Origin: Candidatus Thiovulum imperiosus
Lineage (GTDB): Bacteria; Campylobacterota; Campylobacteria; Campylobacterales; Thiovulaceae
DNA: 64,000 nucleotides
Direction of reading: 5' to 3'
Assembly: GCA_024281175.1 (NCBI GenBank)
Contig: JAMJTW010000010.1
Span: 36,976-100,975, forward strand
Shown: positions 1-64,000 of the stretch, one piece after another
Position numbering within the stretch: the stretch's first letter is position 1
How the letters are laid out: the number at the start of each line of letters is the position of its first letter
Made by a program: the position numbers and the translations under genes
The notes under the pieces: model-generated
Database searches by the model: none
What the model saw: only the letters and a program-made list of their open reading frames with translations
What the model was told of the DNA's origin: nothing

Positions 1-614
1 TTGCTCTCGTTTTGAAAAACAAATTTATTATCAACTTCAACCAAATCTATAAATGTAGATTTTATCTGTTTTGTTAAATCATCTTCAACTAAAGAGGCAA
101 TCTCATTTGTAGTATACTCTGTTACTTCAAATTTCTCTTTTATATCATATTTTAAATTTTCAAGTTTTCGATAATTGTCAATTACAGCATCACTATCTTT
201 CTTAAAATAGAAAAGAGTTCTCTCTTTACTATTTTCCTGAATACCGTATCTTATCTCTATCTCTGTAAAACTCGCACTTTTATACTCTTTAACAAAATTC
301 GCAAATCGCTCATCTTCTAATAGAAAATCTATGTTTGCACTATCCATAGTTGAACCGTATAAATTTCCAAGAAACCCAACAAAAAATAGATTTGTCTCTT
401 TGCCTTTATATATCTCTTCTAAGCAGAGTTTTGCAACTTCTCCTCTTGCACTCTCTTCAGAAAGAATGCCCCAAATCAAATCTATATAGTCTATTGTTAT
501 ATCTGGAAATTTTTTTCTCAAGTTTGGGAAAACTCTATTTTTTAATAACTCTCGCTCCACCCCAGTCTCTCTAAAAACAGAAGAGAGAAAAACTCTAATA
601 TATCTATTTTTCAT
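1..614 (-). CDS. DUF4062 domain protein, 5' part only
   Basis: The gene reads leftwards from an ATG at 614-612 and is open to the window edge, so only about 204 N-terminal residues are visible and the ORF track omits it. The opening (RVFLSSVFRETGVERELL, then a conserved NLFFVGFLGNLYG stretch) matches the DUF4062 domain. That domain is usually at the N-terminus of large proteins in which it precedes a STAND/NACHT NTPase or TPR region. What follows here cannot be seen, so the overall role is unknown; a signalling or defence NTPase is an inference from the family. No signal peptide is visible. Confidence 0.7.
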   Translation of the reverse strand, partial: MKNRYIRVFLSSVFRETGVERELLKNRVFPNLRKKFPDITIDYIDLIWGILSEESARGEVAKLCLEEIYKGKETNLFFVGFLGNLYGSTMDSANIDFLLEDERFANFVKEYKSASFTEIEIRYGIQENSKERTLFYFKKDSDAVIDNYRKLENLKYDIKEKFEVTEYTTNEIASLVEDDLTKQIKSTFIDLVEVDNKFVFQNES

Positions 615-654
615 GTAACATATATATCGAAAAGATTTTTTATTTTTTGTAACC

Positions 655-848
655 ACTTTGTCATTTCGAAATGAGCGAAGCGATTGAGAAATCTTTGAAT
701 AAGTATAACTAAGTAATGTGTCTTCTTCACTATTTTTCGGTAGTTTTCCTAACTCTGCTTAACTTGATGGCAATGGAGCTACTCGAGAAATATCTTTCTA
801 CTATTGAGATTTCTCCACTCCCTAACGGTCGGTCGAAATGACACTTTG
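655..848. repeat. Intergenic inverted-repeat element (TCATTTCGA ends)
   Basis: The interval between two divergent genes starts with TCATTTCGAAATGAGCGAAG and ends with TCGAAATGACA, which are inverted copies of each other. The inner GATTGAGAAATCT is matched by an inverted GAGATTTCTC. The same words recur at 57200-57300 and 60310-60400. A 15-bp stretch inside (GATGGCAATGGAGCT) is identical to the 3' end of the downstream aas-like gene. No ORF is supported. Confidence 0.6.
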
Positions 849-883
849 GAGCTGAGAGGTTACTATTTTTTTAAAGGAGTAAA

Positions 884-2980
884 ATGGGAAATTTATTAAA
901 GTTTCTTATAAAAACTATTTTCAAGTTTCGTTATTCAATTCACCAAATTGGAGAAAAGAGAGAGAATTCGCTATATATCTCAAATCATGTTAGTTGGATA
1001 GATTGGATAATTTTAGGAAGTTTAGTTGATGGAATTTTTATTATGGATAGAAATATCTACAAAAGATTTCCATTTTTCTTTAAACTTTTCAGCGTAATTC
1101 CAATTTCTGAAAAAGATTTCAAAAGTTCTCTTCGAAAAGCTGGAGAATTTCTGAAAGAGGGTCGTAGTGTAATAATTTTTGGAGAGGGACATATAACTTA
1201 TGATGGGCAGTTGGCAAAAATTAAAAAGGGATATCTTGAAATTTTAAAAGTTCATGAAGTACCCATAGTTCCAATTTTCATTGAAGGGGTTTGGGGTAGT
1301 ATCTTTTCAAGAAGTAGCAAAGTTACAAAAAAGCTGAATTGCAAAACTTTTCGCCGAAACATTTATGTCTCTTTTGGAAAACCCCTCTCTGGAAAACCAA
1401 CGCCTTTAGAAGTTGAACTTGCAATTCGAGAAGCCTCAGTTTCTGCTTGGAAAGAGTATATTTCTCAAATGGGAACTTTGCCAAATGAGTGGATAAAAAT
1501 GGCAAAAAAGAGACCTTTTCAAACTGCGATTTTTGATGCAAATCAGAACAATTCTCTCTCAAATTTGAAACTTATGACAGCTGTATTTCTATTTGAAAAA
1601 CTTATAGAAAAAAGAAGTCCTGAAAAGAACATAGGAGTTTTGCTACCTTCAAGTTCTGCTTCCATAATTACAAATTTAGCAATTTTAAGACTTCAAAAAG
1701 TTCCTGTAAATCTAAATTTCACATTACCAGAAGAGGCATTGTTGGATACTATAAAGCAGAGTGAAATCGAAACTATTTACACTTCTAAAAAGTTTTTGGA
1801 GGTTTTGGAAAGCAAGGGAGTAAGAACAGAATTTGGAAAGAGAGTTCTCTTTTTAGAAGATTTGAAAAATGAAATAGGAAAAGTTTCTAAAATTCTTACT
1901 CTTCTAAAAGTTCTACTTCTTCCAAGTAACTTTCTAATTCGAAAAGGAGATTTAGAAGATACCGCAACTATTATCTTTTCTAGCGGTAGTGAAAGCCGAC
2001 CAAAAGGAATAGTTTTATCTCATCGAAATATTTTGACAAATATAGTTCAAGCTCAACACCTTTTCAACTTCCAAAAAGAGGATAAATTCCTTTCAACTCT
2101 ACCGATGTTTCACTCTTTCGGCTTTACAATTACAGCTCTACTTCCAATTTTGAAATCTATTCCACTGGTAGCTTTTGGAAATCCAACAGAGACCTCATCA
2201 ATAGAGAGAATTATTAAAAAGCAAAATCCAAATATCATTTTTGGAACTTCAACAATTTATAGAATTTACACAAAAAAGATTTCAAAAGAGAGTTTCAACA
2301 ATTTTAGATTTATAATTGCTGGAGCCGAAAAACTTAGTAAAAAAGTGAGATTGGATTTTGAAGAGAAGTTTGGACAAACTATCTTTGAAGGTTATGGAAC
2401 AACTGAAACTGCTCCAGCTTCTGGAGTAAATCTTCCAACTATTTTCAAACATGGTACTGTTGGAAAACCGCTTTTGGGAACTCTATATAGAATTGTAAAT
2501 CCTGATACAAAAGAGTATTTGCAAAATGGAGAAGATGGAATGATTACCATAGTTGGAAATCAAATTATGGCAGGGTATCTCAATAGAGAAGCTCCAATTT
2601 TTGAGAAAAATGGTCTTCGTCACTATATGACTGGAGACAAAGGACATCTGGATAGAGACGGCTTTCTTGTGATAGTTGATAGATATTCTCGTTTTGCAAA
2701 AGTTGGTGGCGAAATGGTAAGTTTGGGTCTTGTTGGTGATGAGGTTTCCAAAATTGTAGATGTAGAAGCTGTTGCAGTTGCAATTCCTGATGAGAAGAAA
2801 GGAGAGAAAATAGTTCTCCTTGTAGATAGAGAAATTCCAGATTTGAAACAGAAACTTCTTAAAATAAATCCTCTCCTAATTCCATCTCAAATTTTTGTAG
2901 TTTCTGAAATGCCTACTCTTGGTAGTGGAAAGATAGATTTCTCAAAAGCTAAACAGATGGCAATGGAGCTTTGTAAATGA
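884..2980 (+). CDS. aas: Bifunctional acyltransferase / acyl-ACP synthetase (Aas-like)
   Basis: The protein fuses an N-terminal PlsC-type glycerophospholipid acyltransferase (NHVSWID, an HX4D motif near residue 34, and GEGHITYDG in place of the usual FPEGTR block) to an AMP-forming acyl-activating enzyme. The second half shows the phosphate-binding loop IIFSSGSESRPKG, GYGTTETAP and YMTGDKG. At 698 residues it is close to the 719 of E. coli Aas, which re-acylates 2-acyl-lysophosphatidylethanolamine at the inner membrane. No lplT transporter gene lies next to it. An AAGGAG site stands before the ATG. The missing canonical FPEG motif makes the exact acceptor uncertain. Confidence 0.8.
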   Translation: MGNLLKFLIKTIFKFRYSIHQIGEKRENSLYISNHVSWIDWIILGSLVDGIFIMDRNIYKRFPFFFKLFSVIPISEKDFKSSLRKAGEFLKEGRSVIIFGEGHITYDGQLAKIKKGYLEILKVHEVPIVPIFIEGVWGSIFSRSSKVTKKLNCKTFRRNIYVSFGKPLSGKPTPLEVELAIREASVSAWKEYISQMGTLPNEWIKMAKKRPFQTAIFDANQNNSLSNLKLMTAVFLFEKLIEKRSPEKNIGVLLPSSSASIITNLAILRLQKVPVNLNFTLPEEALLDTIKQSEIETIYTSKKFLEVLESKGVRTEFGKRVLFLEDLKNEIGKVSKILTLLKVLLLPSNFLIRKGDLEDTATIIFSSGSESRPKGIVLSHRNILTNIVQAQHLFNFQKEDKFLSTLPMFHSFGFTITALLPILKSIPLVAFGNPTETSSIERIIKKQNPNIIFGTSTIYRIYTKKISKESFNNFRFIIAGAEKLSKKVRLDFEEKFGQTIFEGYGTTETAPASGVNLPTIFKHGTVGKPLLGTLYRIVNPDTKEYLQNGEDGMITIVGNQIMAGYLNREAPIFEKNGLRHYMTGDKGHLDRDGFLVIVDRYSRFAKVGGEMVSLGLVGDEVSKIVDVEAVAVAIPDEKKGEKIVLLVDREIPDLKQKLLKINPLLIPSQIFVVSEMPTLGSGKIDFSKAKQMAMELCK

Positions 2981-3045
2981 TATTTATTCTCATTTTCAAG
3001 AGTGTTTAAGTTTCTCTTCTATACTATTTCGAAAAAAGTGAAATA

Positions 3046-3270
3046 GTGAAAACAGTTTTTGATATGAAAAAGAATGAGAAAGGAGTTATAAGTAAAATTC
3101 ATGCAGATTCAAACTTGAAAAGTCGCTTTAACTCTTTTGGGATTGCAAAAGGGAGTGAATTTCTAATTGAAAACTGCTCTCCAAATAAGCAAAATATAGA
3201 GATAGAAGTAAGAGGAGTCCATTTGGCTCTTCGAAAAGAGGAAGCAAAACTTATCGAGGTAATAGAATGA
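3046..3270 (+). CDS. feoA: Ferrous iron transport protein A
   Basis: This 74-residue protein has the SH3-like FeoA fold pattern (GVISKIHAD, RFNSFGIAKGSEF, IEVRGVHLALRKEEAKLIEV). FeoA is a cytosolic partner thought to regulate FeoB. It starts at a GTG and its end overlaps the feoB start by four bases, so the two are translationally coupled. The upstream gap to aas is only 65 bases. Confidence 0.85.
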   Translation: MKTVFDMKKNEKGVISKIHADSNLKSRFNSFGIAKGSEFLIENCSPNKQNIEIEVRGVHLALRKEEAKLIEVIE

Positions 3271-5300
3271 AAGTAGCAGTTGTTGGACAACCAAATGTTG
3301 GTAAAAGTATGCTTATAAATTCGATTGGAAATTCGAATTTAAAAGTTGGAAATTTTGCTGGAGTAACAGTTGAGAAGAAAGAGGTCTTTGCCAAATTTGG
3401 AGAAACAGAGTTCCATTTCATTGACTTGCCTGGCTCCTACTCTTTAAAAGAGTTCTCTTTAGATGAGAGAGTTACAAAAGAGTTTCTTTTAAATGAGGAG
3501 TATGATGCAATTCTAAATGTTATCGACTCTACACAGCTTGAGAAAAACTTATATCTTACAACTCAACTTCTAGAATTACAAAAACCTCTTGTAGTTGCTC
3601 TAAATCTTACCGACGAAGCAGAAGAGAGTGGCATTTGGATAAATGATGGATATCTATCCTCTCTTCTTGGAGTTCAAACTTTTAAAGTTTCTGCAAAAGA
3701 GAAAAGAGGAATTTCAGAACTTTTAGATTCTTTAAAAAGTGTTGGAACTCCTAAAGAGAGCAAACTTATCTATTCTCAACCAGTTGAAGAGGAGATTTTG
3801 AGAATATCAAATTTTTTAGAAGAGAGAGATTTCAAATTTCAAAATCTTACAAGTCGGGCTTCAGCTCTCAAACTTCTTCAAAACTCTCCAGATATCTACT
3901 CTTACCTTCATGACACTCTACTTTGGGTAGAACTCTCTCCAATATTGCAAGATTCTCTAAATCACCTCTATATCCATTTTGAAGAGAAAAATATGGAGAA
4001 TATCTTTTCTGAAGAGAGAATCTCAATTTCAAGAGGTATTGCAAAAGAGACTTTAAATATTTTAAAAAAAGAGAATCAAACTAAAAATATTGATTCGATT
4101 CTTCTTCACAAATTTTGGGGAATTCCAATTTTTCTTTTTCTAATGTGGGGACTTTTCCAACTCACTTTTGAAGTTGGAGCAATTCCGATGGATTGGATAG
4201 ATATGGGAATTGGTGCTTTTGGAGAGTTTGTCGGTAATGGAATTGGAAATGAGGAAGTTCGCTCTCTTCTTGTAGATGGTATCATAGCTGGGGTTGGTGC
4301 AGTTCTGCTATTTCTACCAAATATTCTAATTCTCTTTTTAGGAATTGCAATTCTTGAGACAACAGGATATATGAGTCGAGTGGCTTTTCTGCTTGATGGT
4401 TTCTTTCATAAATTTGGACTTCATGGAAAAAGCTTTATTCCACTTGTAACAGGTTTTGGTTGCTCAATTCCAGCTTATATGTCAGCAAGAACTCTGAAGA
4501 GCGAAAAAGATAGACTTATCACAATGTTTATAATAGGTTTTATGAGCTGTGGAGCAAAACTTCCAGTTTATGTTCTATTTGTAAGTGCATTTTTCCCAAC
4601 AGGCTCAGCAGGAAATTGGCTATTTGCAATCTATATTACAGGAGCAATTTTTGGGCTTATTGGAGCAAAGATTTTAAGACTTTTTGTTTTTAAAGAGAGC
4701 GATGAACCGTTTGTTATGGAGTTACCAAAATATAGAATGCCATCTCTAAATCTTCTCTGGCATACAGTCTATATCCAAGCTCTGATGTATCTTAAAAAAG
4801 CTGGAACATTCATACTTTTTGCTTCTATGGTAATTTGGTTTGCAAGTAACTATCCAAAAGCAGAAATTCCTAAAGATATCTCTAGCGAAGAGGCTTTAGC
4901 TTATGAACTAGAACACTCATATCTTGGAATGGTTGGAAAGGCAACTGAACCTATCTTCGAACCTCTCGGCTTTGACTGGAAAATTACAGTTGCACTTGAA
5001 ACTGGTATCGCTGCAAAAGAGGTTATTGTTGCTACTCTTGGTGTTCTCTACTCCCTTGGTGATGAGGTAGATGAAAATAGTGAGTCTCTAATCTCCAAAC
5101 TTCGAGAAAATATACCTTTTGCTACGGCTGTTGCATTTATAATTTTTGTTATGATTTACATTCCCTGTTTTGCAGCAAGTATTGTCTTTATAAAAGAGGC
5201 TGGAAAAAAGAGATATTTTGGATACCTCATCATCTTTACAACCTTAAGTGCTTATGCACTCTCTTTTATTGGATATCAAATCGCCTCTTTTCTTACCTGA
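3267..5300 (+). CDS. feoB: Ferrous iron transporter B
   Basis: FeoB is an inner-membrane Fe(II) permease with an N-terminal G domain. The G1 loop GQPNVGKS is at residues 7-14, followed by DLPGSYSL (G3) and NLTDEAEE (G4, NxxD). The membrane half carries the two conserved gate motifs, GFGCSIPAY near residue 391 and SCGAKLPVY near 428. At 677 residues it has the short epsilonproteobacterial length. It is coupled to feoA, and a palindromic repeat element starts directly after the stop codon. Confidence 0.95.
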   Translation: MKVAVVGQPNVGKSMLINSIGNSNLKVGNFAGVTVEKKEVFAKFGETEFHFIDLPGSYSLKEFSLDERVTKEFLLNEEYDAILNVIDSTQLEKNLYLTTQLLELQKPLVVALNLTDEAEESGIWINDGYLSSLLGVQTFKVSAKEKRGISELLDSLKSVGTPKESKLIYSQPVEEEILRISNFLEERDFKFQNLTSRASALKLLQNSPDIYSYLHDTLLWVELSPILQDSLNHLYIHFEEKNMENIFSEERISISRGIAKETLNILKKENQTKNIDSILLHKFWGIPIFLFLMWGLFQLTFEVGAIPMDWIDMGIGAFGEFVGNGIGNEEVRSLLVDGIIAGVGAVLLFLPNILILFLGIAILETTGYMSRVAFLLDGFFHKFGLHGKSFIPLVTGFGCSIPAYMSARTLKSEKDRLITMFIIGFMSCGAKLPVYVLFVSAFFPTGSAGNWLFAIYITGAIFGLIGAKILRLFVFKESDEPFVMELPKYRMPSLNLLWHTVYIQALMYLKKAGTFILFASMVIWFASNYPKAEIPKDISSEEALAYELEHSYLGMVGKATEPIFEPLGFDWKITVALETGIAAKEVIVATLGVLYSLGDEVDENSESLISKLRENIPFATAVAFIIFVMIYIPCFAASIVFIKEAGKKRYFGYLIIFTTLSAYALSFIGYQIASFLT

Positions 5301-5396
5301 AAGGGAGTGGCTAAATAGCTTTTTCAGGGCAAAACACTCTGAGGGAAATTCTTCCAGAACTGACCGAAGAGTCTGCAATTTAAAATAGACTCTTTC
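5301..5396. repeat. Palindromic intergenic element, copy behind feoB
   Basis: The sequence after feoB begins GGGAGTGGCTAAATAGCTTTTTCAGG and continues with AAAACACTCTGAGG, GACCGAAGAGTC and an inverted AGACTC. It is the same element as the one at 7039-7146 in the opposite orientation and the one at 62652-62765. It probably folds into a long hairpin in RNA and may serve as terminator. Confidence 0.65.
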
Positions 5397-5465
5397 CATT
5401 TGTTCATAGTAGAAATTTAGCTTAACTTTAGAATTTGACGATGTAAATAAAAAAGGAGATAAAAT

Positions 5466-7037
5466 ATGAAACAATATTTTATAGCTTTAACACCGCTACT
5501 TTTTTGGAGTTGTGCTTCTTCTGATAGTGCTAATGATAGCGATACTTACCAATCTTATGATAGTGCTAATGATAACAATACTTACCAATCTTATCTCTCT
5601 CCAACAGTTGCCGAAACAGAAGAGAGTTTCTACTATGACGAAATAGAAGAGGATTTCTCAGGTGAAACTTATGACTCTATTGTGGAAAATAGTTTTAAAA
5701 GCGTAATTACCGACCCACTCTCAACTTTTTCTATCGATGTTGATACAGCTTCCTACTCAAATATAAGAAGATATTTAGAAGCAGACCAGTTTCCTCCAGC
5801 TGATGCTGTTCGAATAGAGGAGATGATAAATTACTTTGATTACTCTTATGAAAATAGAGATGAGACTATAAAAATATTTTCAGAAGTTGGAACTCCACTC
5901 TGGAATTTAGAAACTCGTCTTGTAAAGATAGGGTTGAAAGGAAGAGAGATAGATAGGGAACTTCTTTCAGGAAGTAACTTAGTATTTTTGGTAGATGTTT
6001 CTGGTTCTATGAGTGATGATATAGAGGTTTTAAAAACATCTTTAAAACTTTTAGTGGAAAATTTGACAGAAAAAGATTTTGTCTCTATGGTAACTTATGC
6101 AAGTTCAACTGGAGTAGTTTTAGAGTCCACTAGAGTTTCTGAAGAGAATAGAGAGAAGATTTTAAATGCGATAGAAAATCTGAACGCTGGAGGTAGTACT
6201 TACGGACAGGGTGGAATAGAGTTGGCTTATAGTGAAGCTGAAAAGAATAAGATTGATGGAAATAATAGAGTTATTCTTGTTACAGATGGTGATTTCAATT
6301 TAGGTTTAAGTTCTGTTTCTCAAATGGAGAACCTCATCACAGAAAAGAGAGATAATGGAATTTTTTTAACAGTTGCTGGAATTGGAATGGGGAACTATCG
6401 AGACAATATGGTTGAGACTCTTGCGGATAAGGGAAATGGAAACTATTTCTATATAGACTCTATACTTGAAGCTAAAAAAGTTTTTTCTGAAGATATAGTT
6501 GCAAATCTCTACACAATCGCAAAAGATACAAAAGTTCAAGTGGAATTCAATCCAAAATATGTTTCAGAATATCGACTTATTGGATATGAGAATAGAAAAC
6601 TTGAAAATGAAGATTTCGCAGATGACACAAAAGATGCTGGAGAAGTTGGAGTTGGTGATGAGGTTACAGCTTTCTATGAAATTAAACTCTCTGATGGAAA
6701 TTTGTCAGATGATTTAAAATATCAAGATATAGTCCTATCAGATAGCGAAGAACTTCTCACTATAAAAGTTAGATACAAAGAAGTTGAGGATAACACCTCT
6801 AAAGAGATAAGCCACATAGTTTTAAATTCTGAAAATAATGTCTCTGAAGATTTCAAATTTGCGATGGCAACTCTCTCTTTTGGAATGCTTTTAAGAGAGT
6901 CTGAATATAGTGGAAATCTCTCTTATAAAGATGTATATTCTCTTGCTCTTGAGTCAAAAGGTGTAGACAAAAATGGATACCGTTCTGAGTTTATACAACT
7001 TATAGAAAGAGCTGAAATTTTAGAAGCAACTGAATAG
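5466..7037 (+). CDS. YfbK-type von Willebrand factor A domain lipoprotein
   Basis: The N-terminus (KQYFIALTPLLFWSC) looks like a lipoprotein signal with an unusual lipobox and a cysteine at residue 16. A low-complexity tract with two near-copies of a YQSYDSAND-type unit follows. Then come the family signature DPLSTFSIDVDTASYSN, a VWA domain with the complete MIDAS motif DVSGSMS and TDGDFNLG, and a C-terminal DUF3520-like region. The length (523) is near that of E. coli YfbK (575). The ligand is unknown; the family is surface or periplasmic. It stands alone, with its own AAGGAG before the ATG. Confidence 0.82.
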   Translation: MKQYFIALTPLLFWSCASSDSANDSDTYQSYDSANDNNTYQSYLSPTVAETEESFYYDEIEEDFSGETYDSIVENSFKSVITDPLSTFSIDVDTASYSNIRRYLEADQFPPADAVRIEEMINYFDYSYENRDETIKIFSEVGTPLWNLETRLVKIGLKGREIDRELLSGSNLVFLVDVSGSMSDDIEVLKTSLKLLVENLTEKDFVSMVTYASSTGVVLESTRVSEENREKILNAIENLNAGGSTYGQGGIELAYSEAEKNKIDGNNRVILVTDGDFNLGLSSVSQMENLITEKRDNGIFLTVAGIGMGNYRDNMVETLADKGNGNYFYIDSILEAKKVFSEDIVANLYTIAKDTKVQVEFNPKYVSEYRLIGYENRKLENEDFADDTKDAGEVGVGDEVTAFYEIKLSDGNLSDDLKYQDIVLSDSEELLTIKVRYKEVEDNTSKEISHIVLNSENNVSEDFKFAMATLSFGMLLRESEYSGNLSYKDVYSLALESKGVDKNGYRSEFIQLIERAEILEATE

Positions 7038-7038
7038 A

Positions 7039-7146
7039 GTAAGATTTCCTCTCTGAGCGTAGTCGCAGAGTCTATCTCAAATTATAGACTCTATGGTCGC
7101 TTTGCTTTTTCAGAGTGTTTTCTCCTGAAAAAGCTATTTGGTCACT
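7039..7146. repeat. Palindromic intergenic element between converging genes
   Basis: This is the inverted counterpart of the copy at 5301. It ends TCCTGAAAAAGCTATTTGGTCACTTCC and contains CTGAGCG, AGAGTCTAT and ATAGACTCT, which pair with one another. It fills the gap between the converging VWA lipoprotein and glyA genes, so it is well placed to act as a bidirectional terminator. Confidence 0.65.
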
Positions 7147-7155
7147 TCCCCAAAT

Positions 7156-8403
7156 TTAATAAGTTGGTTGATTGTAAATTACAAATTTCTTTGCAAGTTC
7201 TTCAAGCTCTTTTCGTATCTCTTCTTGTTTTTGACTATTTTCAATATCATCAAGAACATCAGCAATTCGAGTGGCGATAAGTTTAAACTCTGCTTCTTTC
7301 ATTCCTCGACTTGTAAGTGCTGGAGAACCAACTCGAATACCACTTGTAACAAAAGGACTTCTAGTTTCACCTGGAACTGTATTTTTGTTTACAGTAATTC
7401 CAGCATTTCCAAGAGCTAAGTCAGCATCTTTTCCAGAGAACTCTTTATTTAAGAAAGAGACAAGAACTAGATGGTTATCTGTTCCGCCAGAAACAACATC
7501 ATATCCTCGAGAGACTAAAACTTCTGCAAGAGTAGAAGCATTTTTCTTGACCTGTTTAGCATACTCTTTCCACTCTGGAGTTAAGTTGTATCGGAAACCA
7601 ACAGCTTTAGCTGCGATAACATGAACAAGAGGTCCACCTTGTAATCCAGGGAAAATTGCCTTATTTATTTTCTTTGAAAGTTCCTCGTCGTTAGTCATAA
7701 TTAGACCGCCTCTAGGACCTCCAAGAGTTTTATGAGTTGTAGTTGTTACAACATCACAATGAGGGAATGGGTGTGGATGTTCTCCAGCAACAACGAGACC
7801 AGCAATGTGAGCTATATCAGCCATTAAAATTGCTCCAACCTCATCAGCTATCTCTCTAAATTTTGCAAAATCTATCTCTCGAGAGTAAGCAGAAGCTCCA
7901 CAAACAAGAATTTTAGGTTTGACAATATTTGCAATATCTCGAACTCTATCGTAGTTTATTCTACCATCTAACTCTACGCCGTAGAAAAAACTCTGATAGT
8001 TCTGTCCAGAAAAGCTAACTTTTGCACCGTGAGTTAAATGTCCACCATGACTCAAATCCATTCCTAAGATTTTGTCTCCAGCTTTAAGTAGAGCTGAATA
8101 TACAGCACCATTTGCTTGACTTCCAGAGTGAGGTTGAACATTTACAAACTCACAATTGAAAAGCTCTTTTGCTCGGTCTATAGCAAGTTGCTCAATATCA
8201 TCAGCATTTTCACAACCTCCATAATATCGCTTTTTTGGATATCCCTCAGCATACTTATTTGTGAAAACACTTCCCATCGCTTCCATAACTTCTGGTAGTG
8301 TGAAGTTCTCACTCGCAATCATCTCTAAACCACTGTTCTGTCTCTCAAGTTCTCTCTCAATTATCCCAAATACTTCTGGGTCTCTCTCTTTTAAAAAACT
8401 CAT
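7156..8403 (-). CDS. glyA: Serine hydroxymethyltransferase
   Basis: GlyA interconverts serine and glycine with tetrahydrofolate in the cytosol and supplies one-carbon units. The 415-residue product has family length, with the PLP-lysine motif [14 protein letters not shown], the [14 protein letters not shown] substrate loop and the [10 protein letters not shown] cofactor region. The ATG at 8403 is preceded by AGAGAAGAT. A long inverted repeat (8447-8517) lies in its leader. Confidence 0.96.
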
Positions 8404-8446
8404 ATCTTCTCTCTAAAATTTTTGGAAATATTAACACAATTAGAAA

Positions 8447-8517
8447 ACTAAATATAAAAGGTGGTAGCTACTTTGGGTAATTTTGATAGGTAAGTTTTTA
8501 AATCTTTTATATTTAGT
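8447..8517 (-). promoter_or_regulatory. 14-bp inverted repeat in the glyA leader
   Basis: ACTAAATATAAAAG at 8447-8460 is perfectly complementary to CTTTTATATTTAGT at 8504-8517. The 43 bases between contain a small GTAGCTAC palindrome. It lies 44 bases upstream of the glyA start, so a transcript starting further right would form a 14-bp stem closing a 71-nt domain. It could be a leader regulator or the remnant of a small element; the sequence matches no riboswitch I know. Confidence 0.5.
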
Positions 8518-8587
8518 AATTTTATTTTAAACTATTTATATGTCTAAAATATTGCGGTAGTCCTAAAATGATTATGATTTAATAGCT

Positions 8588-8703
8588 ATTCCAGAGATAA
8601 TAGTTTGTCCAGACTCTTCATCAGAAGTAACTCTAAAAGATGGGTCTTCTTGAGCAAGTTTTCCTAGAGCGATACCCATTTTCTCTTGGTTAGCTTTTGT
8701 TTT
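8588..8703 (-). pseudogene. Diverged internal fragment of fusA
   Basis: These 116 bases align without gaps to fusA positions 10039-10154. They encode the same EF-G segment ([22 protein letters not shown]). The differences are few and mostly synonymous, with one D-to-N change. Similarity stops abruptly on both sides. It cannot be translated as a gene. The pattern suggests a piece of a related fusA allele left by recombination, not a decayed local copy. Confidence 0.75.
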
Positions 8704-8781
8704 GAGATAATTGAGTTTAAAACTTTCTAATTTTGTAAAATTTCAAAACTCGCTCTATTGAAATGCTACTTTAAAACAAGA

Positions 8782-8896
8782 TAGTGAAGATAAAGATAAT
8801 TCTGATGATGAAACTACTTTTATGGAGACATTCACAAGTCTAAGCGACTCTTTGCAAGGTGTAGTTGTGAAAAAAGTAACTCAAGGACACTCCTAA
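8782..8896 (+). pseudogene. C-terminal remnant of an unknown acidic protein
   Basis: An open frame without a start codon encodes about 37 residues (DSEDKDNSDDETTFMETF and on to VTQGHS) and ends in a TAA that overlaps the ATG of the next relic. It looks like the 3' end of a gene whose front was lost at the junction with the fusA fragment. The family is not recognised. Confidence 0.4.
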
Positions 8897-9094
8897 TGCA
8901 AATAACTTTAAATATTGATGAAAGGATATAAAAAAGGAACTTCATACTGAAAACATTGAAAATGCTATCCAACTACTTTTAGAACAATTCAAGTATCGTA
9001 AAGAAAAGAGTATTTCATTGGATATAAACAAAGCTCTTTTAGAGGTGAAAAATAGTCAAACTAAACCGATAGAAGAGTTATTGAATGAACTTTA
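8896..9094 (+). pseudogene. Broken antitoxin gene
   Basis: An ATG at 8896 opens MQITLNIDER and stops at once. In another frame the sequence continues as NIENAIQLLLEQF, DINKALLEVKN and IEELLNEL to a TAG at 9094. Together these look like a small antitoxin with an early frameshift. Its end overlaps the next reading frame, as in RelBE-type operons and as in the intact pair at 29232-29796. Confidence 0.5.
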
Positions 9095-9260
9095 GAACCT
9101 CATCACTCTTTGATAAACAGGCAAAAAAGTTATCTAAAAAATATCGAAATCTTAAAAATGATATTTTGGATTTTATGAAGAATTTTGAAAATATTCACAA
9201 CTCTTCATAAACTATCAAGAAAAATACTTTTAAAGTCAGACTGAAAAATAGTGATAAATC
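9085..9260 (+). pseudogene. Broken RelE/ParE-type toxin gene
   Basis: The frame from ATG 9085 reads MNFRTSSLFDKQAKKLSKKY and stops after 41 residues. Another frame then continues with FKVRLKNSDKSSGKKGG, which corresponds to the KSGGFRIIL-type core of the toxin at 29479. Frameshift and stop codons make it non-functional. With the relic antitoxin it is a decayed toxin-antitoxin operon. Confidence 0.55.
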
Positions 9261-9289
9261 TTCAGGAAAAAAAGGTGGATGAGGTTTGA

Positions 9290-9309
9290 TTTTCCCCAAA
9301 AGGGGAAAA
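9290..9309. terminator. Hairpin behind fusA
   Basis: TTTTCCCC is followed after four bases by GGGGAAAA, an 8-bp perfect stem 11 bases beyond the fusA stop codon. It is placed to end the str operon transcript on the minus strand. Confidence 0.6.
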
Positions 9310-9320
9310 GAAGAGAAGTT

Positions 9321-11402
9321 TTAGCTTCTAGCCTTAATGATTTCGTCAGAAACATTTTTTGGAACTTCGTCATAGTGGTCAAACTCCATTGAGTAAGTAG
9401 CTCGACCTTGAGTGTTACTTCTTAAGTCTGTTGAGTATCCAAACATTTCAGAAAGCGGAACAAAGGCATCAACAGTTTTGTTTCCACCTCTATCACCCAT
9501 AGCATTTACTTGTCCTCGTCGTCTGTTTAAATCTCCGATAACATCACCCATATACTCTTCAGGAACTTCAACTTCAACTTTCATAAGTGGTTCAAGAATA
9601 GCAGGGTTTGCTTTTCTAGCTCCCTCTTTGAAGCCCATTGAAGCAGCAAGTTTAAATGCCATTTCAGAGGAGTCAACATCATGGTAAGAACCGAATGTAA
9701 GAGTGATTTCAACATCTTCAATTGGGTATCCAGCAAGAACACCATTTTGCATAGCTTCTTTGAAACCTTTTTCAACAGCAGGAATAAACTCTTTTGGAAT
9801 TACCCCACCTTTGATTTTGTTGTTGAAAGTGAAACCAGTTCCAGTATCACCCTTTTTCATTGTGAAGACAACATGACCATATTGACCTCGACCACCAGAC
9901 TGTTTAGCATATTTATACTCTTGCTCAACTTCTGATTTGATTGTCTCTCTGTATGCAACTTGAGGTTCACCAATGTTGGCTTCAACTTTGAATTCTCGTA
10001 GCATTCTATCAACAAGAATTTCAAGGTGTAATTCACCCATTCCAGAGATGATAGTTTGTCCAGACTCTTCATCAGATGTTACTCTGAAAGATGGGTCTTC
10101 TTGAGCAAGTTTTCCTAGAGCGATACCCATTTTCTCTTGGTCAGCTTTTGTTTTCGGTTCTACGGCTACCGAAATTACAGGGTCAGGAAACTCCATTCTC
10201 TCAAGAATTACAGGGTCTTTGTCAGAACTTAAAGTATCTCCAGTTGTTGTATCTTTTAATCCTACAACAGCACCGATTTCTCCAGCATAAAGTTCTTTAA
10301 TTTCCTCTCTCTTATTAGAGTGCATCTTAAGAATTCGACCAACTCGCTCTTTCTTACCTTTTGTTGTATTGATAGCATAAGTTCCAGCTTCAAGTTTTCC
10401 TCGATAGACTCGAATGAAAGTGAGAGTTCCAACAAATGGGTCAGTCATAATTTTGAATGCAAGAGCTGCGAATTCACCCTCATCACCAGATTTTACTGTT
10501 ACCTCTTTAGTCTCATCTTCAGCTTCTGTTCCTCGAATATCAGCAACTTCAGTTGGAGATGGTAAGTAATTTACAACAGCATCTAATAGAGTTTGAACCC
10601 CTTTATTTTTGAAAGCAGTTCCACAAGTCATTGGAATGATGTCCATGCTTAGAGTTGCTGCTTTGATACCAGCCATGATTTCTTCTTCTGAAAGGTCTCC
10701 TTCAGCGAAATACTTCTCCATAAGCTCTTCAGTAGTTTCAGCAACAGACTCAAGAAGTTTCTCTCGATACTCTTCAGCTTTCTCTACGAGATTTTCAGGA
10801 ATTTCTTCGATGTGGTAAGCAGAACCCATTTTCGCATCTTCGTCCCAAACAACAGCTTTCATTGTAACAAGGTCTACTACACCTTGGAAATTCTCTTCAG
10901 AACCGATAGGAATTTGAATTGGAACTGGATTTGCCTTGAGCTTCTCTCTAATATCATTTTCAACATTGTAGAAATCTGCACCTGTTCTATCCATCTTATT
11001 TACAAAAACCATTCGAGGAACACCATACTTATTAGCTTGTCTCCAAACAGTTTCAGATTGAGGTTGAACACCACCAACAGCACAGAAAACAGCTACTGCA
11101 CCATCAAGAACTCGCATACTTCTCTCAACTTCGATTGTAAAATCGACGTGTCCCGGAGTATCGATTATGTTGATTTGCTTCTCATTCCAGAAACAAGTAG
11201 TTGCAGCTGAAGTAATTGTAATACCTCTCTCCTGCTCTTGCTCCATCCAGTCCATTGTAGCCGCACCATCATGAACCTCACCAATTTTATGAGATACACC
11301 AGTGTAGAAAAGAATTCTCTCAGTAGTTGTAGTTTTTCCTGCATCGATGTGAGCAGCAATACCTATGTTTCTAACATCTTTTAAAGGAGTTTTTCTTGCC
11401 AT
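9321..11402 (-). CDS. fusA: Elongation factor G
   Basis: EF-G is the ribosomal translocase GTPase. The 693-residue protein shows G1 [10 protein letters not shown]3 DTPGHVDF and G4 NKMDRTGAD, then the domain II-V sequence with [10 protein letters not shown] and [10 protein letters not shown]. It is the third gene of a str operon, 14 bases behind rpsG. No tuf gene follows in the window; the operon ends at a hairpin and then accessory debris. Confidence 0.98.
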
Positions 11403-11416
11403 TCTAAGTTCCTATA

Positions 11417-11890
<474 letters not shown>

Positions 11891-11965
11891 TTATTTAATC
11901 CTCTTCAATATCTCTATTTAGAATTCCTAAAATTTACTCAAGTGGCAAACTTGCGGATTTTAGTT

Positions 11966-12340
11966 TTAGCTTTTTGGCTTTTTAGCCCCATATTTAGACC
12001 GTGCAACTCTTCTGTTAGCAACACCTGCTGTATCTAATGCACCTCGAACGATGTGATATTTAACCCCTGGTAAATCTTTTACCCTACCACCTCTAACTAA
12101 AACGATAGAGTGTTCTTGGAGGTTGTGTCCCTCACCACCGATGTATGAAATAACTTCGATACCTGTTGTAAGTCTAACTTTTGCTACTTTTCTTAAAGCG
12201 GAGTTAGGTTTCTTTGGAGTTGTTGTATAAACTCTTGTGCAAACACCTCTTCTTTGAGGAGAACTCTTAAGAGCTGGAGATTTGGATTTTTTAATTACTC
12301 TCTTTCGCTCTTTTCTTACGAGTTGGTTTATGGTTGGCAT
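11966..12340 (-). CDS. rpsL: 30S ribosomal protein S12
   Basis: S12 is the decoding-centre protein. The 124-residue sequence has [11 protein letters not shown] at the start, [24 protein letters not shown] and the [17 protein letters not shown] loop. The lysine in TPKKPNS is the streptomycin-sensitive type. It is the promoter-proximal gene of the str operon. Confidence 0.98.
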
Positions 12341-12509
12341 ATTTTACCCTCGAAAAAAATTTGCGGGATTCTATCATAACTCTTTAAATACTCTATCTGA
12401 ATTCACCTTGATAATACTTCCCGAATGAAGTCTAGCTTCTAGCAAAGTACTTGGTAAAGCCTTATCAAGACAAATTAAAAATAAAATTTACTAGAGAGAA
12501 TTTCTCACT

Positions 12510-14108
12510 TTAATTATTTCCTAAAACTCTTTCTCTAGCTTCTTCAAGAATGTCAAGTATCTTCTCTTTACTATCTTTGATTGATGCATAATCTAAATTT
12601 ATAAAAAATCCTTCTGCTTTTGCAGTTAGCATCTCTTTATCTCTATTTTGAATTACTCTATAAGTTGGTATCTGTTTACTAAAACCTTTTGCTTCAACAT
12701 CTTTAAGATGAATGGCTTCTATCTTATCTTTCACAAGAAGATATGTTTCATGAGAGATAAGAATTTCTCCTGTTTCAGCTTTAGCTTCTAATCTTGCTGT
12801 TAAATTCATATGACTTCCAATAGCTGTATATTCCATTTTCTGGTCACTACCAAAATTTCCAACAGTTACATAACCTGTATTTATACCAATCCTACTATTA
12901 AAAGGTCTAACAAAACCCTCATTATGCCATTTTGTTTGAAGCTCTTTCAGTCTATCTCGCATCTCTATCGCCATATTTACACAAGCAACAGCATCTTCTT
13001 TTATCCCTTTAGAATTTGGGTCTCCAAAAAAAGCAATAATTGCATCACCAATAAATTTATCTATTGTTGCACCATGTTTGATTGCAATATTACTCATCTC
13101 TGTAAGATAATTATTTAAAATGTATGTTAAATCTTCAGGCTCCATCTCTTCTGTAATCCCAGTAAAGTCTTGAATATCTGAAAACATAATTGTAAGTTTT
13201 CTTCTTTTTGATTCCACAACTAGCTCTTTGTCATCAAAAAGAGAAGAGTGAAGTTGAGGAGAGAGATATTTTGCAAGTTTTTTATTTATATCATTAAGTC
13301 GAGTAACATTTACTTCAAGTTGTTGAGTTAAGTTATCTTTCTCTTTTTGAAAAATTATAAGTTGAATTAGATTATCTACTTTTGTAACAACCTCTTCAAC
13401 AACAAAGGGTTTCTGAATAACATCGTTTGCACCGAGTTTCAATAGTTTTGAAGATATTTGTCTATTGTTTTCACCTGTAACAATTAGAGTTGGAATTTGA
13501 TATATAGATGGAGTTTTTCTTCGTTTTGCTAAAAATTCATCACCACCCATTTCTGGCATATATAAATCCATAATTATTAAATCTATTGGAGTACTTTTTA
13601 CTATATCTAATGCTTCAAGACCATTCTTAGCTAAAACAACTTTGTAATTTCTAGCAATAAATATCTTTTTCAACATATTCCTAAATACAATAGCATCATC
13701 TACTACTAAAATTACATATTTATCATATTTTTCAACTTGTTGAATTAGAGTTGATATTTCAAGTGCAACATTCTCAATATCACCACTTTTTAAAATAAAA
13801 TCTAATACACCAATTGTGTAGAGTTTCTCTCTCAATTTTGTATCTTCAGATGCTGTAAAAACTACATATTTAGACGAAAAGTTTTCCAATTTAGATGACC
13901 ATGTCATTAATGATTGTCCATCTCCATCTGGTAAATGCAAATCCAATATTATGTACTCATAACTATTTTCTCTTAATTCGCTTTTTGCATCTTTAAGAGT
14001 CATAACCCACTTTATAATATTTTCAGTAAAATTTTTTCTTATATATTTTAATAGAAGTTTTCCAGTTATTTTAGAATCTTCTACTATCAAAATTCTAGCC
14101 TTGCTCAC
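12510..14108 (-). CDS. REC-REC-class III nucleotidyl cyclase
   Basis: Two receiver domains precede a cyclase catalytic domain. The first has the phosphoacceptor aspartate in LDLHLPDGDG and a lysine in LKSGD; the second has MDLYMPEMGG and QKPF. The class III domain keeps both metal-binding aspartates (FSDIQDFTG and KFIGDAIIAFFG) and the NLTARLE transition-state block. The position that is usually D or T before that block is a serine (AIGSHMN), so ATP or GTP preference cannot be called. No partner histidine kinase is adjacent. The product is probably a cytosolic phosphorylation-gated second-messenger synthase. Confidence 0.85.
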   Translation of the reverse strand: MSKARILIVEDSKITGKLLLKYIRKNFTENIIKWVMTLKDAKSELRENSYEYIILDLHLPDGDGQSLMTWSSKLENFSSKYVVFTASEDTKLREKLYTIGVLDFILKSGDIENVALEISTLIQQVEKYDKYVILVVDDAIVFRNMLKKIFIARNYKVVLAKNGLEALDIVKSTPIDLIIMDLYMPEMGGDEFLAKRRKTPSIYQIPTLIVTGENNRQISSKLLKLGANDVIQKPFVVEEVVTKVDNLIQLIIFQKEKDNLTQQLEVNVTRLNDINKKLAKYLSPQLHSSLFDDKELVVESKRRKLTIMFSDIQDFTGITEEMEPEDLTYILNNYLTEMSNIAIKHGATIDKFIGDAIIAFFGDPNSKGIKEDAVACVNMAIEMRDRLKELQTKWHNEGFVRPFNSRIGINTGYVTVGNFGSDQKMEYTAIGSHMNLTARLEAKAETGEILISHETYLLVKDKIEAIHLKDVEAKGFSKQIPTYRVIQNRDKEMLTAKAEGFFINLDYASIKDSKEKILDILEEARERVLGNN

Positions 14109-14169
14109 AATCTCTCCAATAACAATATCTTTAATTTTAACATTTCAAGACTCTTATCTCTTAAAACAA

Positions 14170-14931
14170 CTAGAATTGACAGCTACTACCATAAGTATAG
14201 CCAGAGATTGGTTCTACTGTCATACAAACCTCATCACCATCTTTGGAGAATTTGATTTGAATACTCTCTTTTAAAAGATAGTTGTATGGGTGAGTCTCTG
14301 TTGAGTCTTCAAAATTCCCTAAACTTTTACTATCTGCCGTTTTTGTTACATAAGGTCTTCCAAAAAAGTCAAAAAAGATATTTATTTTCTTGGAAATTGT
14401 TTTTCCAGTTTCTAAATAGTGAAAGGAGACTTTTTCAACTCCATATTCTAAAGTTAAATTTAACTTGCTATTTACTTCTTCTTTATCTGGATGATTATTT
14501 TGTCCTGATAACTCTTTCCAAGTTCCACTAAAATAGAGTTTAGTTTGAGGGTCTATGGCAATTTCATCAGAAGCAATTTCAAACCTATATTTACTATTTG
14601 AACTATAAGTTGGTTCATCAGAATAGATAACATAATAGTAGTTTCCTTTTGTATAGGCTAAATGAATTTGCCACATACTTTTAAACCACTCTTTAGTTCT
14701 TCTAAAGTTTTGTGAAATCTCACTGCTGTTTGTTCCACTGTCTGGAGCAACTTTATATTTACTTTCAAAAAGCGCCAAACTCTGTGTGTATCTAATATGT
14801 TGTATAAATTGGTCTCTTGCCATTTCTAAATCCATATCACTTCTATTAAAAGATGAAATTCCAATTACTGAGGCGATTAAGATAACAACTACGACTTCCA
14901 AAAGAGAAAAGCCATATTTTAATCTATTCAT
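14170..14931 (-). CDS. Type IV pilin-like / type II secretion pseudopilin
   Basis: The N-terminus RLKYGFSLLEVVVVILIASVIG is a class III prepilin leader, cut after glycine, with glutamate at mature position 5 and a hydrophobic helix. The rest of the 253 residues is a soluble periplasmic part with a C-terminal cysteine pair (GDEVCMTV and YGSSCQF) that may form a disulfide. No other pilus gene is next to it. It may be an orphan minor pseudopilin. Confidence 0.8.
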   Translation of the reverse strand: MNRLKYGFSLLEVVVVILIASVIGISSFNRSDMDLEMARDQFIQHIRYTQSLALFESKYKVAPDSGTNSSEISQNFRRTKEWFKSMWQIHLAYTKGNYYYVIYSDEPTYSSNSKYRFEIASDEIAIDPQTKLYFSGTWKELSGQNNHPDKEEVNSKLNLTLEYGVEKVSFHYLETGKTISKKINIFFDFFGRPYVTKTADSKSLGNFEDSTETHPYNYLLKESIQIKFSKDGDEVCMTVEPISGYTYGSSCQF

Positions 14932-14986
14932 TTGAAAAACTTTAATTTAAAAAAACTTATATCTATTGATATATAGTCAAAATATC

Positions 14987-15008
14987 GATATAGTTTTAAA
15001 ACTATATC
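14987..15008. promoter_or_regulatory. Perfect 22-bp palindrome between divergent genes
   Basis: The sequence GATATAGTTTT is followed directly by its exact reverse complement. It lies between the divergent pseudopilin gene and the oxidoreductase operon, about 125 bases before the first operon gene. A second partial dyad (CTATTGATATATAG) precedes it. It could be an operator for a dimeric regulator or a short transcript hairpin. Confidence 0.45.
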
Positions 15009-15133
15009 TTTATAAAAATAAATTCTTTTTATTTCACTTCACAAAAAGAAACCCTTTTTTCAAACTTACCGTAATATCAGCTCTAATTTGATACTATCAT
15101 GTTGTATAAACTTATAAAATTAAGGAACCATGT

Positions 15134-15766
15134 ATGAAATTGGGTTTTTTAGTTGATTTAAATCTCTGTATGGGTTGTAAGGGGTGCGAAATCGCCTGTA
15201 AGGTGGAAAATGAAGTTCCCCTTTCATCTTGGAGATTGAGAGTCAAGTATGTAGATATGGGAACTTTCCCTGATACAAAGAGAACTTTTACACCTTTAAG
15301 ATGTAATCATTGTGAAAATGCTCCATGTGAGAGAATTTGTCCTGTTTCTGCTCTCCACTATCTTGATAACGGTATTGTAAATATTGATAAAGAGCGATGT
15401 ATCGGTTGTGCTGGTTGTATCATGGCTTGTCCTTATGGTGCTATCTATATGGACCCAGAAACAAATACAGCTGATAAATGTACATATTGTGCTCACAGAG
15501 TTTCCACTGGTTTAATGCCATCTTGTGTTGTTGCATGTCCAGTTGAAGCAAATATCTTTGGTGATGTTGAAGACTCTAGCAGTGCAATTAGTAAATATAT
15601 TATGAATAACGATATTAAAGTTAGAAAACCTGAAAAAGGAACTTTCCCTAAACACTATTACGCTGGAGGTGGTGATGTAAATCTAAATCCACTTGCATCT
15701 AAGAGAGAAGAGGGTCATCAACTATTCAACAACATTACTCACCTTAGTCATATAGGAGCTCATTAA
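15134..15766 (+). CDS. Four-cluster ferredoxin subunit of a molybdopterin oxidoreductase
   Basis: This 210-residue electron-transfer subunit has the cysteine clusters of the PsrB/PhsB/SoeB/NrfC family: CMGCKGCEIAC, CNHCENAPCERICP, CIGCAGCIMACP and CTYCAHR with a later CVVACP. It relays electrons between the molybdenum subunit and the membrane subunit. The gene is first in a B-C-A ordered operon, ends one base into the next gene, and has a TATAAA-like -10 and AAGGA upstream. Confidence 0.9.
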   Translation: MKLGFLVDLNLCMGCKGCEIACKVENEVPLSSWRLRVKYVDMGTFPDTKRTFTPLRCNHCENAPCERICPVSALHYLDNGIVNIDKERCIGCAGCIMACPYGAIYMDPETNTADKCTYCAHRVSTGLMPSCVVACPVEANIFGDVEDSSSAISKYIMNNDIKVRKPEKGTFPKHYYAGGGDVNLNPLASKREEGHQLFNNITHLSHIGAH

Positions 15767-16665
15767 TGGTTGAACATACTATTCCAGCTACTCAAGCTGT
15801 TGTTACCCTAGATGTAGCCTTACCAGGTATTGTTTGGGGTTGGATTATTACTATGAATATGTGGGCGAAATCTATCGGAACAGGTGTTATTTTCGTAGGT
15901 TTCTATCTTTTTAAAAAGTACCCTGAAAAGACAGCATTCTTAAAGATGCCTGTTGTAATTCTTTCAATAGTTTTCATTCACATATTCCTACTTTTCACAG
16001 TCTTAGATTTACATCAGATGTTCCGTTTCTGGCATATTTTTGTATATCCTCACTGGACTTCTGCGATTACAGTTGGAGCTTGGATTGTTAGTGGTCTTGT
16101 AGGTGTTCTTTTCCTAATGGCACTTGCGAAATTTCTTAAAAAAGAGTCTACTTACGATAGCTTCATGGTTTTAGCAGTAATTCTTGCAATTCCTGTAACA
16201 CTCTATACAGCTGGAATTATGGCTGAAAGTAGTGCTAGAGAGTTGTGGCAGATGCCAACAGAGATGGTTCAGATGGTTCTTGCTGCAACTTTAACAGGTT
16301 CCGCTACTCTTCTTCTTGCTGGAATTGGAAGACTTGAAGATGAAGCGAAAAGAGACCTTGCAATAGTTCTCGGTATCTCAGCATTCTCTGCATTCATGAT
16401 TTATATGGGAGAGTATGTTTTCGGACCGATGAAAGCTGAAGAAGTTGCTGCTGTGTTATCTTACATTCAAGCTGGTGGTGAATACGCTTCAATGTTCTGG
16501 ATTGGACAGACATTTGCATTTATCATTCCTACTATTTTAGTTCTACTCTCAGTAGTAAATCGTTCTTATGGAATTCTGCCTCTAGCTGCAATTTCTGCAA
16601 TTGCTGGACTCTGGTTAGTTAAACATGTTTGGCTAATAATTCCACAACTTTTACCAATGAGCTAA
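15766..16665 (+). CDS. NrfD/PsrC-type membrane subunit
   Basis: The 299-residue protein is almost wholly hydrophobic with eight or nine likely membrane helices, and is of the NrfD/PsrC type that exchanges electrons with the quinone pool without haem. Its start overlaps the stop of the Fe-S subunit gene, and the catalytic subunit follows after 12 bases. Confidence 0.87.
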   Translation: MVEHTIPATQAVVTLDVALPGIVWGWIITMNMWAKSIGTGVIFVGFYLFKKYPEKTAFLKMPVVILSIVFIHIFLLFTVLDLHQMFRFWHIFVYPHWTSAITVGAWIVSGLVGVLFLMALAKFLKKESTYDSFMVLAVILAIPVTLYTAGIMAESSARELWQMPTEMVQMVLAATLTGSATLLLAGIGRLEDEAKRDLAIVLGISAFSAFMIYMGEYVFGPMKAEEVAAVLSYIQAGGEYASMFWIGQTFAFIIPTILVLLSVVNRSYGILPLAAISAIAGLWLVKHVWLIIPQLLPMS

Positions 16666-16677
16666 GAAAGGAAATAT

Positions 16678-19600
16678 ATGTTTTTTGAAAGTAGAAGAAA
16701 CTTTTTAAAAGGAACAGCTCTTGCCGTTGGTGGTGTTGCTGTTGCAAAGGGTGTTTTTAGTGGAGTCTCTCCAGAGTTAGAAGCATCTAGTGAATTCTCA
16801 ACTACTCCTGAAAATCTCGATTTCTATCCTCCTTTTGAAGAGTGGAAAGATTTCAACGAGTTAGATGGAGATGATTGGAAACGAGGTGGTATCGACCGAA
16901 AAGGTATTCAAAGTGAAAAAAATCCTGACGGTATTAAAGTAAATAACTTTACAATCGTTCCAACAGCTTGTTCTAACTGTGAGGCTTCTTGTGGTTTAAC
17001 TGCATGGGTTGATAAAGAGACAATGACAGTTAAGAAGTATATGGGTAACCCACTTCATGCTGGTTCTCGAGGTCGAAACTGTGCTAAAGGTTATGCTACT
17101 CAATCTCAAATGTATGACCCAGACCGAATTCCTTTCCCATTAAAAAGAGCTGAAGGTTCTAAACGGGGTGAAGGAAAATGGGTTAGAACAACTTGGGATG
17201 AAGCGATGACTACCATCGGTAAGAAGATGGGAGATACACTCCGAAATGGTGACGAGCTTTCTAAGAAATCTGTAATGTTCCATGTTGGACGACCAAATGA
17301 GAATGGATTTACTGGAAAAGTTTGGCACACTCTTGGAGTAGACTCTTTCAACTCTCACACAAATATCTGTTCATCAGGTGGTAGAACTCCTACAATTCAG
17401 TGGGCGAACGATGATAGGTCTTCACCAGACTGGGCAAACGCAAAACTTATTTTTCTAAACTCTTCCCATGCAGCTGATGCTGGTCACTACTTCCAACAAT
17501 CTGCTTCTTTCATTGCTGATGCAAGAAAGAAAGGTGCGAAAATGGTTGTTATGGATCCAAGACTCTCCAACTCAGCAGGTATTGCAGATTTATGGATTGC
17601 AGCTTGGCCTGGAACAGAACCAATCATCTATCTTTACATCGCAAACCGAATTCTCCAAGAGGGGAAAGTTGATAACGCTTTTGTAAAAAATTGGGTGAAC
17701 TGGGATAGATTTATAAAAAATAAGAACTATTTAGAGTTTATTGCTGAAAAGGGATATATCTCTGAAGTTCCAACTGGAGAAACTTACGAGGATTTCATCG
17801 AAGTTCTAAAAGAGCTTTATGCACCTTATACTCTCGATTACGCTTCTGAAGAGACTCATGTTCCAAAAGAGAAGTTAGAAGCTCTTTACGATATGTTCAT
17901 CTGGGCAGGAGATGCTGTTTCAACTTACTTCTGGCGTGCAGCAGCTGCTGGAAACCGAGGTGGTTGGATGTCTGGTAGGGCTGGTTTCTTACCACTTGTT
18001 CTACGAGGTGCAATTGGTTCAGAGGGAGGAACATTCTTCCATCATTGGCATGTTATCTCTGTTGCTGGAAAAGGTGGAAAATCGACAGTTGGAAATGGTG
18101 ATGTTCCAAAAGTTGACCACTGGAACGAACTTGCTTGGCCTCCAGAATGGCCGTTAAGTACTTATGAGATGTCTTATCTTCTTCCACATCTTCTTGCTGA
18201 TGAAGAGTGGCAACAGAAATGGACAGCTCGAGGCTTAAAAGTTCCAACAAAACTTTCAGTTTGGATACCAAGAATGTACAACCCAGTTTGGATTAATCCA
18301 GATGGTTTCCGATGGATAGATGTTCTTAAAGATGAGTCTAAAATGGAACTCACTTTCAACTTATCTCCAACTTGGTCTGAAACAAACTGGTATGTAGATT
18401 ACATCTTACCTGTTGGACTTGCTGGAGAGCGACATGACCAACACTCTGAAGCTACAATGCCAGGAAGATGGACTTCATTCCGACAACCTGTTTTAAGAGT
18501 AGCAATGGAACAAGCTGGTTGGAAAGCAAAAAATCCAAATCGTGCAACTCTTGAGGCTCATATCAAAGCTGGTCTTGGTGAGATTTGGGAAGAGAATGAG
18601 TTCTGGATGGATATGGCAGTAAACTATATTGACCCAACTGGAGACCTTGGTGTTCGAAAACATTGGGAGTCCAAAAAACATGCTGGAAAACCTGTTACGA
18701 TAGCTGAGTGGTATGATGCAGCATTCTCAAAACTTCCAAACCTTGTTAAAACTGCAAAAGCTAAATATCCAGATGCTGAATATCCAGTCTACTCTTACAT
18801 GAGAGACCACGGAACTTGGCTTGAGGAAGACAAGATTTATCACGCTCAAAAACGAGAACTTCATGAAAAAGTTGAAGAGGTTTATGATGCTTCAACTGAT
18901 ACTTATATTACAAAAGAGTGTTATGTTTCTCATGGACATAAGTACAATAAGAAGTTTGTTACAAAAGATGAGTATGGAACTCTTATCTATGAGCAAGATG
19001 GACATAAAAAAGCTATCGGTGTTGAAGTTGATGGAAAATTAAGAAGTGGTTTTGCAACTCTTTCCAAAAAACTTGAGTTCTTCTCTGAATGGTTAGCAGA
19101 GTGGAAGTGGCCAGAATATGCAATTCCTTTCTACCCTCGAAATGAGGAAGAGAAAGAGAGTATGGTTCATCTAGTTTCTCATGTTCATCATAAATATATG
19201 ACAGAGAAAAACGATAGAGGTGAAAAGAACTCTTTTGCACTCAACACAGTTTTCAGACTACCTTACAATATCCATACAAGAAGTGTGAATTCTAAACACC
19301 TTATGGAAATCTCTCAAAACCACGACCCTATCTGGATTTCTACTGGAGATGCAGAGCGACTTGGATTTAAACGAGGCGACGCTGTAAAAGTTAAAATTGT
19401 AGATAGTGTTTCTGGACTTGATAGCGGATATTTCGTAGGTATGGCTGTTCCAACAGAGGGTGTTCTTCCAGGAACTCTTGCTTGTTCTCATCACGGAGGT
19501 CGATGGAGAGTTGTAAATTCAGTTGAAATTCAAAACGGAAACGAGGGCGAATTCCAACCTGAAGGCTTTACTGGACAACTCGGTGTTATGGGAATTGGTG

Positions 19601-20025
19601 CTCCACTTGCTGAACTTGAAATGGTTGAGGAAGATGGCAAAGTTGGAAAACTCCGATGGAAAGAGGGTATCAAATCTGACCGAAAACCTTGGCAGTTCGC
19701 TGAATACAATAAAGATATTGATAATATCTGGTGGGACGGACTTTCAGGTGCATGGCAAAATGCCGTAGCTGCTCCTCACCCAGACCCAATTTCTGGAATG
19801 CACTGCTGGCACCAAAAAGTTCTTCTTGAACCTGTAAGCAGAGATGAGAAAATTGGTGATGTCTATGTAAATTATGACAACAACTTAAAAGTTTATCAAG
19901 CGTGGAGAGACGAACTAACTCGACCACTAAACTCTTCAGATAAACTTAGAAGACCAATGCACATCAAACGACCATGGGTTCCTATTTCTAAAAAAGGTTA
20001 CTCAGTCGAAATCAAAGATGTTTAG
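16678..20025 (+). CDS. Molybdopterin oxidoreductase catalytic subunit (PsrA/PhsA/SoeA type)
   Basis: The product starts with a Tat signal (SRRNFLKGTALAVGG), so it is exported folded. A [4Fe-4S] site CSNCEASCGL with GRNCAKG follows near residue 97, then the usual molybdopterin-binding domains. At 1115 residues it is longer than PsrA or PhsA. With the ferredoxin and NrfD subunits it forms a respiratory complex acting on an inorganic sulfur compound or similar oxyanion. Polysulfide, thiosulfate, tetrathionate or sulfite are all possible and the sequence alone does not decide. The last 240 bases occur again, diverged, at 24473-24740. Confidence 0.85.
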   Translation: MFFESRRNFLKGTALAVGGVAVAKGVFSGVSPELEASSEFSTTPENLDFYPPFEEWKDFNELDGDDWKRGGIDRKGIQSEKNPDGIKVNNFTIVPTACSNCEASCGLTAWVDKETMTVKKYMGNPLHAGSRGRNCAKGYATQSQMYDPDRIPFPLKRAEGSKRGEGKWVRTTWDEAMTTIGKKMGDTLRNGDELSKKSVMFHVGRPNENGFTGKVWHTLGVDSFNSHTNICSSGGRTPTIQWANDDRSSPDWANAKLIFLNSSHAADAGHYFQQSASFIADARKKGAKMVVMDPRLSNSAGIADLWIAAWPGTEPIIYLYIANRILQEGKVDNAFVKNWVNWDRFIKNKNYLEFIAEKGYISEVPTGETYEDFIEVLKELYAPYTLDYASEETHVPKEKLEALYDMFIWAGDAVSTYFWRAAAAGNRGGWMSGRAGFLPLVLRGAIGSEGGTFFHHWHVISVAGKGGKSTVGNGDVPKVDHWNELAWPPEWPLSTYEMSYLLPHLLADEEWQQKWTARGLKVPTKLSVWIPRMYNPVWINPDGFRWIDVLKDESKMELTFNLSPTWSETNWYVDYILPVGLAGERHDQHSEATMPGRWTSFRQPVLRVAMEQAGWKAKNPNRATLEAHIKAGLGEIWEENEFWMDMAVNYIDPTGDLGVRKHWESKKHAGKPVTIAEWYDAAFSKLPNLVKTAKAKYPDAEYPVYSYMRDHGTWLEEDKIYHAQKRELHEKVEEVYDASTDTYITKECYVSHGHKYNKKFVTKDEYGTLIYEQDGHKKAIGVEVDGKLRSGFATLSKKLEFFSEWLAEWKWPEYAIPFYPRNEEEKESMVHLVSHVHHKYMTEKNDRGEKNSFALNTVFRLPYNIHTRSVNSKHLMEISQNHDPIWISTGDAERLGFKRGDAVKVKIVDSVSGLDSGYFVGMAVPTEGVLPGTLACSHHGGRWRVVNSVEIQNGNEGEFQPEGFTGQLGVMGIGAPLAELEMVEEDGKVGKLRWKEGIKSDRKPWQFAEYNKDIDNIWWDGLSGAWQNAVAAPHPDPISGMHCWHQKVLLEPVSRDEKIGDVYVNYDNNLKVYQAWRDELTRPLNSSDKLRRPMHIKRPWVPISKKGYSVEIKDV

Positions 20026-20056
20026 AACTTCCTAACATCTTTTCCCCACTTGGGGG
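19790..20056 (+). repeat. Direct repeat copy A: 3' end of the molybdopterin gene and its terminator
   Basis: From TTTCTGGAA to the CCCCACTTGGGG hairpin this segment matches 24473-24735. Within the coding part I count about 11 base differences. Ten are synonymous and one changes K to Q. Copy B has also lost four bases (TGCA) close to its left edge. Copy A is the functional gene end. Confidence 0.85.
20039..20056. terminator. CCCCACTTGGGG hairpin behind the oxidoreductase operon
   Basis: A short stem (CCCC/GGGG) preceded by a T run lies just after the stop codon. The same word occurs at 24718 and 32716, each time at a border of the accessory island, so it may be part of the repeated module as much as a terminator. 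Confidence 0.45.
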
Positions 20057-20097
20057 AGCTTCACTTTCTTGTAAAATTTCAAAAAAGGATTTTTGAA

Positions 20098-20331
20098 ATG
20101 GAAAAAGAGGAAAATCTAGTAAAAAAAACTTGTCGAGAATTGGGGATTACTCAAAAAGAGTTAGCTGAAAGAATAGGGGTTACGGAAAAAACTATTAGCT
20201 CATGGGCTAGAGAAAAAGTTGAAATACCAAAAAACTTTCCAAGACTCATTGAGTTATTAAAAATAGAACTAAGCTACAAAGAGATATTACAAGCCATTAA
20301 CAGAACTTCAAATTTACAAATTATAATTTAA
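20098..20331 (+). CDS. Small helix-turn-helix regulator, module copy 1
   Basis: The track begins this ORF at an upstream TTG, but the ATG at 20098 matches the start of the paralogues at 32791 and 63141 and follows AAAGGA. The 77-residue protein opens ENLVKKTCRELGITQKELAE, an XRE-like HTH, and continues TEKTISSWARE. It probably represses its own module. Each intact copy in this window is followed by a Rha-like gene after a short conserved spacer. Confidence 0.75.
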   Translation: MEKEENLVKKTCRELGITQKELAERIGVTEKTISSWAREKVEIPKNFPRLIELLKIELSYKEILQAINRTSNLQIII

Positions 20332-20335
20332 GTAT

Positions 20336-20361
20336 TGTAAAAATTTACATTTTACTATACA
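20336..20361 (+). promoter_or_regulatory. Operator-like dyad and -10 box before the Rha gene
   Basis: TGTAAA and TTTACA face each other across two bases (20336-20349), and TATACA follows at 20356. The dyad covers the position of the -35 region. It is a plausible binding site for the HTH protein encoded just upstream. Confidence 0.45.
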
Positions 20362-20420
20362 ATTTCTCTAACCAAGTAGAAACTGCAATTTCTATTTGAA
20401 AATCTCGATTAGAGAAAATT

Positions 20421-20969
20421 ATGGAACCAAATTTTAACATACAACTTTTAGAAATTATCGATGATGAACCAAGAATTTCACATGTAATTATTGCTGAATA
20501 CACAAACAACAATCCTATTTCAGTTAGAAAACTCATTGATAAATACCATAGCAAAATGGAACTTTTTGGAAAGGTGTCATTTCAAATGACACCTATAAAA
20601 AACTCGAAAAATCGGGTTAATGAAGAAAAAACTTATTTCCTAAACGAACCTCAAGCAACTCTACTTTTAACTTTTTTGCGAAACAATGAAATTGTTGTAA
20701 AGTTCAAGGTTGATTTAGTCAAAGTGTTTTACGAAATGCGAATGAAACTTCACAACAACACTCCTGTTTCAAAACTCTCTCTTTCTGAAACTGTTTCGCA
20801 AACTCGTGAAGCTCTGGAACTCATAGACCTTTTGAAAGAGCGAAAAGGTTTTGATTTGTTACTTTTGGAAAAGATTTTGAAAGAGAATTCTCCAACAAAA
20901 CTTTTAGAAATTGACTTTTCCCAGAAATTCCAAAAGAGATTGGGAATCTCTCCAATTTGCAATCTTTAA
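20421..20969 (+). CDS. Rha-like phage regulatory protein, chimeric 3' end
   Basis: The first 165 or so residues match the copies at 33008 and 63444: LLEIIDDEPRISH, the Rha core KTYFLNEPQATLLLTFLRNN and FEMRMKL-type helices. Rha-type proteins are phage and mobile-element regulators. Where the paralogues continue DFSQTYFLPTELGQLLG, this gene switches at DFSQ into LRR-coding DNA read out of frame and stops after 15 junk residues. The C-terminal domain is therefore missing and activity is doubtful. Confidence 0.7.
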   Translation: MEPNFNIQLLEIIDDEPRISHVIIAEYTNNNPISVRKLIDKYHSKMELFGKVSFQMTPIKNSKNRVNEEKTYFLNEPQATLLLTFLRNNEIVVKFKVDLVKVFYEMRMKLHNNTPVSKLSLSETVSQTREALELIDLLKERKGFDLLLLEKILKENSPTKLLEIDFSQKFQKRLGISPICNL

Positions 20970-21274
20970 GTTTGGGTTCAAACCAAATCATAGAAATTCC
21001 AAAAGAGATTGGGAATCTCTCTAATTTGCAATTTTTGTGTTTGTCTCAAAACCAAATCATGGAACTTCCAAAAGAGATTGGAAATCTCACGAATTTGCAA
21101 TCTTTGAATTTGCAAGGAAGCCAAATCACGGAACTTCCCTCTTCAATTAATAACTTAAGAAGAGTTAATCGCTCTTACAGTGGAAGCAATTGGATTTCCC
21201 CCTCTTCCAACGAAACCCCTTTCCAATTTCTGAACAGAGCTTTAGGATTGCCAGAAAAGAAAAGTCTTGATTAA
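20920..21274 (+). CDS. Short leucine-rich-repeat protein or fragment
   Basis: The LRR frame opens at about 20920 inside the Rha gene, with a first possible ATG at 20957. It encodes four repeats of the type LPKEIGNLTNLQSLNLQG and a C-terminal cap (ETPFQFLNRALGL). The cap matches that of the 838-residue LRR lipoprotein at 37680 (ETPLQFLNRVLEL). It has no signal peptide and is probably the 3' end of a larger LRR gene brought in by recombination. It overlaps the ATPase start. Confidence 0.6.
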
Positions 21275-22283
21275 AACTCTAAAACTCAAAAATCTTGGAG
21301 TTGTAAAAAACCTAGAAGTCTCCTCTTTTGGAAATATCAATATTTTTATCGGAAAAAATGACTCTGGTAAAACTATGATTTTAAAAGCTCTCTACACAAT
21401 TGTTAAGAGTTTAGAAAACTTCAAAAAAGGTGATGACAGTAGAAGTTTTAAAGAAATTTTGAGTGAAAAGACTTTTTGGACTTTTCAAGTTGAAAAAGTT
21501 GGTGATTTAGTCTCAAAAGATAGAGAAGATAAATCGGAACACATCCAAATAGAGATAAATTGTCATAACCAGAAAGTTGGTTTTTCATTCAGCCATTCAA
21601 CGACAAAAAATATTTCCAACACTTTGGAAAGTCCTAAAAATAGAGAGGCAAACTCAATTTTTATTCCTGCTAAAGAGGTTCTTTCTCTCTTCTCAATTAT
21701 CAGAAACTCAAGAACAGTTGATAAGGTTTTTGGATTTGATGATACTTTTCTTGACTTGGTAAATGCTCTTGAAAAAGAGCCTCAAAAAGGTCGGCAATAT
21801 CAAAGTTTTGTTTCAAGTAAGGAGAAACTAAATTCTCTTCTCTCTGGAAAAATAACTCTTAAAAATGGAAAGTGGATTTTTGACAAAAATAAGATGAAAA
21901 TCTCTATTCACTCTACTGCTGAAGGAATTAAAAAAATTGGTGTTCTTGATAGACTTATTTCAAATAGATTTTTAACTCCAGAAAGCATGGTTTTCATTGA
22001 TGAACCAGAAGCATTTTTACATCCTCAAGCAATTTTAGAGTTTTTAGATATTTTAGAAATTCTCTCTAAAAATGGGATACAGATTTTTATTGCTACTCAC
22101 TCCTATTTTGTAATTAAGAAGTTGATGATAATTGCTAAAAAATCAGATATGGATATTCCCCTTATTTCACTTTTAGAAAACGGAGAACATGAAATCTCAA
22201 ATTTAAAAACTGATGTTTTAGATAACTTAATTATTGATACTTCTATAAAATTGTATGAAGAAGAGATAGAAATTGAATGGTAG
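21267..22283 (+). CDS. AAA_21/OLD-like ABC-type ATPase, possible defence effector
   Basis: The protein begins IKTLKLKNLGVVKNLEVSSF and has Walker A GKNDSGKT at residues 29-36, Walker B VFIDEPEAFLHP and the ATHS switch, all in SMC/RecF-like order with a short middle. The TTG start overlaps the LRR stop by eight bases, and the end overlaps the next gene by seven, so the two are coupled. Such ATPases pair with nuclease or Toprim partners in anti-phage systems such as Septu, Gabija and PARIS. This pair does not clearly match any of them. Confidence 0.75.
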   Translation: MIKTLKLKNLGVVKNLEVSSFGNINIFIGKNDSGKTMILKALYTIVKSLENFKKGDDSRSFKEILSEKTFWTFQVEKVGDLVSKDREDKSEHIQIEINCHNQKVGFSFSHSTTKNISNTLESPKNREANSIFIPAKEVLSLFSIIRNSRTVDKVFGFDDTFLDLVNALEKEPQKGRQYQSFVSSKEKLNSLLSGKITLKNGKWIFDKNKMKISIHSTAEGIKKIGVLDRLISNRFLTPESMVFIDEPEAFLHPQAILEFLDILEILSKNGIQIFIATHSYFVIKKLMIIAKKSDMDIPLISLLENGEHEISNLKTDVLDNLIIDTSIKLYEEEIEIEW

Positions 22284-22633
22284 TTATTGAAGAGTCTGAA
22301 ATAAGTTTTCAATTTGAAGATGCCGATGAAGTTTATCAAATTGAAAAAGATAGCTTTTATAAAAACAGATCATCAAAATATGGTGAAAAAGATGTTGATT
22401 TCATATTTTTAAAAGATAGACAGCTCTTTTTTATTGAAGCTAAAAAGTCTGTTCATCAAGATTTAGAAAAATATATCACAGAATTATCGAAAAAACTAAT
22501 CGATAGCTTTAATATCTACTCTGCGATATTATCAAACAAATTAGAAAGTAGAGAGATTTCAACTCTTTTTGAGATTTCAATATTTGTATTTAATCAAGAA
22601 CAAGCTATTTCAAAAGGTTTAGTACAAAAATAG
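22277..22633 (+). CDS. Small putative PD-(D/E)XK nuclease-like partner
   Basis: The 118-residue protein contains EKDVDFIFL, a turn, and QLFFIEAKKS, which fits the D-X(12)-EXK core of the restriction-endonuclease fold (D41, E54, K56). This is a motif reading, not a family match. It is translationally coupled to the ATPase and ends 38 bases before the promoter of the retroelement RNA. A role as DNA-cutting subunit of the ATPase is inferred. Confidence 0.5.
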   Translation: MVVIEESEISFQFEDADEVYQIEKDSFYKNRSSKYGEKDVDFIFLKDRQLFFIEAKKSVHQDLEKYITELSKKLIDSFNIYSAILSNKLESREISTLFEISIFVFNQEQAISKGLVQK

Positions 22634-22670
22634 TGGAGTTTCTCCAGAAAATTTAGATTGGAAAAACTGA

Positions 22671-22676
22671 TATAAT
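22671..22676 (+). promoter_or_regulatory. TATAAT -10 box of the retroelement RNA
   Basis: A perfect TATAAT sits in an A/T-rich tract after the nuclease gene, so transcription should begin near 22683. No clear -35 is seen, which is normal for Campylobacterota sigma-70 promoters. Confidence 0.65.
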
Positions 22677-22682
22677 TTTAGA

Positions 22683-23041
22683 ACCATGTCTATTTGAGAT
22701 GTGAGGAAACTGTTAGAATTGCTGAAAGAAGAATTCTTCTTATCAGCATCAGATGGATCGAGTGTTTCATAACATTCCTTTCAATACTTCACTAAGTATA
22801 CTAACAGTAAGCTTTGAGGCTTTAAACCCAAGAAAGGTAGTTAGCAACTACTGTAGATTTGACGAAATCTATGCCCGAATGTGGATTTTTTTGTCTCAAT
22901 AACAAAACAGCAAACCATTGATAAACTAAAGTAATCTCATATTTAAGCTCTGTGGGTTAGAGCAAGTATTACTTTGAGTTTTGAGAGGCAGGTAGTAAAG
23001 TAGAGTGAGACTGCTTTGCCACCATTTGGAAAAGAGTAAGT
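22683..23041 (+). ncRNA. Structured RNA upstream of the reverse transcriptase (DRT2-like template RNA)
   Basis: About 360 bases without a conventional gene separate the promoter from the RT start. They hold at least six stems that I can pair by eye: 22721-22747 (13-bp arms with one bulge), 22810-22824, 22837-22851 (GTAGTT/AACTAC), 22854-22871 (TAGATTT/AAATCTA), 22928-22975 (AAAGTAAT/ATTACTTT enclosing GCTCT/AGAGC) and 22987-23020 (GGCA/TGCC plus GTAGT/ACTGC). In DRT2 systems an RNA in this place is the template for rolling-circle reverse transcription. The ends are inferred. Confidence 0.75.
22763..22898 (+). other. Predicted rolling-circle template unit (neo-like, 129 nt, stop-free)
   Basis: TGTTTCA at 22763-22769 and TGTCTCA at 22892-22898 are near-identical and start exactly 129 bases apart. 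The sense frame with codons starting at 22765 has no stop through 22893 (43 codons). Joining the end of the unit to its start at the heptamer keeps that frame, so a concatemer would be one endless ORF. One in-frame ATG lies at 22879. Without the jump the frame ends at a TAA at 22900. The two other sense frames have stops inside the unit. Confidence 0.6.
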
Positions 23042-24469
23042 ATGAAAGATAATTATATAAAGAGAGTTAAAAAGTGTGGTTGGTATGAACAGAAATCATA
23101 TTTACACTTTGACACTCCATTAAGTTTTGAAAAAGCTCTAAAAAAAGTATCTAATCCAAAATATGTTGAAAAACACCCTTTTCTTCCATTTCTTAGATTT
23201 ACTAAAGAGGAGAGAAAATTTAATCCTAAAAAATATGGAGAAGAGAGATATAAAACAAAAAATAGAGAAATTTCATATGCAAGTCATAAAGATGGCTATA
23301 TTTACAGCTACTATGCAAAAATGTTAAATGGTGGATATGAAACCTTGCTAAAAAACTATGAGCTTGAAAATAATGTTTTAGCTTTTAGAAAAATTGAAAA
23401 AGATGATGGCAAAGGAAAAAGTAATATAGATTTCGCAAAAGAGGTTTTTGAAAAAATAAAAAGTTTTGAAGAGTGTAGTGTTTTAGCAATGGATTTTTCA
23501 AAATTTTTTGATACTTTAGACCATCAGCTTCTAAAAGAGAAGTGGTCTCGAGTTTTAAATGTAGATAAGTTACCAGAAGACCATTTTAAAGTTTTTAAAT
23601 CACTAACAAAGTTCTCTTTTATTGATAGAGATAAAATATATTGTAAATTAGGCATTTCACGACACAACCCAAAACCAAAAAATAAAAATAGAGTGGCTAT
23701 CTGTGAGAAAGAAAACTTCCAAAAACTTAGAGAAATTATCAAAGAAGATAAGGAGCAAGTTCCAAATAGAGAGAAAAGATTACTTCAAGTAAATGATAAT
23801 GGTTTTGGAATTCCTCAGGGTTCAGCATTGAGTGGGCTTCTCTCAAATATTTACATGATTGATTTTGATAAAGAAGTAAAAAAATATATAGAAAGTTCAG
23901 GTGGAAAATATTATAGATATTGTGATGACATAATCATTATTGCAAAATTTGGAGAAGTTGATAAAGTAGAAAAAGTAATTTTAGATAAATTTGTTAAAGA
24001 GCTAAAAACTGTTCAGATAAATAAAGATAAAACAGAAAAGTTTCATTTTTACAATGGAAGAATACTTGGTAATAAATTATTGCAATATTTAGGTTTTATG
24101 TTTGATGGTCAAAATATATACTTTCGTTCATCTTCAATTTCTCGGTATTATCGCAAAATGAATAGAGGAATAAGAGTTGCGAAGAAAACTCAACTGACAA
24201 GAAATAGAGTTAGAAGAAAAAAAGGTTTTAAAGAGAGAGAACTTTATAAAAATAGAATCTATGAGTTATATCCATCTATGGGAAAAAGAAATTTTATAAC
24301 TTATGTAAAAAGAGCTATTAGAAATATGGATAATAGTCCTACTTTAAAAAAACAGATGAAAAAATTTCAAAAGATGTTTGATAAAAGAATGAAACAGCAT
24401 GAAAAACCACCTAAAAAGAATAATCATCCTTCAAAAAATATTTTTTGTAAAAACTTACTGAATAATTAA
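23042..24469 (+). CDS. Defence-type reverse transcriptase, probably DRT2 (UG2)
   Basis: The 475-residue protein has all RT motifs: MDFSKFFDTLD (motif A, D151), GIPQGSALSGLLSNIYM (B), YRYCDDIIII (C, YCDD at 293-296), NKDKTEKF (D) and YLGFMFDGQNIYF (E). The N-terminal block (GWYEQKSYLHFD and HPFLPFLRF) and a basic C-terminal tail lack the maturase and HNH domains of group II introns. YCDD, a single ORF and a long upstream RNA fit DRT2, which stops phage by making concatemeric cDNA that encodes Neo. The UG2 assignment rests on recalled family features. Confidence 0.8.
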   Translation: MKDNYIKRVKKCGWYEQKSYLHFDTPLSFEKALKKVSNPKYVEKHPFLPFLRFTKEERKFNPKKYGEERYKTKNREISYASHKDGYIYSYYAKMLNGGYETLLKNYELENNVLAFRKIEKDDGKGKSNIDFAKEVFEKIKSFEECSVLAMDFSKFFDTLDHQLLKEKWSRVLNVDKLPEDHFKVFKSLTKFSFIDRDKIYCKLGISRHNPKPKNKNRVAICEKENFQKLREIIKEDKEQVPNREKRLLQVNDNGFGIPQGSALSGLLSNIYMIDFDKEVKKYIESSGGKYYRYCDDIIIIAKFGEVDKVEKVILDKFVKELKTVQINKDKTEKFHFYNGRILGNKLLQYLGFMFDGQNIYFRSSSISRYYRKMNRGIRVAKKTQLTRNRVRRKKGFKERELYKNRIYELYPSMGKRNFITYVKRAIRNMDNSPTLKKQMKKFQKMFDKRMKQHEKPPKKNNHPSKNIFCKNLLNN

Positions 24470-24472
24470 GAG

Positions 24473-24735
24473 TTTCTGGAACTGCTGGCACCAAAAAGTT
24501 CTTCTTGAACCTGTAAGCAGAGATGAGAAAATTGGTGATGTCTATGTAAATTACGATAATAACTTACAAGTTTATCAAGCGTGGAGAGACGAACTTACTC
24601 GACCTCTTAACTCTTCAGATAAACTTAGAAGACCAATGCATATCAAACGACCTTGGGTTCCTATTTCCAAAAAAGGTTACTCGGTCGAAATCAAAGATGT
24701 TTAGAACTTCCTAACATCTTTTCCCCACTTGGGGA
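24473..24735 (+). pseudogene. Direct repeat copy B: diverged 3' end of the molybdopterin gene
   Basis: The segment repeats the last 78 codons of the gene at 16678 together with its stop codon and CCCCACTTGGGG hairpin. It cannot be expressed as a gene because it has no start. A 4-base deletion lies near its left edge. Nearly all substitutions are silent, so this copy evolved under protein-level selection elsewhere before arriving here. It begins four bases after the RT stop codon and marks the right border of the DRT2 insertion. Confidence 0.85.
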
Positions 24736-24739
24736 AACT

Positions 24740-24961
24740 TCAGTTTTGATTTTTTTCTATCTGGTTGTGAATAAAAAATAGCCTATCTTTTATATCCATT
24801 GTTTCAAGAGCATTTATTAAAACTTCAATATAAGTTGGAACTTCATCTTTCTTTTTCCAATAAGCAGATGGTGTGCTTTTGTCAATATTTAACATTAGAG
24901 CCAAATCTCTATTAGAAAGTTTTATCTCTTTTAATTTATCTCTAAATGTATTGTAATTCAA
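24740..24961 (-). CDS. Small XRE-family HTH protein
   Basis: The 73-residue protein contains the HTH segment LSNRDLALMLNIDKSTPSAYWKKKDEVPTYIEVLINAL. It is not closely related to the KTCRELGITQKELA family of this island. It is transcribed divergently from the HTH relic at 25104, and strong dyads lie between them, so it is likely a local repressor. Confidence 0.65.
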   Translation of the reverse strand: MNYNTFRDKLKEIKLSNRDLALMLNIDKSTPSAYWKKKDEVPTYIEVLINALETMDIKDRLFFIHNQIEKNQN

Positions 24962-24978
24962 AAACTTCCTTTTGAAAA

Positions 24979-24997
24979 CACAAACTTTTTGTTTGTG
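24979..24997. promoter_or_regulatory. CACAAAC/GTTTGTG dyad
   Basis: Two 7-bp arms flank TTTTT directly upstream of the minus-strand HTH start. The position suggests an autoregulatory operator or a leader hairpin. Confidence 0.4.
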
Positions 24998-25052
24998 ATT
25001 TTATAAGAACTCTTATCTTATTAAATAACTTAAAAAATTCAATATATAATCG

Positions 25053-25093
25053 TTATTATTTATAATAAGATACATTCTTATTATAAATAATAA
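25053..25093. promoter_or_regulatory. 18-bp perfect inverted repeat with 5-bp spacer
   Basis: TTATTATTTATAATAAGA at 25053-25070 is exactly complementary to 25076-25093. The dyad contains TATAAT-like -10 sequences on both strands and sits between divergent HTH reading frames. It may be an operator for one of them or a strong cruciform or hairpin. Confidence 0.5.
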
Positions 25094-25103
25094 AGGATTT
25101 CAC

Positions 25104-25322
25104 ATAAATTTAACAGTAAAGGAAGTTTGCCAATATTTAGGTGTTAATCAAAAGGAGTTAGCACAAATTACAGGATATTCAGTTGATACTGTGTCTAAAT
25201 GGAATAGAAGTGTGAATAAAATTCCAAATAGTGCTTTAAACCACTTTAAACTCCTTATTGAAAATAATAGATATAAAAGAATAGATATTCTACTAAAACA
25301 AATAAATGATTTGACAAAATAG
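25104..25322 (+). pseudogene. HTH regulator, module paralogue with ATA in place of the start codon
   Basis: The frame reads LTVKEVCQYLGVNQKELAQ, then SVDTVSKWNRSVNKIPNSA, clearly related to the HTH proteins at 20098, 32791 and 63141. The codon aligned with their start is ATA (25104), eight bases after AAAGGA, and no ATG, GTG or TTG is near. Either a rare ATA start is used or the gene is newly silenced. The body has no frameshift. Confidence 0.6.
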
Positions 25323-25340
25323 CATATATTCTATTACAAT
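25311..25340 (+). promoter_or_regulatory. TTGACA-18-TACAAT promoter
   Basis: A consensus -35 TTGACA (25311-25316) and a good -10 TACAAT (25335-25340) are 18 bases apart, overlapping the end of the HTH frame. A GAGAGTT/AACTCTC dyad follows, and the BRO-N gene begins at 25396. Confidence 0.6.
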
Positions 25341-25395
25341 AGACAAAAGAGAGTTAATGTAACAACTCTCTGTCAAACTTAAAACAAGGCAAACT

Positions 25396-26231
25396 ATGGA
25401 AATAATGCCGTTTAATTATGAAAATAAAACAATAAGAGCTTTTACAGATAAAAGAGGAAATGTTTGGTTCTCTATAAAAGACTTAGCTAAAGTTCTTGAG
25501 CTATCTAACAGTAGCCAAACTACAGTAGCCAAACTACAACAGATTTACGAAAAGAATATAAAAATATTAATATAGACAAAATTATTTCAACTCATGAAGT
25601 AAGAACTAAAGGAGGTATTCAAAACTTAACTATCATTTCAGAAATAGGAGTAAGAAAGGTTATTGCAAGAGCAAATAAGAAAACTTCAGAGTTTAAAACA
25701 AAATTTCTTAAATCTTTAGGAATAAAAGGAGAATTCTTAGTTGATACTAAAGAGACTAGATTTGGAAGTGAATTGAAAAATTTCATACAAACTATTTATA
25801 GCTTGGAGGTTGAAACTCAGTATCCCGTAAAAAATTACAAACTTGATTTTTATATTTCAGAACTAAACTTAGCTATTGAATTTGATGAAAAACACCACAA
25901 ATATCAAAAAGAAGAAGATGAAAAAAGAGAAAAAGAAATTGAAAATGTTTTGAATTGTAAATTTATTAGGGTTTCCGAAGAAAAATCTATCGGTGAGCAA
26001 TTGGGTTTAGTAATAAAAGCAATAAATGAAAAACCTAAAAAAGAGATTTCTCTCTCAAAACGACAAAAACAGATTTTAGAATATTTACAAAATCAAAAAC
26101 TTTCAACAAAAGAGCTATCTGAAAAACTTGGTTATTCAAAATCAACAATTTTAAAAGATTTAAAGTTTCTTATTGAAAATGGAAAAGTGGAAAAAATCAA
26201 AAGTGGAAGAAATATTTTCTACAAAATATAA
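25396..26231 (+). pseudogene. BRO-N / DUF559-like nuclease / winged-helix gene split by a 14-bp duplication
   Basis: The ATG at 25396 opens a BRO-N domain (PFNYENKTIRAFTDKRGNVWFSIKDLAKVLELS). At 25510-25537 the 14-mer AGTAGCCAAACTAC occurs twice in tandem and throws the reading out of frame, giving a stop at about 25575. Removing one copy restores a single ORF to 26231. It continues HEVRTKGGIQNLTIISEIG (BRO-N end), then an endonuclease-like segment (KLDFYISELNLAIEFDEKHH, as in DUF559/Vsr-like proteins) and a C-terminal winged helix (LSTKELSEKLGYSKSTILKDL). The track shows only the last 152 residues. Confidence 0.75.
25510..25537 (+). repeat. 14-bp tandem duplication causing the frameshift
   Basis: The unit AGTAGCCAAACTAC is present twice without a mismatch. 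Fourteen is not a multiple of three, so loss or gain of one unit toggles the gene on and off. It is either a very recent slippage mutation or a phase-variation switch. Confidence 0.85.
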
Positions 26232-26422
26232 ATTTTCTTCCAACAGAACTTGGAAAACTTCTTGGAATTTCTCCACATGAAATGAATTTGCTTTTGGAGA
26301 AAAAGGGTTTTCAAGAAAATGAAAATGGAATTTGGAAAATTACAGAAAGTGGAAAAAGTTTTGGAATGGAAATTGGAGGAAAGTTTTCACAACTCAAATG
26401 GAGAGTGGAAAGTATTGTATAA
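26225..26422 (+). pseudogene. Orphan Rha C-terminal domain
   Basis: An open frame without a start encodes FLPTELGKLLGISPHEMNLL and runs on through ITESGKSFGMEIGGKF to a stop at 26422. It matches the C-terminus of the Rha copy at 33475-33670 almost residue for residue. The N-terminal half of such a gene lies 5 kb to the left (20421), so cargo seems to have entered between the two parts. Confidence 0.75.
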
Positions 26423-26446
26423 TTTTGTATCTACAAAAGGGTACAA

Positions 26447-26677
26447 ATGAAGAAAGCAATAAATATCAGAATGGAAGAGGAACTTCTAAAAAATTTGGAT
26501 AGCTATGCAAAAGAGCTAGATAGAACTAGAACATACCTCATCGAAAAGGCAGTAACTCTCTATTTGGATACTTTAGATGGAATGGTTTCAGACAAAAGAA
26601 TTGATGATGTCAAAAGTGGAAAAAGTGAAGTCTATTCACTTCAAGAAGTTGCTCAAAAATTGGGACTAGATGTATAA
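26447..26677 (+). CDS. Ribbon-helix-helix antitoxin
   Basis: The 76-residue protein begins MKKAINIRMEEELLKNLDSYAKELDRTRTYLIEKAVTLYL, a typical RHH (CopG/Arc-like) DNA-binding fold, with a C-terminal tail (YSLQEVAQKLGL) that would wrap the toxin. It overlaps the toxin gene by eight bases. Antitoxin and operon autorepressor is the expected role. Confidence 0.82.
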   Translation: MKKAINIRMEEELLKNLDSYAKELDRTRTYLIEKAVTLYLDTLDGMVSDKRIDDVKSGKSEVYSLQEVAQKLGLDV

Positions 26678-26921
26678 AATCATCATTCCTGAACATACTT
26701 TCAAAGAACTTTCTAAAATAGATAAACCAAATCAGCAACTTGTTTTTAACAAAATCAAAGATTTAGAAAGTGGAATTTTTACAGGAGATAAACCTTTAAA
26801 AGGAAAACATCAGGGCAAGTTCCGAAAAAGGGCTGGAAATTATCGAATTATCTATTTAAAAGAGAACAATATTCTTCTTATTACAGTTATCAGAATTACA
26901 CATAGAAAAGAGATTTATTAA
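26670..26921 (+). CDS. RelE/ParE-family toxin
   Basis: The 83-residue protein has the RelE/ParE core: IPEHTFKELSKID, KIKDLESGIFTGDKPLKGKHQGKFRKRAGNYRIIYL and a final IRITHRKEIY with the family histidine and tyrosine. RelE-type members cut mRNA on the ribosome and ParE-type members poison gyrase. The RITHRKEIY ending fits the RelE group better. Confidence 0.82.
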   Translation: MYKIIIPEHTFKELSKIDKPNQQLVFNKIKDLESGIFTGDKPLKGKHQGKFRKRAGNYRIIYLKENNILLITVIRITHRKEIY

Positions 26922-27179
26922 GTGGAAATTAAAGAAAAAATAGATTTAAACAAAACTCTTGTCGATATTATTCACAAGAAGATTTTAATTCTTTTGGGTG
27001 CTGTTGCAGGAAGTTGGTTTTATGGTTTGGAGTTTACGAAGAATGAAAATATGGCATTTTATCTTTTTGGAGTAGTGCTATTTTTGCTTTTTATATTTTT
27101 AAGTTTTGGAATAATCATAAATTATCTAAAACTCTCAAAATTGGAAAATGAGTTAGAGGAGTTAAAAAATGGAGAGTAA
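26922..27179 (+). CDS. Small two-helix membrane protein
   Basis: The gene starts with GTG one base after the toxin stop. The 85 residues carry two hydrophobic helices (ILILLGAVAGSWFYG and FYLFGVVLFLLFIFLSFGIII) and a charged C-terminal coil (KLENELEELKNG). It is not recognised. Its position between two toxin systems suggests it belongs to the island cargo. Confidence 0.5.
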   Translation: MEIKEKIDLNKTLVDIIHKKILILLGAVAGSWFYGLEFTKNENMAFYLFGVVLFLLFIFLSFGIIINYLKLSKLENELEELKNGE

Positions 27180-27276
27180 TATTTTTGAGGTTCTATTTCC
27201 AGCAGGTTTTATAGTTACTGGAATTACAGCATATTTTGCACATAAATATAATTGGAAAATTGCAAAGTGGTTTTAA
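27169..27276 (+). CDS. 35-residue membrane peptide
   Basis: An ATG inside the end of the preceding gene opens a short frame with one hydrophobic segment (VLFPAGFIVTGITAYFAHKY) and a basic tail, too short for the ORF track. It overlaps the previous stop and the MntA start. Translational coupling makes it plausible, but there is no independent support. Confidence 0.35.
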   Translation: MESNIFEVLFPAGFIVTGITAYFAHKYNWKIAKWF

Positions 27277-27581
27277 ATGAGATAATTTTTCGACTCCAAA
27301 AGCTAAATAGAGAGTTTGAAAAAGTTGGTTTCTATATTATTGGAGTTTTTGGAAGTTATGCGAGAGGTGAAAATAGAGAAGATAGTGATTTAGATATTCT
27401 CTATAAAATAGATAATAAGTTTGTAGAAAAATTTGGGGGTTGGAGTGCAATTATTGAGATTGAGAAGATAAAGTCAAAAATAGAGAAGAGTTTGAATATC
27501 TCAAAAGTTGATTTGGCAACATCAGATACAAATAATCAAACATTACAGAATGCTATTCAAAAGGAGCTTGTTTTTGTCTAA
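27267..27581 (+). CDS. mntA: MntA-type nucleotidyltransferase antitoxin
   Basis: The minimal nucleotidyltransferase motif is intact (GVFGSYARGENREDSDLDILY), with GSxxRG followed by two catalytic aspartates. MntA antitoxins AMPylate the HepT toxin at its active-site region. The track starts at TTG 27252; the in-frame GTG at 27267 is equally possible. The end overlaps hepT by eight bases. Confidence 0.85.
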   Translation: MVLNEIIFRLQKLNREFEKVGFYIIGVFGSYARGENREDSDLDILYKIDNKFVEKFGGWSAIIEIEKIKSKIEKSLNISKVDLATSDTNNQTLQNAIQKELVFV

Positions 27582-27915
27582 GAGTGATATTGAAAGATTG
27601 AGGTTTGCATTTGAAAAAGTTGAAGATGCTCTAAATTATAGAGATAGTTTTGAGAGTATTGAAAAACTTTTAAATTCAAAAATGGGCTTTGACGCAACAA
27701 CAATGTGTATTATGCAAGTTGGAGAGACTCTTAATAAATTAGATAAAAGTTTTGCAAAGAAGTATCCACAACTACCAATTAAAGAGAGTTATTTAACAAG
27801 AAACTATATAGCTCACGATTACGAAGGAGTTAGTAAGATGATAATTGAGGTGATTATTAGAGAACATTTTCCAAAATTGAAAAATGATATTTTAGATATT
27901 TTGAGAAATAGATGA
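27574..27915 (+). CDS. hepT: HepT-type HEPN toxin
   Basis: The HEPN ribonuclease signature RX4HXY is present as RNYIAHDY near the C-terminus. The track begins at 27508, but AAGGAG at about 27561 followed by TTG at 27574 gives a 113-residue product of family size (SKSDIERLRFAFEKVEDAL). It pairs with the MntA gene just before it as a type VII-like toxin-antitoxin system. Confidence 0.85.
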   Translation: MSKSDIERLRFAFEKVEDALNYRDSFESIEKLLNSKMGFDATTMCIMQVGETLNKLDKSFAKKYPQLPIKESYLTRNYIAHDYEGVSKMIIEVIIREHFPKLKNDILDILRNR

Positions 27916-29222
27916 AACTTGAATGGAAGAAAGATGAAAATCTTTTAGGAGGATACAGGGCAGTTTTATATGGAAATATTGATTATGGTTTAGAAGATTT
28001 TGAACTATTTATTAAAAACAAACTTGAGACAACTAACTTAACTACTAAAGATATTTATCCATATTCTGATTTAGAAGATTATTTCAGAACAATATTTGGA
28101 TTTTCAGCTTTTCAACATATAAAAGAAGATGATATACGAGTTGGACATTCGAGTATATCAATTAGAAAAATAGAACTAATTGATAGTTTGCATTTCACCT
28201 CTTTACTATTAAGAGACCATCTCAAAAAAATTTATATAGATAATTGTATTTTTCATAAATATATCATTTTTCCTCAATATCAAGATATAGAAACAGTGGA
28301 AATTAAAGAATCTAATTTTAAATTATTTCTTAATATATCAGTATTTCGTATTCTAAAAACATTGGTTTTATATAAAAATAGTGTCAATTTTCTTAGAATA
28401 GATAATTCAGTATTTAGAAAAGATTCGATTTTACATTTTCAAGATTTACAAATAAGAGATTTTGGATTTTTTCACATTGTTCAAAACTGGCATGAAGCTA
28501 TTTTTAAAAATATCATTGTTAGTAGAACTCTAAAATTAGAAAGTGTTGATTTTGCAAAAGCTAAATTTATAAATTGTGATTTTTCTCAATGTGAAATTTC
28601 AATTTCTGATTCTGTCTCTTTCAAAGATGCAATTTTCAATTCTATAAAATGGGGAGATATTTCAAGAATTAAAGCATCACGGGATATTTTCCGCCAACTA
28701 AAATTCGTAAATGATTCTCAAGGAAATATTATTGAGGCTAACCGTTTCTATGCTGAAGAGATGAGAAGATATAAAAATGAGATAGAGGAAAATCCTGAAA
28801 AATTCTCTTTTCAAGATAGAGCTATTTTCTGGTTAAATGAAAAGGTCTCTAACTTTGGACAAAACTACTTTTTACCTATTTTCTGGTTTTTTGTAATAAC
28901 AATGCTCTTTATAATTGGAACTCAAGATATAGATTTTCAAGATGATAAAGTCATAGTAGGCTCTATTCTACTACCAATCTATTTTTCAACTCTATTTCAT
29001 AAATTTACAAAAACATCTGAAGCACTGTTTTTTATAACTGCTTTAATCACAATCTACTACTTTTCTGTATTCGATATTTCTATAAATGAAATAGCAAACT
29101 TTTCAAATATAAAAAATGAAAGTTACAAAGAGTTCTATTTCCTCTGGTTTCTTCATAAAGCCATTCTCTCAGTTCTAGTTTACCACTTAACAATCACCCT
29201 CCGTCGCCAAACCAAAAGATAA
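27912..29222 (+). CDS. Pentapeptide-like membrane protein
   Basis: The 436-residue protein has a long N-terminal region of degenerate pentapeptide-like repeats (FKNIIVSRTLKLESVDFAKAKF, INCDFSQCEIS). A linker (KQLKFVNDSQGNIIEANRFYAEEMRRY) follows, then three or four membrane helices (LPIFWFFVITMLFIIGT, ALFFITALITIYYFSVF, LWFLHKAILSVLVYHL). The architecture resembles pentapeptide proteins with a C-terminal channel-like domain. It starts four bases inside hepT. Its last codons (GCCAAACCAAAAGATAA) recur after the next toxin-antitoxin pair. Confidence 0.6.
   Translation: MKLEWKKDENLLGGYRAVLYGNIDYGLEDFELFIKNKLETTNLTTKDIYPYSDLEDYFRTIFGFSAFQHIKEDDIRVGHSSISIRKIELIDSLHFTSLLLRDHLKKIYIDNCIFHKYIIFPQYQDIETVEIKESNFKLFLNISVFRILKTLVLYKNSVNFLRIDNSVFRKDSILHFQDLQIRDFGFFHIVQNWHEAIFKNIIVSRTLKLESVDFAKAKFINCDFSQCEISISDSVSFKDAIFNSIKWGDISRIKASRDIFRQLKFVNDSQGNIIEANRFYAEEMRRYKNEIEENPEKFSFQDRAIFWLNEKVSNFGQNYFLPIFWFFVITMLFIIGTQDIDFQDDKVIVGSILLPIYFSTLFHKFTKTSEALFFITALITIYYFSVFDISINEIANFSNIKNESYKEFYFLWFLHKAILSVLVYHLTITLRRQTKR
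29206..29222 (+). repeat. 17-bp direct repeat, left copy
   Basis: GCCAAACCAAAAGATAA includes the stop codon of the pentapeptide gene. An identical copy is at 29799-29815. The two exactly bracket the toxin-antitoxin operon between them (29223-29798). Confidence 0.8.
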
Positions 29223-29231
29223 GGAACTAAA

Positions 29232-29486
29232 ATGCAACAAACTTATAAACTAACGATAGATGAGTCAATAGCAGATAAAATTTTGTGGTTGTTGAACAGT
29301 TTGAAAGAGAATATCAGTATTGAAAAAGTTGAAACAGAAAGAGATAATAGTTTCTTGTCTTCTCTTTCTCAAGAAAAACAGATTGAAGCAAAAGAGATAA
29401 TTTCAAGTATTCAAAATGGTTTAAATGATGTCAAAAATGGAAAAATTCACTCAATTGAAACTCTTTGGGATAAATTAGATGATTGA
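29232..29486 (+). CDS. Antitoxin of a RelE-type pair
   Basis: The 84-residue protein (KLTIDESIADKILWLLNSL, then SIQNGLNDVKNGKIHSIETLWDKL) has the form of small antitoxins with a C-terminal toxin-binding helix. The gene overlaps the toxin by eight bases. The broken antitoxin at 8896-9094 resembles it in layout and C-terminus. Confidence 0.75.
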   Translation: MQQTYKLTIDESIADKILWLLNSLKENISIEKVETERDNSFLSSLSQEKQIEAKEIISSIQNGLNDVKNGKIHSIETLWDKLDD

Positions 29487-29796
29487 TTATTCGGATAATT
29501 TTCTTAAAGAGGTCAAACAACTTTCAAAGAAATTCAAACGAATAAAATTTAATTTGCAAATATCAATTAGAGAAATTGAAGAGAACATACTTGGTGCTCC
29601 TCTCAAAAATCACCTTTACAAAAAAAGAGTTCCAAACTCTTCAATTCCAACAGGAAAAAGTGGAGGTTTCAGGATTATTCTTTTTAAAAAGGTAGAAAAC
29701 AACATAACACTTTTATCAATATTTTCAAAAACTGAAAAAGAGAACTTGACAAATAAAGAGCTAGAAAAAATTCTTAGTGAAGTTAATTTTATTTAA
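29479..29796 (+). CDS. RelE-family toxin
   Basis: The 105-residue protein starts MIDYSDNFLKEVKQLSKKFKRIK and contains SIPTGKSGGFRIILFKK and LSIFSKTEKENLTNKEL, typical of the RelE/HigB-like family with the KTEKENLTNKE helix. It is the intact counterpart of the relic at 9085. An mRNA interferase is the most likely role. Confidence 0.82.
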   Translation: MIDYSDNFLKEVKQLSKKFKRIKFNLQISIREIEENILGAPLKNHLYKKRVPNSSIPTGKSGGFRIILFKKVENNITLLSIFSKTEKENLTNKELEKILSEVNFI

Positions 29797-29798
29797 TT

Positions 29799-29815
29799 GC
29801 CAAACCAAAAGATAA
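29799..29815 (+). repeat. 17-bp direct repeat, right copy
   Basis: It is identical to 29206-29222 and lies two bases after the toxin stop codon. Together the copies look like the footprint of insertion or replication slippage of a 593-bp cassette. Confidence 0.8.
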
Positions 29816-30163
29816 AAGGAGAATATCTCTAAAAGTCGAAAAAAAGGAAATCAAGAAACTCAACTGAAAAATAGAACTACCCAAATTAAAGAACTTATCA
29901 CAGATAATTTACAAGATTTTGAAGAGTTTGGACAGCTTCGGTTTCAAACCGAGAGTGTAAGCAATTCGGTAGGTGCAGTAAACGAACAGAAAACTTATTG
30001 GGATTTCTTCGCACGAAATGAATTTACTTTACTTTTGGAGAAAAAAGGTTTTCAGGAAAATGAGGACGGAGTTTGGAAAATTACAGAAAGTGGAAAAGAG
30101 TTTGGAATGGAGATTGGAGGAAAGTTTTCACAACTGAAATGGAGAGTAGATACAATATTGTAA
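29815..30163 (+). pseudogene. Rha relic with internal deletion
   Basis: An open frame without ATG runs ISKSRKKGNQETQLKNRT, then a Rha core start (FGQLRFQTESVSNSVGAVNEQKTY). It jumps directly into the Rha C-terminus (LLLEKKGFQENEDGVWKI to SQLKWRVDTIL). About 90 residues that should separate these blocks are missing. The end sits three bases before the restriction-modification gene. Confidence 0.7.
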
Positions 30164-30166
30164 AAA

Positions 30167-32455
30167 ATGAAAAAAATTGAAAGACAACTACAAGGGGAAT
30201 TTCTCCATGTCTTTAAAACTCTTTTTTCTGAAGAGAAATATAGAGACTTTGAAATTATTCAAGAGGAGGAGAGAGCAGATTTAATAGTTTCTAAAAGTGG
30301 AAAAGCTCTTTTCTTTCTGGAGTTGAAAGACCCGTTGGTAGTTAAAAGTTCTGGAGATGCGGAAACTTTTAAAAGAGAAACTTTACGAGCAGTTAGAATT
30401 GGTATTCCACATTTTGGAATTACAAATTTTGTGGAGGCAAGTATCTACTCTTTGCAAGTAGAAACCAAGGAAAACTACGAAAACAGAGATTTTCCAAAAC
30501 TTTCAGATATAGAGAGATACCGAAATAGTAAAACAGTTTCAAAAGATTTAAATAGAAAGCTCCAAAATTTAGCAATTTGGTATCTCAAAAAAGCAGAAGC
30601 GATTTTCTTAAAAGGTGACATTCCAGAACAAGCTCCAGATGAAATTTTTATTTTGAAACTTCAAAGAGGAATTGAGCGATTTGGATTTAAAATTTCAGAA
30701 AGAGTTTTTGAAAAGTATCAGAAGAGTAGAGATTTTGCAATAGAGATACAGAACTACTTTCAATCTCAACAGTGGAGTATTCCAACAGAAGAAGCTGATT
30801 TCGACAATTTTTCACACATTGCTGTTTTACAATTTGTCTCAAAAATCATTTTTTACAACTCTATAAAAGATTTTGGAAAGTATGGATTAGGTGAAATTGA
30901 TAAAGATGATATTTGGAACTCTTTTGAGGAATTGAAAGAGAAGACTGGAAATTTTGAACTTCTGATTGGAGAGAATAGTTTTCTTGAAAGTAAGGTAGTA
31001 GAAGATTTTTCAAAAGAGATAGCTGATGAGGTTCTGGAAAATTCAGAGAAGTATAACTTTTCCAAAATGAAAGAGGACATCATCGGGCGAATTTTTGAGG
31101 AACTAATAAAACCGAATGAGAGACACAAATTAGGACAGTACTTCACCTCATCAGCAGTTGTAAAAACTGTAAATGCTTTTTGTATTCGAGAAGCGAACCT
31201 TAAAGTTCTTGACCCAAGTTGCGGTTCAGGTGCATTTCTTACAGAGGTTTATGAGAGGAAAAAAAGTTTAGGAGAGAAAGACCACACCAAACTTTTAGAA
31301 GAGATATATGGAGTTGATATTTCAAGCTACCCATCTTATTTAGCAACTCTCAATCTAGCAATTCGGAATTTAGGCGAAAAGTCCTATCCTCGAATTGTTC
31401 AGAAAGATTTCTTCCAAGTTGCGAAGAGTTTGGAAAAGTCTGTTTCAAAAGAGAAAATTCATGATAGCGATGGGGTAGAGCAAGAAGTCGAATTTACACA
31501 ATTTGATGCAATTGTTGGAAATCCTCCATACACTCGACAAGAGGATATTGATGCCTACAATCCAAATCAGAAAGAGCAAATTTTAGAGACTCTAGCTTCA
31601 GAGTTGGGAGGTTTTACAAAACATATTTCAAAACGAACTTCAATTTATGCCTATTTCTTCTATCGAGCAAAACGACTTTTAAAAGATGGTGGATACCTCG
31701 GTTTTATAACTTCAAACTCTTGGCTTGATGTCGATTTTGGCGAAACTCTTCAAAAACATCTTCTTAAAAACTTTCATGTCGTCGCAATCATCGATAGCAA
31801 AGTTGAACGATTTTTTGAAAGTGCTGATGTCAATACAAATATCACTATTTTGAAAAAAGGGAAAGGGAAAAGAACTAAATTTGTCTATCTAAAAAAACCT
31901 CTTTCGGAAGTTCTAAAAAAGTTTGGTGGTGAAATTGGATTTAGGGATTTTATAGAAGAGCAGAACACTCTTTTTGAAGATGAGTTCTTAAGAGTAAATC
32001 CAGTTTCTCAATGCCGACTCTCCAAAGATACGAAATGGAGCAAATACCTAAAAGCCCCTAAAGTCTATTGGGAAATCTTGAAAAAAGGTAAAGGGAAATG
32101 GAAGAGATTGGGGGATATTGCAAATGTAAGATTTGGAGTAAAAACAGGTGCAAATGAGTTTTTCTATTTAGAGAAATTGGAAGAAAAAGGAGACTCCTAT
32201 CTTCTAAAAAATGGAATTGGTGAAGAAGTTCTAATTGAGAAAAGGTTTATAAAACCTGTCATCAAATCTCCTCGAGAAATTAAAGGTTTTGTTGTAAAAC
32301 CTGAAGAACTTAAATATTCGGTTCTTATGGTTTCGGGTCTTGAACGAGAAGAGATTTCAAAGAAATTTCCAAATCTTGAAAGATACTTGAAAAGAGGTGA
32401 AGAACGAAACTACCATGAGAGAAGCTCACTTAAAAGTAGGCGAAAAGAGTTCTAA
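30167..32455 (+). CDS. Type IIG restriction-modification enzyme, C-terminally truncated
   Basis: An N-terminal nuclease-like block (ERADLIVSKSGKALFFLELKD, D-X(n)-ELK) is followed by a helical linker. The N6-adenine methyltransferase domain has LGQYFTSSAVVK, motif I DPSCGSGAFL and motif IV VGNPPYTRQ. A target-recognition region begins near residue 630 (WKRLGDIANVRFGVKTGANEFFYL) but breaks off at HERSSLKSRRKEF. Type IIG enzymes are usually 900 or more residues. The usual tail appears out of frame just downstream, so the specificity half was lost. Without it, specific cutting or methylation is doubtful. Confidence 0.8.
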   Translation: MKKIERQLQGEFLHVFKTLFSEEKYRDFEIIQEEERADLIVSKSGKALFFLELKDPLVVKSSGDAETFKRETLRAVRIGIPHFGITNFVEASIYSLQVETKENYENRDFPKLSDIERYRNSKTVSKDLNRKLQNLAIWYLKKAEAIFLKGDIPEQAPDEIFILKLQRGIERFGFKISERVFEKYQKSRDFAIEIQNYFQSQQWSIPTEEADFDNFSHIAVLQFVSKIIFYNSIKDFGKYGLGEIDKDDIWNSFEELKEKTGNFELLIGENSFLESKVVEDFSKEIADEVLENSEKYNFSKMKEDIIGRIFEELIKPNERHKLGQYFTSSAVVKTVNAFCIREANLKVLDPSCGSGAFLTEVYERKKSLGEKDHTKLLEEIYGVDISSYPSYLATLNLAIRNLGEKSYPRIVQKDFFQVAKSLEKSVSKEKIHDSDGVEQEVEFTQFDAIVGNPPYTRQEDIDAYNPNQKEQILETLASELGGFTKHISKRTSIYAYFFYRAKRLLKDGGYLGFITSNSWLDVDFGETLQKHLLKNFHVVAIIDSKVERFFESADVNTNITILKKGKGKRTKFVYLKKPLSEVLKKFGGEIGFRDFIEEQNTLFEDEFLRVNPVSQCRLSKDTKWSKYLKAPKVYWEILKKGKGKWKRLGDIANVRFGVKTGANEFFYLEKLEEKGDSYLLKNGIGEEVLIEKRFIKPVIKSPREIKGFVVKPEELKYSVLMVSGLEREEISKKFPNLERYLKRGEERNYHERSSLKSRRKEF

Positions 32456-32702
32456 AAATCGGAAAAAAGCAGATATTGAACTTCTAACTTCCGAGTTCTT
32501 GAAACTTGTTGAAAAGAGTCCTGAAAAGAGTTCTAAGTTTCTAAAATACCTATCTGATGAGGTTCAGAAAATCACACCAGATAAAAAAGAGCAAAAATCT
32601 ATTCTTTCAAATTTCTGGAAAAAGAAATTTTCAGAAAACTTACCAACTTTGAAAGCTCTTCAAAAAGTTGAAAAAGAGAGTAAGCAAAGAGAACTTTTTT
32701 AA
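32430..32702 (+). pseudogene. Detached tail of the type IIG enzyme
   Basis: In the next frame the sequence encodes KSSKNRKKADIELLTSEFL, then LKYLSDEVQKIT and KVEKESKQRELF, the sort of helical C-terminal tail found in this methyltransferase family. The frame change coincides with the point where the recognition domain ends. A deletion has joined the two ends out of frame. The ORF track lists this part from 32397. Confidence 0.6.
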
Positions 32703-32715
32703 AAAAAGGAAACTC

Positions 32716-32731
32716 TTTTCCCCACTTGGGG
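32716..32731. terminator. CCCCACTTGGGG hairpin, third copy
   Basis: The same short stem and following AAACTTCACTTTC as behind the molybdopterin gene stands between the restriction gene tail and the second HTH module. The copies suggest it travels with the module. Confidence 0.45.
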
Positions 32732-32790
32732 AAACTTCACTTTCAAACACATTTTTCTGATAGAATTTTTTCAAAAATAGGGTTTATCGA

Positions 32791-33015
32791 ATGGAAAATA
32801 CTAATGAAAACTTAGTTAAAAAGACCTGCCGAGAACTCGGTATAACTCAAAAGGAGTTGGCAAATTTTTTCGGTGTATCTCAAAATACTATAACAACTTG
32901 GGGAAAAGGAAACTTAAATAAAGTTCAAGAAACAGCTTTAAATGGTTTAATATTCCAACACAGATATAACAACACGAAAAAATTACTAAGCGGTATTGTA
33001 AATCAAAATTATTGA
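32791..33015 (+). CDS. Small HTH regulator, module copy 2
   Basis: The 74-residue protein ENLVKKTCRELGITQKELANFFGVSQNTITTWGKG is a close paralogue of the ones at 20098 and 63141 in its first half and diverges after the HTH. The usual spacer and promoter between it and the Rha gene are missing here; the two frames run into one another near 33008. Confidence 0.75.
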   Translation: MENTNENLVKKTCRELGITQKELANFFGVSQNTITTWGKGNLNKVQETALNGLIFQHRYNNTKKLLSGIVNQNY

Positions 33016-33670
33016 CGACGAACCAAGAATTTCACATCGTGTAATTGCTGAACATACAAATAATCAGCAGAAAAATGTTGTCGAGCTTATTCAAAAATAC
33101 ATCGATAAATTCGAGCTTTTTGGAGCGGTTCCGTTTAAAACGGAAGTGCTAAAAGCTGGAAGGGGAACAACAAAAGCTAAAACTTATTTCCTAAACGAAC
33201 CTCAAGCCACTTTACTTTTAACCTTTTTACGAAACAATGAAATTGTTGTAGAGTTCAAAGTTGATTTAGTCAAAGTGTTTTACGAAATGCGAATGAAACT
33301 TCAAAACCATACCCCTTCTCAAAAACTCTCTCTTTCTGAAACTGTTGCCGAAACTGAAATTGCCTTAAAACTCATAGACCTTTTAAAAGAGAGCAAAGGT
33401 TTCGATTTGCTACTTTTGGAAAAGGTTTTGAAAGAGAGTTCACCAACAAAACTTTTAGAAATAGACTTTTCTCAAACCTACTTTCTTCCAACAGAACTCG
33501 GACAACTTCTTGGAATTTCTCCGCATGAAATGAACTTGCTTTTGGAGAAAAAAGGCTTCCAAGTTTCTAAGAACGGAGTTTGGAAAATTACAGAGAGTGG
33601 AAAAAGTTTTGGAATGGAGATTGGAGGAAAGTTTTCACAACTGAAATGGAGAGTAGATACAATTTTGTAA
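33008..33670 (+). CDS. Rha-like regulatory protein, module copy 2
   Basis: The full Rha homology begins at KIIDDEPRISHRVIAEHT close to 33008, but that part has no ATG, GTG or TTG. The first usable start is GTG 33146, used by the track (174 residues). The core KTYFLNEPQATLLLTFLRNN and the complete C-terminus (YFLPTELGQLLGISPHEM to WRVDTIL) are present. A deletion between HTH and Rha probably removed the promoter and start, so expression by coupling or silencing are both possible. Confidence 0.65.
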   Translation: MIDDEPRISHRVIAEHTNNQQKNVVELIQKYIDKFELFGAVPFKTEVLKAGRGTTKAKTYFLNEPQATLLLTFLRNNEIVVEFKVDLVKVFYEMRMKLQNHTPSQKLSLSETVAETEIALKLIDLLKESKGFDLLLLEKVLKESSPTKLLEIDFSQTYFLPTELGQLLGISPHEMNLLLEKKGFQVSKNGVWKITESGKSFGMEIGGKFSQLKWRVDTIL

Positions 33671-33671
33671 A

Positions 33672-33710
33672 AAATATGGAAGTGACCAAATAGCTTTTTC
33701 AGGGTAAAAC
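33672..33710. repeat. Half copy of the GACCAAATAG palindromic element
   Basis: GGAAGTGACCAAATAGCTTTTTCAGGGTAAAACAG matches the left end of the elements at 5301 and 62652 and then diverges. The matching right end is absent. Confidence 0.6.
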
Positions 33711-33727
33711 AGTTTTACTTTTAAATT

Positions 33728-33752
33728 GGAGAAATCTCAAAGAGATCTCTCC
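33728..33752. terminator. Bidirectional hairpin between Rha and pflA
   Basis: GGAGAAATCTC is complementary to GAGATCTCTCC across AAA. It lies between converging genes and the flanks are A/T-rich. Confidence 0.6.
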
Positions 33753-33757
33753 TAAAT

Positions 33758-36136
33758 TTAATTAAAAATATCTAAATATTCAGAGCTAAGTTTTCCCCAA
33801 ACATTTGTGGGTGATGCTTTTGAACTCTTCTCAAAACTATCTTTTGCTTTTGAGTCATTTCCAAGTTCAATATAAGCAATACCGAGTTCATAATATGCTC
33901 TTGCAACATCGTCAGGCTCTAGTGCTGGTTCTCTTGTTAAAAGTCCATTCATAATTTGGATACTTCTCTGGTGTTTCCCTTGCTCTTTTAAAGCTACATT
34001 TAGAAGGAACTCTATATCTGGAGACTCAACAAAACTATTCAACTTGTTCTGAATTTCAATTACTCTTGAAGCATATCTCTCAATTAGAAGATTGTCTCTT
34101 CGCTTTTTTCCAATCTCAACAGCACTCTTGAAAGGTTGTAGATTTCGGTAAGTATCTTTAAAGTGTTTCTCTAATTTATCAACAGTTTGCAGAACCTCAT
34201 CATCTCTTTTTAAGATATTGAATGCTTTAAATCTGTCAAAGTAGATATCAAGATGCTTGTCACTCTTATCATTCTCCATTAAAGAGAGAACCTCATCAGA
34301 AACAGGAATGAATTCGTGGTATCTACCGCTTCGAATTAGAACTTGAGAGTATCTGTAAACCCAATCAAGAGTATCTTTTCCAATCTGAATATTCCGTCTT
34401 GCTATCTCTTCCGCAAGAGGATATTTTCCACCTTCTACTGCACAATAATAAACTTCTGTATCAACGCTTTCTGGTAGAGTTAGTGTATATTTATCAACAA
34501 GCTCTATACTCTCTTCACATCGACTTGTCTGAACAAATGAAGTTGCCAACTCTTTTGCAGAGTCCACAATAATATCTCCAATTTCTGGATATTTTGGTTC
34601 AGCCACTCTCATATCTTTCTCAATTTGAAGAACCATCTGGAACTCTTTCAATTTATGAAGCAACTTCCCTTTCTCATAAATCGCCTGTTTTCCAATATCA
34701 GAATCGAGACCATAAGTTTTTATAAGAGTTGTATAATTTTCAAATATTTTTGTCTGATTTGCTTCATCTCTTTTGAAGAGAAGTTTGTCTTGATTTTCTC
34801 GAATTAAAGAGTCGTAAGTACCGTAATTGTAAATACCTAAATATTTGCTGTAAGCAAAATAAGCGTCTTCAACTTCTTCAGCTTCATCAAGCCAAACCCC
34901 CATATCTTTTAACATCACTTCATATCTATCAGTTTCATGAGGGTCTCTATCTTTTAAGAGAATTTTCATAATATCAGAAGCTACTTTATACTCTTCAAAA
35001 CTTGCAAGTCTTTCTGCTAATTCGTAGTTTCGAGGTACTGACAAATTGAAATATTTTGGATTTCCTGTAACAACTTTTGCAAAATATTTGGCAGACTCTT
35101 CAGGTTTCAAATCTTCAAGATAGAGGTTTCCAAGTCGATAAGCAGCTTTTGTTGCAATAAGTCTATCTTTTGTATTGAATAAAGCTCTTTTATAATATCG
35201 AATTCCTTCAGCTTTTTTCCCAACATGAATTCTTGCATCTCCATAGTAGACAAATCCCATATTTCGATATTCGCTATCTAAATGTTCATTAAAGAGTCTT
35301 TCAAAGTAGTATTTTGCATAAGCAATAAAACCGAGTTTACTATGGACATAAGCGGTGTAGAGAAGAACTTCAGGAACAGCTACATCAGAAGAGAAGTTTC
35401 GTAAAAACTCTTTAGAGATATTTACAATTTTCTTATACGCTTTCAATTTAAATAAGGCACGAATTTGATGTAAAACAATTTCGGAAACAAAGAGGGTATT
35501 TGGAAATCTTTGAAGTATCTCATTTGAGAGATTTATAACATCTCTATACTTTCCATCTTCATAGAGAGTTCGTAACTCCATATACATCTCAACATCTTCA
35601 GTAGTTCCATCTGGAATTGGCTGACCATTGATATCTAAAGCACCAATAAATGGGACTTTCTTATAGCTAAGTTCTACTGGAAAATTTATTCTTCTTGGAG
35701 TGTATCGATTTAATCCCTCGAGGAAAGGGATTTTCTCAGAATTATACCCAACAACTAACCAATGTCTAGCAAACTCTTTTTCTGTTCTTCTAACAAACTG
35801 CTCTATGGTGATGAGGTCGTGGTCAGAAGAGAAGAGAACAGATTTAAATCTTGGTCTAATAATTAGGTCTGTAATTTTTCCCTGTCTCTTTACCTCAACA
35901 TCAAAAAAGGAGTTACTAAACTCTTTGACTCTTTTTCCATAAGGAGTTGGAAAACGGCAAACTATTTCAGAAATTCGTTCAAAATCATCAAATTTCTTAA
36001 CACAATTTACAAGTTCTCTACTCTTTAAATTTAGAGTAGAGTAGACTTGACCTTTCTCTTTTCCCTCTCTTAAATCGATTTCAATACCGAAAAGAAGTAG
36101 AGGAAAGAGGAGAAGTAGTAAACTTCTCTTATGCAC
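33758..36136 (-). CDS. pflA: PflA-like periplasmic flagellar motor TPR protein
   Basis: The 792-residue protein has a signal peptide (KRSLLLLLFPLLLFGIEIDL), an N-terminal beta-rich domain and many TPR-like helical pairs (MYMELRTLYEDGKYRDVINLSNEIL, ARAYYELGIAYIELGNDSKAKDSF). Length and layout match PflA of Campylobacter and Helicobacter, a scaffold of the enlarged epsilon flagellar motor needed for torque. It overlaps fliK by eight bases, which supports the flagellar role. Confidence 0.78.
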   Translation of the reverse strand: MHKRSLLLLLFPLLLFGIEIDLREGKEKGQVYSTLNLKSRELVNCVKKFDDFERISEIVCRFPTPYGKRVKEFSNSFFDVEVKRQGKITDLIIRPRFKSVLFSSDHDLITIEQFVRRTEKEFARHWLVVGYNSEKIPFLEGLNRYTPRRINFPVELSYKKVPFIGALDINGQPIPDGTTEDVEMYMELRTLYEDGKYRDVINLSNEILQRFPNTLFVSEIVLHQIRALFKLKAYKKIVNISKEFLRNFSSDVAVPEVLLYTAYVHSKLGFIAYAKYYFERLFNEHLDSEYRNMGFVYYGDARIHVGKKAEGIRYYKRALFNTKDRLIATKAAYRLGNLYLEDLKPEESAKYFAKVVTGNPKYFNLSVPRNYELAERLASFEEYKVASDIMKILLKDRDPHETDRYEVMLKDMGVWLDEAEEVEDAYFAYSKYLGIYNYGTYDSLIRENQDKLLFKRDEANQTKIFENYTTLIKTYGLDSDIGKQAIYEKGKLLHKLKEFQMVLQIEKDMRVAEPKYPEIGDIIVDSAKELATSFVQTSRCEESIELVDKYTLTLPESVDTEVYYCAVEGGKYPLAEEIARRNIQIGKDTLDWVYRYSQVLIRSGRYHEFIPVSDEVLSLMENDKSDKHLDIYFDRFKAFNILKRDDEVLQTVDKLEKHFKDTYRNLQPFKSAVEIGKKRRDNLLIERYASRVIEIQNKLNSFVESPDIEFLLNVALKEQGKHQRSIQIMNGLLTREPALEPDDVARAYYELGIAYIELGNDSKAKDSFEKSSKASPTNVWGKLSSEYLDIFN

Positions 36137-37562
36137 TTACTCTCTCCGTAACATCTATCTCAAAAAGTTGTTGAAGTTCATCTTTTGTCTCTTCATCTAA
36201 ATTATCTCTCTGCTGTTCTCTATATCCAGATTGACCATTTTTTCCATCTTCATTGAATTTGAAAGAGGCATTTTCAAGTCCAACACTCATAAGTTGGTTT
36301 CGAAGTTCAAACTGGTTTGCTGAAAGAATTCCCATAGTTTGGCTATTTCCAGAAAGTGAAATTTTTACACTATTTCCTCTTTTGAAAATATCAACTTCAA
36401 TCTCTCCCAATTTTTCAGGTTGAAGAATTAGACTCATTTTTGAAAATGGGTGTTTGTAGTTTTCAACTTGCTGTTGTAGGGTAGAAGCTAGGTGTCGAGT
36501 CATAATTTTTGCCTCTCCAATTTTGAGCTGTATTCCCTCTTTCTTTTCAACTCCAGAGATTTGAGACTCTTCTAAATTTGCAACTTCTCCAAGACCACTC
36601 ACCATCTTTTCACCACCAAAAATATCTTTTATCTCCTCTTTTGTAAAGAGAGTTGATACAAATTCACCTGACATATTTAGAGGTTTCCCAACTTTTTCAG
36701 CCATTGCAATATTTTTTGGAGCAACTTTCTCTTCACTCATCTCTGCCGCTTTTAAAATATCTCCTAAACTTTTACTTTCACTACTTAAATTTAGAGTCTG
36801 CTTCTCACTACTCTTTTCAGAAACTTTAGTTTTAGGAGTATCTCCAGCAAGAATTGCCTCAAGAGAGAAACCATTTTTCGGAGTAGAAACTTCTGCTGTT
36901 TCAGTTTTTGTAAGATTTTGAGGAGTCATATCAGTAGGATTTGCTTTTATAACTCTACTACTCTGTCGAAGAAGAGCTTCTGTTGAGTGTTTGTTTATCA
37001 CAGCTTTTGCTCCTGTATCTGTCTGTATGATATTTAAAGCACCACTTTTAGGAGAAGTTTCACTGCTTACACTTTTTGTAGATTTCTCACTCAAATCAAA
37101 TTTGATATCTTTGAGTTTTATCCCCTTACTTTCAGCAAGTTGTGTAAGTCCTTTTAGTGTTTGAGGAAGTTCAGTTTCAACACCACCTTTTTTTAGAAGT
37201 TCATGTTTTAAAAACTCTTTCGCTTTATTGATAATTACCTTAAAATCTTTATCTTCAATGGCAGAATTTGCTCCACCAAAATTGAGACCAAGAACAATAT
37301 TTGGCTTGGAACTACTCTCTCCAGTTTGAAGAGGAGTATCCCCTTTTAAAAGCTGAAAACTCTCTTTTAGAAACTCTTTATCATCTTGAAAGAGGTCTTG
37401 AAGAGTATCAAAAACTTCACCACCTTTTACTTTCGGTTCACCCTTGTCAAGAGATGCTAAAATTTTTGAGAACTGGGAAGAGGAGTCTCCAGAAACCTCT
37501 CCACCCTTGCCGACTTGCCCTTTGACTTTTATACTATCTGATGACAATATCTGTTGTAGCAT
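36129..37562 (-). CDS. fliK: Flagellar hook-length control protein
   Basis: The long low-complexity N-terminal region (VKGQVGKGGEVSGDSSS and on) ends in the conserved Flg_hook domain (MSLILQPEKLGEIEVDIFKRGNSVKISLSG, then NQFELRNQLMSVGLENASFKF). FliK measures the hook and switches the export substrate. At 477 residues it has the usual size, and sequence divergence outside the last domain is normal. Confidence 0.87.
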   Translation of the reverse strand: MLQQILSSDSIKVKGQVGKGGEVSGDSSSQFSKILASLDKGEPKVKGGEVFDTLQDLFQDDKEFLKESFQLLKGDTPLQTGESSSKPNIVLGLNFGGANSAIEDKDFKVIINKAKEFLKHELLKKGGVETELPQTLKGLTQLAESKGIKLKDIKFDLSEKSTKSVSSETSPKSGALNIIQTDTGAKAVINKHSTEALLRQSSRVIKANPTDMTPQNLTKTETAEVSTPKNGFSLEAILAGDTPKTKVSEKSSEKQTLNLSSESKSLGDILKAAEMSEEKVAPKNIAMAEKVGKPLNMSGEFVSTLFTKEEIKDIFGGEKMVSGLGEVANLEESQISGVEKKEGIQLKIGEAKIMTRHLASTLQQQVENYKHPFSKMSLILQPEKLGEIEVDIFKRGNSVKISLSGNSQTMGILSANQFELRNQLMSVGLENASFKFNEDGKNGQSGYREQQRDNLDEETKDELQQLFEIDVTERVSA

Positions 37563-37679
37563 AACTAGTAACCCTTTTCTATTTTTCTAATAAAAAAGTA
37601 TAGCAACTGTTGTTCCGTAAAAGATGCTTCAAAACAAAGATGTAAAGTAGATACAATTTTATAAAAAATTGGAGGACAG

Positions 37680-40196
37680 ATGAGGTATTTTTTATTTTTA
37701 TTACTGTTTTTAGGGTGTGGAGGAAATCCAAACTCAGGAAATTCTGGAGTTTACACCAGAGAGGTTACATATCGAGCTGAGGAAGAAGAGAGTGAAAGTG
37801 AAGCTCGAAAAAAGGCAGAACTCAAACTCAAAAATCTTGTCTCTAAAAAGGCAAGGATTTTTATATCTTCATATTATAAACAGTCTCAAAATGGACAAGT
37901 TAGCAAATCTCTTGAACAAGCTCTCATTACTAAACCCGAACATTTTATGGAACTTGAAACTTTAGACCACTCTTGGAAAGATAGAATTTATACTCTTAAA
38001 GCCAAAGTTACAATCGTTAAAGAGAAAATTGATGATGAGGTTAAAAACTTAGATAAATCTTATATATGGAACGGAAAAGATTTCAAATTTCCACATCTTT
38101 CTAAAGAGAGCAGTTTTCAAAACGCAATTTCAAAAAGTGAAATTCCCTCAATTTCAAAAGGAGAATATGAATCTGATGATGATTTTCAGAAAAGAAGAGT
38201 TGAAACTTATAAAGATATTCTAAACTCTTGGCTCGGAAAACAGGATTTTGAAATGGAATATGATGTTAATGAAGAGATTTTCACTATTGTCGAAAATCGA
38301 ACTGACATCTCTTTTGAAATGAGAGTTCCAAGAAGAGAGGCCAAAAACTTTGAAAAGAGTACAAAAAGTATGGAAATTTTCATTGAAGAGAGAAAAGATG
38401 GACTTTTTGTTACAGGAATTCGGAAAGATGGATATTTTGTAAAAACTGAGCAGAGATTAGATTTATGGCATTTTGAAATAGAAAAATGGAGTGATGAATT
38501 TGAATTGAGTCTTCCAAAAGGAAAAAAGGAACTTTTAAAAGTTGAGGGAATAATTGCAAAGGGTAACTCTCCAGATACAAAGGAAAAGTTTGCAAAAAGG
38601 AAAAAGAATAGAGGTAAAAATTTAGACAACTACTATTTTGCACATACAAAAAAGAATAAGATTACTTATCTTCCAAACTCTATTGGGAAGCTCACCAATT
38701 TGGAAACTTTGAACTTGTTTGACAATCAACTAACGACACTTCCAAACTCTATTGAGAAGCTCACCAATTTGGAAACTTTGAATTTGTGGAAGAACCAACT
38801 GATGATACTTCCAAACTTCATTGGGAAACTCACTAATTTGAAAACTTTGAATTTGCGGAATAACCAACTAATGAGACTTCCAAACTCTATTGAGAAGCTC
38901 ACAAACTTGGAAACTTTGAATTTGGGAGAGAATTCAAATTTGGATTTTGATTCTACATTCAAGATTCTGACTCAAATTCCGAATTTGAAATATCTGTTTT
39001 TAAAAGGAAATAAACTAACAGAACTTCCAAACTCTTTTGGGAAGCTCACAAATTTGAAAACCTTAAGTTTGCAAAATAATCCAAATTTGAATTTTGATTC
39101 TACATTCAAGATTCTGACTCAAATTCCAAATTTGGAATCTCTGTTTTTAGGACAAAATGAACTAACAGAACTTCCAAACTCTTTTGGGAAGCTCACCAAT
39201 TTGAAAACCTTGAGTTTGCAAAATAATCCAAATTTGAATTTTGATTCTACATTCAAGATTCTGACTCAAATTCCAAATTTGAAAATTTTGAACTTGCAGA
39301 AAAACGAACTAAAAGAACTTCCAGACTTCTTTGGAAATCTTACCAATTTGAAAACTTTGAATTTGCGAGACAACAAACTAACGACACTTCCAAACTCTTT
39401 TGGAAATCTCACCAATTTGAAAACTTTGAACTTGGAGAATAATAAGCTAACGATACTTCCAGACTCCTTTGAAAATCTCTCCAATTTGGAAAAATTATTG
39501 TTGAATTTAAATCAACTAAAAAAACTTCCAAACTTCTTTGGAAATCTCACTAATTTGAAAGAATTATCGTTGAGTTCAAACCAACTAATGATACTTCCAG
39601 ACTCTTTTGGGAATCTCACTAATTTAGCATCTTTATTGTTGAATTCAAACCAACTAACAACACTACCAGACTCCTTTGGGAATCTCACAAGTTTGCAAAC
39701 ATTAGACTTGTATTCAAACCAACTAACAACACTACCAGACTCTTTTGGAAATCTCTCCAATTTGCAAGAACTGTATTTATATTTAAACCAACTAACAACA
39801 CTACCAGACTCTTTTGGAAATCTCAAGAACTTGCAAGAACTATATTTCTATTCAAACCAATTAACAACACTTCCAGACTCCTTTGGAAATCTCACTAATT
39901 TGAAAAATCTGTTTTTGTTTTATAATGAACTACAAGAACTTCCAAGTTCCATTGGAAATCTCACCAATTTGCAAACATTGGATTTGAATTCAAATGAACT
40001 AACAACACTTCCAAATTCCATTGGGAAGCTAACCAATTTACAAACATTGGATTTGAATTCAAATCAACTAATGACACTTCCAAGTTCAATAAATTCGCTT
40101 TCAAAACTGAAAGAAGCGAAATGTTGTGGTGAAAAAAGAGACACAAACAATGAAACCCCTCTCCAATTCTTGAACAGAGTTTTAGAATTGAAGTAA
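37680..40196 (+). CDS. Large leucine-rich-repeat lipoprotein
   Basis: The N-terminus YFLFLLLFLGCGG is a lipobox signal (LFLGC), so the protein is lipid-anchored. Residues 25-110 (EARKKAELKLKNLVSKKARI, then RIYTLKAKVTI) resemble the FlgT-N/LPP20 type of periplasmic domain. From about residue 325 there are some 18 LRRs of 23 residues (LPDSFGNLTNLQTLDLYSNQLTT type). Three of them are expanded by an SNLDFDSTFKILTQIPNLK insert. A cap follows (ETPLQFLNRVLEL). Protein-protein binding at the cell envelope is inferred. The DNA repeats are nearly identical and prone to recombination. Confidence 0.8.
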   Translation: MRYFLFLLLFLGCGGNPNSGNSGVYTREVTYRAEEEESESEARKKAELKLKNLVSKKARIFISSYYKQSQNGQVSKSLEQALITKPEHFMELETLDHSWKDRIYTLKAKVTIVKEKIDDEVKNLDKSYIWNGKDFKFPHLSKESSFQNAISKSEIPSISKGEYESDDDFQKRRVETYKDILNSWLGKQDFEMEYDVNEEIFTIVENRTDISFEMRVPRREAKNFEKSTKSMEIFIEERKDGLFVTGIRKDGYFVKTEQRLDLWHFEIEKWSDEFELSLPKGKKELLKVEGIIAKGNSPDTKEKFAKRKKNRGKNLDNYYFAHTKKNKITYLPNSIGKLTNLETLNLFDNQLTTLPNSIEKLTNLETLNLWKNQLMILPNFIGKLTNLKTLNLRNNQLMRLPNSIEKLTNLETLNLGENSNLDFDSTFKILTQIPNLKYLFLKGNKLTELPNSFGKLTNLKTLSLQNNPNLNFDSTFKILTQIPNLESLFLGQNELTELPNSFGKLTNLKTLSLQNNPNLNFDSTFKILTQIPNLKILNLQKNELKELPDFFGNLTNLKTLNLRDNKLTTLPNSFGNLTNLKTLNLENNKLTILPDSFENLSNLEKLLLNLNQLKKLPNFFGNLTNLKELSLSSNQLMILPDSFGNLTNLASLLLNSNQLTTLPDSFGNLTSLQTLDLYSNQLTTLPDSFGNLSNLQELYLYLNQLTTLPDSFGNLKNLQELYFYSNQLTTLPDSFGNLTNLKNLFLFYNELQELPSSIGNLTNLQTLDLNSNELTTLPNSIGKLTNLQTLDLNSNQLMTLPSSINSLSKLKEAKCCGEKRDTNNETPLQFLNRVLELK
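38940..39290 (+). repeat. Long near-identical DNA repeats inside the LRR gene
   Basis: A unit of about 150 bp (starting CTAACAGAACTTCCAAACTC and including AATTTTGATTCTACATTCAAG) is present two to three times with few changes, giving the expanded LRRs. Shorter 69-bp LRR units fill the rest of the gene from 38655 to 40120. Confidence 0.75.
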
Positions 40197-40215
40197 CTTT
40201 TTCCATCACCTTGAA

Positions 40216-40245
40216 TGGAGAAATCTCAAAAAAGAGACTTCTCCA
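40216..40245. terminator. Bidirectional hairpin between LRR gene and DUF493 gene
   Basis: TGGAGAAATCTC pairs with GAGACTTCTCCA across AAAAAA, with a T-rich tract after it on the plus strand. It serves converging genes. Confidence 0.65.
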
Positions 40246-40255
40246 CTCCCTCTTT

Positions 40256-40504
40256 TTAGATGACCATTTGGATTTCTGTTCTACTTTTCAAATTTCCAAA
40301 AATAGTGTATCTCTCCTCTTCTGAAGAGACTACCAAAGATATTTCAAAAGAGAGATACTTTCCACTTCTACTACTTTTTGAGAAGCGGAATGAATACTCT
40401 TTCTCTTTTAAAACCTCATCAACTGCTTTTCTAATTTGGATTTCATCAACTCCAACAACTTTATATTTCCAAGCTGTTGGATATTCGATTTCAGGTTTAT
40501 CCAC
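40256..40504 (-). CDS. DUF493 (HP0495/YbeD-like) protein
   Basis: The sequence EIEYPTAWKYKVVGVDEIQIRKAVDEVL, then SGKYLSFEISLVVSSEEER and a final EIQMVI, fits the small ferredoxin-fold DUF493 family. The track begins at 40537, but the GTG that overlaps the serA stop (TAGTG) gives an 82-residue protein that starts just before the conserved part, so I prefer it. Function of the family is not settled. Confidence 0.7.
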   Translation of the reverse strand: MDKPEIEYPTAWKYKVVGVDEIQIRKAVDEVLKEKEYSFRFSKSSRSGKYLSFEISLVVSSEEERYTIFGNLKSRTEIQMVI

Positions 40505-42090
40505 TAAACAATCCGAATTGTAGAAACTGAGATACAACTTTCTAAAGTTTCTAGTTTAGCAAGAGTCTCTTTTGTAACTTTCTGGTCAGTGTGAATTACT
40601 GCCATAGCTTTTCCAGTTCTATTTCTTCCAAGTCGGAAATCGGCAATATTTGTTCCAACGCTACCAAGAATTGTCCCAACTTCTCCAATCACTCCTGGAA
40701 CATCACTATTTTCAAAAAGAACTATATTTCCTTCAGGTTTGATATCAAACTCAAAACCATCAATTTCAATAACTCTCTCATCATCTTCTCCAAAAAGAGT
40801 TCCTGCAACTCGAATTGTTCGATTGTCTGTTGTAACTTTTACACCAACACGATTTCGGTATCCAGCTGTTTTGTTAAATTTTCCATTTGAAATTGTAATA
40901 CCTTGTTCCTGTGCGATTTCAAGATAGTTATCAAAATTTACACTATCTCCTAAACTCTCTTTTAAAACACCAACTGTTGCAAATTTCTGAAGAACTTGAG
41001 AATATCCATTTACATCTTTTCCTTCAGCATAAAGTTTTATAGATTGGATATCACCTCGATTTAATTGTGCTGAGATGAAACCAAGTTTCTGAACAAGGTG
41101 AAGATATGGTCTAGCTTCATACTCAACATCTTTATCATCAATTGGTAGATTTAAAGCATTTGGATATCCAACTCCTTTTACAGCTTCAAGAGCTTGTTGC
41201 GCTGCTTGAGTTCCAATATTTCTCTGAGACTCAAAAGTGTTTGCTCCGAGATGAGGTGTAACCGTAACATTCTCTAAATCTAATAGAGGGTGGTCAGTTG
41301 CTGGTTCTTTTGAAAAGACATCAATTCCTGCTGAACGAATTTTTCCAGATTTGAGTCCCTCAAGTAGAGCCTCTTCATTGTAGAGTCCACCTCTAGCACA
41401 ATTTATTAGAACAACTCCATCTCTCATTTTAGAAATCTCTTCAGTAGAAATCATATCTATTGTCTCTTCATTTTTTGGAGTGTGAATTGTAATTACATCA
41501 CAATCTAAAATCTCTCCAAAATCTTTAGTAAAATTGATGCCTAAATCGGTTGCTTTTGAAGCTGAAATATATGGGTCAAAAGCTAAAACTTCCATCTCAA
41601 AAGATTTTGCTCGAATTCCAACTCGACTACCAATATTTCCAAAACCGATAATACCAAGTTTCTTCCCTTTCAATTCATGTCCATACCACTTCTCTCTTTT
41701 CCAAACTCTATCCTGTTTTAGGTGGTTATGAGCATAAGGGAAAAATCGCATATTGCTTAAGATATGAGCCATTGTGAGTTCCACAGCTGCGATAGTGTTT
41801 GCTGTTGGAACATTCATAACTATCACACCTCTATTACTACACGCATCTATATCAACATTGTCTACACCAACTCCAGCTCGAACTATCGCTTTTAAATTTG
41901 GAGAACTATTTAAAAGTTTCTCATCAACATCAGTAGAACTTCGAGTTATGATAACAGTTGCATCATGCAGGGAGGCGTAAAACTCTTCACCTTTTCCCAA
42001 ATCAGCTATGTTTTCAAATGCTACCTCTTTTTCACTCTCTAAAATTTCTAATCCGCTACTGTGAATATGGTCACAAACTACTATTTTCAT
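40504..42090 (-). CDS. serA: D-3-phosphoglycerate dehydrogenase
   Basis: SerA starts serine synthesis from 3-phosphoglycerate. The 528-residue protein is the long form: substrate domain, Rossmann domain (KLGIIGFGNIGSRVGIRAK), the catalytic NCARGGLYNEEAL and VTPHLGANTFESQ with the active histidine, an intervening domain and a C-terminal ACT domain (SDVPGVIGEVGTILGSVGTNIADFRLGR). Together with glyA it covers serine and glycine supply. Confidence 0.95.
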   Translation of the reverse strand: MKIVVCDHIHSSGLEILESEKEVAFENIADLGKGEEFYASLHDATVIITRSSTDVDEKLLNSSPNLKAIVRAGVGVDNVDIDACSNRGVIVMNVPTANTIAAVELTMAHILSNMRFFPYAHNHLKQDRVWKREKWYGHELKGKKLGIIGFGNIGSRVGIRAKSFEMEVLAFDPYISASKATDLGINFTKDFGEILDCDVITIHTPKNEETIDMISTEEISKMRDGVVLINCARGGLYNEEALLEGLKSGKIRSAGIDVFSKEPATDHPLLDLENVTVTPHLGANTFESQRNIGTQAAQQALEAVKGVGYPNALNLPIDDKDVEYEARPYLHLVQKLGFISAQLNRGDIQSIKLYAEGKDVNGYSQVLQKFATVGVLKESLGDSVNFDNYLEIAQEQGITISNGKFNKTAGYRNRVGVKVTTDNRTIRVAGTLFGEDDERVIEIDGFEFDIKPEGNIVLFENSDVPGVIGEVGTILGSVGTNIADFRLGRNRTGKAMAVIHTDQKVTKETLAKLETLESCISVSTIRIV

Positions 42091-42214
42091 ATTTCTCTTT
42101 TTTTGAAATTATAGTTTCTTTTCAATCTTTCCCAATTTGAAAATTTCTAACTTCAAATTTTGAAAGATATTTTTAAAGCAGATAAAATTCCCAAATTATA
42201 TTTTTGAGGTAAAA

Positions 42215-42703
42215 ATGGAGAGTGGAGATAGTCTATATTTAGAAATTATATTGAAAGAGAGCGGGAAAATAGAAGAGCGATTTTCAAATGGTGAAACGCT
42301 AACCTATAATGATTTACACATACTAGCTTTAAAAAGCCAATATGCCCATATTAGCAATTTAGATACAAAATTGAGAAGTTTACAAGAGAAATCGGAAGAG
42401 TTAGAGAAGAAATTAGAAACTATTCAAAATGGTGTAAATAAAGAGAGAGAGAACTGTTTTATTAAAATTAGTGCTGAAAATGAGGGTAGGCTTAGAGAAG
42501 TTGATAAAAATTTCATAGGGATAAAAAGTGATATTGATAAAAGATATGGAGAGATAGATATTCGTATCTCAAAATTAGAAGCAAAAATTGAAAATAGCCA
42601 AAAAGAGATTGGAAAAGAGTTGGCAAATACTATAAAGTGGTATATCGGAGGAACTGGTCTTATCCTAATTTTTATGAAAAGTTTAGAAGTTTTCGGCTCG
42701 TGA
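42215..42703 (+). CDS. Coiled-coil protein with C-terminal membrane anchor
   Basis: The 162-residue protein has a long heptad region (LDTKLRSLQEKSEELEKKLETI, then IDIRISKLEAKIENSQKEI) and one C-terminal helix (WYIGGTGLILIFMKSLEVF). This resembles the DUF1640/CCDC90-like family. It lies alone between two minus-strand genes. Role unknown. Confidence 0.6.
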   Translation: MESGDSLYLEIILKESGKIEERFSNGETLTYNDLHILALKSQYAHISNLDTKLRSLQEKSEELEKKLETIQNGVNKERENCFIKISAENEGRLREVDKNFIGIKSDIDKRYGEIDIRISKLEAKIENSQKEIGKELANTIKWYIGGTGLILIFMKSLEVFGS

Positions 42704-42747
42704 AAACTATTTGGAATCTGAACTTTTTGCAGTTTTGATTCCAAATT

Positions 42748-43467
42748 TCAGATTCCTCTCTTTTTATCCCAAATTCTAACTTGGATTCTATCGCTGAAAA
42801 TAAATCCATTTTGGATAGAGAAGTTTGCTACGGCTTCACTATTCTCTTCTAGCTTTTGACGATTTTCGCCAAGAGGCATACAGTAGATAGGAGTCTCTGG
42901 AAAAAGTTTTTGGTACTCTAAAACCTCCTCGCCAAGACCATTTTGAAGAGATTTCTTATCTAAAACAAATTTGAAAAAGCTATTTCTGTTTTGAAGAGAT
43001 TGTAGAGCTTTAAAATTAAATCTCTTTTGAAATTTCTCTTTAGAGTTTGAGAGTTTTGGAGATATTGCAAAAACAGTATTTGAAAAGTGACCTATCTCTA
43101 TTGTACCATTTGTCTCAATAGTTACTCTTTTACTTTTATGCAACTCTTTCAAAATAGTTTGAAAAATAGGATTTTTCCAATATAGTAGAGGCTCTCCACC
43201 TGTGATTACAACATCATAAACATCATATCTACTAACAATTTCCAAAATAGTTTCTGGTCTCTCTACTTTTTTCCACTCTTTTTGAAAATATCTATCAACA
43301 GAGTAGAAAGAGTCACAACTATATCTCTGTTCATCTCCAATTTTGTATGGAACTCCAAAACCACTGCACTCTAAATTACAACCTCCAAAACGGAGAAAAA
43401 GAGAGCGATGACCTGAAAAAGCCCCCTCTCCCTGCAAAGAGAGAAAATATTCAGAAAGGTAAATCAA
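42748..43467 (-). CDS. queE: 7-carboxy-7-deazaguanine synthase
   Basis: This radical SAM enzyme makes the deazapurine core of queuosine. The cluster region reads FGGCNLECSGFGVPYK with a further cysteine in YSCDSFYSVD, the expanded pattern known from epsilonproteobacterial QueE in place of CX3CX2C. TGGEPLLYWK and ETNGTIEIG follow. It overlaps folP by four bases, so both pterin-related genes are co-transcribed. Confidence 0.85.
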   Translation of the reverse strand: MIYLSEYFLSLQGEGAFSGHRSLFLRFGGCNLECSGFGVPYKIGDEQRYSCDSFYSVDRYFQKEWKKVERPETILEIVSRYDVYDVVITGGEPLLYWKNPIFQTILKELHKSKRVTIETNGTIEIGHFSNTVFAISPKLSNSKEKFQKRFNFKALQSLQNRNSFFKFVLDKKSLQNGLGEEVLEYQKLFPETPIYCMPLGENRQKLEENSEAVANFSIQNGFIFSDRIQVRIWDKKRGI

Positions 43468-44621
43468 ATTGAGTGAAATGCCTTCCAGATTTCAATCATC
43501 TGTTTATGCTCTTTAACATCATGAACTCTTAAGATAGAAGCACCATTTTCAAGAGCTTTTTGATGCAAAGCAAGAGTTCCTGGAAGTCTCTCTTCAATTG
43601 GAGTAGGTATCACTTTGTCTATCACCGATTTTCGACTCACTCCAATTAGAAGCTCTTTGCCAAAAGTTGCAAAAGTTTTTAGACTTTGAAGTAACTCTAT
43701 GTTGTGTTTCAAGCTCTTTCCAAAACCTATTCCAACATCTAAAATTATCTTCTTCTCATCTATTCCAACTCTCTTTGCTTTATCAATTCTCTCTACAAAA
43801 AAGTTATACACTTCTCGAACTACATCATCATACTGTGGGTTTTCTTGCATCGTTTTTGGAGTACCTTGCATATGCATAATTACAACTTCAGCATCATACT
43901 TTGCAACAAGTTTAGCAACCTCATCATTTTGAAGACCAGTAATATCATTTACAATAGAGAAACCCTTATCTAAAGCATATTTTATAACTTTTGGAGAGTA
44001 ACTATCTAAACTTAGTTTTGCTTTTTCCCAAATTCTATTTTCATAAAGAGCATCTATAACTTCAGAAATTCTCTTAAACTCCTCTTCTTCAGAAACAGCC
44101 TCGCTATTTGGACGACTTGATACAGCACCAACATCAAGAATTGATGCTCCATCTTCTATCATTTTTTCACTATTTTCTATCACATCTTTTAATGAAAAGC
44201 GACTTCCAGAGTAGAAGCTATCACTATTTATATTCAACACTCCCATAATTTCTGGTTGAAAATTCTGCTGTTTAAAAGATTTTAAAAATTTTTTAAACTC
44301 TTTAGCTACCTCTTTTAATCCAAATGGTTGTGCCAACTCTTTTTTTGCAAGAGTCTCAAGCTGTCTATAAGTTGCAATCAGAACAGCATCAACTTCTCTA
44401 TCTGAACAAGTTATAGTTCCTTTTGGAACTGCCAAATCGGCTCCAATAGAGAGAGCATCTTGTTTCAAAATATTTGCTCCATAAACATTCAAATTTGAGA
44501 TGTATAATAAATAAGTTTTCATTTTCCGATTTAAAATCGTCTGTCCACCTTTCTCAACATCTATCTTTTTTAAAATATTTAAGGAGTTCTTTTCAAGTTC
44601 TGTAATATCACGAATAAACAT
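43464..44621 (-). CDS. folP: Dihydropteroate synthase
   Basis: FolP condenses p-aminobenzoate with the pterin pyrophosphate in folate synthesis. The TIM-barrel signatures are GVLNINSDSFYSGSRF, GASILDVGAVSSRPNSE and VNDITGLQ, with ILDVGIGFGKS and LIGVSRKS. The protein is 385 residues, with about 110 extra at the N-terminus, as in other Campylobacterota. Confidence 0.92.
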   Translation of the reverse strand: MFIRDITELEKNSLNILKKIDVEKGGQTILNRKMKTYLLYISNLNVYGANILKQDALSIGADLAVPKGTITCSDREVDAVLIATYRQLETLAKKELAQPFGLKEVAKEFKKFLKSFKQQNFQPEIMGVLNINSDSFYSGSRFSLKDVIENSEKMIEDGASILDVGAVSSRPNSEAVSEEEEFKRISEVIDALYENRIWEKAKLSLDSYSPKVIKYALDKGFSIVNDITGLQNDEVAKLVAKYDAEVVIMHMQGTPKTMQENPQYDDVVREVYNFFVERIDKAKRVGIDEKKIILDVGIGFGKSLKHNIELLQSLKTFATFGKELLIGVSRKSVIDKVIPTPIEERLPGTLALHQKALENGASILRVHDVKEHKQMIEIWKAFHSI

Positions 44622-44731
44622 TTTTCTCTTTCTATAAAAGCCGTATTCTATTGTTTACAAAATTATATTTTTCTTAAGAGTGAATTTTATTTGTCACAAA
44701 ATAGAGCTATATTTTTTGATAAAATTATTAA

Positions 44732-45094
44732 ATGAAAATATACTTTTTAATCTATCTATTTGTTGAAATAGTTCTCTCTGTTGAAATAGCTTCTCAACTT
44801 GGAGGTTTAATAACTTTTTTAGAAGTTATAGTAACTGCTATTATCGGTTTCTTTATATTTAGAAGTGGTGGTTTTATAGTGCTTTCAAACTTATCAAGAG
44901 TTGCTCGTGGCAATTCAGATTTAAACAGTTTTGAAAAAGATACTCTCTTTCCATTTCTTGGAGCAATTCTTCTTATAATTCCAGGTTTTCTTACTGATAT
45001 TATTGGAATTCTTTTACAATTTGGCTTTATTAAAAATAGTCTTAAAGAGAAATTGTTGCCTAAAAAAGATGATTTTACAATAGACATGAAGTAA
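44732..45094 (+). CDS. fxsA: FxsA family membrane protein
   Basis: The 120-residue protein has three hydrophobic helices and the family pattern ETxxxSxEIASQLGG (here FVEIVLSVEIASQLGG), then FLGAILLIIPGFLTDIIGILL. E. coli FxsA counters phage T7 exclusion by F plasmids; elsewhere the role is unclear. It precedes the acidic protein by 47 bases. Confidence 0.8.
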   Translation: MKIYFLIYLFVEIVLSVEIASQLGGLITFLEVIVTAIIGFFIFRSGGFIVLSNLSRVARGNSDLNSFEKDTLFPFLGAILLIIPGFLTDIIGILLQFGFIKNSLKEKLLPKKDDFTIDMK

Positions 45095-45141
45095 TGATAG
45101 AATACTTACCATTATATTTGATAAGATAGAGGTTTGGAAAG

Positions 45142-46491
45142 ATGAAGATTTTGCTCTTTAATCAAAATCCCGTAGTGGAAAAACTTGTTGTTTTAAGTGC
45201 TCAAAAAACTAAAGATGAATTAATCATAGCTGGTAGCACAGATGAGCTTATTAACGAGAACTTTGATTTACTTCTTTTAGATGATGACTCATTTATTACA
45301 GATAACGAAGTTTTAGAGGAGATAAAAGAGAGGGTAACTTTTACAAAAAGCTGTCTTATCACATCTCAAGATAGTACCATAGAAGATAGAGAGTTTGATG
45401 AGACTCTTCAAAAACCATTTCTTCCAACAGATTTAGTTGAAATTTTAGATAAATTTCACAAAAATTTAAATATTCGTCAAGAAGATGATTTAGAAATCTC
45501 TCCTATTGATGGCTTGGATTTAGAAGAGTTAAGTAAATTGGAAGATGATAAAAAAGAAGATGATGATTTTGAAACTATTATAAATAACGAAAAGAGTGAA
45601 CTGAAAAAAAGTTTAGGCATTGAAGAGATAAATGAAGATGACTTTCTCTCTGAAGATGAGTTTTTAGAAATTGAGAGCTTAGAAAATAATAGAGAAGATG
45701 AGTTAAAAGAGAGTCTTGCAAAAATAGATACTGCAATTCCAGATGATAGTACAGAATTACAAGATTTATCATTTTTAGATGATATTGATAAAGAAGAGAA
45801 AGTTACAGATTTGGATTTGGAACTTTCTAAAATGGAAGAGAAGCCAAAAGCAGAAGAGAAAATAGATGACTTGGATTTGGAACTTTCTAAAATGGAAGAG
45901 AAACCAAAAGAAGAGAAAGTTACAGATTTAGATTTTGAACTTTCTAAAATGGAAGATTTAGGAGAGAAGCCAAAAGCAGAAGAGAAAATAGATGATTTGG
46001 ATTTGGAACTTTCTAAAATGGAAGATTTAGGAGAGAAGCCAAAAGCAGAAGAGAAAATAGATGACTTGGATTTTGAACTTTCTAAAATGGAAGATTTAGG
46101 AGAGAAGCCAAAAGAAGAGAAAATAGATGACTTGGATTTTGAACTTTCTAAAATGGAAGATTTAGGAGAGAAGCCAAAAGCAGAAGAGAAAATAGAGGAC
46201 TTGGATTTTGAACTTTCCAAGATGGAAGATTTAGGAGAGACCATAAAAGTTGGAGAACCAGAGAGTATAGATGATATTACTGAAGATGATTTAAATGCAC
46301 TATTTGTAAATCGTACTTCTTCAAAAGGTAGTGTGGAAGAGGTAGAGAGCATGGAAGAGGAGAAAGTTTCAGTAAATAGTAGTGGAGACCTTGAAACTAT
46401 TATGGCTCTTTTAAAACAGCTTGATACAGTTGGACTTAAAAAAGTGCTTGATGGAATGGAAGTAAATATCTCAATATCATTTAAAAGTTGA
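45142..46491 (+). CDS. Highly acidic repeat protein with receiver-like N-terminus
   Basis: Residues 1-110 look like a degenerate receiver domain (KILLFNQNPVVEKLVVLSA, LLLLDDDSF, LQKPFLPTDLVEIL). A very acidic stretch and seven repeats of about 24 residues (DLDFELSKMEDLGEKPKAEE) follow. The C-terminal part (LETIMALLKQLDTVGLKKVLDGMEVNISISF) looks folded. Comparable poly-acidic proteins occur next to rsmD in other Campylobacterota. It overlaps rsmD by four bases. Function unknown; a scaffold is a guess. Confidence 0.7.
   Translation: MKILLFNQNPVVEKLVVLSAQKTKDELIIAGSTDELINENFDLLLLDDDSFITDNEVLEEIKERVTFTKSCLITSQDSTIEDREFDETLQKPFLPTDLVEILDKFHKNLNIRQEDDLEISPIDGLDLEELSKLEDDKKEDDDFETIINNEKSELKKSLGIEEINEDDFLSEDEFLEIESLENNREDELKESLAKIDTAIPDDSTELQDLSFLDDIDKEEKVTDLDLELSKMEEKPKAEEKIDDLDLELSKMEEKPKEEKVTDLDFELSKMEDLGEKPKAEEKIDDLDLELSKMEDLGEKPKAEEKIDDLDFELSKMEDLGEKPKEEKIDDLDFELSKMEDLGEKPKAEEKIEDLDFELSKMEDLGETIKVGEPESIDDITEDDLNALFVNRTSSKGSVEEVESMEEEKVSVNSSGDLETIMALLKQLDTVGLKKVLDGMEVNISISFKS
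45804..46245 (+). repeat. Seven in-frame tandem repeats
   Basis: Units of about 60-72 bp encode VTDLDLELSKMEEKPKAEEK and variants. Unit lengths are multiples of three, so copy-number change would not break the gene. Confidence 0.85.
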
Positions 46492-47045
46492 TGAACTCTA
46501 TTCAGATAAATGGAGGAAAGTATCGAGGTAAAAAGATATACTTTCCTGATACTCAAAATACCAGACCTTCAAAATCTATTGTTAGAAATTCTATCTTTGA
46601 CACTCTTCAAAACCAGATATTGCATAAAACTTTTTTAGAGCTTTTTGCTGGTAGTGGTTCTGTTGGTTTTGAAGCAATAAGTAGAGGTGCTGATGAGGTT
46701 CTTTTTTTTGAAAAAGGGAGAGAAGCAATTTCTACTCTATTTAAAAATAGAGATAGTTTCTCAGAAAAGATAAATGTAATTGAGGGTGATACATTTAAAA
46801 ATTTTAGTGTGGTTTTAAATTTAGAAAATAGAATTTTCTATGTAGACCCACCATTCAATATTAGAGATGGAATGGTAGATATATACCAGAAAAGCATAAA
46901 TCTTTTTGAAAATATAGAGAAAAAAGATGGTGATATCCTCATATTTGAACATATCTCTACTGAAAAATTTCCAGATAAAATTGGAGATTTTGAAAAATAT
47001 AAATTTAAAAAGTTTGGAAAAACTTCTTTAAGCTATTACTTATAG
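46488..47045 (+). CDS. rsmD: 16S rRNA (guanine-N2)-methyltransferase RsmD
   Basis: RsmD methylates G966 of 16S rRNA. The 185-residue protein has the N-terminal GGKYRGKKIYFPDTQNTRPS, SAM-binding LELFAGSGSVGFEAISRGA and catalytic FYVDPPFN. It is coupled to the acidic protein gene and is followed after eight bases by pssA. Confidence 0.9.
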   Translation: MMNSIQINGGKYRGKKIYFPDTQNTRPSKSIVRNSIFDTLQNQILHKTFLELFAGSGSVGFEAISRGADEVLFFEKGREAISTLFKNRDSFSEKINVIEGDTFKNFSVVLNLENRIFYVDPPFNIRDGMVDIYQKSINLFENIEKKDGDILIFEHISTEKFPDKIGDFEKYKFKKFGKTSLSYYL

Positions 47046-47053
47046 GAAAACAG

Positions 47054-47584
47054 ATGAACCCAAATTCAGATTTCAATTTAGCAAACCTCATCACTTTTGG
47101 AAATATTGGTGCTGGTTTAGTTGCTATCTATTTTATATCTCATGGAATGTATGAGTACGCTGTAATTTCAGCTTGGATTGGTGGAGCTTTAGATATTTTA
47201 GATGGTAAAGTAGCTCGAAAGTTTGGACTCTCTACCCAGTTTGGTATCCAATTAGACTCTTTTGCTGACTTTCTCTCTTTTGTCCTTGTCCCTCTACTTC
47301 TTCTCTACTTTGCAATTTTTAAAGAGGCTTCTCCACTTTTTGGATTTGTATTCCTCTTTTATACAGTAGCTGGTCTTCGAAGACTTATAAATTTCAATTT
47401 AAACTCTTCTGAAGGTAGTGTTCAAAAGTTCTTTGTTGGTGTTCCAACTCCACTTGGAGCAATTCTTCTCTGGTTTGGATTTCTAAGTTGGAGTTTTGGA
47501 TTTGCCAATGAGATAGGAATTGGAATTTATATTCTACTAATTGGATATCTCCTAAATTCGAAAATTAAAATCCCTCACCCATGA
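47054..47584 (+). CDS. pssA: CDP-diacylglycerol-serine O-phosphatidyltransferase
   Basis: This membrane enzyme makes phosphatidylserine, the precursor of phosphatidylethanolamine. The CDP-alcohol motif DGX2ARX8GX3DX3D is intact (DGKVARKFGLSTQFGIQLD). The 176-residue length is short compared with many PssA proteins. It overlaps waaF by four bases, so lipid and LPS genes form one unit. Confidence 0.85.
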   Translation: MNPNSDFNLANLITFGNIGAGLVAIYFISHGMYEYAVISAWIGGALDILDGKVARKFGLSTQFGIQLDSFADFLSFVLVPLLLLYFAIFKEASPLFGFVFLFYTVAGLRRLINFNLNSSEGSVQKFFVGVPTPLGAILLWFGFLSWSFGFANEIGIGIYILLIGYLLNSKIKIPHP

Positions 47585-48522
47585 AAATCTTAGTTGAAAC
47601 ACCAACTTGGCTTGGAGATAGCGTTATGGCTACTCCAATGCTTCAAAATTTAAGAAAGCTCTATCCAAATTCTGAAATATCTCTTATTGGTTCACCAGTC
47701 TCTATTCAAATTCTTCAAGGTTTTGCAGATAGATATTTTATTCTGCAAAGAGAGAAAAATCGCTTTAAAGAGATTTTAGAAATTTCAAAATCTATTGGAA
47801 AAGTAGATATTGCATTCTCTCTCAGAACTTCTATTTACTCTGGTCTTCTCCAACTTCTTACAGCAAAACAGAGAGTTGGAATCTCAAAAACTTCAAATAG
47901 ATTCTTTCTTACAGATAAAATATTTCCAAAAAATGGAATCCACCAAGTTGAAAAATATCTCTCTCTTTTAGAAAATAGTAAAGAAAGTGATTTACATCTC
48001 TACTTCTCTCCAAAAAAGTTTTCAAAAGAGACATTGGGAATTAATGCAGGAGCAACTTATGGTAGTGCGAAAAGATGGTATCCAGAGAGATTTGCTAAAG
48101 TTATTGAAAATCTCTCAAGTAGATATGAGACAATTCTTTTTGGTGGAAAAGGTGAAATTGATATAAATAGAGATATTGAGAATATCTTAAAAGAGAGAAG
48201 AGTTTCAAATTTTACAAATCTTGCTGGAAAGACTTCTATTCAAGAACTTGCTGAAAATATAGGAGGACTATCTCTTTTTATAACAAATGATAGCGGTCCA
48301 ATGCACATTGCTGGAGCTTATAAAATTCCAACAATTACTATTTTTGGTTCTACAAATCATACTGAAACAGACCAGTGGAAAAATGAAAAAAGTTTCATTG
48401 TTAGAAAAGAGATGGAATGTTCTCCTTGTATGAAAAGGGAGTGTCCTCTAAAACACCACAACTGCATGAAAGAGATATATCCAGAAGATATTTTAAAAGT
48501 TATTTCAGAATTCAAACTATAA
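47581..48522 (+). CDS. waaF: ADP-heptose:LPS heptosyltransferase II
   Basis: The GT9 enzyme adds the second heptose to the lipopolysaccharide inner core. Its features are ETPTWLGDSVMATPML at the start, NAGATYGSAKRWYPERFA, ITNDSGPMHIAGA and the cysteine-rich end CSPCMKRECPLKHHNCM. The 313-residue length is normal. Confidence 0.9.
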   Translation: MKILVETPTWLGDSVMATPMLQNLRKLYPNSEISLIGSPVSIQILQGFADRYFILQREKNRFKEILEISKSIGKVDIAFSLRTSIYSGLLQLLTAKQRVGISKTSNRFFLTDKIFPKNGIHQVEKYLSLLENSKESDLHLYFSPKKFSKETLGINAGATYGSAKRWYPERFAKVIENLSSRYETILFGGKGEIDINRDIENILKERRVSNFTNLAGKTSIQELAENIGGLSLFITNDSGPMHIAGAYKIPTITIFGSTNHTETDQWKNEKSFIVRKEMECSPCMKRECPLKHHNCMKEIYPEDILKVISEFKL

Positions 48523-48820
48523 AAACTGCTAACCAAATTGTGGGATTTTCAGTATAAGTTACTTTGTGTTTCTGATGAGCTTTGATGTAGAGAAAATCGC
48601 CTTTTGCAAGGTAGAAAATTTCACCATTCTCATATTTTATAATAGCACTTCCACTTAGAATTACTACAAATTCATCTTCGTCTTGGTCATACCAAAAATC
48701 TTCAGGTGTGGTTTGACCATAAGAAACTATTCTCTCTACTTTTACTTTTTCGTTTTGAAATACTGTTTGAAAAAACTCTTCTCTACTATTTTCTGGAATA
48801 TTTTGGAGGAAATTGAACAT
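48512..48820 (-). CDS. Small cupin domain protein
   Basis: The 102-residue protein has a cupin barrel with FVVILSGSAIIKYENGEIFYLAKGDFLYIKAHQKHKVTYT, keeping the final histidines. It resembles the cupin_2 proteins annotated with phosphomannose isomerase-like folds. Substrate unknown. Its last codons overlap the waaF end in the opposite direction. Confidence 0.75.
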   Translation of the reverse strand: MFNFLQNIPENSREEFFQTVFQNEKVKVERIVSYGQTTPEDFWYDQDEDEFVVILSGSAIIKYENGEIFYLAKGDFLYIKAHQKHKVTYTENPTIWLAVFIV

Positions 48821-48892
48821 ATAATTCTTTTTTGTATAATTTTATGTTTCTTGACTTAAAAGTAGAAAGGAGGTAATTATAAGGAATAGAAA

Positions 48893-49375
48893 TTGAGAAA
48901 AATTAAGTTTAGCAAAGATAGATTAGAAGAGAAAAAGTTACTTCTTGAAATAGAGAAGATAAAATCAGAAACAGCTAAAAACAGGTCAGAAATTCAGAAA
49001 AACCTTTCTACTGTAAAGAAAGATGAGTTTGAAATTGAAATGAGACTTTTAGAAGCAAAAGACCATCGTGGTATAATATCTACATTCTTAGGTTCTGCTG
49101 TTGTTGTGCTTTTGGCATTAGTAAAACTAGATTTACACTACTTGTTTATACAAGCCGACTTGTATGTAATTGTTGTGTTATTTGGGTCAGTAGCAATAAG
49201 AACTTTAAAGAAAAATAAAGAGATAAAAAAACTAACTCTTAAATATAAACAAGAAGATATTCGACAAAGGTCAAAAATAATGAGTTTATTAGCAATAGCT
49301 ACACCAATTATTTTAGGAATAATGACTGTTGTTGCTGTTTATTGGGAAGATATTCAATATCTAATTAAAGAATAA
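48893..49375 (+). CDS. Membrane protein of unknown function
   Basis: The 160-residue product starts at TTG after AAGGA. It has a charged coiled N-terminus (LEEKKLLLEIEKIKSETAKNR) and three hydrophobic helices (FLGSAVVVLLALVKL, LYVIVVLFGSVAI, LLAIATPIILGIMTVVAVYW). I do not recognise it. It is flanked by minus-strand metabolic genes. Confidence 0.5.
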   Translation: MRKIKFSKDRLEEKKLLLEIEKIKSETAKNRSEIQKNLSTVKKDEFEIEMRLLEAKDHRGIISTFLGSAVVVLLALVKLDLHYLFIQADLYVIVVLFGSVAIRTLKKNKEIKKLTLKYKQEDIRQRSKIMSLLAIATPIILGIMTVVAVYWEDIQYLIKE

Positions 49376-49443
49376 ATGATTTTTTAAGTTAAGAAACAAA
49401 TTTGAACCTCTTTTCTACTTTTGGGGACTTTTGTCCCCGTAAG

Positions 49444-50316
49444 TTATTTAGATAAAACTTCTCTAACAGCTTTTCCAATATCAGCAGGAGAAACAACAAC
49501 TTTAACTCCAGCCTCTTCGAGAGCAGCCATTTTCTCAGCAGCAGTTCCAGCTGAACCAGAAATAATAGCTCCAGCATGTCCCATTCTCTTACCTTTTGGT
49601 GCTGTTTGACCAGCAATAAATGCAACAACAGGTTTTGTGATGTTCTCTTTAATAAACTTTGCAGCTTGAATCTCAAGATCTCCACCAATCTCACCAATCA
49701 TAACAATCGCTTCTGTTTCAGGGTCATTTTCAAACATTGGAAGAAGTTGTTTGTAAGAGAGTCCAATAATTGGGTCTCCACCAATTCCAACTGCTGTTGT
49801 AATTCCATAACCCTCTTTTACAACTTGGTTAGCTGACTCATAAGTTAGAGTTCCAGATTTAGAGATAAGTCCAACATTTCCTTTTTTGAAAATGAACCCT
49901 GGCATAATTCCGATTTTACACTCTTCAGCAGTAATGATACCTGGACAGTTTGGTCCAATTGTGTTCATTCCATGTTTTGTAGCGTAAGCCTTAGCCATAC
50001 CCATATCTTTAACTGGAGCACCCTCTGTAATGATTACAGCAAGTTCAATTCCAGCATCAGCAGCTTCCATAACAGCGTCAGCAACAAATGCAGGTGGAAC
50101 AAAAATCATAGAGACAGTTGCTCCTGTATTTTGAACAGCTTCAGAAACTGTATTGAAAACAGGTTTTCCTAAATGCTCTTGACCACCTTTGTTTGGAGTA
50201 ACACCCCCAACAATTTGAGTTCCATAATCAAGACATTGACTAGCGTGAAAAGTTCCCTCTTTTCCTGTGAAACCTTGAACTATAACTTTTGTATCTTTAT
50301 TTACTAAAATACTCAT
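49444..50316 (-). CDS. sucD: Succinyl-CoA synthetase alpha subunit
   Basis: The subunit carries the CoA-binding domain ([20 protein letters not shown]), [20 protein letters not shown] and the phosphohistidine region [17 protein letters not shown]. With SucC it links succinyl-CoA to succinate and nucleotide triphosphate. Unusually, two small genes separate it from sucC. Confidence 0.95.
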
Positions 50317-50334
50317 TCTTATCCTTTTAAATTT

Positions 50335-50670
50335 TTATTCTTGAACTCCATAGCACTTTTCTATTTCCAAACTTTTTAAGTTTTCCAACCTGCTATTAGA
50401 ATAGTCATGTTCAATTCCACTTATAAGAATAAATGGAAGTAACAGTAAATCAAACTCACTATAAGTAACAGGAGTCCTATTTCTTCTAGCAATTTCTAAC
50501 TCAATTTCAATCTTCCTCTTTTTTTCACGAACCTCATCGCAACTCAAAACAGAGTCATAATAGAATTCGCTTTTATAGGGTAGGCTAGGTGAAGTTGGAG
50601 AACTTGAAAGCTCTCGTTCATAAAATTCAGCGAAAAGAAAAATAGGAAATAGAAGAAGTGCTATTTTCAT
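50335..50670 (-). CDS. Small exported protein, unknown
   Basis: The 111-residue protein begins with a signal peptide (KIALLLFPIFLFAEFYERE) and has two cysteines in the mature part (LSCDEVREKK and EKCYGVQ). No family recognised. It overlaps the next gene by four bases and is wedged between sucC and sucD. Confidence 0.5.
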   Translation of the reverse strand: MKIALLLFPIFLFAEFYERELSSSPTSPSLPYKSEFYYDSVLSCDEVREKKRKIEIELEIARRNRTPVTYSEFDLLLLPFILISGIEHDYSNSRLENLKSLEIEKCYGVQE

Positions 50671-51110
50671 GATATTAATGGCTTTATAGAATTAACTCGA
50701 CATTTGATGAGGTCTAGGAAATCTGGAAATTTTGAAATATCTAACTCAGGTTTATTTCCTGGTAAATACTTTATCTTTCCCCAAATATTTTCAAGTTCAT
50801 CATTTGTAACTGGTTTATTCAATACTTGAATATCTTTTAAATGATACTCTCCAAAATGTCCATCATCAGATTCTTCGTATTTTTTAACATTAACAAGTTC
50901 AGCAAGAGCTATTAAATGCTTTTTGTATCTAAATAATAAAAGAGTTTTTTTACTAGAGTCAAACTTTATTCCTCTCTTTTTATAACGGAAAAATTGATTC
51001 TCTCTTTTTGGATAAGTATTTACATAATATTCCTCTTGAACTTCTTCAATAGACTTATTATTAAACTCTTCTTCTGTTGTAGGAACAATTAAAATTCTCG
51101 AATAAACCAC
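50667..51110 (-). CDS. Small cytosolic protein, unknown
   Basis: The 147-residue protein (RILIVPTTEEEFNNKSIEEVQ, FRYKKRGIKFDSSKKTLLLFRYKK, DIQVLNKPVTNDELENIWGKI) has no signal peptide. I do not recognise the family. It is six bases behind the sucC stop and presumably co-transcribed with sucC and sucD. Confidence 0.5.
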   Translation of the reverse strand: MVYSRILIVPTTEEEFNNKSIEEVQEEYYVNTYPKRENQFFRYKKRGIKFDSSKKTLLLFRYKKHLIALAELVNVKKYEESDDGHFGEYHLKDIQVLNKPVTNDELENIWGKIKYLPGNKPELDISKFPDFLDLIKCRVNSIKPLIS

Positions 51111-51116
51111 TTGACT

Positions 51117-52280
51117 CTATTTACTAGCTTCGACTACTTTTTTTGCACCATCAACTAGATTATCAGCAGAGATGATATTTTCAATTTGTGAATTTCTTAA
51201 AATCTCAGCAGCCTCTTCAGCATTTGTTCCATCAAGTCTAACAACAACTGGAACATCAACTTTTGTTATTTTTGTAGCTTCAAGAATACCGTTAGCAACT
51301 CTATCACATCGAACAATTCCACCAAAAATATTTACAAAGATAGCTTTAACATTTGGGTCTTGGAGAATGATTTCAAAACCTTTTGCAACTGTTTGAGGGT
51401 TAGCTCCTCCACCCACATCAAGGAAGTTCGCAGGTTGTCCGCCCTCATGTTTAATGATGTCCATTGTAGCCATAGCAAGACCAGCACCATTAACCATACA
51501 ACCAACTTGTCCATCAAGTTTTATATAGCTAAGTCCAAACTGTTTTGCTTCTGTCTCCGTAGGCTCCTCTTCTGAAAGGTCTCTCATCGCTTCAATATCA
51601 GCTTGTCTTCCAAGAGCATTATCATCAAAGCCCATTTTCCCGTCAAGAGCGATAAATTTGCTTTCTCCTGTTTTAATTAGAGGATTAATTTCCACCATTT
51701 CAGCGTCAGTATCCATATAAGCGTTGTAAAGTGCGAAAACAAGTTTTCCAAAATGCTTCTGCTCCTCTTTTGATAGTCCAAGACCAAAAGCTAATTCTCT
51801 AGCATGAAAACCTTGAATTCCAATTGCTGGGTCTACCGCAACTGTTACGATTTTTTCAGGAGTCTCTTCAGCAACAGTCTCAATATCCATACCACCTTCA
51901 GTTGAAGCCATAAAAATAGGCATCTCTTTAGCTCTATCTAAAACTACGGAAAGGTAGTATTCAGATTGGATATCAGCACCCTCTTCGATATAAACTTTCT
52001 GAACAAGTTTTCCTTCAGGTCCAGTTTGGTGTGTAACAAGTTGCATTCCAAGAATAGCAGTTGCGTGTTCTCGAACCTCATCGAGAGATTTAGCTAGTTT
52101 TACACCACCGCCAAGACCTCGACCTCCAGCATGAATTTGAGCTTTTACAACCCAGATATTTCCACCTAACTCTTCAGCATTCTTTACTGCTTCATCTACT
52201 GTATTAGCGATAATTCCCCGTGGAGTTGGAACACCATACTTTTTGAAAATCTCTTTTGCTTGATATTCGTGAATATTCAA
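51117..52280 (-). CDS. sucC: Succinyl-CoA synthetase beta subunit
   Basis: The ATP-grasp N-terminus MNIHEYQAKEIFKKYGVPTPRG, QIHAGGRGLGGGVKLAKS and the C-terminal NIFGGIVRCDRVANGI and VPVVVRLDGTNAEEA are diagnostic. At 387 residues it has standard length. It heads the interrupted sucCD unit. Confidence 0.96.
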   Translation of the reverse strand: MNIHEYQAKEIFKKYGVPTPRGIIANTVDEAVKNAEELGGNIWVVKAQIHAGGRGLGGGVKLAKSLDEVREHATAILGMQLVTHQTGPEGKLVQKVYIEEGADIQSEYYLSVVLDRAKEMPIFMASTEGGMDIETVAEETPEKIVTVAVDPAIGIQGFHARELAFGLGLSKEEQKHFGKLVFALYNAYMDTDAEMVEINPLIKTGESKFIALDGKMGFDDNALGRQADIEAMRDLSEEEPTETEAKQFGLSYIKLDGQVGCMVNGAGLAMATMDIIKHEGGQPANFLDVGGGANPQTVAKGFEIILQDPNVKAIFVNIFGGIVRCDRVANGILEATKITKVDVPVVVRLDGTNAEEAAEILRNSQIENIISADNLVDGAKKVVEASK

Positions 52281-52375
52281 GTTTTTCCTTTTCCATAAGA
52301 TTTATTTTTTTCATTTTATCAAATCTAACCAAAAGGAAAACTTTTTATGTTTAGAAGAAAGAGTAGAAATATAAA

Positions 52376-53593
52376 CTATATCATTTTATTATCATCTTCT
52401 ACTGCTTTTTGGAACTCTTCAGAAAATTCTGGAAATACTGAACGAACAGCAGTCCATGCTGGAAGAACACTAACACCCATTGGGTCTTCAAGAAATGTTT
52501 GGTGAGCAATTTCAAGAGTCTCTTCAAAAGCAGAAATTGCTTCAAATTCCATTTGACGAAGATAGGAGAGACCATTTATTTTAGAAAGAGCATTATATTT
52601 TGCTATGGCAAGTCTGGACTCTCTATGATAAGCTGAAGTTATAGTTTTTAAATTTGATGGAGTAAATATAACACCTTGTTGGCTCATCTCTCTAAAAATA
52701 GCTTGAGCTATTTCACTAGCCATTTTTAAAATCCCTTGGTCAATATACTCTTTTGTCATATTCTGATGTTTATGTTCATAAGACTCCATAATTTCAGTTT
52801 GACAAATTCTATTTGTAGAGGTGTTGTTATAGACTTCGCTCAGAGTAGAAACTTCTAAACCCCAAGTTGGTGAAATTCGAATACCTCTAGCAAGAGAGCG
52901 GATAAATGCAAATTCACCAGAAAGAGAGTATCTAAAACTATCCATATACTCTAAATAGTCGCTTTTTCCAAGAGTTCTCTCAATAGCCTTAATTAGAGGA
53001 GTGAAAAACAACCTCATCACTCTACCATGAAGTTTTCCAGTAACTCTTGCATAATACCCTTTATTGAATTCAAAATCGAGAGCTGGGTGAACAACAGGAT
53101 AGAGCAATCTAGCAGGAATTTCTCGAGTGTAATTTATAATATCAGCATCATGAAAAGCTATTGCATAAGCATTGACATCTGTAAGAACATATCCAGTTGA
53201 GAGCCAAACATTTCGCCCTTTTCCTGAATAGTCTATTCCTCTAAAACCTGCATCATCTAACTTTTGAAGTAGAGCTTTAATTCTATCTCCATCATTCCAG
53301 ATAACATCAACTTTTGTTGGAAAGTTGGCAACTAAACTTTTAACATATAGAAACTCCTCTTTTGAAGCCTTGTCAAGACCTATCACTATCTTGTACAGAT
53401 AGTTCACTTTCTTCAACTCATCAAGGATTTTGAAAATAGGCTTGTTTTGGAATTCAGAGTATAGTGCAGGAATGATTAGAGTCATAGTTCTTCTTTTGGA
53501 AAACTCGGAAAGTTCCTCTTCCATCGCCTCTAAACTTCTATTTCCAACATTATGTAGAGTTGTTATCACTCCATTTTGAAAAAAGTCTGCCAA
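52376..53593 (-). CDS. GT81-like glycosyltransferase (glucosyl-3-phosphoglycerate synthase type)
   Basis: The 405-residue protein has a GT-A fold pattern: LIIPALYSEFQNKPIFKIL, GKGRNVWLSTGYVL and the metal site AFHDADIINY. The block FRYSLSGEFAFIRSLARGIRI and the later HKHQN fit the GT81 family, which makes glucosyl- or mannosyl-3-phosphoglycerate for compatible solutes. No matching phosphatase gene lies beside it, so the exact product is an inference. Confidence 0.65.
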   Translation of the reverse strand: MADFFQNGVITTLHNVGNRSLEAMEEELSEFSKRRTMTLIIPALYSEFQNKPIFKILDELKKVNYLYKIVIGLDKASKEEFLYVKSLVANFPTKVDVIWNDGDRIKALLQKLDDAGFRGIDYSGKGRNVWLSTGYVLTDVNAYAIAFHDADIINYTREIPARLLYPVVHPALDFEFNKGYYARVTGKLHGRVMRLFFTPLIKAIERTLGKSDYLEYMDSFRYSLSGEFAFIRSLARGIRISPTWGLEVSTLSEVYNNTSTNRICQTEIMESYEHKHQNMTKEYIDQGILKMASEIAQAIFREMSQQGVIFTPSNLKTITSAYHRESRLAIAKYNALSKINGLSYLRQMEFEAISAFEETLEIAHQTFLEDPMGVSVLPAWTAVRSVFPEFSEEFQKAVEDDNKMI

Positions 53594-53606
53594 CTTTACC
53601 TCCTTA

Positions 53607-53816
53607 CTATCTGTTTAAAGCAACAGCTATCATCAATTCTGTATCACTCTTTTCAACAAGTGAGAAACTATGTTTTTTACAAAAAGTCTCATTCATCTCT
53701 TCAACTAACTCATTCGCTTCTGCAAGAGCTGCCTCTTTTGTTTCAAAGTTTTGAGTTTGTGGAATTTCAGCTCTTTTAGCACAGCCACAAAGTTTCTCAA
53801 CTGTAAGATTTACCAT
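53607..53816 (-). CDS. Small conserved-looking cytosolic protein
   Basis: The 69-residue product (CGCAKRAEIPQTQNFETKEAAL, then MNETFCKKHSFSLVEKSD) has a CGC motif and a later cysteine. It starts at ATG after AGGAAA and ends 13 bases before the glycosyltransferase, so the two may be co-transcribed. Not recognised. Confidence 0.55.
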   Translation of the reverse strand: MVNLTVEKLCGCAKRAEIPQTQNFETKEAALAEANELVEEMNETFCKKHSFSLVEKSDTELMIAVALNR

Positions 53817-53877
53817 ATATATTTCCTTTTTCCTGAAATGGTATCAGATTTTTTACTTTTAGAATGGAAATCAGGCT

Positions 53878-54969
53878 TCAACTCTCTTTTTTATAAGTTG
53901 GTAGTGGAATTCCGCTACCTTGAGTAGCTTTCTCTATAAATCTTGGAATTGTTTTTAGTTGTCCTTTTTGAAGTTTTTTAAGTCTATCGATGAGGTGAAA
54001 TTCCCAATCTTCTTTTGTCTTGTCAGCTCTCTCCAGTAGAAAACTATTTATCTCTTCATTGTAAGATTTATGAACAGAAGCAATTCCAGAGATGATAGAG
54101 AGAATTACAAGAGAGTAGTTTGGAGAGACCTGTAAAACCTGTTTTATAGCCTCTTCTGGTTGAGAATATCCAAATATAACTTCCAAAACTTCTTCCTCTT
54201 TATGGTATATCTGTTGAAATTCTAAATCTAAGGAGCGAAGAAGCTCTTTTGGTAACTCATCACCTTTCTGTTTATTCATTAAAAATTTAAGAGATTTAGC
54301 TAAATTTTCCCAAATATCTCCCCAAGATTTGGAAATAGTTCCTGTTGGATTTTTTATTCCTTTATAATAGATGTGTCCTTTCAAAGTTTTAGTTCTTTTT
54401 ACCAAATCTCCAACCACCTCTTTATGAGTTTTATTTATTATCTCTTTATCAAAATCAACAATAAGTTTTTTAGGTTCAAGGTCAGCCAATACAGGAGGTG
54501 GTTTCTCAATTATCTCTACACAAGTATAGGCATCATCTCTGTTGCTATCTTTAAACTCTACTGAAGAGAGATACTCAACTCTTCTAAAATCTGTTTTATC
54601 AAGTTTGCAATTGTGGAAGATAGAGCCTCTTAAGGCACTATCTCGAAAATCAAATTGAGTTAAATTGCAATTTCTAAAAGTTGTATTTTGAAAATTTGTT
54701 TGAGATATAGTTACTGTATTGAGTTTGCTATTTATAATAATACACTCTCGAAAAGTTGTATTTGAGAAATTTGAGTCTGAAAAATCTGTATTGTTAAATA
54801 TAAAGCCAACGAGCTTTTTACTTCGTAAATCTATATTTTTACAGTTTATCGCTTTTGAAGAGTTTTTTATAATATATTTATTCCAGAACGCTTTTCCATT
54901 TTCAATAGACCATTTTAAAAATCTATGAATTTCATGCTGTGTATTCTTTTTAGGATATGGAATATTCAT
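53878..54969 (-). CDS. Pentapeptide-repeat protein
   Basis: Residues 45-135 form pentapeptide repeats (NNTDFSDSNFSNTTFRECI, QTNFQNTTFRNCNLTQFDF), which fold as a right-handed beta helix. The rest is helical, unlike the island protein at 27912, and has no membrane segment. It overlaps the TPR gene by four bases. Function unknown. Confidence 0.65.
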   Translation of the reverse strand: MNIPYPKKNTQHEIHRFLKWSIENGKAFWNKYIIKNSSKAINCKNIDLRSKKLVGFIFNNTDFSDSNFSNTTFRECIIINSKLNTVTISQTNFQNTTFRNCNLTQFDFRDSALRGSIFHNCKLDKTDFRRVEYLSSVEFKDSNRDDAYTCVEIIEKPPPVLADLEPKKLIVDFDKEIINKTHKEVVGDLVKRTKTLKGHIYYKGIKNPTGTISKSWGDIWENLAKSLKFLMNKQKGDELPKELLRSLDLEFQQIYHKEEEVLEVIFGYSQPEEAIKQVLQVSPNYSLVILSIISGIASVHKSYNEEINSFLLERADKTKEDWEFHLIDRLKKLQKGQLKTIPRFIEKATQGSGIPLPTYKKES

Positions 54970-55529
54970 CTTAAATCCAATAGAATATGTTCTAAAATTT
55001 CTCTACTTAACTTTTTAATACTCTCATCTTTTCCATCTTCAGAAATTTCAAGAAAAATATCTTTTGCTGTCTCAAAATCTTCCAATCGGAAGTGACAAAT
55101 TGCAATTTGATATTTGACTTTATCACTTTTATAAGGTAGTTTTGCAAACTTTTGTAGAGCATCTTTAAAATTTTCCATATTGAAAAGAGAGAGAGCCTCT
55201 TCATAAATCTTATATGTATCATCTCGAAGAAGAAAGTTGTTCCACTCTTCTACTTGCCCCTTTCGAAATATTTCTATTTCATCTTTTATAAAATCATCAC
55301 TCTCTTGAACATATCCATACTCAAAAATTTGCCTTGGAAGAATGAACTTCTGAGAAAATTTATCTACGGCACTTTGTGGAAAGTCTCTTTTCGCATTTTT
55401 CCAATTCTTCCCAACTTTTACTTCTAAAATTTGCTCTACAAATGATTTAAAACCTGCAACTGACAAATAGTTATCTGTTGGCTGACCAACTAAAGTCTGA
55501 TTTTTCTGAAGATATGTGTATATAGTCAT
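54966..55529 (-). CDS. TPR-like helical protein
   Basis: The 187-residue protein has one or two TPR-like pairs at the C-terminus (YEEALSLFNMENFKDALQKFAKL, CHFRLEDFETAKDIFLEIS). It has no signal peptide and is coupled with the pentapeptide gene, so the two products may interact. The family is not recognised. Confidence 0.5.
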   Translation of the reverse strand: MTIYTYLQKNQTLVGQPTDNYLSVAGFKSFVEQILEVKVGKNWKNAKRDFPQSAVDKFSQKFILPRQIFEYGYVQESDDFIKDEIEIFRKGQVEEWNNFLLRDDTYKIYEEALSLFNMENFKDALQKFAKLPYKSDKVKYQIAICHFRLEDFETAKDIFLEISEDGKDESIKKLSREILEHILLDLR

Positions 55530-55693
55530 AACTCTCCGCTTTTCAATAAATTGAAAGTTGTAAAAAAAAAGTGAAAAGTTGAAGACTCTACAAAAACATC
55601 TTGGCGGATAAATTTTAAAAAGAATCTTCTATAAAATTTTACCAAATACAATTTTGAAATTTTAGATAAAATTTAATTTTTACAGGAATTTAT

Positions 55694-56647
55694 ATGATAA
55701 ATATCAAACAGATTCAATATTTTCCAGTTACTCTTTTTGCTGTTGTAATGGGAATGAGTGGATTGTCAATTGCATATGAGAAAGCATACCATCTTTTAGA
55801 GTTGCCAAAGTTTCCATTTGAGATACTCCTTTTCAGTTCTGTAATACTTTTCTTTAACCACATTATTGTTTATGGAATCAAAGCGGTAAAATTTCCAGAA
55901 GAGATAAAAGCTGAATTTATGCACCCTATTAGAATAAATTTCTTTCCAGCTATATCAGTTTCACTTCTTTTGCTAAGCATCGCTTTTTACAGCTACTTTC
56001 CAGTTGTATCAATACCATTGTGGTTTTTAGGAACAATACTCCATACGATTTTTACATTCTACATATTGAGTTTCTGGATAAGACACAACTTTGAGATAAG
56101 TCACTTTAATCCAGCTTGGTTTATTCCAATTGTAGGAAATATAATAATTCCAATTGTTGGAGTTGATATTTTGGGTAGTGAAGTGATGATATTCTACTTT
56201 ACAATAGGAATATTTTTCTGGATAGTTCTTTTTACAATTATTTTGTATAGAATTATTTTTCATAATGCTTTAGTGGAGAAATTTTTACCAACAATGTTTA
56301 TTCTAATAGCACCTCCTGCGGTTGGATTTATCTCATATATAAGAATAACTTTGAGTTTCGATTTCTTTGCTCATATTTTGCTATTTATAGCACTATTTTT
56401 CACTCTTCTTCTATTTTTTATGGGAAAGAGTTTTCTAAAAATTAGATATTTTGTCTCTTGGTGGGCATACACATTTCCACTAGATGCTATAACAATCGCA
56501 TCAATGGTAGCTTATCAAATTACAGGCTCACTATTTTATATGACTCTCTCTTATACTTTACTATTTATAACAACAGTAGTTATTTTAGCTGTTGGAGTTC
56601 AAACATTAATTTTTACAAACAAAAAAGAAGTTTGTATCAAGGAGTAA
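55694..56647 (+). CDS. TDT/SLAC1-type anion channel or TehA-like transporter
   Basis: The 317-residue protein has about ten membrane helices and the family start YFPVTLFAVVMGMSGLSIAYEKA, with HFNPAWFIPIVGNIIIPI. TehA/SLAC1 members conduct small anions or export sulfite. In a sulfur oxidiser sulfite or sulfate export is attractive but not shown. It is followed after four bases by the DUF302 gene. Confidence 0.75.
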   Translation: MINIKQIQYFPVTLFAVVMGMSGLSIAYEKAYHLLELPKFPFEILLFSSVILFFNHIIVYGIKAVKFPEEIKAEFMHPIRINFFPAISVSLLLLSIAFYSYFPVVSIPLWFLGTILHTIFTFYILSFWIRHNFEISHFNPAWFIPIVGNIIIPIVGVDILGSEVMIFYFTIGIFFWIVLFTIILYRIIFHNALVEKFLPTMFILIAPPAVGFISYIRITLSFDFFAHILLFIALFFTLLLFFMGKSFLKIRYFVSWWAYTFPLDAITIASMVAYQITGSLFYMTLSYTLLFITTVVILAVGVQTLIFTNKKEVCIKE

Positions 56648-56651
56648 ATTT

Positions 56652-57155
56652 ATGAATAAAATTTTAATTTTAGTAGTAACAGCAATTGCATTTCTGTTAG
56701 GTTCAATCTTTACAGCACTTTTGCTAAACATATCAGCACCAAATATGCTAATTAAAGAGGTAACAAGTCCTTACGATTTTGAAAAGACTGTTCGAATTAT
56801 AGAAGAGAGAATAAATAAAAAAGAGGGTTGGCATGTTGTAACAACTTATGACCAAAATCATGAAGTTATTCAGCACGGAGGAGAACCGATTGGAAAGATG
56901 GCAATTATAAAATATTGTAATGGAAAACAGGCTTCAAATATGCTTATCTCTGATGATAGGAAAAAGCTATCTCCAATGATGCCAAAAGGAATATCTGTTT
57001 ATGAAGATAGTAGAGGAACAGTTCACATTGCAATGTCAAATGGTAAAGTGATGGGCAAACTTTTTGGAGGAGAAGTTGAAAAGATAATTGAAGAAGTTTC
57101 ATTGGAAGTTGAAGAGATAATGAGTTTTATGCACTTCAAATTTACAATTTTTTAA
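56652..57155 (+). CDS. DUF302 domain protein with N-terminal membrane anchor
   Basis: The N-terminus (ILILVVTAIAFLLGSIFTALLL) is a single helix or uncleaved signal. The DUF302 core (TSPYDFEKTVRIIEERINKKEGWHVVTTYDQNHEV and MLISDDRKKLSPMMPKGISVYED) follows. DUF302 proteins often occur with sulfur oxidation genes. Co-transcription with the TDT gene is likely. Confidence 0.75.
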   Translation: MNKILILVVTAIAFLLGSIFTALLLNISAPNMLIKEVTSPYDFEKTVRIIEERINKKEGWHVVTTYDQNHEVIQHGGEPIGKMAIIKYCNGKQASNMLISDDRKKLSPMMPKGISVYEDSRGTVHIAMSNGKVMGKLFGGEVEKIIEEVSLEVEEIMSFMHFKFTIF

Positions 57156-57169
57156 GAGTGAAGCATTCG

Positions 57170-57346
57170 GGAGTGACCAAATAGGCTTCTGCCTCTCTTG
57201 TCATTTCGATATGAGCGTAGCGATTGAGAAATCTTGTAAACTTATCGTTTTACTCAAAGTGACGTAAAAGATTTCTCACCCAAAAGGGTTCGAAATGACA
57301 TATAAGTTATTCAAGCATAAAAATACTCTATTTGGTCAGTCCCAAG
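57170..57346. repeat. Palindromic element with GGGA-TGACCAAATAG ends, long form
   Basis: The element opens GGGAGTGACCAAATAG and closes CTATTTGGTCAGTCCC, terminal inverted repeats with one mismatch. Inside are TCATTTCGATATGAGCGTAGCG, GATTGAGAAATCTTG and the inverted GATTTCTC and TTCGAAATGACA. It thus nests the TCATTTCGA element between the outer ends. No ORF. Confidence 0.75.
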
Positions 57347-57425
57347 CATTCGCCTTACTCTAAAATCTAGGAAATCTTCTTCCTAGATTTTTTAATTGGT
57401 AAAATTAAAAAAAAGATTTCACAAT

Positions 57426-59003
57426 ATGAGAAAAATAGTTGAAGAGATATTAGAAGAGAAGTTTCAAAAAAGTGTGGTTGTAGAAATTCCCAAAGAGAGT
57501 AAATTTGGTGAATTTTCAACTCCAGTAGCTTTCTCTCTTGCAAAAGAGCTTCGGAAATCACCAATGATAATTGCTGAAGAGTTGGCAAAAGAGTTTACAG
57601 AATTTAATGAGTTTTCAAAAGTAGAAGCAGTTAAAGGATATTTAAATTTCTATTTAAGTGAAGATTTTTTAAATAGCTATTCAGATGGTGCTTTAGTTGA
57701 TGGTGATAGATTTGGAGAGGGTAATGAGAGTGGGAAAATTCTTTTAGAATTTGTTAGTGCAAATCCAACTGGACCACTTCACATTGGACATAGCAGAGGT
57801 GCTATTTATGGAGATACTCTACTAAAAATTGGAAAATATTTGGGTTATGAAATTGAAGCCGAATACTATATCAATGATGCTGGTAGACAGATAGATTTGT
57901 TGGGACTTTCAATATATCTTTCAGGAAAAGAGCTTTTAGGAAAAACTGTAACTTATCCTGAAGAGTATTATCGAGGTGACTACATTGTAGATATGGCAAA
58001 AGAGGCTCTGACAGAATTTGGAGAAAAGATATTTCGAGAAGAGAGTATTGGTGATTTAGCTTCTTGGGGCAAAGAGAAGATGATGGTAGAGATAGTTCAA
58101 AATCTTGATAGTGTTGGGATAAAATTTGATGTTTTTGTTTCAGAAAGAGATATCTTTAGAGAGTGGGAAGACTCTTTAAAAGAGCTAGAAAGTAGAGGTG
58201 GAGTTTATAAAGAAGATGGAAAACTTTGGCTGAAATCTACTCAATTTGGAGATGAGAAAGATAGAGTTATTGTAAGAGAAAACTCCGTACCTACCTATTT
58301 AGCTGGAGATATAGCGTATCATCACAATAAATATAATAGAGATTATGACAAGTATATAAATATTTGGGGTGCTGACCATCATGGATACATAAAAAGAGTA
58401 GAGTCAGCAATCGAATTTTTGGGATATAACTCAAAACAGTTAGAGGTAATTCTAACTCAAATGGTAGCTTTATTAAAAGATGGTGAGCCATATAAAATGA
58501 GCAAAAGAGCTGGAAACTTTGTTTTAATGAGAGATGTTGTTGATGAGGTTGGAGCTGACGCTTTAAGATACACATTTGCGAGTAAAACTCCAGATACTTC
58601 ATTACAATTTGATGTTGCTGAACTTACAAAACAGGATAACTCAAATCCCATTTACTATATAAATTATGCTCATGCAAGAATTCACTCTCTTTTAAGAAAA
58701 AGTTCTCTTTTAGAAAAAGATATTTTACAAAGTAGAATAGAACTTGATGCGAAGAGAAAAGAGCTTCTCTTTTTAGCACTTCGACTTCCAGAGATAGTGA
58801 GAGATAGTTTTGAGAGTCGTCAAACTCAAAAACTTACAGATTACTTACACTCTCTCGCTTCAAACTTCCACAGTTTTTATAATAGTAATAAAATTGTCGA
58901 AACTGAAAGTGAAGCACAACTACTGAAATTATCACTTGTTGTTGCAAATTCAATAAAAATTGGACTCTCACTTCTTGGAATTGAAGCAAAAGAGAGTATG
59001 TAG
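57426..59003 (+). CDS. argS: Arginyl-tRNA synthetase
   Basis: The class I synthetase signatures are SANPTGPLHIGHSRGA and KMSKRAGN. The track begins at 57396, but ATG 57426 (MRKIVEEILEEKF) is the usual start of the add-on domain and follows AAGA, giving 525 residues. proA follows after eight bases. Confidence 0.95.
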   Translation: MRKIVEEILEEKFQKSVVVEIPKESKFGEFSTPVAFSLAKELRKSPMIIAEELAKEFTEFNEFSKVEAVKGYLNFYLSEDFLNSYSDGALVDGDRFGEGNESGKILLEFVSANPTGPLHIGHSRGAIYGDTLLKIGKYLGYEIEAEYYINDAGRQIDLLGLSIYLSGKELLGKTVTYPEEYYRGDYIVDMAKEALTEFGEKIFREESIGDLASWGKEKMMVEIVQNLDSVGIKFDVFVSERDIFREWEDSLKELESRGGVYKEDGKLWLKSTQFGDEKDRVIVRENSVPTYLAGDIAYHHNKYNRDYDKYINIWGADHHGYIKRVESAIEFLGYNSKQLEVILTQMVALLKDGEPYKMSKRAGNFVLMRDVVDEVGADALRYTFASKTPDTSLQFDVAELTKQDNSNPIYYINYAHARIHSLLRKSSLLEKDILQSRIELDAKRKELLFLALRLPEIVRDSFESRQTQKLTDYLHSLASNFHSFYNSNKIVETESEAQLLKLSLVVANSIKIGLSLLGIEAKESM

Positions 59004-59011
59004 GAATTAAA

Positions 59012-60247
59012 ATGGTAGATTTTTTAGAAAAAGCGAAAGAGAGCAGTAGGGTTGTATCCCAACTTGATGGTGCAAAAAAGAGTGAAATCTTAAATAGAAT
59101 GGCTGATGTTCTTTTAGAAAATATAGAACCTATCGTCTTTGAAAACCAGAAAGATTTGGAGTATGCTGGAACAGAGGGACTCTCTCCAGCAATGGTAGAC
59201 CGACTCTTTTTAGATGAAAAGAGAATTGGAGATATGGCAACTTCACTTCGAGAAATTGCATCTTTAAAAGAGCCTGTTGGTAGAGTTTTAGATGGCTGGA
59301 TAAATGATATTGGACTCAGAATTGAGAAAGTTTCAGTTCCAATTGGAGTGATTGGTATCATCTACGAGTCTCGACCAAATGTTACAAGTGATACAGCTGG
59401 ACTCTGTTTCAAAAGTGGAAATGTAGCAATTTTAAAAGGTGGAAAAGAGGCTGAAAACTCAAATAAAATCATTGCTCTAATTTTACAAAGTGTTCTTGAA
59501 GAGTTTGGTATTCCAAAAGAGGCAATTTCTCTACTTCCAGATAGTAGTCGAGAGGGAGTAGCAAAGATGATAAAAGAGGACGCTTTTATCGACCTCATCA
59601 TTCCAAGAGGTGGAGAGGGACTCATTCGATATGTAAATTCAAATGCTACTGTTCCAGTTGTCAAACATGATAAAGGTCTCTGTCATGTCTATATCGATAA
59701 AGATGCTGATATTGAAAAAGCTCTCGATATTGCAATAAATTCCAAAACTCAGAGAGTTGGAGTTTGTAATGCTATGGAAACTCTCCTTGTTGATTTCTCT
59801 ATTGCTGATGAGGTTCTTCCAAAACTGAAAGAGCGATTTGATGAAAAGGGAACTGAAATCAAAGGGTGTGGAACAACTGAAAATATCATAGAAGTTTCAG
59901 CACACGCTACTGATGAGGATTTCAATACAGAGTATCTTGCAAATATTTTAAATGTGAAAGTTGTTAGTGGAGTTTTTGAGGCGATAAATCATATCTCTCG
60001 ATACGGTTCTGGACACTCTGAAGCTATCGTTACGGAAAACTATACAACTGCTGAACAGTTTATGAATGAGATAGACGCTTCAACTATCTACCTCAACGCT
60101 TCTACTCGTTTTACAGATGGTGCTGTTTTTGGATTTGGTGCTGAAGTTGGAATTTCAACAAATAAACTTCATGCAAGAGGTCCAATGGGAATAAATGAAC
60201 TCACAACTTACAAATATAAAGTCTATGGAAATGGACAGATAAAGTAA
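59012..60247 (+). CDS. proA: Glutamate-5-semialdehyde dehydrogenase
   Basis: ProA reduces glutamyl phosphate in proline synthesis. The protein has 411 residues, with VPIGVIGIIYESRPNVTSD, LKGGKEAENSN, the catalytic cysteine in QRVGVCNAMETLLVD and ARGPMGINELTTYKY. It is paired with argS; proB is not in the window. Confidence 0.95.
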   Translation: MVDFLEKAKESSRVVSQLDGAKKSEILNRMADVLLENIEPIVFENQKDLEYAGTEGLSPAMVDRLFLDEKRIGDMATSLREIASLKEPVGRVLDGWINDIGLRIEKVSVPIGVIGIIYESRPNVTSDTAGLCFKSGNVAILKGGKEAENSNKIIALILQSVLEEFGIPKEAISLLPDSSREGVAKMIKEDAFIDLIIPRGGEGLIRYVNSNATVPVVKHDKGLCHVYIDKDADIEKALDIAINSKTQRVGVCNAMETLLVDFSIADEVLPKLKERFDEKGTEIKGCGTTENIIEVSAHATDEDFNTEYLANILNVKVVSGVFEAINHISRYGSGHSEAIVTENYTTAEQFMNEIDASTIYLNASTRFTDGAVFGFGAEVGISTNKLHARGPMGINELTTYKYKVYGNGQIK

Positions 60248-60251
60248 ATTT

Positions 60252-60425
60252 TATGGAGTGGCTAAATAGCCACTTTGCCTCTTCTCTCATTTAGTAAAAC
60301 TTTGTTCTTGATATAAGCCAAGCGATTGAGAAATCTTGGAAACTTATCATTTTACTTGAAGTAATATAACAGACTTCTTACCCTAAAGGGTTTTTTGAAA
60401 TGTAAAAATACCATATTGAGTCACT
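60252..60425. repeat. Degenerate palindromic element behind proA
   Basis: The stretch from GGAGTGGCTAAATAG to ATATTGAGTCACTTT matches the long-form element at 57170 in order (GATTGAGAAATCTTGGAAAC, then CTTACCCTAAAGGGTTTTT) but is more decayed. It fills most of the 255-base gap. Confidence 0.65.
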
Positions 60426-60502
60426 TTAAAACTATACAGCGGACATTTTAAAATTTGTATTTCTTATAAGTTGTGTTAAAATTAATCAAATAAGGATATT
60501 TA

Positions 60503-62654
60503 ATGAATGGTTTTAATTATAAGACAAATGATTTCAATATAAATAATGCCTACTGGTTAGGTGTTTTAGCTAATGAAGTTTATGATGTAAATGATGAAAA
60601 TATTTCTGAGAAACTCTCAAAGTTTGGGTTTTCAGAACTAAAATTTTTTAGTAAAAGAAGCTCACAAGCTTGTATATGTGGAAATAAGTCATCACTTATT
60701 CTCTCATTCAGAGGAACTGAAGGAAGATTAAATGATTGGCTAACAGATGCAACTGTTAGACATAGCAAGGTTTGGTGGACTCGTTCATGCTGGTTTTTAC
60801 AATGCACTTCACTATATATATGATGAAATCCTAGATTATATTCAAGCCAACCTAAAAGATAGAAAACTTTTGATTACAGGACATAGTTTAGGTGGTGCTC
60901 TTGCAGCTTTAGCTGGCATACAACTTAAAGTAGATAGAGATATTGAAATTAGTGGTATTTACACTTTTGGTGAACCAAAAGTTGGCGATGATAAATTTGC
61001 TCATAACTTTGAAATTCTATTAGGTAAAAAGCTATTTAGGTTTGTAAACAATAATGATATTGTTCCTCGTGTGCCTTTCTCTATTCCCCACATTTTCAAA
61101 TATGTTCAAATTGGTCAAATCAAATATTTTGATAGTGATGGTATCTTAAATGATGATATTAATCGTATGGACTCAACTTGGGAAACATTTGAGGGGAGTT
61201 TTGTTAATAAAACTGAATTAATAGCTCGTGGAAAAAAAGACCATGCTATGGTGAAGTACCTTAAACTTTTAGATAATGCTAGAGGAGTTGATAATAAATC
61301 TGAAATTGAACAACTTTTAATTCAAGCTGTAAGTCAATTACAAAGTGTTGTTAAAACAGGATATAAAAATATTCCTATTTTAGACCCTTATAAAATTGAT
61401 AAAGAGCTTAAATTTTCAAAAGGTGATATAAAACTAGAATTAGAAAACCCTACTATAAAAGGTTTTTCAACTATTCAAATATCGGAATTACCACATTTTA
61501 GTTTAAAAAACAAGGAACTCTCTTTTGGTATATCTTTTGATAGATTAGTTTTAGAGAGTATGGATTATAGTGCTTCTTACAAAATTATCTCAAGAAGTGG
61601 TAATTTTGAACTTGAAGCGAAAGGTGTGAAGGCAAATTTCACATTGGAGTTAGATTTTCAAAATCATCTACCAGTTGTTGCAACAAAAAATAGTAATTTT
61701 GAAATAGATAGTCTCGATTTGGAGATGGAGAATATCTATATTCTTGATTTAATTGCTCCACTATTTAAAAATAGTTTTGAGGAGATGATTGCAAAGCGTT
61801 TGCAAGGTTTTATAAATGAATTTTTAACTCGCAAGATACAAACTTTCTATCTCTCTCAAAAAGATACTTTACTCAAACTTAAAAAGTTATATGATATGAA
61901 ATTAAAACAGAGCGGAGGTAAAATAGATGAGAAGCCTCGAATATTAGAGGGGTTTAATGGAGTTGGAGAGTTACCACTTCCTCTATTTTGGGAGTTACCT
62001 AGTGTAGATGTTGAAAACTCAAAATCTATATCAATCGATGAGGTTGTTCAGAATGCAAAAACAGGAGACATTATTCTTTTTGCTGGTTCTTATCCATCAA
62101 GTAAAAGAATTAGAAGATTAACACAGAGTTGTTTCTCTCATGTTGTATTTGTTGTAAAAGAACCAGATATAGCAGATGGAAAAGCGTGTGTATGGCAAGC
62201 AACTTCTAGTGTTCATAGAGGGGTTCTACGAAATATGGAACATAAATCTGGAATTCAACTTAACTACTTAGATGAAATGGTTCAAGATTATAGAGATGAA
62301 GACTCTGGTGCAATTATCTGTTGGAGACAACTCAATCGAGAGAGTAGAGATGATAAACTAGAGCAAGAGAGTCTTGCTAAGGTGAAAGAATTTATTAAAG
62401 AGATGGATGGTAAACCATACACAAATGATATGGACGGTCTCTATATTATGGGATTGATGGAAGTTGATAATCCAAATAAAGAAGATTACTTTTGTGCTGG
62501 TATAGTTGCAGAGTCTCAAATGAGGTTTAACATCTTAAAAGATACTTTTTATCAATATCAATATGCTCCTAGGGACTTTTCAGAGAGACAAGATAGACTA
62601 CCTTTTAAGAATGGAAATAGTAGTTTTGGAGAACAAATAGTTATTAGGGACTGA
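60503..62654 (+). pseudogene. Class 3 lipase fused to a permuted NlpC/P60-like domain, frameshifted
   Basis: The track splits it into 60503-60823 and 60747-62654. The first frame holds the lipase start (SLILSFRGTEGRLNDWLTDATVRHS), the second resumes FGGLVHAGFYNALH and has the nucleophile elbow TGHSLGGALA. One extra base in the GCAAGG tract near 60768 would explain the break. The roughly 235 C-terminal residues look like a circularly permuted papain-like hydrolase (YiiX type): TGDIILFAG, CFSHVVFVVKEPD with the histidine and EDYFCAGIVAESQ with the cysteine. The product would be about 715 residues. Such a two-enzyme fusion could attack lipids and ester or amide bonds. No signal peptide. Confidence 0.7.
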
Positions 62655-62765
62655 CGAAATAGCTTTTTCAGGTAAAACACTTTAAGGAAGCAAAGCGACC
62701 GAAGAGTCCACCTGACTCTTCGCATTCGCTCAGAGATGAAAATCTTCTATTTGGTCAGTTCCAAA
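62652..62765. repeat. Palindromic element with GACCAAATAG ends, short form
   Basis: The ends GGGACTGACGAAATAG and CTATTTGGTCAGTTCC are inverted. Inside are GCTTTTTCAGG, AAAACACTTTAAGGAAGC, GACCGAAGAGTC and GACTCTTCGC. It begins at the lipase stop codon, and is the cleanest match to the copies at 5301 and 7039. Confidence 0.75.
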
Positions 62766-62884
62766 ATTTATCGTCATTAGTAAAAGCGGAAATCAATAAT
62801 TACAAGGGACTTGGACACATCAAAAACTTGTAATTAATTTTGATGGCTCTCTCCTGAATTTACGGTTTGATGCGATTTAACAAT

Positions 62885-63140
62885 TGAAGAAACTTTGCAA
62901 ATAGGAAGCTACTCCCTTTCAGAACTTCTAAACTTTTCAGAAATCATTTTTGTAAATGAAGAAACTCTAAAGTTGTAGAACTTTTCAAGAACTGGAAAAC
63001 TTCACGGTCTTTCTCCAGTTGAAACAAATTTGGAACTCCAAAAGCAAGGTTTTCAAGAAAAGGAAAATGGAAGTTGGAAACTCTATTTCGAAACTAAAGT
63101 TCCGACTTCTATTTTTGTAAAATTTCAGAAAAGGATTTTT
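62885..63140 (+). pseudogene. Rha C-terminal relic
   Basis: Fragments SELLNFSEIIFVNEETLK, then TGKLHGLSPVETNLELQKQGFQEKENGSWKL match the Rha copy beginning at 63444 (FSEILSVNEEALK and EIGKLHGLSPVET), with the middle deleted and a stop inside. The track ORF at 63030 joins this tail to the HTH gene by chance. Confidence 0.65.
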
Positions 63141-63365
63141 GTGGAGAAAGAAGAGAATTTAGTAAAGAAAACTTGCCGAGAATTGGGAATTACACAAAAA
63201 GAGTTGGCTGAAAAAACTGGATTTTCAGAAGATAGTATTTCTAAATGGAATAAAGGTGCAAAAATTCCTAAAAGTGCTGAAAATTTCTTTCATACTTTAA
63301 TAAGAATGGATAAATTTCAGCAAATGGAAAATCTGGTTAATCAGATTAAAACCTTGACTTTATAG
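63141..63365 (+). CDS. Small HTH regulator, module copy 3
   Basis: The paralogue alignment places the start at GTG 63141, which follows the AAAGGA of the module. The 75-residue protein (EENLVKKTCRELGITQKELAEKTGFSEDSISKWNKG) is closest to copy 1 and to the ATA relic at 25104. It is followed by the standard spacer and a Rha gene. Confidence 0.75.
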   Translation: MEKEENLVKKTCRELGITQKELAEKTGFSEDSISKWNKGAKIPKSAENFFHTLIRMDKFQQMENLVNQIKTLTL

Positions 63366-63377
63366 TATATATAAGAT

Positions 63378-63383
63378 TATAAT
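63378..63383 (+). promoter_or_regulatory. TATAAT -10 box before Rha copy 3
   Basis: TATAAT lies 61 bases before the Rha start, in a leader whose bases (CAAGTAGAAAC, GCTATTTCTATTTG, AAATCTTGATT) are conserved with the leader of Rha copy 1 at 20370-20410. Confidence 0.55.
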
Positions 63384-63443
63384 AGCTCCAAACAAGTAGA
63401 AACGGCTATTTCTATTTGTAAATCTTGATTGGAGACTAATTAA

Positions 63444-64000
63444 ATGAACAAAAATTCTAACATATCTCTGTTGGAAATCATCGATGATAAGCCAAAAGTA
63501 TCACATAGAATTATTGCTTTACATACAGATAATAAAGAAGAAACTGTTTCAAGACTTATTAGAAGATATCTTGATAAATTAGAGCTTTTTGGACAGGTCG
63601 GATTTAAAATCCAGACTGTAACAAACTCGGCAGGTGCGGTAAATGAGGAAAAAACTTTTTATCTAAATGAACCTCAAGCTACTCTTCTTTTAACTTTTCT
63701 ACGAAACAATGACATTGTTGTAATTTTCAAAGTTGAACTTGTCAAACAGTTTTTTGAAATGAGAGAAAAACTTCAAAATCCAATTTTACAATTTCCAAAC
63801 TTTTCAGAAATTCTTTCTGTAAATGAAGAAGCTCTAAAAGTTGTAGAACTTTTCAAGTCCTCTTCCTCTTTCGATTTGCTACTTCTCCAAAAGCTCCTAA
63901 AAGAGAAAAGTATTTCCTCTCTCTTCCAACTCGACTTTTCCCAAACCTATTTTCTTCCAACAGAAATTGGAAAACTTCACGGTCTTTCTCCAGTTGAAAC
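63444..64000 (+). CDS. Rha-like regulatory protein, module copy 3, cut by window end
   Basis: The frame opens MNKNSNISLLEIIDDKPKVSH and shows the core KTFYLNEPQATLLLTFLRNN, then a different middle (FPNFSEILSVNEEALKVVELF) and the start of the C-terminal domain (DFSQTYFLPTEIGKLHGLSPVE). It is open to the right edge, so it is absent from the track. It is the least damaged copy in the window and shows what the others have lost. Confidence 0.75.
   Translation, partial: MNKNSNISLLEIIDDKPKVSHRIIALHTDNKEETVSRLIRRYLDKLELFGQVGFKIQTVTNSAGAVNEEKTFYLNEPQATLLLTFLRNNDIVVIFKVELVKQFFEMREKLQNPILQFPNFSEILSVNEEALKVVELFKSSSSFDLLLLQKLLKEKSISSLFQLDFSQTYFLPTEIGKLHGLSPVE

What the first reader, a model, noticed from the sequence alone, without database searches (positions are those of the whole stretch)
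22671..24469. DRT2-like defence retroelement in a probable Campylobacterota genome
A single YCDD reverse transcriptase without maturase or endonuclease domains follows a promoter and about 360 nt of highly structured non-coding sequence. It lies beside an ATPase-nuclease pair, toxin systems and a restriction gene. Established knowledge: DRT2 (UG2) consists of exactly an RT and an upstream template RNA. Inference: the RT belongs to that group or a close sister.
Basis: partly seen in the sequence, partly recalled or inferred. Interest (0 to 1): 0.88.

Follow-up and report, generated by a model that had tools for sequence, protein, structure and literature searches.

The report
DRT2 antiviral reverse transcriptase, unusual template
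This is a real DRT2-type anti-virus reverse transcriptase with its template RNA. Unlike nearly all relatives tested here, the RNA cannot encode an endless toxic protein, and may instead hide a short toxin-like peptide cut in two that copying would join.

Summary
The ORF at 23042-24469 is an intact 475-aa reverse transcriptase. It scores 489.6 bits against NCBIfam Drt2 (cut-off 390) and 505 bits against PADLOC Drt2, with the next family at 80. In a tree it falls inside DRT2. Upstream lie a TATAAT box and about 360 nt of significantly structured RNA (z = -3.2) with DRT2-like parts in DRT2 order: 5' handle hairpin, template, scaffold hairpins. DRT2 is rare around it: one other, broken copy in three overlapping draws of about 390 genomes each.

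A script recovered the published hallmark (template between short repeats, endless reverse-strand ORF, -35/-10 joined at the repeat junction) in about 20 diverse DRT2 loci and in 0.3% of shuffled sequences. It is not recoverable here. The reverse strand has one -10/RBS/ATG array, spaced as in gamma-proteobacterial neo genes, but all three frames carry stops beside it.

Scaffold geometry suggests a long template (22707-22922, 216 nt, AAACT repeats). Its concatemer would encode a closed 54-aa peptide with a membrane-type helix formed across the junction. This was found after the endless-ORF test failed and rests on one genome. Decay, an assembly indel or an unrecognised standard neo remain possible.

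The parts
22671..22676 (+). -10 element (TATAAT) of the ncRNA/RT transcript
   Evidence: read in the sequence
22683..23041 (+). DRT2 non-coding RNA region, about 359 nt
   Evidence: z-score -3.19 against shuffles; position and parts as in DRT2 homologues
22685..22703 (+). 5' handle hairpin
   Evidence: MFE structure; homologous position to handles of other DRT2 ncRNAs, which mostly sit 5-7 nt before the template
22707..22922 (+). most likely reverse-transcription template (216 nt), from the first AAACT to just before the second
   Evidence: only >=5-nt word shared between the stretch after the handle and the stretch before the scaffold (chance 0.28, with length divisible by 3 0.09); inferred
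22923..22927 (+). second AAACT word: landing site for template jumping
   Evidence: inferred
22795..22800 (-). -10 (TATACT) on the cDNA-sense strand
   Evidence: only site of >=5/6 match with RBS+ATG downstream in the ncRNA
22776..22781 (-). ribosome-binding site AAAGGA
22707..22770 (-). first part of the hidden ORF: ATG at 22770 to the junction (MKHSIHLMLIRRILLSAILTV)
   Evidence: -10 to ATG spacing 24 nt, as in L015 and other gamma DRT2
22822..22922 (-). second part of the hidden ORF: junction to TAA (YQWFAVLLLRQKNPHSGIDFVKSTVVANYLSWV*)
   Evidence: concatemer translation, 54 aa in all; inferred
22935..22940 (+). candidate pseudoknot strand UCUCAU, pairing with the tower loop GUGAGA (23005-23010)
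   Evidence: p = 0.35 alone; inferred
22947..22963 (+). buttress-like hairpin
   Evidence: fold; same order as in homologues
22991..23023 (+). tower-like hairpin
   Evidence: 33 nt, +68 from 22923; the best single hairpin in 18 other DRT2 loci lies at +35 to +89
23042..24469 (+). DRT2 reverse transcriptase, 475 aa, YCDD
   Evidence: NF041746 489.6 bits over cut-off 390; PADLOC Drt2 5e-152; tree

Best explanation
A bona fide DRT2 anti-phage system. The RT binds the upstream ncRNA. On phage infection it copies the template region again and again by jumping from its 5' end back to its 3' side. The double-stranded concatemer is then expressed as a growth-arresting peptide (abortive infection). RT family and ncRNA architecture are shown here; priming, jumping, phage trigger and toxicity are inferred from the Klebsiella system. 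In this locus the product is probably not the usual endless ORF. The best-fitting template is 22707-22922 (216 nt). It carries a circularly permuted, closed gene: promoter, RBS, ATG and N-terminal half in its 5' part, C-terminal half and stop in its 3' part. Template jumping would join the halves into a 54-aa peptide with a membrane-type helix across the junction, so that the gate is the permuted ORF rather than a permuted promoter. Confidence that it is a DRT2 working by concatemeric cDNA and a toxic product is about 0.85; that the product is a closed ORF about 0.45; that it is this exact 54-aa ORF about 0.35. The score below is for the statement as a whole.
For: RT family. Structured ncRNA. 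About 20 DRT2 loci (gamma, alpha, Bacillota and others) give the canonical solution by the same script, in 0.3% of shuffles at >=11/12 promoter match, and the window gives none. The window has one reverse-strand -10/RBS/ATG array (2.4% of shuffles), with the 24-nt spacing of gamma neo genes. All three frames have stops at 22767-22791, so no endless ORF can include that start. Scaffold geometry puts the template end near 22923: ACTTTGAG motif 48 nt downstream (44-67 nt in three relatives, counted), tower at +68. With i = 22707, j = 22923 the 54-aa ORF crosses the junction in frame. With the start array held fixed, 2.6% of randomised templates give >=54 aa and 0.17% also a membrane-like stretch over the junction.
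Against: A single genome, with no close relative to show conservation of the template. The model was built after the endless-ORF test failed. The AAACT word alone is not significant (0.28). The handle-to-template linker is 3 nt here against mostly 5-7 in others, and 216 nt exceeds the lengths recovered in other loci (75-150). The promoter would also be intact in genomic DNA, unlike known DRT2. In Klebsiella DRT2, stop codons in neo abolish defence (PMC11100668, PMC12039810). When template ends are left free, real neo starts in other loci also give chance junction-crossing ORFs with 5-7-nt words.
Confidence: 0.5

Rival explanations
1. Ordinary DRT2 with a standard endless neo that the scan does not recognise, because promoters of this phylum lack a clear -35. 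For example, template 22823-22921 (TAAAC words, 99 nt) has an endless, hydrophobic reverse-strand frame.
For: Open frame QWFAVLLLRQKNPHSGIDFVKSTVVANYLSWVY over 99 nt with a 5-nt word. Endless neo is the rule in the clade that holds the window. A weak -35 consensus in Campylobacterota promoters is from my own knowledge, not looked up.
Against: No RBS-preceded start codon in that frame and only a weak -10 (TATCAA). The template would begin about 120 nt after the handle, against mostly 5-7 nt elsewhere. The only good -10/RBS/ATG array lies outside it.
Confidence: 0.22
2. The template has decayed, or the assembly carries an indel, so that a once endless neo is now frame-broken; the system is inactive or the reading is wrong.
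For: The reverse-strand start region resembles gamma neo (MKHSIHLMLIRRILLS... versus MSIVHLFISLLS...). The only other copy found in the order is a broken remnant with a TGA in its RT and no room for a template.
Against: The RT is intact with all invariant residues; no long homopolymer at the frame change; a template extending to the scaffold is too long for the canonical layout.
Confidence: 0.2
3. Closed but shorter unit: jump between the TGAGG words at 22702 and 22815 (113 nt), giving a 38-aa hydrophobic ORF whose stop overlaps the next start (ATGA).
For: 5-nt word; length close to canonical 111-117; in-frame 38-aa ORF. The DRT2 of Nitratidesulfovibrio vulgaris DP4 (L006) likewise has a unit of 145 nt, not divisible by 3, whose ORF ends at its own start.
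Against: Puts the 33-nt tower at +176 from the template end (+35 to +89 elsewhere); TGAGG-1 overlaps the handle hairpin; ATGA overlaps are common by chance.
Confidence: 0.07
4. Not DRT2: a retron, group II intron RT, DGR RT or another UG family.
For: Weak cross-matches to those families.
Against: Drt2 score above curated cut-off, 425 bits clear of the next family; tree; no Rfam group II or retron RNA.
Confidence: 0.01

Closest known systems
Klebsiella pneumoniae DRT2 (KpnDRT2; PMC12039810, PMC11100668; PDB 9c0i and related entries)
   Same: Single RT without extra domains; upstream ncRNA with handle, template, buttress-like and tower-like hairpins; RT matched over nearly its whole length (E 6e-106)
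   Different: Template there 120 nt with ACA words, endless neo ORF and a promoter joined at the junction. Here no endless ORF and no junction promoter; likely longer template and closed ORF.
DRT2 of Escherichia coli and related viral contigs (L015-L017, L099, L100, L133, L134)
   Same: RT up to 47% identical; -10 to start-codon spacing of 24 nt; neo begins with a similar hydrophobic run
   Different: All seven keep a 117-nt unit, divisible by 3, with an endless frame and a -35/-10 pair across the junction
DRT2 of Nitratidesulfovibrio vulgaris DP4 plasmid (L006)
   Same: Near the window in the tree; best unit (145 nt) not divisible by 3; the canonical-phase frame is closed
   Different: Has a perfect TTGACA-17-TATAAT junction promoter, and a 144-nt alternative with an open frame

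Membership tests
DRT2 (UG2) | RT of the Drt2 family by curated profile | tested here: met
   NF041746 489.6 bits, cut-off 390; PADLOC Drt2 505 bits
DRT2 (UG2) | RT only, no other domain or required gene | tested here: met
   Pfam RVT_1 only; 475 aa
DRT2 (UG2) | Places inside DRT2 in an RT tree | tested here: met
   DRT2 clade 100/99 against UG27, DGR-type and group-II-like RTs; no retron was included
DRT2 (UG2) | Structured ncRNA directly upstream with handle, template and 3' scaffold | tested here: met
   z = -3.19; order and spacing of hairpins; sequence-level covariance test uninformative, controls also missed
DRT2 (UG2) | Short repeated word flanking the template | tested here: inconclusive
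   AAACT at 22707 and 22923, chance 0.28
DRT2 (UG2), neo mechanism | Unit divisible by 3 with a stop-free reverse-strand frame | tested here: not met
   No solution with an RBS-preceded start; stops in all frames beside the only start array
DRT2 (UG2), neo mechanism | -35 and -10 brought together at the repeat junction | tested here: not met
   No such pair with a usable frame
DRT2 (UG2) | Phage-induced concatemeric cDNA, growth arrest, phage protection | not testable with these tools
   needs experiment
Retron / group II intron RT | Curated family score or characteristic RNA | tested here: not met
   retron_St85 58.7 bits (cut-off 235), group II maturase 70.6 (cut-off 300); no Rfam hit
DGR | RT grouping with DGR-type RTs; template/variable repeat with adenine-directed changes | tested here: not met
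   tree. The nearby 266-nt repeat is a plain duplicated gene end with 14 scattered changes; adenine bias was not scored

The most novel reading that the evidence does not exclude
A DRT2 in which rolling-circle reverse transcription does not make an endless protein but restores a circularly permuted, ordinary closed gene: a 54-aa membrane-active peptide whose hydrophobic helix exists only across the cDNA junction. The genome would hold a toxin gene cut in two that is reassembled only by the RT.
Probability: 0.35. Interest if true: 0.82.

Novelty: new variant of a known kind. Interest (0 to 1): 0.55.

Why it matters
The first DRT2 report notes that Neo could not be readily annotated in divergent DRT2 clades and suspected other ways of making neo (PMC11100668). 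Here the RT is close to the well-studied clade, yet the endless frame is excluded around the only plausible start. If the closed, permuted ORF is real, DRT2 is a general device for hiding ordinary toxin genes by permutation, and such genes could be searched for by the script logic used here. If not, the locus is a decayed or misread template, which is useful for judging how often DRT2 templates fail.

Tried and rejected
Covariance model of the scaffold from ten loci: no significant match in the window, but none in 13 other sources either, most of them true DRT2 loci, so uninformative. Three overlapping draws of about 390 genomes each from the phylum, order and class found only one other, broken DRT2. 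Viral, plasmid and phage searches gave no close relative of the window RT or RNA. TGAGG/113-nt unit: considered first, demoted because of scaffold geometry. Alternative jump words and free-end ORF searches give many chance solutions, so only structurally anchored ends were trusted. Pseudoknot pairing alone is not significant. Structure prediction of the 54-aa peptide was not attempted because it is not contiguous in the DNA.

Full report
Observation. The ORF 23042-24469 encodes 475 aa with YCDD and every column that is invariant among ten DRT2 homologues. Pfam sees only RVT_1. NCBIfam Drt2 scores 489.6 bits over a cut-off of 390, and the nearest solved structures are DRT2 RT entries. PADLOC Drt2 scores 505 bits and the next family 80. 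In a tree with DGR-type, UG27 and group-II-like outgroups the window sits in a DRT2 clade (100/99), next to viral-contig, plasmid and Desulfovibrio copies; its closest relative is 47% identical. A perfect TATAAT (22671-22676) precedes about 360 nt that fold far better than shuffles (z = -3.19).

Control set. I collected more than 30 DRT2-like loci from plasmids, phages, IMG/VR, E. coli and species genomes. A script looked for a template bracketed by a shared word, with length divisible by 3, a stop-free reverse-strand frame and a -35/-10 pair across the junction at 16-18 nt. It finds this in about 20 loci (gamma- and alpha-proteobacterial, Bacillota and unassigned viral contigs), with words such as ACA, AGAT, AGTT, CGTT, GAAG, GTAT and AGTATTA, units of 111-150 nt, and the -10 mostly read as Tyr-Asn or Tyr-Thr in frame (L019, with an 87-nt unit, rests on a 2-nt word). 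Shuffled sequences reach promoter score >=11 with an open frame in 0.3%. A 75-nt solution in Calothrix (L009) is possible but weaker. Seven other loci gave no clear solution (L006, L013, L140, L142, L148, L149, L152), most of them with RTs far from the window's. This reproduces the published hallmark (PMC12039810, PMC11100668).

The window fails this test. No unit with a usable start is endless. Its reverse strand has exactly one -10/RBS/ATG array: TATACT, 24 nt, ATG at 22770 with AAAGGA, seen in 2.4% of shuffles. The 24-nt spacing is that of gamma neo genes. All three frames have stops at 22767-22791, so a neo starting there must be closed.

Where is the template? In other loci the template mostly starts 5-7 nt after the handle hairpin, and a tower-like hairpin starts +35 to +89 after the template end. 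In the window the handle ends at 22703, and the motif ACTTTGAGTTT (22971) and the tower (22991-23023) resemble those of L101 and the gamma loci. The template should therefore end near 22911-22930. Chance of such a word is 0.28, or 0.09 with divisibility by 3, so the word is supportive, not decisive.

What would it make? The 216-nt concatemer holds a closed gene: -10, RBS, ATG, 21 codons to the junction, 33 codons beyond it, TAA: MKHSIHLMLIRRILLSAILTV|YQWFAVLLLRQKNPHSGIDFVKSTVVANYLSWV. The most hydrophobic 19-mer (mean 1.84) spans the junction. With the start array kept and the rest randomised, 2.6% of templates reach 54 aa and 0.17% also show such a stretch over the junction. These figures are post hoc. 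In Klebsiella DRT2 a stop in neo abolishes defence (PMC11100668, PMC12039810), so a closed product would be a real departure.

Rivals. A standard neo in 22823-22921 has an open frame but no start with an RBS and sits far from the handle. Decay or an assembly indel cannot be excluded from one draft genome; the only other copy found in the order is itself a remnant. L006 from N. vulgaris DP4 also breaks the endless rule at its best junction (145 nt), which hints that such cases are not unique.

Verdict. DRT2 membership by RT and RNA architecture is secure. The neo features tested are not met. I file it as a variant of DRT2 with a probable closed product, and give the permuted 54-aa gene a probability of 0.35.

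Noticed in passing
window 19802-20067 and 24481-24746: 266-nt direct repeat (95%) of the 3' end and terminator of the molybdopterin oxidoreductase gene brackets a 4.4-kb module (Rha, LRR, HEC-02, DRT2). The second copy starts 11 nt after the RT stop, so the RT may use the copied terminator. In relative G399 the gene is followed by recN-, nadK- and obg-like genes instead.
   Followed up: partly
window 20628-20920, 26234-26406, 29989-30168, 33179-33654: Fragments of a phage Rha-type regulator repeated at 86-90% between successive defence modules, as if the island grew by recombination at these fragments.
   Followed up: partly
window 21267-22633: HEC-02A/HEC-02B candidate defence pair directly upstream of DRT2.
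   Followed up: partly
L006, about 2704-2848 (Nitratidesulfovibrio vulgaris DP4 plasmid): DRT2 template whose best unit is 145 nt (perfect junction promoter) but not divisible by 3; reading from its RBS gives a 97-99-aa ORF over successive laps in different frames, ending at its own start codon.
   Followed up: partly
L098 2440-3740 (genome G117): Second DRT2 in the same order, RT interrupted by an in-frame stop and with too little upstream sequence for a template: a remnant.
   Followed up: yes
L012, L021, L011, L014, L008, L151, L143: Endless neo with junction promoter recovered in Bacillota, alpha-proteobacterial and Moraxellaceae DRT2, using words other than ACA.
   Followed up: yes
window 38670-40087: Long imperfect tandem array, possibly LRR-like (it matches the LRR gene at 20939-21113).
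   Followed up: no

Follow-up and report, generated by a model that had tools for sequence, protein, structure and literature searches.

A 14-bp tandem duplication splits a Bro-N/DUF559/winged-helix gene in a probably decaying XRE-Bro module

Introduction

Does a perfect short tandem duplication that breaks a reading frame mark a gene in decay, or a gene that is reversibly switched? The question is raised by a locus in the window analyzed here, a stretch of 64,000 nucleotides from Candidatus Thiovulum imperiosus, where such a duplication divides a gene encoding a Bro-N domain, a DUF559 nuclease domain and a winged helix. Bro-Xre repressor-antirepressor pairs have been described in phages and not in bacterial genomes (Makarova 2009, PMC2701414), and in a test performed in pneumococcus Bro was toxic or growth-inhibiting while Xre gave no relief (Chan 2014, PMC4257102). 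In pneumococcus, capsule genes are reported to be switched by reversible tandem duplications inside open reading frames (Waite 2001, 2003, cited by PMC4022640), and such duplications are also precedented in fungi (PMC13207564). The answer that we favour, with a probability of roughly 0.78, is that a recent slippage duplication involving ACA microhomology broke one Bro-N/DUF559/winged-helix gene within a decaying XRE-Bro module.

Results

The sequence AGTAGCCAAACTAC was found as two perfect head-to-tail copies (25510-25523 and 25524-25537) within a periodic stretch of 31 nt with a period of 14. The chance expectation for the duplication was 0.02 matches at up to one mismatch, and no tandem duplication with a period of at least 12 appeared in 20 second-order shuffles of the window. 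The 5′ open reading frame runs from ATG at 25396 to TAG at 25575 and encodes 59 amino acids; a second frame is open from 25524 to TAA at 26231 (235 codons plus stop) and contains no ATG, GTG or TTG before the TTG at 25773. The first-pass annotation had proposed that the two copies shift the frame and split the gene and that a single copy gives a full open reading frame. Both statements were borne out, since the copies occupy 25510-25537 ahead of the TAG, and leaving one out yields an uninterrupted gene of 273 codons spanning 25396-26231. In the one-copy context the unit is bounded on both sides by ACA, constituting a 3-bp microhomology, and each copy is able to form a 4-bp hairpin. Because these features fit replication slippage, we infer that slippage caused the duplication.

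Table 1. Features of the split gene and its surroundings, with positions in the window.
Feature	Position	Strand	Remarks
Small XRE-type HTH partner gene	25104..25322	+	72 codons; ATA in the start position; related genes in three genomes
5′ fragment of the split gene	25396..25575	+	First half of Bro-N; Pfam Bro-N 1.5e-5, profile positions 2-41 of 96
14-bp tandem duplication	25508..25538	+	Copies 25510-25523 and 25524-25537; 3-bp ACA microhomology at unit ends
Downstream open frame	25524..26231	+	Remainder of Bro-N, followed by DUF559 nuclease domain and winged helix; out of frame with 25396
DUF559/AbaSI-like nuclease domain	25800..26024	+	Residues 93-167 of the downstream frame; PADLOC mREase_II 9e-12
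Winged-helix domain	26061..26207	+	Residues 180-228 of the downstream frame; HTH_DeoR 6e-11
Out-of-frame remnant of antirepressor-type C-terminal tail	26234..26422	+	Directly after the stop codon; no Pfam match for the tail

All three domains of the split gene were recognized by Pfam: Bro-N, DUF559 (1.1e-6) and a DeoR-type HTH. The 5′ fragment matches phage anti-repressor families. The DUF559 match lies above the curated cut-off and is accompanied by a D...ExD-type motif (LDF...IEFDEKHH), and a plasmid protein that matches the nuclease (34% over 94 residues) carries the annotation AbaSI family restriction endonuclease. An AlphaFold2 model of an intact paralogue, built with three sequences only, had a pLDDT of 54 overall and below 50 in the nuclease region; the winged helix was confidently modelled in an intact paralogue. 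Judging from these domains, Bro-N and the winged helix probably mediate DNA binding by the intact protein, and the products of the intact relatives are most likely DNA-binding regulators akin to phage repressors and antirepressors. The split gene has presumably lost its function.

Three intact, one-piece paralogues are encoded in the same genome (L014:16046-16945, L015:3456-4310 and L016:862-1680 on the minus strand), so that the split gene is one of four Bro-N/DUF559/winged-helix genes. The intact paralogues comprise 272-299 codons and all contain Bro-N (Pfam 2.4e-12 and 7.5e-10), DUF559 and the winged helix. Across the duplication site, the one-copy reading of the window gene aligns without gaps with the paralogues and with other Bro-N proteins (e.g. 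...VLELSNSSQTTTDLRKEY versus ...VLGLKDSKGAIRDLRKRY). Given the intact paralogues and this gap-free alignment, the one-copy state is by comparison the ancestral one and the two-copy form is derived. Similarity between the window copy and the paralogues has a sharp onset at ~25750 and runs to ~26410, with DNA identity of ~86% across the nuclease part and 41-48% in the sequence preceding it.

The age of the break was assessed over 157 aligned codons of the DUF559-winged-helix part. The window copy gave dN/dS values of 0.131, 0.105 and 0.164 against the three paralogues, and the paralogues gave 0.074-0.155 among themselves. The downstream frame contains no other stop in its 235 codons. Because the two copies are identical, no further stop has accumulated and dN/dS is low, the break appears to be young, and these ratios indicate that constraint acted on the gene through almost its entire history. 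The window copy is the most distant of the four DUF559-type copies; changes unique to it in this part amount to 13 nonsynonymous and 10 synonymous codons, versus 9 and 17 for the other three pooled. This excess of nonsynonymous codons hints at relaxed selection on the window branch.

The XRE partner is co-directional with the split gene and lies 73 nt upstream of it. It is preceded by a Shine-Dalgarno-like AAAGGA (25092-25097), and its HTH profile matches are mostly below the Pfam cut-offs. The codon at 25104 is ATA; ATG, GTG or TTG occupies this position in all 25 correctly placed relatives from the three genomes. ATA can serve as a weak start codon, and the partner may still be made from it. 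Nevertheless the partner looks damaged, and its lack of a normal start codon suggests that the locus is decaying.

The window module belongs to a large family. Bro-N matches number 26 in this draft genome of 36 contigs, 21 in a genome of the same genus, 19 in one of another genus of the family and 0-2 in other genomes of the order, with one genome per species. The expansion was thus seen in three of the five genomes examined of this bacterial family (f1), and the same three genomes contain 25, 30 and 32 relatives of the window XRE. Many Bro copies are preceded by a small related XRE-type gene. Searches for the particular gene returned little: no orthologue of the locus was detected in 59 relatives, where the best same-genus match was another Bro gene; the same protein, sought in 84,980 species genomes, was matched once and in part, by a DUF559-containing integrase-like protein of Tenacibaculum; viral contigs, searched by protein and by DNA pattern, gave nothing; phage and plasmid records held no full-length relative and none covering 80% of the query; and a literature search for the combination of Bro-N with DUF559 found none. 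The first-pass annotation had called the fused architecture unusual. This holds outside the genome, where it is rare, but not within it, given the three intact copies, and Bro-N with varied C-terminal parts is the rule in the family.

All four DUF559-type copies are followed, after their stop codon and in another frame, by a tail sequence of ~60 codons that in other Bro copies lies within the gene. The DUF559-type copies therefore look like genes that took up a nuclease and winged helix after Bro-N, ahead of the usual C-terminal tail. The tail (FLPTELGKLLGISPHEMNLLLEKKGF...), of antirepressor type, recurs in the window at 29989-30165, 33482-33670 and 62988-63080 in addition to the copy listed in Table 1; some copies lie inside genes and some are remnants outside any frame with a start codon. 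It was initially read as KilAC, a name that was dropped as Pfam gave no match. Additionally, a GIY-YIG-like stretch was noted by eye at L011 / L014:1505-2482, and past a stop there follows the winged-helix end that the DUF559 genes also have; this is possibly another nuclease joined to the DUF559-type winged helix.

Comparison of modules from G000, G001 and G004 revealed conserved outer ends and a variable centre. Residues 1-20 of XRE were 95% identical among 14 copies and the remainder 29%; within each C-terminal type, Bro-N was 39-55% identical and the C-terminal parts 76-90%. Such a pattern looks like cassette exchange between copies. Other broken Bro copies contain a stop and a frameshift (L070), 1-nt frameshifts (L077, L078) or lost or truncated N-termini (L079-L082), and among the broken Bro-N copies examined in this genome and two relatives, none was broken by a tandem duplication. 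Split Bro-N frames at a similar place in G001 and G004 had looked like a hotspot; this candidate was rejected, as the lesions are 1-nt indels and the search had been limited to the Bro-N domain. Likewise rejected was an 8-bp duplication at L045:14805, which had seemed to interrupt a frame but proved to be intergenic.

The neighbourhood was also inspected. Just upstream of the split gene, the reverse transcriptase encoded at 23042-24469 matches the known anti-phage system DRT2 (PADLOC 5e-152), and a gene pair at 21267-22633 matches HEC-02, a candidate defence system (A 4e-130, B 3e-18). A Rha-type regulator is located at 20421-21274 (Phage_pRha 4.6e-14), its tail running into leucine-rich repeats in an overlapping frame. 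On the other side are RHH/ParE-type (26447-26921) and nucleotidyltransferase/HepT-type (MNT/HepT; 27252-27915) gene pairs, and a type IIG restriction-methylation-like gene (30167-32702) with an apparent frameshift break near 32400 and an overlapping short open reading frame next to it.

Discussion

We propose that a single recent replication slippage, aided by the ACA...ACA microhomology, duplicated 14 bp within the coding sequence of Bro-N. This event would have inactivated one of the four Bro-N/DUF559/winged-helix genes, leaving a protein truncated after half of Bro-N. The gene is the second member of a small XRE-Bro module, one of more than 20 in the genome, and such modules would continually arise, swap parts and decay. 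Within the DUF559 subfamily, a Vsr/AbaSI-like PD-(D/E)XK nuclease and a winged helix would have taken the place of the usual C-terminal part. The module in the window is probably dying, with a truncated nuclease protein and ATA where the XRE start belongs.

The first-pass annotation suggested instead that the locus may be phase-variable, with slippage gaining and losing the duplication at a useful rate and thereby switching a nuclease-regulator on and off. The perfect identity of the copies and the otherwise intact frame would suit such a switch, as would the pneumococcal and fungal precedents and the surrounding defence and toxin-antitoxin genes, a setting in which a switch would be sensible. 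However, there are just two copies of the unit and no conserved repeat tract, the 14-mer is found nowhere else in the genome and is absent from G001-G004, and the three intact paralogues carry no such duplication at the site. A survey of sampled stretches totalling 505 kb of the genome identified this as the sole perfect duplication with a unit of at least 10 bp whose removal lengthens a frame, so the genome shows no general tendency to such duplications. Since the 14-mer is unique, other broken Bro copies contain ordinary lesions, the case stands alone in 505 kb and the XRE partner has ATA, decay is favoured and we regard phase variation as quite unlikely. Any tandem duplication is able to revert, and the earlier description of the event as recent or reversible is upheld to the extent that the break is young and could in principle still revert; the locus shows no sign of a phase-variable system. 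A still broader proposal, that XRE-Bro cassettes across the family have their specificities reshuffled by recombination and are silenced and revived by small reversible duplications, appears very improbable.

The duplication could also be an artefact of assembly or sequencing, the organism really having one copy, and a 36-contig draft in which Bro, XRE and intergenic repeats are numerous and nearly identical might indeed mislead an assembler. Yet the duplicated segment is unique sequence and none of the shared repeats, errors seldom take the form of an exact 14-bp tandem duplication, and the 505-kb survey encountered no second frame-breaking case, making this explanation rather unlikely. We give least credence to recoding, whereby a ribosome hop between the copies or a -1 shift within 25510-25575 produces the full-length protein, or the nuclease part alone is made from TTG 25773. 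The copies do present matched codons, and GGAA stands 5 nt before this TTG at the start of the nuclease region, but the GGAA lies in conserved coding sequence (EFGKEL in the paralogues) and so needs no separate explanation. Moreover, no classical slippery heptamer was apparent by eye, no strong structure was found beyond two small 4-bp hairpins (-5.0 kcal/mol), and the arrangement is not common to the paralogues.

Under the favoured reading of slippage and decay, the duplication in itself is an ordinary inactivating mutation and its value lies in the setting: three of the five family genomes examined each have ~20 or more XRE-Bro modules on the chromosome, with C-terminal parts that include a captured nuclease. 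The XRE-Bro modules of this family show active birth, exchange and death. If the intact copies are functional, they may form a multi-copy regulatory or anti-phage set. A role of the intact protein in phage conflict is a reasonable proposal because of its AbaSI-like nuclease and the surrounding DRT2, HEC-02, type IIG-like enzyme and RHH/ParE and MNT/HepT pairs.

Several known systems resemble parts of the locus. The DUF559 match, the LDF...IEFDEKHH motif and the mREase_II match liken the nuclease to DUF559, AbaSI/PvuRts1I-like and Vsr-like PD-(D/E)XK nucleases; it differs from these in lying between Bro-N and a winged helix, with no SRA-like reader domain found. Pneumococcal capsule switching (Waite 2001, 2003, cited by PMC4022640) shares the perfect short tandem duplication that shifts the frame within a coding region, whereas the single genome here shows no sign of reversion, mixed populations or recurrence. 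With the Bro-Xre pairs, the locus shares a Bro-N protein whose gene is directly preceded by a small, adjacent and co-directional gene of the XRE HTH type, occurrence in many copies and matches to phage anti-repressors. Unlike those pairs, described by Makarova from phages only, it is one of more than 20 copies on the contigs of a chromosome, and the window copy is broken. Because a DUF559 nuclease and a winged helix replace the usual Ant, KilAC or ORF6C C-terminal domain, the locus is, by its predicted domains, a variant of the Bro-Xre pair and not a standard member. The best reading is that it belongs to an established type of gene pair, was broken only recently and carries a C-terminal part that is uncommon.
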